Source of the DNA: a virus
Reading direction: 5' to 3' (one strand)
DNA: 29,312 nucleotides
Virus record (IMG/VR): IMGVR_UViG_3300035162_001131
Location: 1-29,312 of that record
The notes beneath the pieces are model-generated. The model did no database searches, was not told where the DNA came from, and saw nothing but the letters and a program-made list of their open reading frames with translations. Within the stretch, counting starts at the first letter, position 1; every line of letters begins with the position of its first letter. The position numbers and the translations under genes were made by a program. This document shows positions 1 through 29,312 of the stretch, piece after piece.

Positions 1-627
1 AAAGCTGCTGTTGACGAAATACTCAAGGCTAAAGCAAAGGCAGAAACAGGAAACAAATTTTGGCTTAATTGGTATAATGTCTACGGTCTTGGTTTACAGG
101 GAAAATTATCTGGTGCAATATATGAGAACTGGGAACTAGGCAAGTTTCAAACTATAGGCAAAACTGTACTAGGTCAAGACTTTGGATTTTCAAACGACCC
201 TTCTACCCTTTTAAAAACTAACATAGATAAAAAGAACAAGATTATCTATGTCGAAGAATGCTTCTATCTAACTAAACTAACAGCAACCCAGTTAGGAGAC
301 TTAAACGCAAAGCACGCAGGCAAAGATTTAATTGTAGCCGATTCAGCAGACCCTAGATTAATAGATTCCCTTAAACAATATTGTAACATCGTTCCAGCAA
401 TTAAAGGGCAAGGCTCAATTGTATATGGTATTGCAATGATTCAAGATTACAAATTAGTTATTGACCCTGAAAGCAAGAACTTAATCAATGAGCTTAAAAA
501 CTATGTATGGTTGGAAAAGAAAAGCCAAACACCCATATCTAAATTCGACCATTTATTAGATGCACTTAGATATTCAGTATCGTATCAATTAGCTAATCCA
601 AATTCAGGAGAATATCATATCTGGTAA
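1..627 (+). CDS. Terminase large subunit, C-terminal part (5' truncated by window)
   Basis: The reading frame is open from the first base, so only the last 208 residues are visible. They match the RNase H-like nuclease domain that cuts phage concatemers at the end of DNA packaging. The acidic metal ligands are in place: D60 in GQDFGFSNDP, D114 in IVADSADP and D183/D187 in FDHLLDALRY. The N-terminal Walker ATPase that drives DNA into the prohead must lie upstream of the window. The spacing of the acidic motifs and the conserved phenylalanine-aspartate-histidine block near the end are typical of Terminase_3-type large subunits. The next gene starts 10 nt downstream on the same strand, so they are probably co-transcribed. 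The family call is firm; the packaging type (cos or pac) cannot be read from here. Confidence 0.9.
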   Translation, partial: KAAVDEILKAKAKAETGNKFWLNWYNVYGLGLQGKLSGAIYENWELGKFQTIGKTVLGQDFGFSNDPSTLLKTNIDKKNKIIYVEECFYLTKLTATQLGDLNAKHAGKDLIVADSADPRLIDSLKQYCNIVPAIKGQGSIVYGIAMIQDYKLVIDPESKNLINELKNYVWLEKKSQTPISKFDHLLDALRYSVSYQLANPNSGEYHIW

Positions 628-637
628 TACAAATTAA

Positions 638-1198
638 ATGAAGCAGAAAAGAATAATAGGATTAGACTGGTTAAGCATTGTAGCTAAACAGCATGATGAA
701 TGGGTGGAGATAGTAAATGGCTTTGGGGAGTTTGATTATGCAGAAGACATTGTACAAACAAGCTACGAGGCACTAATACGATATGCAAGACCAGATAAGA
801 TAATTAACAATAACAAGGTTAATCGGGGCTATATGTATTTCACATTACGTTCAATGTATTTTCAATATTACAACGCAAAGAAGAAAGTAATAAAGATAAT
901 GATTGATGATGATGATACTTTTTTACAGTTAGCAGATGAAACCGATTTAGAAGAACACGAAGCATACAATAAGATTTGTTTGCTAGTAGATGAACTATCA
1001 GAAGATTGGTCATGGTACGATAGGAAGCTATTTAAGATATACTCAGATACAGGATTAAGCGTACGTAAGATAGCAGCTGAAACAAACATAAGCTGGGTAA
1101 GTATATACAACACATTAAAAAACTGCAAAAACGAAGTGAGGGATAAATTAAACGAAGATTATTTAGATTACAAAAACAAAGATTATGACAAAATTTAA
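638..1198 (+). CDS. Sigma-70-family-like regulator (regions 2 and 4)
   Basis: 186 residues with the two-part layout of small alternative (ECF-type) sigma factors. Residues about 34-50 (YAEDIVQTSYEALIRYA) resemble region 2, which binds core polymerase and the -10 element. Residues about 125-172 resemble region 4: YDRKLFKIYSDTGLSVRKIA followed by ETNISWVSIYNTLK, a helix-turn-helix that reads the -35 element. Between them is an acidic linker with four consecutive Asp (about 90-93). It sits directly after the terminase and overlaps the next gene by 14 nt. I infer a role in transcribing late genes, supported only by a recurrent promoter-like motif elsewhere in the window. Similar small HTH proteins next to terL could instead be small terminase subunits, and that alternative is open. 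Confidence 0.6.
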   Translation: MKQKRIIGLDWLSIVAKQHDEWVEIVNGFGEFDYAEDIVQTSYEALIRYARPDKIINNNKVNRGYMYFTLRSMYFQYYNAKKKVIKIMIDDDDTFLQLADETDLEEHEAYNKICLLVDELSEDWSWYDRKLFKIYSDTGLSVRKIAAETNISWVSIYNTLKNCKNEVRDKLNEDYLDYKNKDYDKI

Positions 1199-1601
1199 AG
1201 GAGACAGAAGAACTAAACAAGGTAAAACAGATTACGAGCAATGGAAGAAAAACCATTCAGAAGCAAGTAAAGGATTGGGCGATTCGGTAGAGAGGTTCAC
1301 CGAAAAAACAGGAATAAAAGCATTAGTGAAATTTGTTGCTGGTAGTGACTGTGGTTGTGATGAGCGTAAGGATATGCTAAATTATTTATTTCCTAAGCAT
1401 CAACCAAACTGCTTAACAGAAAATGAATATAACTATCTAACTGAAAAGATACACTTGACAACAGTAAAACCAGAAGAACAAAAGGCACTACTTAAAATCT
1501 ATAACAGGGTGTTTAATGAAAACAGACCATTAACAGGCTGTAACGGTTGCTTCTTTAGTGGAGTAATGAAAAAGCTACAAAGATTATTTAGAGAGTATTA
1601 A
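1185..1601 (+). CDS. Cysteine-containing hypothetical phage protein
   Basis: 138 residues, basic at the N-terminus (MTKFKGDRRTKQGKTDYEQW). The centre carries a Cys-Gly-Cys motif followed by charged residues and hydrophobics (SDCGCDERKDMLNYLFP). Further cysteines occur at NCL and at CNGCF near the C-terminus. The five cysteines could form a metal site, but no known zinc-finger spacing is complete. The start overlaps the sigma-like gene by 14 nt, so translation is probably coupled. A hairpin terminator follows 25 nt after the stop, so this is probably the last gene of the terminase unit. Proteins with this Cys-Gly-Cys block are, from memory, common beside terminase genes in flavobacterial phages; no function is known to me. 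Confidence 0.7.
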   Translation: MTKFKGDRRTKQGKTDYEQWKKNHSEASKGLGDSVERFTEKTGIKALVKFVAGSDCGCDERKDMLNYLFPKHQPNCLTENEYNYLTEKIHLTTVKPEEQKALLKIYNRVFNENRPLTGCNGCFFSGVMKKLQRLFREY

Positions 1602-1625
1602 AATCAAAAACAGCAGGATTGTTAG

Positions 1626-1657
1626 AAGGGCTTCAGAAATGTAGCCCTTTTCATTTT
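1626..1657 (+). terminator. Rho-independent-like terminator after the terminase unit
   Basis: Stem AAGGGCT (1626-1632) pairs perfectly with AGCCCTT (1643-1649) around a 10-nt loop, followed by a T-rich stretch (TTCATTTT). It lies 25 nt after the stop of the gene ending at 1601 and before the tail chaperone gene. Confidence 0.65.
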
Positions 1658-1658
1658 A

Positions 1659-1691
1659 TACAGTTTGACTGTTTTTTTATTGTTATAATAT
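1659..1691 (+). promoter_or_regulatory. Divergent copy of the recurrent late-gene start motif
   Basis: TACAGT at 1659-1664, then 14 nt, then ATTGT at 1679-1683, then TATAATAT and the ATG at 1692. The ATTGT block and all spacings match the four better copies at 10397, 11167, 11603 and 14477, but the upstream hexamer keeps only the ACA core of AACAAA. It lies directly after the terminators that close the previous unit, which is where a new promoter would be expected. Confidence 0.35.
1660..1678 (+). terminator. Short hairpin with T7 tract, second terminator-like element
   Basis: ACAGT (1660-1664), a TTG loop and ACTGT (1668-1672) run into seven T residues (1672-1678). The stem is only 5 bp, so alone it would be weak, but it stands in tandem behind the stronger hairpin at 1626-1657. 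It overlaps the promoter-like motif listed at 1659-1691. Confidence 0.4.
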
Positions 1692-2354
1692 ATGAAAGTT
1701 GAAATTCAAATACCGAGTAGCTTATCTGAAATAACTTTAGAGCAATATCAAAAGTTTACAAAGATAAATACAGATGAAAATCAAGATAGCAGTTTCTTGA
1801 TGCATAAGACCGTTGAACTGTTTTGTAATCTTAATTTACAAGATATAGCAAAGATTAAATTTATATACGTTCAAGAAATACTAAACGATATAAATAACCT
1901 CTTTGAGCCAAAGCAAGATTTGATACCTACGTTTAATTTAAACGGTGTTGAATACGGACTAATTCCAGTCCTTGATGATATGACCCTTGGGGAGTATATT
2001 GATTTAGATGAAACGTTTACAGACTGGGACACCATGCACAAAGCAATGGCAGTTCTTTTTAGACCTGTTTCATTTAAAAAGGGCGATAGATACCAGATAG
2101 AAGATTACGAGGGCTTAGACAAAGCCGAATTGATGAAGCAAATGCCTCTGGATGTTGTCATGGGTTGTATGTTTTTTTTTTGGAGTTTAAACGAAGAACT
2201 ACTGAAAACTACCCTGAACTATTTGAGTCAGGAAGTACCGAATCAGCTGACTACGGAACAGCTGAAAACTTTGGCAAAAAATGGGGATGGTTCAATAGCC
2301 TATGGAAATTATCTAACGCAAATGTTGAACGACTTGAACATATCACTAAACTAA
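1692..2354 (+). CDS. Tail assembly chaperone, short (gpG-like) form
   Basis: 220 residues, acidic, starting with a hydrophobic/acidic block (MKVEIQIPSSLSEITLEQYQ). The size, its place a few genes before the tape measure, and a second frame overlapping its 3' end all match tail assembly chaperones, which coat the tape measure protein while the tail tube polymerises. The frame passes through a run of ten T (2172-2181), encoding three Phe and then Trp (FFFWSL). The C-terminal segment after the T run looks like ordinary protein (LLKTTLNYL), so the unshifted form is probably made too. The start ATG at 1692 follows A/T-rich sequence with no Shine-Dalgarno. The role is inferred from arrangement more than from sequence. 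Confidence 0.7.
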   Translation: MKVEIQIPSSLSEITLEQYQKFTKINTDENQDSSFLMHKTVELFCNLNLQDIAKIKFIYVQEILNDINNLFEPKQDLIPTFNLNGVEYGLIPVLDDMTLGEYIDLDETFTDWDTMHKAMAVLFRPVSFKKGDRYQIEDYEGLDKAELMKQMPLDVVMGCMFFFWSLNEELLKTTLNYLSQEVPNQLTTEQLKTLAKNGDGSIAYGNYLTQMLNDLNISLN

Positions 2355-2434
2355 ACTTTCATGAATGCTTTATGTTTTTAGCATTTGAAAAAGAAAAAAA
2401 CGAACTAGAAGCAAAACTAATTAAGAATAGATGA
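2165..2434 (+). CDS. Tail assembly chaperone, T extension reached by -1 frameshift
   Basis: This frame is -1 relative to the preceding chaperone gene and overlaps its last 190 nt. It has no convincing start of its own (only a TTG at 2165). A -1 slip on the T10 run would splice it onto the first gene: 163 residues from frame 0 through the TTT at 2178-2180, then 84 residues from TTG at 2180, giving about 247 residues. The extension holds a tryptophan motif (FGKKWGWFNSLWKLS) and a charged C-terminus (FMFLAFEKEKNELEAKLIK), features I associate with the T domain that binds the tape measure. The stop at 2432-2434 overlaps the next ATG at 2431. Separate internal initiation is the alternative to frameshifting. 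Confidence 0.6.
   Translation: MYVFFLEFKRRTTENYPELFESGSTESADYGTAENFGKKWGWFNSLWKLSNANVERLEHITKLNFHECFMFLAFEKEKNELEAKLIKNR
2172..2181 (+). promoter_or_regulatory. T10 slippery site for -1 frameshifting
   Basis: Ten consecutive T residues inside the chaperone gene, read TTT-TTT-TTT-T in frame 0. Any T TTT TTT heptamer inside it permits both tRNAs to re-pair one base back, the standard -1 slippery geometry. It sits at the beginning of the region open in both frames. I could not identify a clear downstream pseudoknot by eye. Polymerase slippage on the homopolymer could give the same product. Confidence 0.55.
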
Positions 2435-2886
2435 CAGGATTTTACAACGTAACCAAGAAAATAAAAGATGCATTAGCTGCTGAGCCTTTTGTAAATACAG
2501 TAAGCTTTGGGAGCTTAGATGATATTGATTTAGATAAGCAAACCATCTTTCCATTATCTCATATCATTGTAAATAATTGTAGTGTCACATCTAATACAAT
2601 GACATTTAATATTAGCATTCTCGCAATGGATATTGTAGATGAAAGCAAAGAAGAAGTTACAGACATATTTGTAGGCAATGATAACGAGCAGGATGTATTA
2701 AACACCCAGTTAGAAGTTATTAATAGAGTTATATCATTACTCCAAAGAGGGGATTTATATACTGACCTATTCCAAGTTGCAGGAGCTGTAAGCTGTGAGC
2801 CATTTGTAGACCGCTTCGAGAATAAATTAGCAGGCTGGGCTGCAAGCTTTGATGTGTTAGTACAAAACGATATGACCGTATGTTAA
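2431..2886 (+). CDS. Tail terminator / tail completion-like protein
   Basis: 151 residues. A short helix region (FYNVTKKIKDALAAEPFVNTVSFG) is followed by beta-rich segments, and the C-terminus carries a recognisable block, EPFVDRFENKLAGWAASFDV followed by a short tail ending in MTVC. This layout resembles the small tail-completion proteins that cap the tail tube in siphoviruses. Its neighbours support this: the chaperone overlaps its start by 4 nt (ATGA) and the HK97 gp10-like protein overlaps its end by 7 nt. The assignment rests on size and context plus recollection of the C-terminal block in flavobacterial phages. It could be another neck protein. Confidence 0.5.
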   Translation: MTGFYNVTKKIKDALAAEPFVNTVSFGSLDDIDLDKQTIFPLSHIIVNNCSVTSNTMTFNISILAMDIVDESKEEVTDIFVGNDNEQDVLNTQLEVINRVISLLQRGDLYTDLFQVAGAVSCEPFVDRFENKLAGWAASFDVLVQNDMTVC

Positions 2887-3389
2887 ATAATACTAAAGAA
2901 TCTTTAGAGAAGTTCAGGAGGTTTGTTGCACAACAATCTAGAAGCAGACTATCTAAGGCTGGTAAGAACGATTCTAAGGGACTTTATAAGAAACTTGATG
3001 GAGTTTTAAAGGTTAGCCCTAATTCGTTTCAATTAAGCTGGGATTTAGGATATGGTGAATTTATAGATAAAGGGGTAAGTGGAACTAAAAAAAAATACAA
3101 CACTCCCTATAGCTACAAAGATAAGATGCCTCCAATTAAACCACTAGCTGATTGGGCAAAAAGAAAAGCAATTAGGTTAAGAGATGATAAAGGAAGGTTT
3201 CAAAAAGGAAATTATAAAACAATAGGATTTTTAATAGCAAGAAGCATACAGAAAAAAGGTTTAAAGCCTAGCCTATTTTTTACTAAGCCTTTTGAACAAG
3301 GGTTTAAAAAGCTACCAGATGAGCTACTAGAGGCATACGGATTAGATGTTGAAGAGTTCTTAAAATATACACTTAAACAACAAAGATAA
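2880..3389 (+). CDS. HK97 gp10-like head-tail connector/neck protein
   Basis: 169 residues, strongly basic. It starts with a helical segment (residues 5-25) and contains LGYGEFIDKGVSGTKKK near residue 56, the YGxFIDxG-type signature of gp10/neck proteins. A later block, GLKPSLFFTKPFEQGFKKLP, matches the RPxPFxxPA-like end of that family. These proteins sit at the head-tail junction and help attach finished tails. The gene is squeezed between overlapping neighbours: 7 nt with the previous gene and 1 nt (TAATG) with the next. The family call is reasonably good. Confidence 0.7.
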   Translation: MLNNTKESLEKFRRFVAQQSRSRLSKAGKNDSKGLYKKLDGVLKVSPNSFQLSWDLGYGEFIDKGVSGTKKKYNTPYSYKDKMPPIKPLADWAKRKAIRLRDDKGRFQKGNYKTIGFLIARSIQKKGLKPSLFFTKPFEQGFKKLPDELLEAYGLDVEEFLKYTLKQQR

Positions 3390-4897
3390 TGAGTACAAAG
3401 ATAAACGCAAGAAGCCCGTTCTTTTTAGAGACTACAGCCCCAGCAGCGATTGCTAAAGTATTTGATTGTACTACTGCAAACCTTCTTAATTTTTCAGTAT
3501 CAAGTTCTGGAGCTATAACTGAACCAAGTATTAGGGAGGGTAATATAATAGATAGAACCGTTACAAGCTTTGCAGCAAATACTTCAGGTAGTGCTATTGC
3601 AAGAAGCGTTACATACACAATACAGATACCTAGTGATTATTCTAATGCAAGTGATGGAACTCTAACCTGTGCTGTAAGCACTAACCAACTATCTCAAACA
3701 CCTGCACAAAACCCAGATGACAACGATAATTGCCCAAGGTCTACAGGTACTATTCCAGCAATTACAGGATTAACATCCTCTGGAACTTCTGTAAATTTAT
3801 CTTCTTACTTTACGGCTGGGACTGATGCAACTATAAGTAGATATGAAATTTTAGCAATAGGTTCTGCTGCAATTAGCACTTCAATTAGTGGAAGTACAGC
3901 TACTTTTTCAACTGGAAGCACCTGTGTAAGTGGAAGCTTTAGAGCAAGAGCTTTTAATAGTGTTGATTTATGTGTAGCTGATTCTTTACCCTTTTCAGTT
4001 TCTTCTGCTTGTTTAAAAACTTTAACCTGTACTACTACGGATGCTACCAATGATGCGGTTAATTTAATAGGTGGTGAAATTTCTGCTGCTGGTGTTATAA
4101 CAAGACCGTCCTACTCAATAGCAAGTTTAAGCCATATAGAAGACTCTGGAAATAATACAATTACATCTGTGCCTGCAAACAATACTGGTTCACCTAAAAA
4201 CGTAACCTTAACTTTTGTGTTTACAGTTACTGCTGGATATACAAACGCAGGAGCAGAATTAGAATGTGATAAACTATTTGTACAGCAACCTACATCAGCA
4301 CCTTTAGTAAATCTAGAATGTTCGGATGTTTATTTCGATGGGTTTAGTATAACAAGTCAGGGAAATCTAATTTCTGGAACGGTTAGTTATTTAGGAACTG
4401 AAACTTCTGAGCCTACAAACGTAACAACAGAAGATGGGAGTTTTAAATATGATGTAGTCGCAAGCCCAACAACACGAACATTAAGTATAAGCTTTAGGAT
4501 TTTAAACACAAAGTGGTTAAATTATAATACCATTAAAACCTGTCCACTTCCTTTAAACCAACCGCCCTCAGAAAACGCTTGTGATTTTGCTACAGGAAAC
4601 TATGCAATATCAAACCAAAGTTTTACAGCTAAAAATGCCTTTTGTGATTCAGGTTCTACCTACTCAATATTAAGACAGGTAAACGGTACAATTGGTGTTG
4701 GTAATACTGTATGCTATTTAGGAACTCCTTTTAGTGGTAGTAATAAATGGTTTGCATATAACTCTGCTCAATCACAAAATGGAGCTGGAAATATTGGAAG
4801 CTCATTCGGTGTTATGCAAATAGATTCATCTGGCACAATATTATCTATAAGCACTGTAAACTGTCAAGGCGATACAGGTGGGGATATTCAATTTTAA
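3389..4897 (+). CDS. Ig-like repeat tail-associated protein
   Basis: 502 residues, Ser/Thr/Asn-rich and predicted all-beta. I see related modules at about residues 25-105, 208-302 and, more divergent, 308-390. The first two share the order Cys-Thr start, G-x-I-(S/T)-x-(A/P)-S, a 'PANNTGS/AANTSGS' turn, a beta strand, a 'GYTNAG/DYSNAS' turn and a second cysteine. Residues 120-206 resemble an additional fibronectin III or Ig-like domain, and 395-502 form a distinct Cys-containing C-terminal domain. No signal peptide is visible. Ig-like domains on phage tails often bind cell-surface sugars weakly. Its position among tail genes suggests a virion surface role, but the major tail-tube-like protein is encoded elsewhere (13868). 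Start overlaps the previous stop by one base. Confidence 0.6.
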   Translation: MSTKINARSPFFLETTAPAAIAKVFDCTTANLLNFSVSSSGAITEPSIREGNIIDRTVTSFAANTSGSAIARSVTYTIQIPSDYSNASDGTLTCAVSTNQLSQTPAQNPDDNDNCPRSTGTIPAITGLTSSGTSVNLSSYFTAGTDATISRYEILAIGSAAISTSISGSTATFSTGSTCVSGSFRARAFNSVDLCVADSLPFSVSSACLKTLTCTTTDATNDAVNLIGGEISAAGVITRPSYSIASLSHIEDSGNNTITSVPANNTGSPKNVTLTFVFTVTAGYTNAGAELECDKLFVQQPTSAPLVNLECSDVYFDGFSITSQGNLISGTVSYLGTETSEPTNVTTEDGSFKYDVVASPTTRTLSISFRILNTKWLNYNTIKTCPLPLNQPPSENACDFATGNYAISNQSFTAKNAFCDSGSTYSILRQVNGTIGVGNTVCYLGTPFSGSNKWFAYNSAQSQNGAGNIGSSFGVMQIDSSGTILSISTVNCQGDTGGDIQF

Positions 4898-4907
4898 AAT
4901 ATAAAAA

Positions 4908-5900
4908 ATGGCTTTAAAAAGTGTTACAATAAATATATATATATACTCGGGAACGGAAGGAGTTTATTCTTCATCTGATTTAAAGTACACAATATCTAAA
5001 GACAGGATAAGCAGTAATAATAATATTGTTATAGAAATTGCTAACCTTGTTAGAGATTATTTAGATACCTCTTTTAATGATGATTATTTAGGTTCTGCAA
5101 AATGGGTTACAGTTTCAAAAACTTTATTTGATTCTGAAACAGGTTTAGAATATACTGGCGATAGAAGCCCTGTAACGGCTAATTATCTTGCGCTAGATGG
5201 TTATGGTTACTTTGAAGATTCAATTAACCCACAACTAAGCACAGCTGCTTTATATACGTCTAACAATATGTATTTGCCAGAGGGAACTGCTGGTAAGTTT
5301 CCAATCTTTGCTGAAGGGGTTGGTAAAGTTATTATTGATTCAGCTACAACGCAAATAACAGACAGCGGTAACTCAGGGCAAAAAATACAGTACGTTACAA
5401 TTCCAGCAAATAGTTCTTCAATTAAGATTTATGCAATAGATGATAGTACACTTTTAAAAACAGTTACTGTTACAAATGTATGCGAGCCTAAGTACACCCC
5501 TTATAAAATTACATTCTTAAATAAGCTGGGTGCATTACAAGACTTGTGGTGTTTTAAAAAGACTACCGAAGCTCTTAATGTTACTGATGAAATGTACAGA
5601 CGTAATAATATAAATACCTCTAGCTTATCCTACAATCTTTATTCAGGTCAACAACAAAGGCAAAATGTAAATGCTACAACCAGTATTGTTTTAAATACTG
5701 GATATGTAAAAGAAGATTTTAATAGTGCAATCGAAGAACTTTTTTTATCTGAAAACGCTTGGATTCTTTTTGAAGGAAACACTTTGCCAGTAATGGTAAA
5801 AAACAAATCATACACAACTAAAACTGTTTTAAATGATAAGCTAATAAATCATACTATAAACTTTGATTTTGCATTTAACAAGATAAATAATGTACGTTAA
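4908..5900 (+). CDS. Tail tip / baseplate protein (first)
   Basis: 330 residues, beta-rich, with no signal peptide. Recognisable blocks are IVIEIANLVRDYL (about residues 40-52) and EPKYTPYKITFLNKLGALQD with a following Trp-Cys-Phe (about residues 195-215). The second is a block I recall from conserved proteins encoded next to the tape measure in Bacteroidetes phages. I infer a structural role at the distal tail, possibly like Dit-type proteins, but no Dit motif is provable by eye. The start follows an A-rich stretch (TATAAAAAATG), typical of flavobacterial initiation. The stop overlaps the start of the next gene by one base. Confidence 0.55.
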   Translation: MALKSVTINIYIYSGTEGVYSSSDLKYTISKDRISSNNNIVIEIANLVRDYLDTSFNDDYLGSAKWVTVSKTLFDSETGLEYTGDRSPVTANYLALDGYGYFEDSINPQLSTAALYTSNNMYLPEGTAGKFPIFAEGVGKVIIDSATTQITDSGNSGQKIQYVTIPANSSSIKIYAIDDSTLLKTVTVTNVCEPKYTPYKITFLNKLGALQDLWCFKKTTEALNVTDEMYRRNNINTSSLSYNLYSGQQQRQNVNATTSIVLNTGYVKEDFNSAIEELFLSENAWILFEGNTLPVMVKNKSYTTKTVLNDKLINHTINFDFAFNKINNVR

Positions 5901-8098
5901 TGATTCAACTACAATTATACATAGAGGGTGAGCAAGTCGAATTACACGATAACGAATCGGTTACCCTTACCCAAAGCCTACAAGATGTATTAGACTTACA
6001 GAAGATATTTACAGACTTTAGTAGAACCTTTAACGTGCCTGCTTCTAAGGTCAATAACAAGGTGTTTAAACATTTCTACAACCCTTCTATTCAGGGTTTT
6101 GATGCAAGGTCAAAAAAAGAAAGCAAACTATATTTAAACTACAAGCCTTTTAAAAGTGGTAAGATAAAATTGGAAAGTGTCCAGATGAAGGATAACAGCC
6201 CAATCAATTACCGTATTACTTTCTTTGGTAAAACAATAGAATTAACAGATGTATTAGGTAAAGATAAATTATCAAGTCTAACCAATATTACAGCCATATT
6301 AAAGTACGATGCTACTACTATTAAATCAAGAATGGTTAGCGGTTATGAACTTAGCTTTGGAACTACCACAGTAAGTGATGCAGTAATATATCCAATAGTT
6401 ACCCACACAAATAGATTAGTATATAATTCAACCGATGACACCGCAGGGACTTATAACATTTCTGCAAACGGAAGCAATAATCATGGTTTACCAGTAAACG
6501 AATTAAAGCCTGCTGTAAGAATACACTTCCTTATAAAAGCGATAGAAGATAGATATGGTTTTAAATTTAGCACAGACTTTTTTAACGTTAACAATCCTGC
6601 TTACTACAACTTGTATTTATGGCTCAGTAAACAAAAAGGAAAGTTTGAGCAAGAAGATGGCAATAGACCAGCCCTTACAACGATAAGAAATGTTTTATCC
6701 ATAGGCGGAGAAAATGAGTTAAAAAGAGGGTTTCAAGACCATCACTTTGTAAACAGAACAAGAAACAAGCCTAGGATTATTATCATTAAAGTACAAGCAC
6801 CTGTAGGCACAAAATATACTTTAAAAATTGTTTCAAATGATTTTAGAAATCCATCACCATTTTATGAATCTACACAAACTGCAACTGGTGGAACTGATAT
6901 TGTTATATCTCAAGAAGACAAGTTATTTTTAGAAACAGCTAGCGATAATACAAATACTTGGGAGGGTAACGCTCACGCAATAAGTATTATTACTAACACA
7001 GCTGCAACCTTTACAATGACTCAAACCGTTATAGAGTTTTCATCTATAACAGCTGAAGGTAATGGAATAGCACAGGCTACTAGAGTAGGAGAATATATAC
7101 AGGATGTAGCTTATACAACTACTGTAATAAATGAAATGCCTGATATGGAAATTCTAACATTCCTTACAGGCTTATTTAAGGCTTTTAATCTGACCGCCTA
7201 CTACGAAGATGACACTATCAACATACTACCCTTAGATAGCTTCTATGCAAGCTCTACAGAAACGTTTGATATAACCCAATACATAGACACTACAACGTCA
7301 GAAGTAAGTTCTGTACTGCCATATAATAGAATTGCTTTTGAATATGAGGGTAATGAAACCTTCTTTTCTGCTTTTCATAAGCAAATATTCGATTCTAAGT
7401 GGGGTTCTATATCTGAAACTGTAGAAGATGTACCAGAAGGAGAAGATTATATTATTAAACTACCCTTTGAGCATCAAAAATTTGAAAGGTTATTAGATTC
7501 AGGTGGCTCTGAAACACCTACCGTACAATGGGGATGGTCAGTAGATGATGGTCAAGAATCATATTTAGGTAAACCGTTCTTATTTTACGCTCATAAAATA
7601 ACTAGTGGCACTCCAATAAACGTTTTAGACAGTCCTGCAGGGGCTAAAACAGCGCTTACTACGTATTTTATACCGAGTAATTTAGCAGACCCTACAACGG
7701 CTACAAGCCAATCAATACATTTTGGGCAAGAAGCAAATGAATTTACAGCAACTAATGCTAATAATTCTTTATTCAACACATACTACAAAAACTATATTAC
7801 TGAATCTGTAAACTCATCTAGAAGACTATTTAGGTTTACTGCATTTTTACCCCTAAAAGTTATTCTAAACATAAAGCTGCAGGATAAGGTTATAATATTT
7901 AACGATTTGTACAAGATAAATAAGATTGTTACAAACTTTGAGAATGGTAAAACGCAACTAGAGTTATTAAACGAGGTAATAAACTTTGACGTAGAATTTG
8001 ATGAAGTTATAGGTAGACTAGCAAAAACAGCTGATGTTACTTTAATTACTGCTGATACAACAAGAACAACTGCTGACGCAGGGGATAGAAGAATATAA
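5900..8098 (+). CDS. Tail tip / baseplate hub-like protein (second)
   Basis: 732 residues. The N-terminus contains LTQSLQDVLDLQKIFTDFSR, then TFNVPASKVNNKVFKHFYNP and FDARSKKESKLYLN, a very characteristic start for a large protein family of flavobacterial phages. Residues about 415-440 (FLTGLFKAFNLTAYYEDDTI) and the C-terminus (ILNIKLQDKVIIFNDLYKIN) resemble the way tail hub proteins wrap around the tail end. It is directly downstream of the other baseplate-like protein and upstream of the tape measure. The very C-terminus carries a short Thr/Ala/Asp repeat (TADVTLITADTTRTTADAG). A hub role is inferred from size and context. Confidence 0.6.
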   Translation: MIQLQLYIEGEQVELHDNESVTLTQSLQDVLDLQKIFTDFSRTFNVPASKVNNKVFKHFYNPSIQGFDARSKKESKLYLNYKPFKSGKIKLESVQMKDNSPINYRITFFGKTIELTDVLGKDKLSSLTNITAILKYDATTIKSRMVSGYELSFGTTTVSDAVIYPIVTHTNRLVYNSTDDTAGTYNISANGSNNHGLPVNELKPAVRIHFLIKAIEDRYGFKFSTDFFNVNNPAYYNLYLWLSKQKGKFEQEDGNRPALTTIRNVLSIGGENELKRGFQDHHFVNRTRNKPRIIIIKVQAPVGTKYTLKIVSNDFRNPSPFYESTQTATGGTDIVISQEDKLFLETASDNTNTWEGNAHAISIITNTAATFTMTQTVIEFSSITAEGNGIAQATRVGEYIQDVAYTTTVINEMPDMEILTFLTGLFKAFNLTAYYEDDTINILPLDSFYASSTETFDITQYIDTTTSEVSSVLPYNRIAFEYEGNETFFSAFHKQIFDSKWGSISETVEDVPEGEDYIIKLPFEHQKFERLLDSGGSETPTVQWGWSVDDGQESYLGKPFLFYAHKITSGTPINVLDSPAGAKTALTTYFIPSNLADPTTATSQSIHFGQEANEFTATNANNSLFNTYYKNYITESVNSSRRLFRFTAFLPLKVILNIKLQDKVIIFNDLYKINKIVTNFENGKTQLELLNEVINFDVEFDEVIGRLAKTADVTLITADTTRTTADAGDRRI

Positions 8099-8100
8099 TT

Positions 8101-8247
8101 ATGATAGAAAATATTTTACAAATGCTAGAGATAGCAAAACGGGAAAAGCAAATAGGGAAATTAACTCACATTGCATTGGGCAAAAACAAATATCCTGAAT
8201 CAATAAGAGAAGCATACAAACAATTTAAAACGGAACTATGTCAATAG
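8101..8247 (+). CDS. Small hypothetical protein before the tape measure
   Basis: 48 residues: begins MIENILQMLEIAKREKQIGK and ends KQFKTELCQ. It is rich in charged residues and mostly helical. It begins 2 nt after the baseplate gene stop and ends 10 nt inside the tape measure gene, so it fills the gap exactly and is probably translationally coupled to both. I do not recognise the family. Its tight fit, ATG start and non-repetitive composition argue for a real gene. Confidence 0.6.
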   Translation: MIENILQMLEIAKREKQIGKLTHIALGKNKYPESIREAYKQFKTELCQ

Positions 8248-9827
8248 AAAAAATAATTGAACTTGAGGTAAGAGCTGACAAAGCCGAAAAAGATTTAGAT
8301 GGTATTGCTAAAGGTGTTCAAAAAATAGATAAAAACCTTGAGGATGTAAAAGATTCATCTAACGTAGCAGCCAAAGGTATTAAGGGAATCGGTACGGCTT
8401 TAAAAGCTGCTGGTATTGGTTTGGCTATTGCAGCATTTAGCAAGCTTGTAGAGGTGTTTAATCAAAATCAAAAGGTAGCGGATGCCTTTAGTATAGTGTT
8501 TGAATCTTTAAGTTTAGCATTTAATGATTTCTTCAATTATATAGATAAAAATGCAGGCGGTGTAATAGATTATTTTAAAGCAATATTTGAAGACCCAAAA
8601 CAAGCCTTAAAGGATTTTGCAGATGCTTTTAAGAAAAACATTCAAGAAAGGTTTGACAGTTATTTAGACACACTTGGTTATTTAGCAAGTGCAGTTAAAA
8701 AAGTATTTAGTGGAGATTTTGCTGGTGCTTTAGACGATGTTAAAAGTGCTGGTAAAGAAAGTTTAGATGTATTAACTGGCGTAAATAATAGTTTTGATAA
8801 AAGTACAGAGGCAATAAAAAATGTTGTAAAATCTACATCTGAATATATAAAGGAAAATGTAAAGGCTGCTAAGTCAAATGTAGACCTAACTAAATCGGCA
8901 GAGGTTGCAGCGGTTATGCAACAGGGGTTAGTTGAAAAGTACGACAGACAAGCAGAACTTCAAAGACAAATTAGAGATGATGAGTCTAAAAGTATTGAAG
9001 AACGTGTTGCAGCAAATACAAAGCTTGGAGAAATATTAGATGAACAAGAAGCGGCTATGTTATCTCAGGTGAATATACAGTTACAAGCAGCACAAGCACA
9101 ATATGATAAAAACCAAAACCAAGAAAACTACATAGCTTTATTAGAAGCACAAAACGAAAAGGAAGGAGTGTTAGCTCAACTTGCAGGTTTTAGGTCAGAA
9201 CAACTAACAAACATCAATTCATTAGAAAGAGAGCGTGTTGATTTAATAAAGGAAGCAACAGAAGCCGAATTAGATTTTTATGCAGCAGCAGCAGATGCGG
9301 CTATAAAATCAGAAGCAGATAAGAAAAAAACAAAAGAGGAAGCAACTAAGGCAGCAATAGAACAAGATAAAAAAGCTTTAGGAAGTATAGTGCAGCTTGC
9401 AGGCAAAGGTTCTGCAATAGGAAAAGCAGCAGCAGTTGCTCAGGTAACAACCGCAGGTATTGAAGGTGTACAGAACGCTTATAAAACAGCCCAAGCATCA
9501 CCTATTACCGCTATTTTTCCTGCCTATCCAGTAATACAAGCAGGTTTAGCCGCAGCATTTGCAGGGGTACAATTAAAATCTATTCTCGCAACTAAAAAGC
9601 CAAGCTTATCGGGTAGCGGTGGTGGCGGTGGTTCAGCATCAGCTCCAAGAGTTCCAAAATCTACACCTCCTGCATTTAACGTTGTAGGAGCGAGCGAAAC
9701 AAATCAACTAGCACAAGCAATTGGGCAAGACGAGAAACAGCCTATAAAAGCCTTTGTAGTGTCTAATGATGTAAGCGATGCACAGTCTTTAGATAGAAAT
9801 ATTATAGAAAGTGCTTCTATAGGATAA
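8238..9827 (+). CDS. Tape measure protein
   Basis: 529 residues. It begins with a helical segment (IELEVRADKAEKDLDGIAKG), typical of tape measure N-termini, and a hydrophobic stretch at about 54-70. Long coiled-coil, Ala/Gln/Glu-rich helices fill residues 190-390. A second hydrophobic, Ala-rich region lies at about 395-450. A Gly-rich linker (GSGGGGGS) precedes a C-terminal tail, FNVVGASETNQLAQAIG, that ends with a VSNDVSDAQSLDRN motif I recall from flavobacterial phage tape measures. The protein sets tail length; with the usual 1.5 Angstrom per residue the tail would be roughly 80 nm. It is short for the family but otherwise intact. Confidence 0.85.
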   Translation: MSIEKIIELEVRADKAEKDLDGIAKGVQKIDKNLEDVKDSSNVAAKGIKGIGTALKAAGIGLAIAAFSKLVEVFNQNQKVADAFSIVFESLSLAFNDFFNYIDKNAGGVIDYFKAIFEDPKQALKDFADAFKKNIQERFDSYLDTLGYLASAVKKVFSGDFAGALDDVKSAGKESLDVLTGVNNSFDKSTEAIKNVVKSTSEYIKENVKAAKSNVDLTKSAEVAAVMQQGLVEKYDRQAELQRQIRDDESKSIEERVAANTKLGEILDEQEAAMLSQVNIQLQAAQAQYDKNQNQENYIALLEAQNEKEGVLAQLAGFRSEQLTNINSLERERVDLIKEATEAELDFYAAAADAAIKSEADKKKTKEEATKAAIEQDKKALGSIVQLAGKGSAIGKAAAVAQVTTAGIEGVQNAYKTAQASPITAIFPAYPVIQAGLAAAFAGVQLKSILATKKPSLSGSGGGGGSASAPRVPKSTPPAFNVVGASETNQLAQAIGQDEKQPIKAFVVSNDVSDAQSLDRNIIESASIG

Positions 9828-9834
9828 ATAGAAG
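9814..9834. terminator. Small hairpin between convergent genes
   Basis: CTTCTAT (9814-9820) and ATAGAAG (9828-9834) form a perfect 7-bp stem with a 7-nt loop, covering the end of the tape measure gene and the 8-nt gap before the convergent minus-strand gene. There is no strong T tract on either side, so termination is only suggested by location. Confidence 0.3.
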
Positions 9835-9835
9835 G

Positions 9836-9970
9836 CTAAGATTTATTAATTGATTTTTTTAATTGTGTTTCAACTAAATTATTAAAGCTTCGATTTTCAG
9901 TTTTAGCTTTTTGTTTTAAAGTCTTTAATAGTTCTGAGTCTAGTTTAAAAGTATAAGATTCTTTAGGCAT
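9836..9970 (-). CDS. Small ribbon-helix-helix DNA-binding protein
   Basis: 44 residues on the minus strand. The sequence MPKESYTFKLDSELLKTLKQ is a short beta strand (YTFKLD) followed by a helix, then a turn (KAKTENRS) and a second helix (FNNLVETQLKKSI). This is the strand-helix-helix fold of Arc/CopG repressors, which bind DNA as dimers through the paired strands. It is the last gene of a three-gene antisense cassette and overlaps the middle gene by 8 nt. An 11-bp-spaced direct repeat upstream of the cassette (10353-10371) is a plausible operator, so it may regulate its own cassette. An antitoxin role is possible, but no toxin-like partner is evident. Confidence 0.65.
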   Translation of the reverse strand: MPKESYTFKLDSELLKTLKQKAKTENRSFNNLVETQLKKSINKS

Positions 9971-10124
9971 AAGTAAATTCTTTTTTATTAATCATTTCTT
10001 TACAAGTTCCACAAGTTATAGCAGACCAACTAAAATGGTAAACTCTAGTTTTGCCTAAACATTGTGGGCAAGTTATTTCTTTTCCTTTTTGTCCTGCTCT
10101 AGTATATCTATTAACTTGTTTCAT
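9963..10124 (-). CDS. Small zinc-ribbon protein
   Basis: 53 residues on the minus strand. After a basic start (MKQVNRYTRAGQKGKEI) come two Cys pairs: CPQC and, about 16 residues later, CGTC, separated by GKTRVYHFSWSAIT. Four cysteines in CxxC pairs predict one structural zinc ribbon. The VYHFxW segment between the pairs is, from memory, widespread in tiny phage proteins of marine environments, but I know no function. The start overlaps the gene encoded before it (10111-10335) by 14 nt, and the end overlaps the ribbon-helix-helix gene, so all three are one transcript. Confidence 0.65.
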   Translation of the reverse strand: MKQVNRYTRAGQKGKEITCPQCLGKTRVYHFSWSAITCGTCKEMINKKEFTYA

Positions 10125-10335
10125 ATGAATTTTTTAATCTATTTAATCTTTCGTTTTCATCTTCGCCTTGAATAGTATAATCACCCACTACACTACAAAT
10201 TAATTCATGGTGTAAATCTGAAGCTCCATCTAGTTCTAAATCAAACTCTAAAAAAGTATCATATACTTCTTTTTGTAAAGATGGTTTTAAATCTCTCATT
10301 TCATGTCTGTACTCGTGATTCCAAAAATATTTCAT
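10111..10335 (-). CDS. Hypothetical protein, first gene of antisense cassette
   Basis: 74 residues on the minus strand, acidic (many Glu/Asp) with an aromatic, basic N-terminus (MKYFWNHEYRHEMRDLKPS). It contains LEFDLELDGASDLHHELI. I do not recognise the family. It has no membrane segment or signal peptide. It is the promoter-proximal gene of the three-gene minus-strand unit between the tape measure and the head genes, and its upstream region contains the direct repeat described at 10353-10371. As it lies in a structural operon but is transcribed the other way, a lysogeny-expressed or accessory role is likely. Confidence 0.55.
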   Translation of the reverse strand: MKYFWNHEYRHEMRDLKPSLQKEVYDTFLEFDLELDGASDLHHELICSVVGDYTIQGEDENERLNRLKNSYETS

Positions 10336-10352
10336 ATTGTTTCTTTTTAATT

Positions 10353-10371
10353 ATACATCTAAGATACATCT
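10353..10371 (-). promoter_or_regulatory. Direct repeat, candidate operator of the antisense cassette
   Basis: ATACATCT occurs at 10353-10360 and again at 10364-10371, start-to-start distance 11 bp, about one helical turn. Ribbon-helix-helix dimers typically bind such in-phase repeats, and the cassette encodes one. On the minus strand the sequence TATCTTAG between the repeats resembles the flavobacterial -7 element TAnnTTTG, which would put the repeat over the promoter. A matching -33 TTG is not clear. Confidence 0.45.
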
Positions 10372-10396
10372 TTTTTTATTAACCACATAATAAAAT

Positions 10397-10427
10397 AACA
10401 AAAAAGGTAAAAAAGTATTGTTCTATT
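10397..10427 (+). promoter_or_regulatory. Recurrent start motif AACAAA-N14-ATTGT before the protease gene
   Basis: AACAAA at 10397-10402, then 14 nt, ATTGT at 10417-10421, then TCTATT and ATG at 10428. The same two boxes with the same spacing occur before three other late genes. It lies in the 92-bp divergent region, right of the candidate operator, and would start the head gene unit. Promoter function is inferred. Confidence 0.45.
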
Positions 10428-11021
10428 ATGGACATAGTAGAATTATTTATAGACGAAGAAGATAAAATTTCTGGAATAGAGGCTGTATCGTTAGTTGAAT
10501 CAGGTGCAATAGAAAGCGACTTTATCGCTTTAAAGAACCAAGAGTTCAAGTTTGCAGAAGTGAACAAAGAGAAGCGAATCCTTATGGGCGCAGCTCTAAT
10601 TCCCTCTAAGCCAATTTATCGTATGAACAAAGATAATGAGTATTACATCTACTTTTCAAAAGAAACGGTACGTAAGGCTTCTGAACTATTCTTTATACGT
10701 GGCAATCAAAACAACTCAACACTAGAACATCAAACGCCCTTGACAGGATTAACTGCGGTTGAAAGTTGGATTGTGGAAGATGAGAAAGACAAGACAAGAT
10801 TTTACGGTTTAGATGTACCTATAGGTACTTGGATGCTTTCAATGAAAGTTTTAAACGATGATGTATGGAATAATTACGTGAAAACTGGAAAGGTAAAAGG
10901 ATTTTCTATTGAAGGCTATTTTGCTGACAAACTAGAAAGACCTAACGAACCTATTAAGCAATCAGCTGAATTAGAAGCAGAACAATTATTGTCAAAATTA
11001 AAAGATTTATTTAATGAGTGA
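10428..11021 (+). CDS. Prohead protease, XkdF-like serine protease
   Basis: 197 residues. The N-terminus has the internal 'GIEAVSLVESGAIESDF' self-processing-like segment seen in XkdF-type proteins. The protease core runs from about 45 to 165: MGAALIPSKPIYR, then LEHQTPLTG with candidate catalytic His101, VESWIVEDEKDKT, then GTWMLSMKV and VKGFSIEGYF with the candidate nucleophile Ser160. This matches the S78-like fold of phage maturation proteases, which cleave scaffold and capsid proteins inside the prohead. The following genes (acidic scaffold-like, decoration-like, capsid) are natural substrates. The last bases overlap the next small gene by 8 nt. Confidence 0.8.
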   Translation: MDIVELFIDEEDKISGIEAVSLVESGAIESDFIALKNQEFKFAEVNKEKRILMGAALIPSKPIYRMNKDNEYYIYFSKETVRKASELFFIRGNQNNSTLEHQTPLTGLTAVESWIVEDEKDKTRFYGLDVPIGTWMLSMKVLNDDVWNNYVKTGKVKGFSIEGYFADKLERPNEPIKQSAELEAEQLLSKLKDLFNE

Positions 11022-11160
11022 ATTTAATAAATACGCACCAAGCCCTAAAAACGATAAGCGCGCTTGTATTTGCAAAGATGGAAAGACTTATTCCAGAAAG
11101 TGCTGTGATGGTAGCTTTCAAGCTCAAGGCATTGGCAACATAACTAAAGACCCTTCTTGA
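11014..11160 (+). CDS. Small Cys-rich protein (CxC...CCDGS motif)
   Basis: 48 residues, starting inside the protease gene (8-nt overlap). The centre reads RACICKDGKTYSRKCCDGSF and continues QAQGIGNI. Four cysteines in CxC and CC arrangement could bind a metal or form disulfides. From memory, the 'TYSxxCCDGSxxAQGIGNI' phrase recurs in small or C-terminal segments of flavobacterial phage proteins, so it is a real conserved module, but I know of no function. The reading frame fills the gap after the protease without waste. Confidence 0.65.
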   Translation: MSEFNKYAPSPKNDKRACICKDGKTYSRKCCDGSFQAQGIGNITKDPS

Positions 11161-11166
11161 AAATAT

Positions 11167-11197
11167 AACAAACAAACCTAAAAACCATTGTAATAAT
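11167..11197 (+). promoter_or_regulatory. Recurrent start motif AACAAA-N14-ATTGT
   Basis: AACAAA at 11167-11172, 14 nt, ATTGT at 11187-11191, AATAAT, ATG at 11198. From ATTGT to the first codons (ATTGTAATAATATGAAA, 17 nt) it is identical to the copy at 11623-11639 before a non-homologous gene. Confidence 0.5.
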
Positions 11198-11596
11198 ATG
11201 AAACCAGACGTACAAAGAATATTCAACAAGTTAGCTAAAGAGAAAGAAAACAACATCGAGGTAAACCTTGAAAAAGTAGAGTTGGCAAGAAAGCCACAAA
11301 GCATACTAAAAGATATTGAAAAAGTGGATAGTGCTATAAATAAGCAAAAATCCAAAATAGACAAAGCTTATTTACAATATTTAAAAGTTTGGAAAGAATG
11401 GGATTCGTTTCTACAAGAATCAGATGATAAACTCACGAAGCTAAGATATACAGATATAAAGGAAGTTGGAAAACAACTAGAAGATTTAGGTGTAAAACCA
11501 AGTTCTGTACCTGACTACTCTAAAGCAAGTGATATTGCTAATAAAGCTTTAAATGACATTGACGGTCTTAAAAAAATGTACAAAAGACCAGAGTAA
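11198..11596 (+). CDS. Coiled-coil hypothetical protein in head module
   Basis: 132 residues, highly charged and mostly helical. Lys/Glu-rich heptad-like segments run from about 5 to 75 (KLAKEKENNIEVNLEKVELA, then ILKDIEKVDSAINKQKSKID). The C-terminal part has a short loop (LGVKPSSVPDYSKASD) and a final helix. It has no membrane segment. Its place between the protease and the acidic scaffold-like protein suggests a capsid assembly role, for example an internal or scaffold-associated protein. I recall similar-length coiled-coil genes at this spot in flavobacterial phages but cannot name a family. Confidence 0.6.
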   Translation: MKPDVQRIFNKLAKEKENNIEVNLEKVELARKPQSILKDIEKVDSAINKQKSKIDKAYLQYLKVWKEWDSFLQESDDKLTKLRYTDIKEVGKQLEDLGVKPSSVPDYSKASDIANKALNDIDGLKKMYKRPE

Positions 11597-11602
11597 AAAC
11601 AC

Positions 11603-11633
11603 AACAAAGTAAATACTAATTTATTGTAATAAT
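11603..11633 (+). promoter_or_regulatory. Recurrent start motif AACAAA-N14-ATTGT
   Basis: AACAAA at 11603-11608, 14 nt, ATTGT at 11623-11627, AATAAT, ATG at 11634. It shares a 17-nt perfect match with the copy before the gene at 11198, while the 14-nt spacer differs, which argues for selection on the two boxes. Confidence 0.5.
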
Positions 11634-12212
11634 ATGAAAGCAACCGAAATTTTAAACAAAGCAAAAGAACTTCTTTCCATAGAAACGGAAGAAGTCAAGT
11701 TAGCGCAAGCGACTTTAACCAACGGTACTGTTATCGAAGCAGAAGAATTTTCTGAAGGTAAAGAAGTATTTATTGTAACCGAAGATGAGCTAGTGCCGCT
11801 TCCTATTGGAGATTATGAGCTAGAAGATGGTCAAGTACTTATTGTAGCAGAAGAAGGTGTTATTGCATCTATTGGAGCAGCTGAAGAAGCACCAGAAGAA
11901 GAAGCACCAGCTGAAGAAGAAATAGAAGCAGCTGATGAAGAATTAGCATACGCTACTAAAGAAGATTTAGCAGAAGTGAAATCTATGATTGATGAAATCA
12001 AAGCAATGATTGAAAAGAAAGATGAATTATCAGTTGAAGAAACTGTGGAAAATATTGTAGATGAGTCTAAGGAAGAACTTTCTGAAGTTGAAAGAGTAAG
12101 CCACAACCCTGAAGCAAATGCAGATAAAGCGTTAAACCTTTATTCACAAAACCGAGGTACTACAACTTTAGATAGAGTACTCTCAAAAATAAACAACTTT
12201 AAAAACCAATAA
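11634..12212 (+). CDS. Acidic scaffold-like capsid assembly protein
   Basis: 192 residues, very acidic. Residues 25-80 form a beta-rich module (LTNGTVIEAEEFSEGKEVFI then VPLPIGDYELEDGQVLIVAE). Residues 83-105 are almost only Glu/Ala/Pro (EEAPEEEAPAEEEIEAADEE). Residues 108-150 form a charged coiled coil, and the C-terminus ends with TTLDRVLSKINNFK. Acidic, coiled-coil proteins between protease and capsid are typical scaffolds that shape the prohead and are then digested. The beta module followed by an acidic coil is familiar from flavobacterial phages. The next gene starts 3 nt after the stop. Confidence 0.6.
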   Translation: MKATEILNKAKELLSIETEEVKLAQATLTNGTVIEAEEFSEGKEVFIVTEDELVPLPIGDYELEDGQVLIVAEEGVIASIGAAEEAPEEEAPAEEEIEAADEELAYATKEDLAEVKSMIDEIKAMIEKKDELSVEETVENIVDESKEELSEVERVSHNPEANADKALNLYSQNRGTTTLDRVLSKINNFKNQ

Positions 12213-12215
12213 AAA

Positions 12216-12635
12216 ATGTCAACAAAAATTACAACAAGTAATGATGTGTTAAGAGCACGTTCTAAACAAATCACTTTAACAGATACTGGAAGCGTTTACG
12301 CAAACCAAGCTGGTGCAGAATTTAACATTGCAACCGATGCAAAAGTTATTACACTTCCTTTAATCTCAGCTGAGAATACTGGTATGGAATTTACTTTTCG
12401 TAACACAGGCGCAGACGGTAACAACACGATTACACTTTCTCCTGCTGCTGCTGATGCAATTGTAGGAACTATTGCTAACGCTGCTGCTGATTCAGTTGCA
12501 GGAGGTGTAGCAAATAAAGACATCGTAAATACAAAAGCTACTGCAAACCTAGGAGACTTTATAAAACTTACTGCATTAGCTCCTACAAAATGGGCAATTA
12601 CTGCTGGAGTTGGAATCTGGGCTTCTGAAGCATAA
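12216..12635 (+). CDS. Capsid decoration-like protein
   Basis: 139 residues, Ala/Thr/Gly-rich and predicted beta. The order ITLTDTGSVYANQAGA, VITLPLISAENTGMEFTFRN and GADGNNTITLSPAAADAIVG resembles the head fibre/decoration proteins that stick to the outside of capsids, and the C-terminus ends with a TKWAITAGVGIWASEA beta strand pair. Position right before the major capsid gene supports this. It could alternatively be a minor structural protein of the tail. The start is ATG preceded by an A-rich run (AATAAAAAATG), and a long hairpin follows the gene. Confidence 0.55.
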   Translation: MSTKITTSNDVLRARSKQITLTDTGSVYANQAGAEFNIATDAKVITLPLISAENTGMEFTFRNTGADGNNTITLSPAAADAIVGTIANAAADSVAGGVANKDIVNTKATANLGDFIKLTALAPTKWAITAGVGIWASEA

Positions 12636-12682
12636 TAATTAATTAAACCAGATGGGAAATAGAGTACCATCTAAAAACAGAA

Positions 12683-12718
12683 AAAGACTAACTGAGTGTT
12701 CAGACTCAATTAGCCTTT
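12683..12718 (+). terminator. Long imperfect hairpin after the decoration-like gene
   Basis: A 15-position stem with 13 pairs: 12683-12697 pairs with 12704-12718 around the 6-nt loop GTTCAG. The core is CTAACTGAGT against ACTCAATTAG. There is no T tract behind it, so it may be a weak terminator, a processing site or an mRNA end stabiliser. It starts 47 nt after the stop of the decoration-like gene. Confidence 0.45.
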
Positions 12719-12721
12719 GAA

Positions 12722-12752
12722 TTGTAAATGAATTTGCGTCCGTTTACTTTTC
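12722..12752 (+). promoter_or_regulatory. Candidate flavobacterial promoter for the capsid gene
   Basis: TTG at 12722-12724 and TACTTTTC at 12745-12752, spaced 20 nt, match the Bacteroidetes consensus TTG / TAnnTTTG except for the last base. It lies in the 193-bp gap before the major capsid gene. Two further hairpins follow it: TGTATGA/TCATACA (12756-12775) and AGCAAT/ATTGCT (12777-12796), the latter followed by a T7 run at 12804-12810, so the capsid mRNA would have a structured leader. Confidence 0.35.
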
Positions 12753-12828
12753 AAATGTATGAAATTTATCATACAGAGCAATATAATCTAATTGCTTGGT
12801 TAGTTTTTTTCGTCAAAACAAAACGAAA

Positions 12829-13758
12829 ATGAGTACAACTACATCAATTACAACAAGTTACCAAGGAGAAAAAGCGGCAGGTTATATATCTGCTAGTTTA
12901 TTATCTGGAGCAACTTTAGACAACGGTTTAATTACTGTAAAACCAAACATTAAATTTAAAGAGATTCTTAAAAAAGTATCTTCTGATGACATCGTGAAAA
13001 ACGCAAGCTGTGATTTTGACCCGACATCTACTTTAACATTAAGCGAAAGAACACTAGAACCTATTTATCAACAAGTGAATTTACAATTGTGTAAAAAAGA
13101 TTTCCAAAATGATTGGGATGCGATTTCTATGGGCTATTCAGCTCACGATTCACTACCTCCTTCATTTGCAGATTTCTTAATAGGTCATGTTGCAGCTAAA
13201 GTAGCTCAAAGAACTGAGCAATCAATTTGGAATGGAGCAGCTGCTTCAGATGGACAGTTTGCAGGATTCAAAGAATTAATGTTAGCTGATGCTGATGTAA
13301 CAGATATTGCTGCTGTTGGTGGTGGAATTACTGCTGCAAATGTAATTGCAGAATTAGGAAAGGTTGTAGATTCTATCAGTTCTACACTTTACACTTCTGA
13401 AGACATGTTAATTTATGTTTCTCAAAATGTTGCACGTTCTTACACAAGAGCGCTTGGTGGTTTCGTTGCAAACATTGGCGGTGCTGGTACAGATAACAAA
13501 GGTACACAATGGTACAATGGAGGCGGTCTTAGTTTTGATGGTGTAAAAATCGTTGTAGCAAATGGATTAGCTGACAACACAATTGTAGCAGCTGAAAAAA
13601 GCAACTTATATTTTGGCTGTGGCTTACTAAACGACACGCAAGAAGTTAAGGTTCTGGACATGAGCGATTTAGATGGCTCGCAGAATGTAAGGGTTGTTAT
13701 GAGATTTTCGGCAGCTGTGAACTACGGATTAGGAAGTGAAATAGTTCTTTATAGCTAA
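12829..13758 (+). CDS. Major capsid protein, HK97-fold-like
   Basis: 309 residues from the ATG at 12829; an upstream in-frame TTG at 12796 is less likely because it would overlap a hairpin and T tract. The N-terminal 35 residues (TTSITTSYQGEKAAGYISAS) are an extended arm. Recognisable segments are FKEILKKVSSDDIVKNASCD, LQLCKKDFQNDWDAISMGYS and PPSFADFLIGHVAAKVAQRT, then an 'SIWNGAAASDGQFAGFKEL' block that I associate with flavobacterial phage major capsids. The protein forms the icosahedral shell. It is flanked by hairpins on both sides, so it may be a separate, strongly expressed transcript. Confidence 0.75.
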   Translation: MSTTTSITTSYQGEKAAGYISASLLSGATLDNGLITVKPNIKFKEILKKVSSDDIVKNASCDFDPTSTLTLSERTLEPIYQQVNLQLCKKDFQNDWDAISMGYSAHDSLPPSFADFLIGHVAAKVAQRTEQSIWNGAAASDGQFAGFKELMLADADVTDIAAVGGGITAANVIAELGKVVDSISSTLYTSEDMLIYVSQNVARSYTRALGGFVANIGGAGTDNKGTQWYNGGGLSFDGVKIVVANGLADNTIVAAEKSNLYFGCGLLNDTQEVKVLDMSDLDGSQNVRVVMRFSAAVNYGLGSEIVLYS

Positions 13759-13786
13759 ACTACTTATAATCAAAATTAACCAAAGA

Positions 13787-13817
13787 GGGTAGGTGGTATA
13801 ACTGCCTACCCTTTTTT
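13787..13817 (+). terminator. Rho-independent terminator after the major capsid gene
   Basis: GGGTAGGTGGT (13787-13797) pairs with ACTGCCTACCC (13801-13811) around a 3-nt loop with two wobble pairs, followed by six T (13812-13817). This is a textbook intrinsic terminator 28 nt after the capsid stop codon. Confidence 0.85.
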
Positions 13818-13820
13818 AAT

Positions 13821-13850
13821 AACAAGTAATTAATAATCAATTAGTTACAT
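13821..13850 (+). promoter_or_regulatory. Possible variant of the recurrent start motif before the tail tube gene
   Basis: AACAAG at 13821-13826, 14 nt, then TTAGTTACAT at 13841-13850. The first box and spacing fit the recurrent motif; the second box is degenerate. It is 47 nt before the ATG instead of 31-33. It directly follows the terminator that ends at 13817. Confidence 0.2.
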
Positions 13851-13867
13851 AAAAAATTTTAACAATT

Positions 13868-14416
13868 ATGGCTTGTGATTTAACAAAAGGTCGAAAAGAA
13901 CCGTGTTCCGATTCCGTTGGGGGTCTTCGCAAAATCTATTTTACTGACTTTGGAGACTTAGGAACAGTAACTAAAACAGATGATGAAATAACGGATTTAT
14001 CAGGAACATTTACTGCTTTTGCTTATGAGCTTAAGGGTACATCTTCTTTTGAACAAGCAGTTACTTCATCTAGAGAAAACGGAACTACTTTCTTTGAACA
14101 AACGTTAAACGTTACTTTAAAGAAACTTACAAAAGAAGACCACAAAGAAATTAAATTACTGTGTTATAACAGACCGCATATTGCAGTTGAAACTAATAAC
14201 GGTGAAGTATTTCTTATGGGCTTAGAATATGGAAGCGAAGTAACTGGCGGTACAATTGTAACTGGGGCTGCAATGGGCGATTTAAGCGGTTATACGCTTA
14301 CATTTGTAGCTCAAGAAGTTGAACCAGCAAACTTTTTAGAAACTCCAACAGCAGCAGACCCATACGCAGGTATGGCAGCAGCTACTGTAACAATTACGCA
14401 GGGTACAAACTCTTAA
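13868..14416 (+). CDS. Major tail tube protein
   Basis: 182 residues. The N-terminus DLTKGRKEPCSDSVGGLRKI continues with YFTDFGDLGTVT, a signature I recall for tail tube proteins of flavobacterial phages. The middle has an amphipathic stretch (TFFEQTLNVTLKKLTKEDHK) and the C-terminal part VEPANFLETPTAADPY. The beta-rich pattern and a TGGTIVTGAAMGDLSGYTLT motif fit the tube fold that polymerises around the tape measure. It has its own terminators on both sides (13787-13817 and 14437-14463), consistent with high expression. It lies far from the tape measure gene, which is unusual. Confidence 0.7.
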   Translation: MACDLTKGRKEPCSDSVGGLRKIYFTDFGDLGTVTKTDDEITDLSGTFTAFAYELKGTSSFEQAVTSSRENGTTFFEQTLNVTLKKLTKEDHKEIKLLCYNRPHIAVETNNGEVFLMGLEYGSEVTGGTIVTGAAMGDLSGYTLTFVAQEVEPANFLETPTAADPYAGMAAATVTITQGTNS

Positions 14417-14436
14417 TAATTGACTACATTTTTAAT

Positions 14437-14463
14437 AAAGGGGGCTTAATTGCCCCTTTTTTT
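14437..14463 (+). terminator. Rho-independent terminator after the tail tube gene
   Basis: AAAGGGGGC (14437-14445) pairs with GCCCCTTTT (14452-14460) around a TTAATT loop, within a seven-T run (14457-14463). It is a strong intrinsic terminator 20 nt after the stop. Confidence 0.85.
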
Positions 14464-14476
14464 ATTGCATCCAATT

Positions 14477-14509
14477 AACAAAACGACCCTTTTTTTATTG
14501 TATATATAT
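14477..14509 (+). promoter_or_regulatory. Recurrent start motif AACAAA-N14-ATTGT
   Basis: AACAAA at 14477-14482, 14 nt, ATTGT at 14497-14501, ATATATAT, ATG at 14510. It lies directly after the tail tube terminator and would begin the portal unit. Confidence 0.45.
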
Positions 14510-14851
14510 ATGATAGTATTAGAAAGCTCAAATAGCGCTCAAACATTTAGTTTTATACCACGCTCCTACACTTCAGGAACTACTTACAATGTTATAATAA
14601 CAAACGAATCTACAAACACTCAAGTATCAAATTTTACTACTACTTCGTTTGTTGCTCAAGATTACTATTACAATTACACAAATACGTTTTCCCTTATTCA
14701 AGATGTTATGTACTTACTTGAAATTAAAGAAGGGGCTAATACAATTTATAAGGATAAAATCTTTTGCACTAATCAAGCGGTTTCTGCTTATAGTGTAAAC
14801 AATGGAACTTATACAGAACATAATATAGATGATGACTTTATAATATTATAA
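14510..14851 (+). CDS. Small structural protein preceding the portal
   Basis: 113 residues from ATG at 14510. A longer in-frame TTG start at 14450 would run through the tail tube terminator, so I reject it. The protein is beta-rich: MIVLESSNSAQTFSFIPRSY, then SGTTYNVIITNESTNTQV and a Tyr/Asn-rich centre. The last residues (HNIDDDFIIL) end 1 nt inside the portal gene. I recall short proteins with the same FxFIPRxY start next to flavobacterial portal or baseplate genes; a minor virion protein role is likely but unproven. Confidence 0.6.
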   Translation: MIVLESSNSAQTFSFIPRSYTSGTTYNVIITNESTNTQVSNFTTTSFVAQDYYYNYTNTFSLIQDVMYLLEIKEGANTIYKDKIFCTNQAVSAYSVNNGTYTEHNIDDDFIIL

Positions 14852-16608
14852 TGGCAAGAAATAACAACAAAGAAGGTGGTCTTCATGTAATTAGTTTATC
14901 TAGTTACAATAAACCAGAAATTACAGAAGACAAAAGAAAAAACTGGATAAACTATGGCTCAGATAATGACTACTATTCTTATTTAATAAAACTTTTTACA
15001 GAAAGCACAACTAACAACGCTATTATTAATGGGGTTTCTTCAATGATATATGGTAAAGGATTAGATGCTTTAGACAGTAGTACAAAGACAGAAGAATATG
15101 CTGCAATGCGTTCTATATTTTCTAACGATTGTTTGCGTAAGGTTTCTTTAGATTTAAAACTATTAGGAGAAGGGAGTTTTCAAATTCTTTACAAAGACAA
15201 AAGAGTATATAAAGCAGAACACTTTCCACGTCAAACATTACGAGCGGAGAAATGCAACGAAGAAGGGCAAATAGAAGCTTACTACTACTATCATGATTGG
15301 GTTAATATTCTACCTGCTGATAAACCTAAACGAATTGCATCATTTGGATTTGGTAACGGTGCAGAGCCTGAAATTAAAATAGCTAAACGATACGTTTCTG
15401 GCTATGATTATTATTGCCCTGTAGATTACCAAGGGGGTATAGCTTATGCAGAACTGGAATCAGAGGTTTCGGATTATTTAATTAATGATGTTCAAAACGG
15501 CTTCAGCGGAACTAAGGTAGTAAACTTCAACAATGGAATACCAGACCAAGACCAACAATTAAGCATCAAAAACGATGTGATGCGTAAGCTTACAGGAAGC
15601 CGAGGAGAAAAGGTAATTATAGCTTTTAATAATAACGCTGAAAGTAAGACTACAATCGATGATGTGCCTTTAAACGATGCACCTGCACATTATGAATATC
15701 TTTCTACCGAATGCTCAAACAAATTAATGGTTGCCCACCGTATTACTTCGCCTTTACTTTTAGGAATAAGAACTGGCAACTCTGGACTGGGAAATAATGC
15801 TGATGAAATTAAAACGGCTTCCCTCCTATTTAACAACGTTACTATAAGACCATATCAAGACCTTTTAATAGATGCTATTGATGATATATTAGCTTTTAAT
15901 GGTATATCATTGAAGCTCTATTTTAAGACCCTACAACCGCTTGAATTTATTGATACCGATAATGCCATTACAGACGAGGCTAGAGAGGAAGAAACAGGCG
16001 TTAAACTGGCTAAGGAGGCTTCTTTTAATGATGATGAAATGTTTGAGCTATTAAGTGAGTTTGGAGAGGAAGAAAACCTTGATGAATGGGAGCTAGTAGA
16101 TGAAAGGGAAGTAGACTATGAGCAAGAAGAAGCGCTAGATAAAATGATAGGATTAGCAAGTTCAGGGCAAGCTCTACCTAACACAAAATCAAAACAAGAT
16201 AAACAAGTCAATGGTGTTCAATTTAAGGTTAGATATAAATATAGCCCAAATTCAACATCAAGTAACAGTAGAGCCTTTTGCAAATTAATGGTAGGCTCTA
16301 ATAAACTCTACAGAAAAGAAGATATTATTAAAATGGGTGATAGACCTGTAAATAAAGGATGGGGTGCTAATGGAGCAGCCACTTATTCCGTTTGGTTCTA
16401 TAAGGGCGGTGGAGACTGTAACCATAAATGGTTGCGCCAGACTTTTAAAGGTAAAACTGAAGGCAATTTAAAAAACCTAGCTCCAAATATATCGACAGGT
16501 AAAGCAAGAAAGGAAGGATTTAATCCTGTAAATGAAAAAGAGGTTTCTATGAAGCCTAAAGATATGCCTTATCAAGGTTTTTTACCAACTAATAAAAGAT
16601 TTCAATAA
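14851..16608 (+). CDS. Portal protein with C-terminal extension
   Basis: 585 residues. The portal core is visible: INYGSDNDYYSYLIKLFTES near the N-terminus, VSLDLKLLGEGSFQILYKDK, then HFPRQTLRAEKC, LSTECSNKLMVAHRITSPLL and GLGNNADEIKTASLLFNN, a standard portal block. The portal forms the dodecameric DNA channel at one capsid vertex and docks the terminase. Residues 458-585 are an additional domain, FKVRYKYSPNSTSSNSRAFC, with a TYSVWFYKGGGDCNHKWLRQ motif (C523, H525). Similar tails occur, from memory, in other Bacteroidetes phage head proteins. A maturation or DNA-related role for this extension is possible. Confidence 0.8.
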   Translation: MARNNNKEGGLHVISLSSYNKPEITEDKRKNWINYGSDNDYYSYLIKLFTESTTNNAIINGVSSMIYGKGLDALDSSTKTEEYAAMRSIFSNDCLRKVSLDLKLLGEGSFQILYKDKRVYKAEHFPRQTLRAEKCNEEGQIEAYYYYHDWVNILPADKPKRIASFGFGNGAEPEIKIAKRYVSGYDYYCPVDYQGGIAYAELESEVSDYLINDVQNGFSGTKVVNFNNGIPDQDQQLSIKNDVMRKLTGSRGEKVIIAFNNNAESKTTIDDVPLNDAPAHYEYLSTECSNKLMVAHRITSPLLLGIRTGNSGLGNNADEIKTASLLFNNVTIRPYQDLLIDAIDDILAFNGISLKLYFKTLQPLEFIDTDNAITDEAREEETGVKLAKEASFNDDEMFELLSEFGEEENLDEWELVDEREVDYEQEEALDKMIGLASSGQALPNTKSKQDKQVNGVQFKVRYKYSPNSTSSNSRAFCKLMVGSNKLYRKEDIIKMGDRPVNKGWGANGAATYSVWFYKGGGDCNHKWLRQTFKGKTEGNLKNLAPNISTGKARKEGFNPVNEKEVSMKPKDMPYQGFLPTNKRFQ

Positions 16609-17108
16609 TGGCAGAAGCACTATTAATAGGTAGAAAAAACATAGTAAAATTTACTTCTATGTCAGGCGGGGTCGATACGGATAAGTTTATTCAATATGTA
16701 AAAATTGCACAAGACAAACACGCTCAAGGATTTTTAGGTACTGATTTATTTGAGGCTATACAAGCAAAGATAATAGCAGGTAATCTAACAGGGGATTATT
16801 TAGCCCTAGTAAATGACTGGGTAGCTCCTGCGTTAATTCATTGGTCGATGGTAGAATACTTGCCTTTTGCAGCATACACGATTGCAAATAAAGGGATATA
16901 TAGACAATCATCTGAAAACGCAGACAATGCTTCTAAAGATGAAGTAGATTTTTTAATGGAAAAGGAAAGAGATACAGCACAATATTACACAACTAGATTA
17001 ATAGACCATCTGAGCTTTAATAATTCTAAATATCCAGAGTACAATTCTAATAATAACGATGATGTATTTCCTGATAGGCAGGCAAATTTTAGTGGATGGG
17101 TACTTTAA
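16608..17108 (+). CDS. Head-tail connector/adaptor protein
   Basis: 166 residues, mostly helical. Key segments are FIQYVKIAQDKHAQGFLGTD, LFEAIQAKIIAGNLTGDYLA, and VAPALIHWSMVEYLPFAAYT followed by a Ser/Asn-rich linker and a final helix, the layout of gp6/gp15-type adaptors that sit under the portal and receive the tail. I recall this family from flavobacterial phages (DUF6712-like). It starts 1 nt into the portal stop and its C-terminal 13 nt overlap the next tiny gene. The call relies on helix pattern plus context. Confidence 0.65.
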   Translation: MAEALLIGRKNIVKFTSMSGGVDTDKFIQYVKIAQDKHAQGFLGTDLFEAIQAKIIAGNLTGDYLALVNDWVAPALIHWSMVEYLPFAAYTIANKGIYRQSSENADNASKDEVDFLMEKERDTAQYYTTRLIDHLSFNNSKYPEYNSNNNDDVFPDRQANFSGWVL

Positions 17109-17206
17109 AGAAAAAATATAAGCCTAAACAGGAGAATGTAACAAAACTTACTAGATACCTAAAAAGGGAATATAATAAAAAAATAAAAATATACAAGTAT
17201 GTCTAA
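17096..17206 (+). CDS. Very small basic protein between connector and tail fibre
   Basis: 36 residues, MGTLKKKYKPKQENVTKLTR then a Lys/Tyr-rich end. About 40 percent of residues are Lys or Arg. It overlaps the connector gene by 13 nt and the tail fibre gene by 8 nt (ATGTCTAA), so it bridges both. The arrangement argues for a translated gene, but with such low complexity it could also be a translational coupling device without a functional product. No family recognised. Confidence 0.45.
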   Translation: MGTLKKKYKPKQENVTKLTRYLKREYNKKIKIYKYV

Positions 17207-19967
17207 AAATGATGTAAATATTGGAGCATCCCCTGACGATGGTAATGGAGACCCGTTAAGAACAGCATTTAATAAGTTAAATAATACGTTAGCAGAAGTA
17301 TATTCAGGCTTAGGAAATGGAAGCGATTTAAGTTTATCATTAACCTCTAATGGTATTTTGAATGTTACTACTAAAGTAACATCTACTGCAACGGTAACAA
17401 CTGATGCTGCAACTACGTTAACTACAAAGGGCTATGTAGATTCACAATTTAACACCGCTGATACATTACCCGAAGTATTAACAAGGGGAAACACCACAGG
17501 AGGCTCAGATATCGCAGTTTCAGCAGATGATGACATTACCTTTACCGATTCTAGTGAAGCTATATTCGGAAGTGACGCAGATTTAAAAATCTATCACAAT
17601 GGGACAAATGCAAAAATAGTTAACTCAACAGGAGACCTAAATATTTCAGGTGCTGATGTTAATATAAGTAGTGGAAAACTAGACGTAGTAAATACAACTG
17701 GTGAACTAGCGCTCCAAGTAACGGGAGGAACTACAGACACTTCAGGGAATTTTGCTACAGAGATAAGAATTAGAGGTAATAAAGCCAACAACGCAACAGC
17801 TAGAAATGTTGGCGGTGTTAAGTGGTACAACAATGAGGTTGGAGCTACTGATCCTGATGATGATGAAATTGCGTCTATTATTGTAGATCAGACCGCGGGG
17901 GGAAGTGCTGAAGCAGAGATCGAATTTAACGTGTTGCACTGTGATAGTATGAACGAGCGTATGCGTATTTTTTCAAATGGTAAAATTAAATTCAACGCTT
18001 ATGAAAACACCGATTTAACAGGAACGCCTACATATATACTAGGTACAACTGTTACTGGTGACGTGGTTAAAGTATTAGGCTCTGATATACCTTTAGATTA
18101 CTTACCACTTGCAGGTGGAGCGCTTACAGGTGCTTTAACAGGTACATCAGCAACTTTTACAGGAAGTGTTAGTGCAACAGGTGTAATATTTGCAAATAGA
18201 ACTTTAGAAGTTTTAGGGCAAAATTTAACACACGGAGCAAGTAGGATAAAAATTTGTCAAGAAAATACAAATAAAAGTCAAATAAGATATTATGGAGCAG
18301 ATGCTTCAACTAAAGGGAGTTTAGAATTTATAGCTTCTACTTCAGATGGAAGTTCATTTGTTACACCCTTATCAATAGACAGTTCTGGAAACGCAGCTTT
18401 TGCAGGAAACACAAATATTTCAGGAAGCCTTGGAGTGGGAATGACTACTGCTCCTAGTGCTAAGTTAAGTATATCAAAGGCAAATTTCTCTACTAATTTT
18501 ACATCTGCTGATGCATATATTAGACTTGGGAAATTTGAAAATGGTAATAATGAATATCAGTTTATCGGTTTTGGGTACAATGACAACTCAGCAGCACAAG
18601 TACCTGCTTATTTTGGTTTTCAACAAACAGGTGCTGGTAATTATTCAAATGGAGCGTTAGTTTTTGGAACAAGAAATGTAACAACAGATACTGCTCCTAC
18701 AGAAAGATTAAGAATAGACAGTTCTGGAAACTCAACTTTTGCAGGTCAAAGTGGATCAACTACAGGTACAGGCGCAGTTTATGTTAACAATGCGGATGAC
18801 GCATTTGCTTTAGTAATTAATAATGCAGGCACTTCAAATCAAAATGATAGAGGTGTATTTGATGCAAGGGTAGGAACTACCTCCGTGTTTAGAATTAATA
18901 ATAGCGGCAACGTCGGTATCGGAATAATTAATCCTTCTATAAGGCTAGCAGTAGCATCGCCTAGTGATACGAGTGTTGTTTTAGGTGCGCACTATTCTTC
19001 TACAAACACTAATATGTTTTTTCAAGTAGGAATAAATTCTAATGATGGCTATTTAAATTTAAGGAATAGTAGTGCTAGCACAACTGTTCATATAAACTCT
19101 GACGGAAATTCATACTTCAACGGAGGCAACGTTGGGATTAACGTGACTGATCCTGATGCTCAACTAGAAATAGTAAATAGTTTGGGTGGTTCAACTAGGT
19201 TGGGATATTCGGGAGGTAGTGACAGTTATTTTGATTCAGAAAACTTTTATGTCAGATCAGGGAACGGAAATACAAATAAATTTGTTATTAACTCCAGCGG
19301 CAACGTCGGAATCGGTTCGACTAGTCCTTCTGCTTTATTAGAAATTCAAACACTAGGTACAACTGGTTCTCAAGATTTCCAAATTTTTAGTAGAGGAGTA
19401 AGTCCTAATTATGAGGTTTTTAAAATATCAAGATCAGCAGGAAATACAGAACTTTTAGCTAATCAAAATTTAACTTTAAGTGCTGATTATGATGCCAACC
19501 ATACTTCAGTAGATTCTAATATAATATTTAAAACTGACAACGCAGAAAAAATGCGTATTCTATCTTCTGGTGGAATAACCTTTAACGGTGACACTTCTAC
19601 ATCAAACGCTTTAGATGATTACGAAGAAGGCACTTGGACTCCATCGTTTACTCAATTAACGGGTAACGGTGCAGCTACTGCAACTTTAACAGGAACATAT
19701 ACTAAGATTGGCAATCAAGTATTTTATACCGCTAAAGTTGATCCTGAAACTGGTCTAGACATTGCAACCTTAGCAGGAAATACACGCATTACCAACTTGC
19801 CTTTTGCGGTAGGAGGGGCATCATCTGCATCTGGTGGTGCGGGAAGAGAAGCGGGTCTAGTGGTAGAAGGAGGAATGTTTAATAGGGCAACAACAACACA
19901 AGCGTGGTGTCCAACCATATCTCTCACGAGTCAAATATTTGTTATGTCGGGGACTTATACCGTATAA
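17199..19967 (+). CDS. Long tail fibre protein
   Basis: 922 residues, Ser/Thr/Asn/Gly-rich. It begins with SKNDVNIGASPDDGNGDPLR, a common N-terminus of phage fibres that attach to the tail. Then comes LPLAGGALTGALTGTSATFT (about residue 300), a widespread fibre linker. Residues 400-800 hold repeated blocks of the type 'IDSSGN..F.G', 'NNSGNVGIGxxxPS' and 'LRNSSAS', likely trimeric beta-helix turns. The C-terminus, DDYEEGTWTPSFTQLTGNGA then TGTYTKIGNQVFYTAKV, is a receptor-binding head found on many fibres. The protein should recognise the host surface. It is the largest gene in the window. Confidence 0.8.
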   Translation: MSKNDVNIGASPDDGNGDPLRTAFNKLNNTLAEVYSGLGNGSDLSLSLTSNGILNVTTKVTSTATVTTDAATTLTTKGYVDSQFNTADTLPEVLTRGNTTGGSDIAVSADDDITFTDSSEAIFGSDADLKIYHNGTNAKIVNSTGDLNISGADVNISSGKLDVVNTTGELALQVTGGTTDTSGNFATEIRIRGNKANNATARNVGGVKWYNNEVGATDPDDDEIASIIVDQTAGGSAEAEIEFNVLHCDSMNERMRIFSNGKIKFNAYENTDLTGTPTYILGTTVTGDVVKVLGSDIPLDYLPLAGGALTGALTGTSATFTGSVSATGVIFANRTLEVLGQNLTHGASRIKICQENTNKSQIRYYGADASTKGSLEFIASTSDGSSFVTPLSIDSSGNAAFAGNTNISGSLGVGMTTAPSAKLSISKANFSTNFTSADAYIRLGKFENGNNEYQFIGFGYNDNSAAQVPAYFGFQQTGAGNYSNGALVFGTRNVTTDTAPTERLRIDSSGNSTFAGQSGSTTGTGAVYVNNADDAFALVINNAGTSNQNDRGVFDARVGTTSVFRINNSGNVGIGIINPSIRLAVASPSDTSVVLGAHYSSTNTNMFFQVGINSNDGYLNLRNSSASTTVHINSDGNSYFNGGNVGINVTDPDAQLEIVNSLGGSTRLGYSGGSDSYFDSENFYVRSGNGNTNKFVINSSGNVGIGSTSPSALLEIQTLGTTGSQDFQIFSRGVSPNYEVFKISRSAGNTELLANQNLTLSADYDANHTSVDSNIIFKTDNAEKMRILSSGGITFNGDTSTSNALDDYEEGTWTPSFTQLTGNGAATATLTGTYTKIGNQVFYTAKVDPETGLDIATLAGNTRITNLPFAVGGASSASGGAGREAGLVVEGGMFNRATTTQAWCPTISLTSQIFVMSGTYTV
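18903..19315 (+). repeat. Repeated 20-bp GC-rich block within the tail fibre gene
   Basis: AGCGGCAACGTCGGTATCGG (18903-18922) and AGCGGCAACGTCGGAATCGG (19296-19315) differ at one base and encode the SGNVGIG turn. Their GC content and codons (GGC, GTC, ATC) stand out against the A/T-rich surroundings. Another repeated stretch, ATAGACAGTTCTGGAAAC, occurs at 18375-18392 and 18714-18731. Such repeats can mediate shuffling of receptor-binding segments. Confidence 0.65.
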
Positions 19968-19984
19968 AATAAATTATAAAAATA

Positions 19985-20004
19985 CATCCAGTGGATTCTG
20001 GGTG
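19985..20004 (+). terminator. Hairpin after the tail fibre gene
   Basis: CATCCAG (19985-19991) pairs with CTGGGTG (19998-20004) with one wobble and a 6-nt loop. There is no T tract behind it, so it may be an mRNA stabilising or processing hairpin rather than a terminator. Confidence 0.3.
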
Positions 20005-20030
20005 CGGACAAATAAATAAATAATAATAAA

Positions 20031-20267
20031 ATGAGTTTATCTAAAAGAAGAGTACAAGACAAAATTGAAATAGTAGGAAATTTTAAAACAATTCAAATAA
20101 GATACAGCGATGAAATTGTTGAAGATGGAGCTGTTATTTCACAATCGTATCACAGGGATGTAGTTGAATGCGGAAATTTTAACAAAGCAGACGAACATAA
20201 CGTGAGAGCAATTGCAGACCTGTATTGGACAGAAGAACTAATTGAACTTTATAATGAACAAGAATAA
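20031..20267 (+). CDS. Small conserved phage protein after the fibre
   Basis: 78 residues, acidic. It contains FKTIQIRYSDEIVEDGAVIS, QSYHRDVVECGNFNK and an IADLYWTEELIELY end. From memory, small proteins with a 'xx.EDGxxISxSxHRxVV.PG' pattern follow tail fibres in marine phages and environmental contigs. Function unknown; a fibre chaperone or hinge protein would fit the position. Start ATG is preceded by an AAATAATAATAAA stretch. Confidence 0.6.
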   Translation: MSLSKRRVQDKIEIVGNFKTIQIRYSDEIVEDGAVISQSYHRDVVECGNFNKADEHNVRAIADLYWTEELIELYNEQE

Positions 20268-20277
20268 CTAAAACAAA

Positions 20278-20616
20278 ATGGCAACAACTTACACTTGGAA
20301 TGTATCAACAGTAGACACTTATCCAACACACACAGACGAAAACGATGTAACCGAAAACGATGTAATCTTTAACGTGCATTGGCGAATGAGTGCAGATGAC
20401 GAAACTAATCAATCTGGGTCTATTGGTACTATAGCATTAAGCACTTCGGACGTTTCTTCTTTTACTGATTTTGATTCAGTAACGGCTAGCGATGTTGAAG
20501 GCTGGGTAATTTCCGCAATGGGTGACGAGCGGGTGCAATCAATTAAAGATGGTTTACAGAATCAACTTGATGAAATAGCAACTCCGACAGTAGTAACAAG
20601 ACAACTAGAAGCATAA
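20278..20616 (+). CDS. Small tail-associated hypothetical (DUF7936-like)
   Basis: 112 residues, acidic. The opening TTYTWNVSTVDTYPTHTDEN and VIFNVHWRMSA is distinctive and familiar from small proteins encoded downstream of fibres in marine phages. The C-terminal half (SDVEGWVISAMGDERVQSIK) is a helix with conserved glycine/tryptophan. I recall the domain name only tentatively. The gene follows the previous stop by 10 nt. A role in fibre assembly or as a minor tail protein is plausible. Confidence 0.6.
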   Translation: MATTYTWNVSTVDTYPTHTDENDVTENDVIFNVHWRMSADDETNQSGSIGTIALSTSDVSSFTDFDSVTASDVEGWVISAMGDERVQSIKDGLQNQLDEIATPTVVTRQLEA

Positions 20617-20629
20617 CTAAATTAATAAT

Positions 20630-20872
20630 ATGAGCAAATTACAAGAAAAAGAGTTGATTGATTTAAAAGAATTGCAAACGAAAAAAGGCAATCTTCTTGC
20701 TGAGATTGGAGCTGTAGAAGCACACAAACATGGATATCTACAACTGCTAGATAGTCTAATTCAAGAACAGGAAAAGATTAAAAAGGAACTTGAAGAAAAA
20801 TATGGTGCTATTTCAATCAACCTTGAAGATGGTTCTTTTGAGGAAATAACTGAAGAAGATGGAAAATCTTAA
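20630..20872 (+). CDS. Small coiled-coil phage protein
   Basis: 80 residues. It is almost entirely a Lys/Glu/Leu helix (residues 3-55), followed by an EKYGAISINLEDGSFEEITE end that I recall from marine phage accessory genes. No membrane segment. It lies between the fibre accessory genes and the lysis cluster and overlaps the next small membrane-protein gene by 14 nt. Start uses ATG in a TTAATAATATG context that partly resembles the recurrent start motif. Function unknown. Confidence 0.6.
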   Translation: MSKLQEKELIDLKELQTKKGNLLAEIGAVEAHKHGYLQLLDSLIQEQEKIKKELEEKYGAISINLEDGSFEEITEEDGKS

Positions 20873-21005
20873 AATTTATGGGATAAATATAAGTGCAATG
20901 ATTTTTAGCGCTGTAAATGAGTTCAACCCTATACTTCAAAGCATAGTGTTGGTTTTGACAATAATTTATACAGCAGTAAACATATACAAGCAATTTAATA
21001 AATGA
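20859..21005 (+). CDS. Small single-span membrane protein
   Basis: 48 residues beginning MENLKIYGINISAMIF. A hydrophobic stretch at about residues 28-43 (QSIVLVLTIIYTAVNIY) forms one membrane span, with a short basic C-terminal end (KQFNK). It overlaps the previous gene by 14 nt and the next by 4 nt (ATGA), a coupled arrangement. Its position at the start of the lysis cluster suggests a holin-related or accessory membrane role, but single-span proteins of this size are hard to assign. Confidence 0.55.
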   Translation: MENLKIYGINISAMIFSAVNEFNPILQSIVLVLTIIYTAVNIYKQFNK

Positions 21006-21421
21006 ATTTACCAAAAAACGGTGTTGCGAGAGAATTACGTCACTACATAGGAAGTCTATTTATATTCTTACTGGTAATGGCTATCATATTTATATTAATG
21101 CAATACCCTGTTTTAGACACAAACAAGGAAGTTGTAATGATGTTGATTGGAACGATTAGCGCTTCTATTGGTATTGTTGTGAGTACAATTACAGGTGCTA
21201 AGCCAGACGATGTAAATGCTTTAAAAAGTAGTTTGGAGAAAAAAGAAAATCAAATCGAATTATTAGTTGCAGCAAAAGACAACCTAGAAGGTATGATAAT
21301 TGAATTGCAAAAACAGATGCTGGAAAATCAAGATAATGTAATGGATAAAATTATTCTTAAAGCTGCATTAGATTTTGACGATAGAGATGCTGCAAAAAAA
21401 AACTTAAACCCTAAAAAATGA
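21002..21421 (+). CDS. Two-span membrane protein with coiled coil, holin-like
   Basis: 139 residues. Two hydrophobic helices lie at about 17-35 (GSLFIFLLVMAIIFILM) and 44-64 (VVMMLIGTISASIGIVVSTI), followed by a charged coiled coil (about 70-112) and a basic tail. Two short spans plus a cytoplasmic helix fit class II holins or membrane proteins regulating lysis. The order with a peptidase and another holin-like gene downstream supports a lysis role. It overlaps both neighbours by 4 nt. Function by context only. Confidence 0.55.
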   Translation: MNLPKNGVARELRHYIGSLFIFLLVMAIIFILMQYPVLDTNKEVVMMLIGTISASIGIVVSTITGAKPDDVNALKSSLEKKENQIELLVAAKDNLEGMIIELQKQMLENQDNVMDKIILKAALDFDDRDAAKKNLNPKK

Positions 21422-21528
21422 AATACTTTTTAAATAAATGGAACTCTTACAGCCCACAGGGTCAAATGCTTTTAATTATTATCGGGCTTTGTTTGACTCA
21501 TATACTAATAACATTAATTACATATTAA
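21418..21528 (+). CDS. Very small membrane protein in lysis cluster
   Basis: 36 residues: MKYFLNKWNSYSPQGQ followed by a hydrophobic stretch, LLIIIGLCLTHILITLI. One membrane span with an N-terminal basic head, no lipobox. It starts inside the previous stop (ATGA overlap of 4 nt) and ends 1 nt before the peptidase gene, so it fits tightly. Possible spanin-like or accessory lysis role; no family recognised. Confidence 0.5.
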   Translation: MKYFLNKWNSYSPQGQMLLIIIGLCLTHILITLITY

Positions 21529-21529
21529 T

Positions 21530-21883
21530 ATGCTCCATTTTGAATTATCTGAATTTGATAGCCCCGATGAAAAAGGTAGTGGTAAATATATGCACGACCC
21601 ATTTTTACAAATGCTAGATGATGCACGTAGTATTGCTGGTATTACTTTTAAAATTAATAGTGGTTTTAGAACAAAAAGCAGAAATGAATCTTGCGGTGGA
21701 AAAATTAACAGCTCTCATTTGTTTGGATATGCTGCGGATATTCATTGTACAGATTCAAGAAGTAGATTTATTATAATTGATGCACTTACAAAAGCAGGAT
21801 TTAATAGAATTGGAATAGGAAATACATTTATTCATGTGGATAACGACCCTGATAAGGATAGAAACGTTTCTTGGGTTTACTAA
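21530..21883 (+). CDS. M15 peptidase, endolysin
   Basis: 117 residues. The zinc site is clear: SSHLFGYAADIH gives H63 and D70, and FIHVD gives H102. Upstream, FKINSGFRTKSRN resembles the substrate-cleft loop. This matches the compact Peptidase_M15 D-Ala-D-Ala / L-Ala-D-Glu family used by phages to cut peptidoglycan cross-links. No signal peptide, so it needs a holin to reach the wall; candidates lie on both sides (21002 and 21930). The protein is close to the minimal family length. Confidence 0.85.
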   Translation: MLHFELSEFDSPDEKGSGKYMHDPFLQMLDDARSIAGITFKINSGFRTKSRNESCGGKINSSHLFGYAADIHCTDSRSRFIIIDALTKAGFNRIGIGNTFIHVDNDPDKDRNVSWVY

Positions 21884-21929
21884 TAATATAATGATGTGGA
21901 GTCATCGCTTATTAATCTAAATAAAGATA

Positions 21930-22346
21930 ATGAGCAAAAAGAAATTTAAAGACACAAAAGTAGGTCAGTTCTTACTAGAAAAAATCCCTAATATAGTAGG
22001 GTCAATTGCAGAAGATACGCCCGTAGGGAGCGTTATAAAGACCCTTATAGGAGGCTCTGAGATGAGCAATGCAGATAAGGAAATAGCTCTTAAAAAACTA
22101 GAGCAAGAAATACACGAATTTGATGGAATAACGAAGCGATGGGTTGCAGATTCACAAAGCGGTTCATGGCTTTCTCAGAACGTTAGACCGCTTACGCTTG
22201 CATTCTTAACGGTTGCTTTTGTAATTGGGTGGGGGTTGCAATTAGAGGGCTTAGATACCGTTAAATCTTTGTTACAGATTGTATTTATGGGCTACTTCGG
22301 AAGTCGAGGGTTTGAAAAGGTAATGGGTAATAATAAACACCAATAA
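21930..22346 (+). CDS. Phage holin (3TM-type family)
   Basis: 138 residues. The N-terminal half is a charged, helical region (residues 1-75), followed by WVADSQSGSWLSQNVRPLTL, a motif typical of the holin family that ends with two hydrophobic helices (about 88-104 and 110-124) and GYFGSRGFEKVMG. The protein would form the membrane hole releasing the endolysin. It lies 46 nt after the endolysin gene. Together with the 21002 gene this phage has two holin-like candidates, which could be holin and antiholin. Confidence 0.7.
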   Translation: MSKKKFKDTKVGQFLLEKIPNIVGSIAEDTPVGSVIKTLIGGSEMSNADKEIALKKLEQEIHEFDGITKRWVADSQSGSWLSQNVRPLTLAFLTVAFVIGWGLQLEGLDTVKSLLQIVFMGYFGSRGFEKVMGNNKHQ

Positions 22347-22347
22347 T

Positions 22348-23061
22348 ATGTATCAAGAAAGACCACGTTTATCAGGTAATAAATTAGCTGCTTATAATCA
22401 TATAAATAAAGAAGAACGCAGAATATTGGTAATTGGAGATATACACGCTCCTTTTGAATTAGATGGGTACTTTGAATTTTGTAAAGAAACCTACGCAAAT
22501 TATAACTGTAACCAAGTTATTTTTATTGGAGATTTGATAGATAATCATTATAGCTCTTTTCATGCAACCGACCCAGATGGTCTTGGAGGTGCTACAGAAC
22601 TAGAATATGCTATAGATGATATTAAAAAATGGTATAAAGAATTTCCTGTAGCTGATGTGCTTATAGGTAATCACGATAGGATTATAATGCGTAAAGCTTT
22701 TGATTCGGCTATTCCTAAACAATGGATTAAATCTTATAATGAAGTTTTAGGAACTCCTGAATGGAATTGGACAGAAAGAATTGTTTACAATAACATTCAA
22801 TTCGTTCATGGAGAAGGTGGAACTGCTAGGACTAAGGCTAAAAATGATATGCAATCTACAGTTCAAGGTCATATTCACACGCAAGCCTATACTGAATGGA
22901 TGGTAGGAAGAAACTTTCGAGTATTTGGTATGCAGGTTGGTTGTGGTGTTGATGGAGATTCTTATGCAGCTGCTTATGCGAAGAACTTTAAAAAGCAAGC
23001 TATAGGATGTGGGGTTATTATTGGAGCAGATACTGCTATAAATTGCCTTATGAAGCTCTAA
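22348..23061 (+). CDS. Metallophosphoesterase
   Basis: 237 residues with the full calcineurin-like metal site: GDIHAPF (D31, H33), GDLIDN (D62), GNHDR (N108, H109), H154 in FVHGEGG, and GHIHTQ (H175, H177). This superfamily cleaves phosphomono- or diesters with two metal ions; substrate is unknown. It starts 1 nt after the holin-like gene, so it is part of the late lysis transcript. A role in nucleotide or nucleic-acid processing, or anti-defence signalling-nucleotide cleavage, is possible but cannot be told from sequence alone. Length is normal. Confidence 0.8.
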   Translation: MYQERPRLSGNKLAAYNHINKEERRILVIGDIHAPFELDGYFEFCKETYANYNCNQVIFIGDLIDNHYSSFHATDPDGLGGATELEYAIDDIKKWYKEFPVADVLIGNHDRIIMRKAFDSAIPKQWIKSYNEVLGTPEWNWTERIVYNNIQFVHGEGGTARTKAKNDMQSTVQGHIHTQAYTEWMVGRNFRVFGMQVGCGVDGDSYAAAYAKNFKKQAIGCGVIIGADTAINCLMKL

Positions 23062-23074
23062 CTTTTAGCTGAAG

Positions 23075-23092
23075 GGACACCAAAACGGACAC
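23075..23092 (+). repeat. 18-bp direct repeat, left copy
   Basis: GGACACCAAAACGGACAC at 23075-23092 is perfectly repeated at 23277-23294 just before the integrase ATG. Each copy contains two GGACAC half-sites 12 bp apart. The pair brackets the terminator, the att candidate and the 9-bp tandem array. Confidence 0.8.
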
Positions 23093-23093
23093 T

Positions 23094-23125
23094 AAAAAAA
23101 CAAGCCCCTAGTGATAGTGGGGCTT
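23094..23125 (-). terminator. Leftward-facing rho-independent terminator
   Basis: AAGCCCC (23102-23108) pairs with GGGGCTT (23119-23125) around a 10-nt loop. Read on the minus strand, the stem is followed by seven T (A7 at 23094-23100 on the plus strand), so it should stop leftward transcription coming from the integrase/repressor region. Rightward it has only TTT and would be weak. Confidence 0.6.
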
Positions 23126-23138
23126 TGCGGCTGTATTT

Positions 23139-23160
23139 GCAGAGAGGAAGGGTCTCGTAC
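23139..23160. other. Candidate phage attachment site core (tRNA 3'-end-like)
   Basis: GCAGAGAGGAAGGG (23139-23152) resembles the reverse complement of a bacterial tRNA-Ser 3' end; the next bases (TCTCGTACC) diverge from the usual ATTCGAACC T-loop. It lies between the lysis cluster and the integrase, where attP normally is, and between two 18-bp direct repeats. The tRNA identity is from memory and is tentative. Confidence 0.3.
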
Positions 23161-23228
23161 CTATATTAATAATATTAAAAATTGATGTAAACATTGGTTA
23201 TTTTGCCACGAATATAAGAGTTTTTTTA

Positions 23229-23264
23229 ATGTTTTTAATATTTTTAATATTTTTAATATTTTTA
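23229..23264 (+). repeat. 9-bp tandem array upstream of integrase
   Basis: Four adjacent 9-bp units: ATGTTTTTA (23229) and three perfect ATATTTTTA copies (23238, 23247, 23256), continuing into ATACC. The same unit forms a second array at 25289-25324 upstream of the repressor. Candidate binding sites for integrase, excisionase or repressor. Confidence 0.8.
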
Positions 23265-23276
23265 ATACCTTTGGAC

Positions 23277-23294
23277 GGACACCAAAACGGACAC
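23277..23294 (+). repeat. 18-bp direct repeat, right copy
   Basis: Second perfect copy of GGACACCAAAACGGACAC, ending 2 nt before the integrase ATG at 23297. It would also cover the ribosome-binding region of the integrase mRNA, so a protein bound here could affect int expression. Confidence 0.8.
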
Positions 23295-23296
23295 CA

Positions 23297-24484
23297 ATGG
23301 GATTCTTATTACATGGCAAATACAATTATGTTTTCTTCACCTTTTATATACAAGGTAAAAAATATAGATATAGCACCAAAATAAAAATAGAAAAAGATGA
23401 ATGGGATTTAGCTATTCAAAGACCCAAACTTAGGCGTGGGGATATTGGTAAGGCAAACAAAAAGATAACCTTTGAGCTTAATGAATACCAAAGGTTTTAT
23501 GAGAAGCTAAAGTCAGACTATAAAGAAAGCCTTACAAAAGAAATTGTTAAAACTAAGTTCGACCAGCACTTTCAATTAGCACAATCTGTTAAAGCACTTA
23601 CTTATTCAGATTACTTTGATATATATATAGAGCAAAAAAAAGAAAGTCAATCTATTAAAAAGGGTTCATGGGAAGCTTACGCTAGAATACACGATGCTAT
23701 TTTAGAAATGGCAAAAACAGAAAAAACTACATATTATTTAACAGGTTTTGATGGAGCTTTTTTTAATCGGTTTATAAAATTCTTAAGGGTAAATAAAGAG
23801 ATTTCAGATAATACGCTAAAAAGGAAAATGGGGTTTTTTAAATCCTTTTTAAATTGGTGTATAAAAAATGGATATCAAACAAACAAAGCATTTAAGCAGG
23901 TATCTATTAAAGCAAGGGAAACTTTCCACGTAAGCTTAAAAGATAAAGAAGTAGATACCCTAGCGGGACTTGAACTCGACAAAGCTTTAGATTATTATAA
24001 AGACCTTTTTTTAATTGGTGTTTACTCAGGTCAAAGATACTCTGACTATTCAAGGTTTAACAGAAAGTTTATTGATGGTAATAACATTGTAATAAGAGCA
24101 AAGAAAACTGGGCAATTTTCTTATATACCGTTAAACAATAAGCTAAAGGATTTACTAGATAAATATGAATGGAGTTTAAAACTTATAGCAAGCCAAAAGT
24201 TTAATCAACACATTCAAAAAATATGTAGAATAGCAGGCTTTGATGAAGTAATTCAAATAGATAAGTTTTACGGAAACACAAAAGTTTCAAAGGATGTACC
24301 AAGATGGAAGTTAATAGGAAGCCATACAGCTCGCAGAACCTTTATTACTTTATCGGCTCAAAGAAACGTACCAAAGTCTCTTGTAATGCAAGCTACAGGT
24401 ATTAAAAGCTATAAGACATTAGAGAATTATACAAGGCTAGACATAGATAAATTAAATCAAGAAATGTTTAAAGCATGGGATTAG
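23297..24484 (+). CDS. int: Tyrosine integrase
   Basis: 395 residues. The N-terminus (GKYNYVFFTFYIQGKKYRYS) is the arm-binding-like domain of Bacteroidetes integrases. Residues 100-195 are the SAM-like core-binding domain. The catalytic domain shows R247 (YSGQRYSDYSRF), a lysine near 269-270, H343 and R346 (GSHTARRTFITL) and the nucleophile Y378 (TLENYTRL). The second histidine usually found in 'GHxxxxTT' is replaced here (TGIKSYKT). It should integrate and excise the phage genome. Its stop overlaps the convergent repressor's stop by 2 nt, and repeats crowd its start. Confidence 0.9.
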   Translation: MGFLLHGKYNYVFFTFYIQGKKYRYSTKIKIEKDEWDLAIQRPKLRRGDIGKANKKITFELNEYQRFYEKLKSDYKESLTKEIVKTKFDQHFQLAQSVKALTYSDYFDIYIEQKKESQSIKKGSWEAYARIHDAILEMAKTEKTTYYLTGFDGAFFNRFIKFLRVNKEISDNTLKRKMGFFKSFLNWCIKNGYQTNKAFKQVSIKARETFHVSLKDKEVDTLAGLELDKALDYYKDLFLIGVYSGQRYSDYSRFNRKFIDGNNIVIRAKKTGQFSYIPLNNKLKDLLDKYEWSLKLIASQKFNQHIQKICRIAGFDEVIQIDKFYGNTKVSKDVPRWKLIGSHTARRTFITLSAQRNVPKSLVMQATGIKSYKTLENYTRLDIDKLNQEMFKAWD

Positions 24485-25290
24485 CCTTTTAATTCATCAA
24501 TAGCCTTTTGTGTATTTTTATTTAATGCATCTATAATTTTTACTGCAACTTTATTAGTGTCTACAGCTATTCTTCCAGTCCTTTGAACATCTAGTTTTAG
24601 TATAAAATCAATGTGCTCCGCTCTAGCATCATCAAATTTTTTGCTCCATTCTTTTCTTTTTATTTCTTCTTTTTTTTCAATTTCGTTCCAAACTTCATTA
24701 GCTGTAACTTCTATAGTATTAATTAAAATTTTATCGGTATTATCCCCAGCATCTTTTAATGAAGCCTTAATATCTACAGGAAGATTGTTACCCATTAATT
24801 CAACTATATTAATAGCCTTTTGCACGCTTTTATTCCATTCTTTCATTTTATCATCTAAAGTATTAGCCATTTGCATTATTTGATTTTGTATCAATTGCGT
24901 AGACTGAGCTTGTAATACTAAAGCCTTATCTATTCTGTTTGTAAGCTCGTTTAATTGAAAATCGTGGTTTACTTGATTATCATTAATAGCTTCAAAAGAA
25001 GCAGCTTTAGACTTGCCTATAGAGGCAGCGGATGCAGGCTGATTTTGAATACCTTTTACAATCATTTCACCATAGCCTAGCACTACCCAATCATGGTTAA
25101 GCTGTGGAAATCTTGTAATTATTTTATTTAAAACTTTACTGCTAGGGCTTTTACCCTCTTGAAGAATTTCGGTCATCGTTGACCTAGATGGAATGTCGCA
25201 TTCTTTAGCAAAAGCATTGATTGAATAGCCTGTTTCTTCAACAAATTTAGCTAATCGAATTGATTGTTTTGACAATTTAATCTTTTTCAT
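24481..25290 (-). CDS. Phage repressor with N-terminal HTH and coiled coil
   Basis: 269 residues on the minus strand. Residues 10-60 are a helix-turn-helix: IRLAKFVEETGYSINAFAKE, then IPSRSTMTEILQEGKSPSSK, and the FPQLNHDWVVLGYGEM tail typical of Bacteroidetes phage CI-like repressors. Instead of a LexA-type self-cleaving peptidase, residues 105-269 are charged helices (for example NELTNRIDKALVLQAQSTQL), likely an oligomerisation coil. It is divergent from the early operon and convergent with the integrase. Without a peptidase domain, induction must work by another route, such as an antirepressor. The 9-bp tandem array lies directly before its ATG. Confidence 0.7.
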   Translation of the reverse strand: MKKIKLSKQSIRLAKFVEETGYSINAFAKECDIPSRSTMTEILQEGKSPSSKVLNKIITRFPQLNHDWVVLGYGEMIVKGIQNQPASAASIGKSKAASFEAINDNQVNHDFQLNELTNRIDKALVLQAQSTQLIQNQIMQMANTLDDKMKEWNKSVQKAINIVELMGNNLPVDIKASLKDAGDNTDKILINTIEVTANEVWNEIEKKEEIKRKEWSKKFDDARAEHIDFILKLDVQRTGRIAVDTNKVAVKIIDALNKNTQKAIDELKG

Positions 25291-25324
25291 ATTTTTAATA
25301 TTTTTGATATTTTTAATATTTTTA
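25289..25324 (-). repeat. 9-bp tandem array upstream of repressor
   Basis: Four adjacent units of ATATTTTTA (the second is ATATTTTTG) at 25289, 25298, 25307 and 25316. The first overlaps the repressor start codon. Unit and phase match the array at 23229-23264. Read toward the repressor the unit is TAAAAATAT. It is a likely control site of the switch region. Confidence 0.8.
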
Positions 25325-25333
25325 ACTAAAAAA

Positions 25334-25364
25334 TTGACATTATGTTAAAAAAGTTGTATATTTA
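25334..25364 (+). promoter_or_regulatory. Early rightward promoter, flavobacterial type
   Basis: TTG at 25334-25336 (within TTGACA) and TATATTTA at 25357-25364, spaced 20 nt, fit the Bacteroidetes consensus TTG / TAnnTTTG with the last base changed. It lies in the divergent gap, pointing at the early operon that starts at 25454, and is the best promoter match in the window. Start of transcription would fall near 25371. Confidence 0.55.
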
Positions 25365-25377
25365 CGTCATTATAACG

Positions 25378-25417
25378 TTAAAACGATATGGATTATGTCA
25401 AAAAAACATCGTTTTAA
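25378..25417. promoter_or_regulatory. 10-bp inverted repeat in the early leader, candidate operator
   Basis: TTAAAACGAT (25378-25387) and ATCGTTTTAA (25408-25417) are a perfect inverted pair separated by 20 nt. It lies just downstream of the early promoter and would be the first part of the mRNA leader. A dimeric repressor site, or an RNA hairpin with a 20-nt loop, are the main possibilities. Confidence 0.5.
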
Positions 25418-25453
25418 AAATGACTTTATATTAACATTAAAAGTAGTAATAAA

Positions 25454-25762
25454 ATGACAAAACAACAACACTTAGAAGCACTTAATTGTTTAAAAGAAGT
25501 AAACAATTTAAAGATTGAATCTACTGAAGTAAGTAGAGAAGAAAACCTAGTTAAAATTAACTATAAACATCAAGTAGTAGACTTAGGTAAATACTGCTTA
25601 ATACTCAGTGGTACTCTTGAACAGTTTCGCACAAAAGATTATTCAAGGGATAGAATGTTTTTAGTCATTTCATTACTTGACTCAAACAACGAAGATTTAG
25701 AGTTTAAACCTAAACAAATGCAAGAATTTAAAAATGTATTAAAAGATAAAATATTCGCATAA
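25454..25762 (+). CDS. Early hypothetical protein, first gene of early operon
   Basis: 102 residues. Helical N-terminus (KQQHLEALNCLKEVNNLKIE), then beta-rich middle (NLVKINYKHQVVDLGKYCLI) and a Phe/Lys-rich end (MQEFKNVLKDKIFA). I do not recognise the family. It is the first gene after the lysogeny promoter region, a position often taken by Cro-like or antirepressor proteins, but no DNA-binding motif is evident. Its ATG has an A-rich leader (AGTAGTAATAAAATG). The stop overlaps the next start by one base. Confidence 0.55.
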   Translation: MTKQQHLEALNCLKEVNNLKIESTEVSREENLVKINYKHQVVDLGKYCLILSGTLEQFRTKDYSRDRMFLVISLLDSNNEDLEFKPKQMQEFKNVLKDKIFA

Positions 25763-26064
25763 TGGAAAATCAAATAATAGAAATTCAAAACACAGTAGAA
25801 TCTATTGCTGAAAGAATGGATTTAATAGCTATCAATAATAATAAAGCAATGCAAATTGCAATAGATACAATGCAAGCCGTTAGTAGAAACATTGCTGATA
25901 ATGATGATAGCCTTTATACTGTAGCACAAACATCAAAAATTTTAGGATTATCATCTCACATTATTAGAGAAGAAATAAAAGAAAATAAACTTAAGGCAAT
26001 TCAAAGAGGTAGTAGAAACTACGTAAGAAAAGATGACTTAAACGAATATATAAAAACGAACTAA
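25762..26064 (+). CDS. Excisionase-like HTH protein
   Basis: 100 residues. Residues 1-45 are an amphipathic helix that could dimerise. Residues 50-98 carry a MerR/Xis-type winged helix: SLYTVAQTSKILGLSSHIIR, then ENKLKAIQRGSRNYVRKDDL and EYIK. This 'helix-turn-helix 17' fold is used by phage excisionases and recombination directionality factors. In a temperate phage whose integrase lies nearby, control of excision is the natural role; the 9-bp arrays could be its targets. A general transcription regulator role is the alternative. Confidence 0.65.
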   Translation: MENQIIEIQNTVESIAERMDLIAINNNKAMQIAIDTMQAVSRNIADNDDSLYTVAQTSKILGLSSHIIREEIKENKLKAIQRGSRNYVRKDDLNEYIKTN

Positions 26065-26465
26065 TGGAAACAAGCAGACTAAAAGAATTGAGCAACACCT
26101 ATCAATTAAAAGGAACTGATTTTCACTTACAAAACTATGGAGGTAAACAGATTCCTTTTATGAAGAAAAGCGGTATCGATAAAATTCAAGCGATTGAAAA
26201 CATTGATATAAACTTTGAGCCTATAGAATCATTATGTATTCCAAATGAAAACGTAGCCCTTAAGATAACGGCTAAATGGAATGATAAGGTTTTTCACACT
26301 ATAGGGGAAGCAAATACAAAAAACAGCAAAGTACCCTACTTAGGATGTATGGCAGAAAATAGAGGTAGAGGAAGGGCAATCTTAACCTTATGTGGTTTTG
26401 CTGAGGAAGGTGTTTTTTCTGCCGATACCAAATGGGAAGCAGACGAATTAAATAATAGCAAATAA
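26064..26465 (+). CDS. Possible ssDNA-annealing/recombination protein
   Basis: 133 residues. The motif KVPYLGCMAENRGRGRAILT with LCGFAEEGVFS at the end is like the 'MAEKRAxxRAVLxLxGxxGVxS' block that I recall from phage recombination-associated proteins. The N-terminal half (FHLQNYGGKQIPFMKKSGID) includes a basic, aromatic stretch. It overlaps the previous stop by one base and is followed 2 nt later by the next gene. Such proteins often sit near replication genes. The function is a guess from a remembered motif; enzyme activity is not shown by the sequence. Confidence 0.4.
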   Translation: METSRLKELSNTYQLKGTDFHLQNYGGKQIPFMKKSGIDKIQAIENIDINFEPIESLCIPNENVALKITAKWNDKVFHTIGEANTKNSKVPYLGCMAENRGRGRAILTLCGFAEEGVFSADTKWEADELNNSK

Positions 26466-26467
26466 TT

Positions 26468-27034
26468 ATGGGACAAGTTAAAAATTTACTTGGAGATAAA
26501 ATAATCCAAGCGACAACCGAAGCAATTAGAAATATTGAAATGGATTCACTAGAAAAAGAACGTGAAGAAAAAAACTTTGAACTCGAAAAAAGAGTACGTC
26601 AGATGTTAGTCTTTAAAGATAAGATACTAGATGACGTAGAAGAAGGATGGGTAAGCGCACTAGATGTTGCTTTAGTTATAAATAAAATTACAAAAGTACT
26701 AGAAAGCCTTTCAAGCTCAATAACAGAGCAAGCTTTCGATGAAGCACAAAAGTTTGGAACATCCTTTAGTTACAAAGGATTTAAGGTAAGCAGCTCACAG
26801 GGTAGAAGGTCATTCGATTATAGTGGATGTGAAGGAATTGTAGACCTAGAAAACCAAGTTAAAGGCGGTAAAGAGTTCCTTAAGAAATGTAAGATAGCAG
26901 CAGATGCAGGTGGCTATTCAGAAGTAGAAGTATTAAAAGATGGAACTACTAGAGAAGTATTCCCAGACGAAAATGGAGAGCTAATAGCACTACCAACCAT
27001 CAAGTATGGCAAGTCATTTATAACAATAAAATAA
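26468..27034 (+). CDS. Early coiled-coil hypothetical protein
   Basis: 188 residues. Residues 10-70 are a charged coiled coil (IRNIEMDSLEKEREEKNFEL and following). Then KFGTSFSYKGFKVSSSQGRR, an SFDYSGCEGIVDLENQVKGG block and a C-terminal end with VFPDENGELIALPTIKYGKS. Proteins with a long N-terminal coil and a short 'GxxxxLPxxxYGKxFIxxK' tail are, from memory, commonly next to phage recombination genes. No catalytic motif visible. A hairpin (27044-27080) follows directly. Confidence 0.5.
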   Translation: MGQVKNLLGDKIIQATTEAIRNIEMDSLEKEREEKNFELEKRVRQMLVFKDKILDDVEEGWVSALDVALVINKITKVLESLSSSITEQAFDEAQKFGTSFSYKGFKVSSSQGRRSFDYSGCEGIVDLENQVKGGKEFLKKCKIAADAGGYSEVEVLKDGTTREVFPDENGELIALPTIKYGKSFITIK

Positions 27035-27043
27035 TTGTTAACT

Positions 27044-27080
27044 GGGGTCGTTGATCAAGTGGTATTGTAAAGTCGACCCC
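27044..27080 (+). terminator. GC-rich hairpin after the recombination-like genes
   Basis: GGGGTCG (27044-27050) and CGACCCC (27074-27080) pair perfectly with a 23-nt loop. It is the most GC-rich spot in the early region. Only TTAATTAAAA follows, so termination would be weak; it could split the early operon. Confidence 0.45.
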
Positions 27081-27096
27081 TTAATTAAAAAGATAT

Positions 27097-27246
27097 ATGA
27101 TAAAAGCAAAAGGCATTATTATAAAGTTTGATATACCTAGTATAATAAACCTTAATAATCTACTACAAGAAAATTCTAATAAATCAAAATACTCGTATTT
27201 CTTAGAAGATAAACTATTAGAAAAAAGCGTTGATTCCACACGCTAA
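27097..27246 (+). CDS. Small hypothetical protein
   Basis: 49 residues: begins MIKAKGIIIKFDIPSIINLN and ends LEKSVDSTR. A short hydrophobic/basic start and a helical second half. It lies alone between the hairpin at 27044-27080 and another hairpin at 27250-27290. No family recognised; ATG start in an AGATAT context. Its codon composition is like the neighbours, and no other gene occupies this 270-nt gap, so it is moderately likely to be real. Confidence 0.45.
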   Translation: MIKAKGIIIKFDIPSIINLNNLLQENSNKSKYSYFLEDKLLEKSVDSTR

Positions 27247-27249
27247 ACT

Positions 27250-27290
27250 GTCAAAGCCACTTGTTTTTAAACCTTTCAGGTGGTAATGAC
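27250..27290 (+). promoter_or_regulatory. Two-part hairpin before the replication gene
   Basis: Outer stem GTCA (27250-27253)/TGAC (27287-27290) and inner stem CCACTTG (27257-27263)/CAGGTGG (27277-27283), separated by a symmetric 3-by-3 internal loop, with a 13-nt loop. It ends 14 nt before the ATG at 27305. Could be a translational control element, a processing site, or part of an origin. Confidence 0.4.
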
Positions 27291-27304
27291 TAAAACATAA
27301 AACA

Positions 27305-28015
27305 ATGAGTAAAGACCCAGCATTCCTTTTTTATAGTTCAGACTTTTTAACTGGTACGATGTTTTTAAGTAATGAGCAAGTAGGTAAGTTTATTAGGCTT
27401 TTATGCGTTCAGCATCAAAAGGGTAGACTATCAGAAAAACATATGCTTAGCATATGTAAAGCATATGATTCTGAAATCTTCGAAATGTTTTTAAAAGATG
27501 AAGAAGGTTTGTTTTATAACGAACGTTTAGAAATTGAAATAAACAAAAGAAAATCACATTCAGAAAAACAAAGAGCAAACGTTATGAAGCGTTGGAATAA
27601 AGATACCAACGTAATACCAAATATACAAAATGGTAATACGGTGGTAATACCTTTAGAAGATGAAAATGAAAATGAAAATGAAAATGAAAATGAAGATGTA
27701 AATACAATTAAAAATGAAGTTGAAATATGGCCTTCATTTGAAGACTTTTGGACGCTTTACAATAAAAAAACTGGGAATAAGTCATTAATAAAACTAAAGT
27801 TTGATAAGCTACCCCAGAAGATAAAAGAAAAGATAATAGACTACTTACCTAACTATATAGATTCAACACCAGATAAGGCATACAGGAAAAACCCACAGAC
27901 ATTTTTAAATAACAAATCTTGGGAAGATGAAATAATAACAAAGAATAATGAAAACAGAAACAACGGTACAGACTACACAAAACTCAAAGCGCTCGTACAG
28001 TCTGCAAATTTCTAA
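27305..28015 (+). CDS. Replication-associated protein (DUF1376/DnaD-like)
   Basis: 236 residues. The start PAFLFYSSDFLTGTMFLSNE, then FIRLLCVQHQKGRLSEKHML and YNERLEIEINKRKSHSEKQR is the N-terminal winged helix of phage replication initiators/helicase loaders, common in Bacteroidetes phages. A linker of five Glu-Asn pairs encoded by GAAAAT repeats (27662-27691) joins it to a C-terminal helical domain (IWPSFEDFWTLYNKKTGNKS) that would contact helicase or DNA. The last 68 nt overlap the next gene in another frame. It likely recruits the host helicase to phage DNA. Confidence 0.65.
   Translation: MSKDPAFLFYSSDFLTGTMFLSNEQVGKFIRLLCVQHQKGRLSEKHMLSICKAYDSEIFEMFLKDEEGLFYNERLEIEINKRKSHSEKQRANVMKRWNKDTNVIPNIQNGNTVVIPLEDENENENENENEDVNTIKNEVEIWPSFEDFWTLYNKKTGNKSLIKLKFDKLPQKIKEKIIDYLPNYIDSTPDKAYRKNPQTFLNNKSWEDEIITKNNENRNNGTDYTKLKALVQSANF
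27662..27691 (+). repeat. Hexanucleotide tandem repeat (GAAAAT x5)
   Basis: Five perfect GAAAAT units followed by GAAGAT, in frame, coding Glu-Asn dipeptides in the linker of the replication protein. As the unit is a multiple of three, slippage would change linker length without breaking the frame. Confidence 0.85.
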
Positions 28016-28472
28016 CCCCAAGGAAACTATTTTAAACTCAGGGCTAAGAAGTATAGAAGATGTTTTGAAGCTTAAAAATCAACCCTCAATAGGTAAAATG
28101 GCTTTATCTAATAACAACATGAAGATTGTAATTGTTAAATGGTTAATCGAAGCTAACGAGTTTATGAATTTAAAGAAGCCAATGACTCAAGAACAAATAG
28201 TATTAGCAGCTACAACAATACTAGAAGATTATGATTTTTTAAATACAGCAGACCTAGCCTTATTCTTTAAAAACCTAATAAATGGTAAGTACGGAAATAT
28301 GTACGAATCATTCAACAATCAAAAGCTATGTGATTCACTAGACCAATACAAAGAAAGCAGGTTTGAATGCGCTAGTAATATGTCACAAGCTAAACACAAT
28401 AGGTTTACAAGTACAGACGTACAGGGAACATTTTTAGAAGATAAGAAACGAGAAAAAAAACGAAGCAACTAA
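27948..28472 (+). CDS. Replication accessory protein (DUF6633-like)
   Basis: 174 residues. The gene overlaps the replication protein by 68 nt, and its first 22 residues come from that shared segment. Recognisable parts are MKIVIVKWLIEANEFMNLKK, MTQEQIVLAATTILEDYDFL and LALFFKNLINGKYGNMYESF, followed by a basic tail (EDKKREKKRSN). The pattern resembles small helical proteins that follow phage replication genes in Bacteroidetes; the domain name is recalled tentatively. The true start could be a later codon, but no other ATG fits before about residue 80, and the conserved core starts before that. Confidence 0.55.
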   Translation: MKTETTVQTTQNSKRSYSLQISNPKETILNSGLRSIEDVLKLKNQPSIGKMALSNNNMKIVIVKWLIEANEFMNLKKPMTQEQIVLAATTILEDYDFLNTADLALFFKNLINGKYGNMYESFNNQKLCDSLDQYKESRFECASNMSQAKHNRFTSTDVQGTFLEDKKREKKRSN

Positions 28473-28912
28473 TGGAAACAATGACAAGAGAAAACAGTAG
28501 AAAAGCTTATTCAGATATTAAACCAAAACTATCTGAAAAGAGAAGACAAATATTTGAAATAATAGTAGCACTTGGAGAAGCAACACCACAACAATTAGTA
28601 GAGATGTTTAACGAATCAAACATAAATTATAATGTAAATGTAGCATCTAGGTTTACAGAATTAAGGGAGGCAGGATATATTAAAATACTCGGTAATAAAT
28701 TAAATGAAAAATCAAATAAACTAAATGCTGTTTATACCCCGACTACAAAAGATGAAAGGATAAATATAATTAATAAAAAATACCAAGAGTTTACAGATAT
28801 AAAAAACGAATTAATTAATGACTTAAACTTAAACCTTTCGCCTTTAACTAAAGAAAATGTTGTTAAGCAATTAATGAAAATAAATAATTTAATATCTAAT
28901 CTGACAAAATAA
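28472..28912 (+). CDS. Winged-helix DNA-binding protein
   Basis: 146 residues. Residues 15-75 form a winged helix: LSEKRRQIFEIIVALGEATP, then QLVEMFNESNINYNVNVASR and FTELREAGYIKILG, a MarR/phage-type reader domain. The C-terminal part is a helical Asn/Lys-rich tail. Start ATG overlaps the previous stop by one base; the second ATG (Met4) is a possible alternative. Such proteins may control early genes or assist replication. No catalytic residues are seen. Confidence 0.6.
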   Translation: METMTRENSRKAYSDIKPKLSEKRRQIFEIIVALGEATPQQLVEMFNESNINYNVNVASRFTELREAGYIKILGNKLNEKSNKLNAVYTPTTKDERINIINKKYQEFTDIKNELINDLNLNLSPLTKENVVKQLMKINNLISNLTK

Positions 28913-28914
28913 TT

Positions 28915-29070
28915 ATGAAACAAGAAGGAAGTAGATATGACATACCAGAAAGAGAAAGAATGAAAATGCCAAGAGATTTCTGGAATCATGGTTTCAATCC
29001 AATTACTGGTTTAAAATTCGATTCGTCACGTAACCAAAATTCACAACCAACACCGTTAAGCCTAAGATAA
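28915..29070 (+). CDS. Small hypothetical protein
   Basis: 51 residues beginning MKQEGSRYDIPERERMKMPR, then FWNHGFNPITGLKFDSSRNQ. Polar with several Pro and aromatic residues; no coiled coil or membrane segment. It starts 2 nt after the previous stop, and the next gene starts 4 nt after its stop, so it fills the gap exactly. Not recognised. Confidence 0.55.
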   Translation: MKQEGSRYDIPERERMKMPRDFWNHGFNPITGLKFDSSRNQNSQPTPLSLR

Positions 29071-29074
29071 CCAA

Positions 29075-29312
29075 ATGATAAAATTAACAGAACAATTAGT
29101 TAGAGCTACCTATGAGACTGCAGACTATAAAACTGTGGAAGATTGGTTTACCATCTTTAGCATTAACAATGAAAAGACTGAAGCTATATTCGACTCTTCA
29201 TATTACGATGTAAGTAATATAGAGCTTATTGAGATAGTGGACGTTATAAGAGAGCAGGAAGTTTATATCAAGTTAGGCGATGTAGAGGATTTTATTAAAA
29301 ATAGCCTTTTAG
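29075..29312 (+). CDS. Hypothetical protein, 3' truncated by window end
   Basis: The first 79 codons are visible and the frame is still open at the last base. It starts MIKLTEQLVRATYETADYKT, then VEDWFTIFSINNEK; acidic, probably mixed alpha/beta, with IELIEIVDVIREQEVYIKLG near the end of the visible part. No family recognised. Position in the early operon suggests a small accessory gene. Confidence 0.55.
   Translation, partial: MIKLTEQLVRATYETADYKTVEDWFTIFSINNEKTEAIFDSSYYDVSNIELIEIVDVIREQEVYIKLGDVEDFIKNSLL

Follow-up and report, generated by a model that had tools for sequence, protein, structure and literature searches.

A two-box signal of fixed spacing before particle-building genes of flavobacterial viruses, with a phage-encoded ECF-type sigma factor as its putative reader

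The two-part signal AACAAA-N14-ATTGT, found in the window (the whole 29,312-nt stretch of viral DNA analysed here), is common to a large family of flavobacterial viruses, in which it stands before particle-building genes. The best explanation, held with high confidence on comparative grounds, is that the copies are virion-gene promoters for a phage-encoded ECF-type sigma factor and yield mostly leaderless or near-leaderless mRNAs. In the proposed mechanism, AACAAA would serve as a -35-like box and, after a 14-nt spacer, ATTGT as a -10-like box in the extended context TTATTGTA. The promoter would be recognised by host core RNA polymerase together with the phage sigma factor encoded at 638-1198, and the virion and morphogenesis units would be switched on after this sigma is made. 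Because the ATG lies only 6-8 nt past the -10-like box, transcription is predicted to start at the ATG or 1-2 nt from it, and the resulting mRNAs in the window's clade would be leaderless or near-leaderless.

Four exact copies are present in the window, starting at 10397, 11167, 11603 and 14477, all in gaps and on the + strand, and the - strand holds no exact match to AACAAA-N14-ATTGT. Counted from the first A, the ATG follows at +31 in the first three and at +33 in the fourth, so that these four sites, which had been reported by a sequence-only reading of this DNA, were confirmed by the window scan. The first copy (10397..10421; AACAAA 10397-10402, ATTGT 10417-10421) precedes the head protease gene (ATG 10428), and its counterparts are conserved upstream of orthologous proteases. 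The second (11167..11191; AACAAA 11167-11172, ATTGT 11187-11191) precedes a gene without assigned function (ATG 11198), and related genes in three other loci (L020, L034 and L048) have the promoter with the ATG at +40. The third (11603..11627; AACAAA 11603-11608, ATTGT 11623-11627) precedes the gene starting at 11634, whose product weakly matched the C-terminal portion of a protease-containing family and whose orthologues have the ATG at +31, +32 or +44. The fourth (14477..14501; AACAAA 14477-14482, ATTGT 14497-14501) precedes a gene without assigned function just before the portal gene (ATG 14510); the ATG of its orthologues is at +31/32, or at +39-41 in the freshwater clade. The degenerate copy noticed previously is also present (1659..1683, + strand; TACAGT 1659-1664, ATTGT 1679-1683, spacer 14), 33 nt before the ATG of a gene without assigned function at 1692, and it is the orthologue of a sharper TACAA(A/T)-N14-ATTGT with the ATG at +31 in six other records.

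The claim that two copies lie straight after terminators held for the 14477 copy, which is found just downstream of an intrinsic-terminator-like hairpin with a T-run (14437..14460, + strand, terminator scan). For the 1659 copy, a hairpin-like GGGCT...AGCCCTTTT is visible by eye and obtained no score in the terminator scan. In addition, the segment 17139-17198 upstream of the tail gene at 17199 resembles a decayed promoter copy (TAATAAAAAAATAAAAATATACAAGTATG), and the promoter of this tail gene is intact or nearly so in the relatives L006, G001 and G007.

Judged from gene content, the motif-bearing genes would form a late class. The capsid gene, the 13868 gene and the portal gene have no promoter copy of their own and would depend on read-through or on another promoter. 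A gap of about 190 nt (12636-12828) precedes the major capsid gene and contains a 15-pair hairpin (12683-12718) that is terminator-like on the - strand; in G003-G005, the 50 nt upstream of the capsid gene begin inside the preceding gene instead.

In the window by itself, the evidence for the motif is suggestive. Among 3000 first-order Markov sequences generated from the window, none held four copies, 2720 held none, and the maximum of three was reached once, while the spacings from 8 to 20 other than 14 gave 0-1 matches each in the window. With two mismatches allowed, no enrichment was observed in the window (34 seen, 35 expected), so the signal consists of the exact core and its placement, and the case rests on these and on the relatives.

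A search with the major capsid protein (12829-13758) gave several hundred stretches of viral contigs, and 80 loci were retained from these as relatives. Further capsid matches were one Flavobacteriaceae MAG contig and the cultured Nonlabens phages P12024S/L (33% identity), and these point to flavobacteria as the hosts. In the 81 loci (747 kb) used for counting, spacing 14 gave 125 forward sites, which come from related loci and are hence non-independent (82 distinct 31-mers), against one reverse site, and none of the other spacings between 8 and 20 gave more than 8; comparison thus establishes two boxes at a fixed spacing. The matrix built from the 82 31-mers reads AT-AACAAA-N12-TT-ATTGT-A-(A/T)(A/T)-A-n-T-ATG. 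The sequence-only reading had proposed a matrix scan of the genome and related phages and a test against shuffled sequence, and both came out in favour of the motif: in the window and nine near-complete relatives, matrix sites were nearly all on the coding strand and upstream of genes, with 0-1 per shuffled sequence. When orthologue groups were counted with a general motif form (gap 14), matches were found in 49 of 51 upstreams of the protease gene, 53 of 63 of the 14510-type gene, 44 of 60 of the 11634-type gene and 18 of 33 of the 1692-type gene. No match was found in the upstreams of the capsid and 13868 genes, and the four matches before portal genes were 80-84 nt away.

Of the 116 distinct sites across the loci, 92 had the ATG at +31-33, 15 at +40-56 and one at +77; the other eight lacked a suitable ORF, and some of the eight were chance matches inside genes. 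In several copies, ATA stands at +31 and the true ATG 13-14 nt downstream, with both boxes intact. In the freshwater clade, the ATG follows at +39-44 after an A-rich leader at nearly every site, with the exception of G014, where the protease ATG stays at +31. In many genomes, a leader of about 20 nt precedes a small gene of 76-83 aa (sites at L131 15164, L148 9194, L161 4604 and L164 16237); the promoter is present, and the leader holds a short palindrome, for example ATTGAATAATCAAT or AATTAATTAATTAATT.

These distances bear on the reading in which the motif is part of the mRNA, as a translation-initiation element, and transcription comes from an upstream promoter. The near-fixed ATG in most copies would fit such an element, as would the lack of Shine-Dalgarno sites in Bacteroidota and their preference for adenines upstream of the start (PMC6847099). 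However, a ribosome signal would fix the distance to the ATG, and what is constant here is the box-to-box spacing of 14, while the ATG distance varies (+31-33, +39-44, +50-56) across whole clades and gene families and even between orthologues, the boxes are kept where ATA replaces ATG, and the -10-like box drifts by clade. Comparison thus establishes that the ATG distance is independent of the boxes, which favours a promoter, and the translation-element reading was rejected as highly improbable. The suggestion that the mRNAs are leaderless stood for most copies, with the start position predicted from an ATG 6-8 nt past the second box, and did not stand for some copies with a longer leader. In F. 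psychrophilum, 5.5% of mRNAs are leaderless (PMC9723704), and in F. johnsoniae, 87% of leaders are longer than 10 nt (PMC6847099); for such hosts, a regulon of mostly leaderless mRNAs would thus be out of the ordinary.

The second box drifts between clades, a pattern established by the comparison: besides ATTGT, it reads ATTAT in G003 and the freshwater clade, GTTAT in G004 (sigma 34% identical) and CGTTA in P12024S, and ACAA and the spacing of 14 are retained across these variants. The weakest case is G005, whose sites (AACAAT-N13-ATTAC) were picked out by eye in the upstream regions of orthologues. When the promoters of the protease and 14510-type genes, which are unrelated, were compared within each genome, the -10 pentamer agreed in 41/45 cases (permutation mean 25.5, maximum 34). 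Agreement was weaker for pairs with the 11634-type promoter, at 29/40 (mean 24.1, maximum 30) and 36/45 (mean 31.2, maximum 36), where the permutation maximum was not exceeded. Shared ancestry accounts for part of this co-drift, and recognition by the phage sigma is supported by it, not proven. In the freshwater sigmas, the C-terminal stretch that is likely the -35 recognition helix reads ISLISIFHSIKNYK versus ISWVSIFN(S/T)LKN in the marine ones (alignment A2), and AACAAT is more frequent as the first box of the freshwater clade.

In the cultured phage P12024S, AACAAA-N14-CGTTA occurs five times forward and never in reverse, with the ATG at +32/33 where a gene follows, and its gp33 is annotated with a sigma-70 region 2. 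At 2980-3031 and 5365-5412 of this genome (L097), the -35 box overlaps or adjoins a host-like TATATTTG on the opposite strand, and these host-like elements precede the small leftward genes gp04 and gp07, an arrangement that suggests overlapping divergent host and phage promoters.

The putative reader of the promoter is a protein of 186 aa encoded at 638..1198 on the + strand, which is ECF-like as judged by profile and predicted fold. A homologue was found in all nine near-complete relatives, which had been chosen by capsid and not by sigma; in G010-G012, records that are fragments of 17-23 kb, no sigma was found. The TIGR02937 (sigma70-ECF) profile was matched by 33/33 aligned homologues (best 4.8e-13), the window protein itself scoring 34.4 bits, under the curated cut-off of 42.9, and Pfam Sigma70_r2 was matched by only 11/24 homologues. 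A PDB sequence search with the sigma profile gave weak matches only, so the folds had to be compared. In the AlphaFold model (mean pLDDT 82, pTM 0.43), a linker of low confidence connects two helical domains, whose relative orientation is unreliable; the model's best PDB fold matches were ECF sigmas in initiation complexes (6dv9, 5zx2 and 6jbq), and its C-terminal domain matched sigmaE region 4 on -35 DNA (2h27) with a TM of 0.76. The predicted architecture is that of ECF sigmas: it comprises regions 2 and 4, lacks regions 1.1 and 3, and has a length within their range of about 160-200 aa. The sites likewise have the ECF promoter layout of an AAC-type -35, a short -10 and a near-fixed spacing, both in the window and in P12024S. 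The ECF-like promoter proposed by the sequence-only reading is thus supported by the invariant spacing, the variable ATG distance, the ECF-like 638-1198 protein and the change of the second box along with the sigma clade.

A cognate anti-sigma gene beside an ECF sigma gene is common, not universal. The gene at 1185-1601 overlaps the 3' end of the sigma gene and encodes a Cys-rich protein (CGC...C...CNGC); it is present in 86/89 sigma-holding loci, nearly always adjoining sigma. As an anti-sigma candidate it gained no support, since it gave no convincing Pfam match. P12024S gp35 (L097 21280-21639) has a similar layout (GLGD...CxxC...CxxC), and its gene, which has a promoter copy of its own, lies two genes before terL, a position that rather hints at a packaging role.

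Two further readings accept a promoter or its neighbourhood and change the protein that binds it. An ECF sigma of the host, or some other factor of the host, might read the promoter, and the phage sigma-like protein would then have a different role; flavobacteria have several ECF sigmas (seven in F. psychrophilum, where the SM6 motif has a CGT -10 box; PMC9723704), and the phage protein falls below the curated sigma cut-offs. Against this, the sigma gene is retained in every near-complete relative, and the -10 box varies along with the phage sigma between clades, for which differences between hosts are a possible alternative cause; we regard this reading as unlikely. The boxes might also bind an activator or repressor of the phage at a site that overlaps a host promoter of the ordinary kind, since two boxes at fixed spacing could be the site of a protein dimer, and a conserved Cys-rich gene adjoins the sigma gene. 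However, the boxes are neither inverted nor direct repeats of each other, and the ATG stands at the start position expected if the second box is a -10. SigmaA promoters of flavobacterial hosts are marked by TAHHTTTG (PMC6847099), and this -7 element (TAnnTTTG/TAHHTTTG) is missing from the matrix consensus and from the window sites, which makes an ordinary host promoter a rejected candidate and the activator or repressor reading very unlikely. Virion-gene promoters read by the phage ECF-type sigma thus remain the preferred explanation.

It is reasonably likely that a widespread family of marine and freshwater Bacteroidota phages has a dedicated virion regulon under an ECF sigma, leaderless by design in the marine clade and with a short A-rich leader in the freshwater one. 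If true, the two clades would form a natural experiment on the change from one mode of translation initiation to the other, and matched orthologues with and without a leader could be used to ask how initiation on phage mRNA works when ribosomes are independent of Shine-Dalgarno sites. Little work has been done on the promoters and sigma factors of Bacteroidota phages, and the present analysis provides a promoter code that can be recognised, a candidate for the cognate sigma, and several sigma/-10 pairs that diverged together. These predictions are directly testable in the cultured relative P12024S on Persicivirga sp. IMCC12024.

Phage-encoded sigmas with promoters of their own are of a known kind, and their ECF-type, mostly leaderless version in Bacteroidota was not found described: the open-licence literature gave no flavobacterial phage promoters or sigmas of ECF type with the ATG abutting the -10, and the open-access papers searched gave no promoter description for P12024S/L. 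Phage sigmas with dedicated promoters include T4 gp55 and SPO1 gp28 and gp33/34, and the present case is alike in that a (here putative) phage sigma redirects host RNA polymerase to virion-gene promoters. T4 late promoters are limited to a -10-like box and depend on the sliding clamp, whereas a two-box ECF-type promoter with mostly leaderless predicted starts, in Bacteroidota, is proposed here. The Nonlabens phages P12024S/L (Inhavirus) are alike in capsid, two-box motif, ATG distance and sigma annotation, and differ in having CGTTA, not ATTGT, as the -10. The ECF promoters of the SM6 motif in F. psychrophilum, putative promoters with a CGT -10 core (PMC9723704), are similar in the two-region sigma, the two boxes and a short -10 that recalls the CGTTA of P12024S; here, in contrast, the sigma is phage-encoded, the -10 of the window is ATTGT, the ATG abuts the -10, and an anti-sigma was not identified. 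In Deinococcus-Thermus, as reported in PMC12340547, a -10 region directly before the ORF, giving leaderless mRNAs, is a common mode of expression; the placement of the -10 immediately before the ORF is alike, whereas here it would serve a phage regulon in hosts that rarely make leaderless mRNAs.
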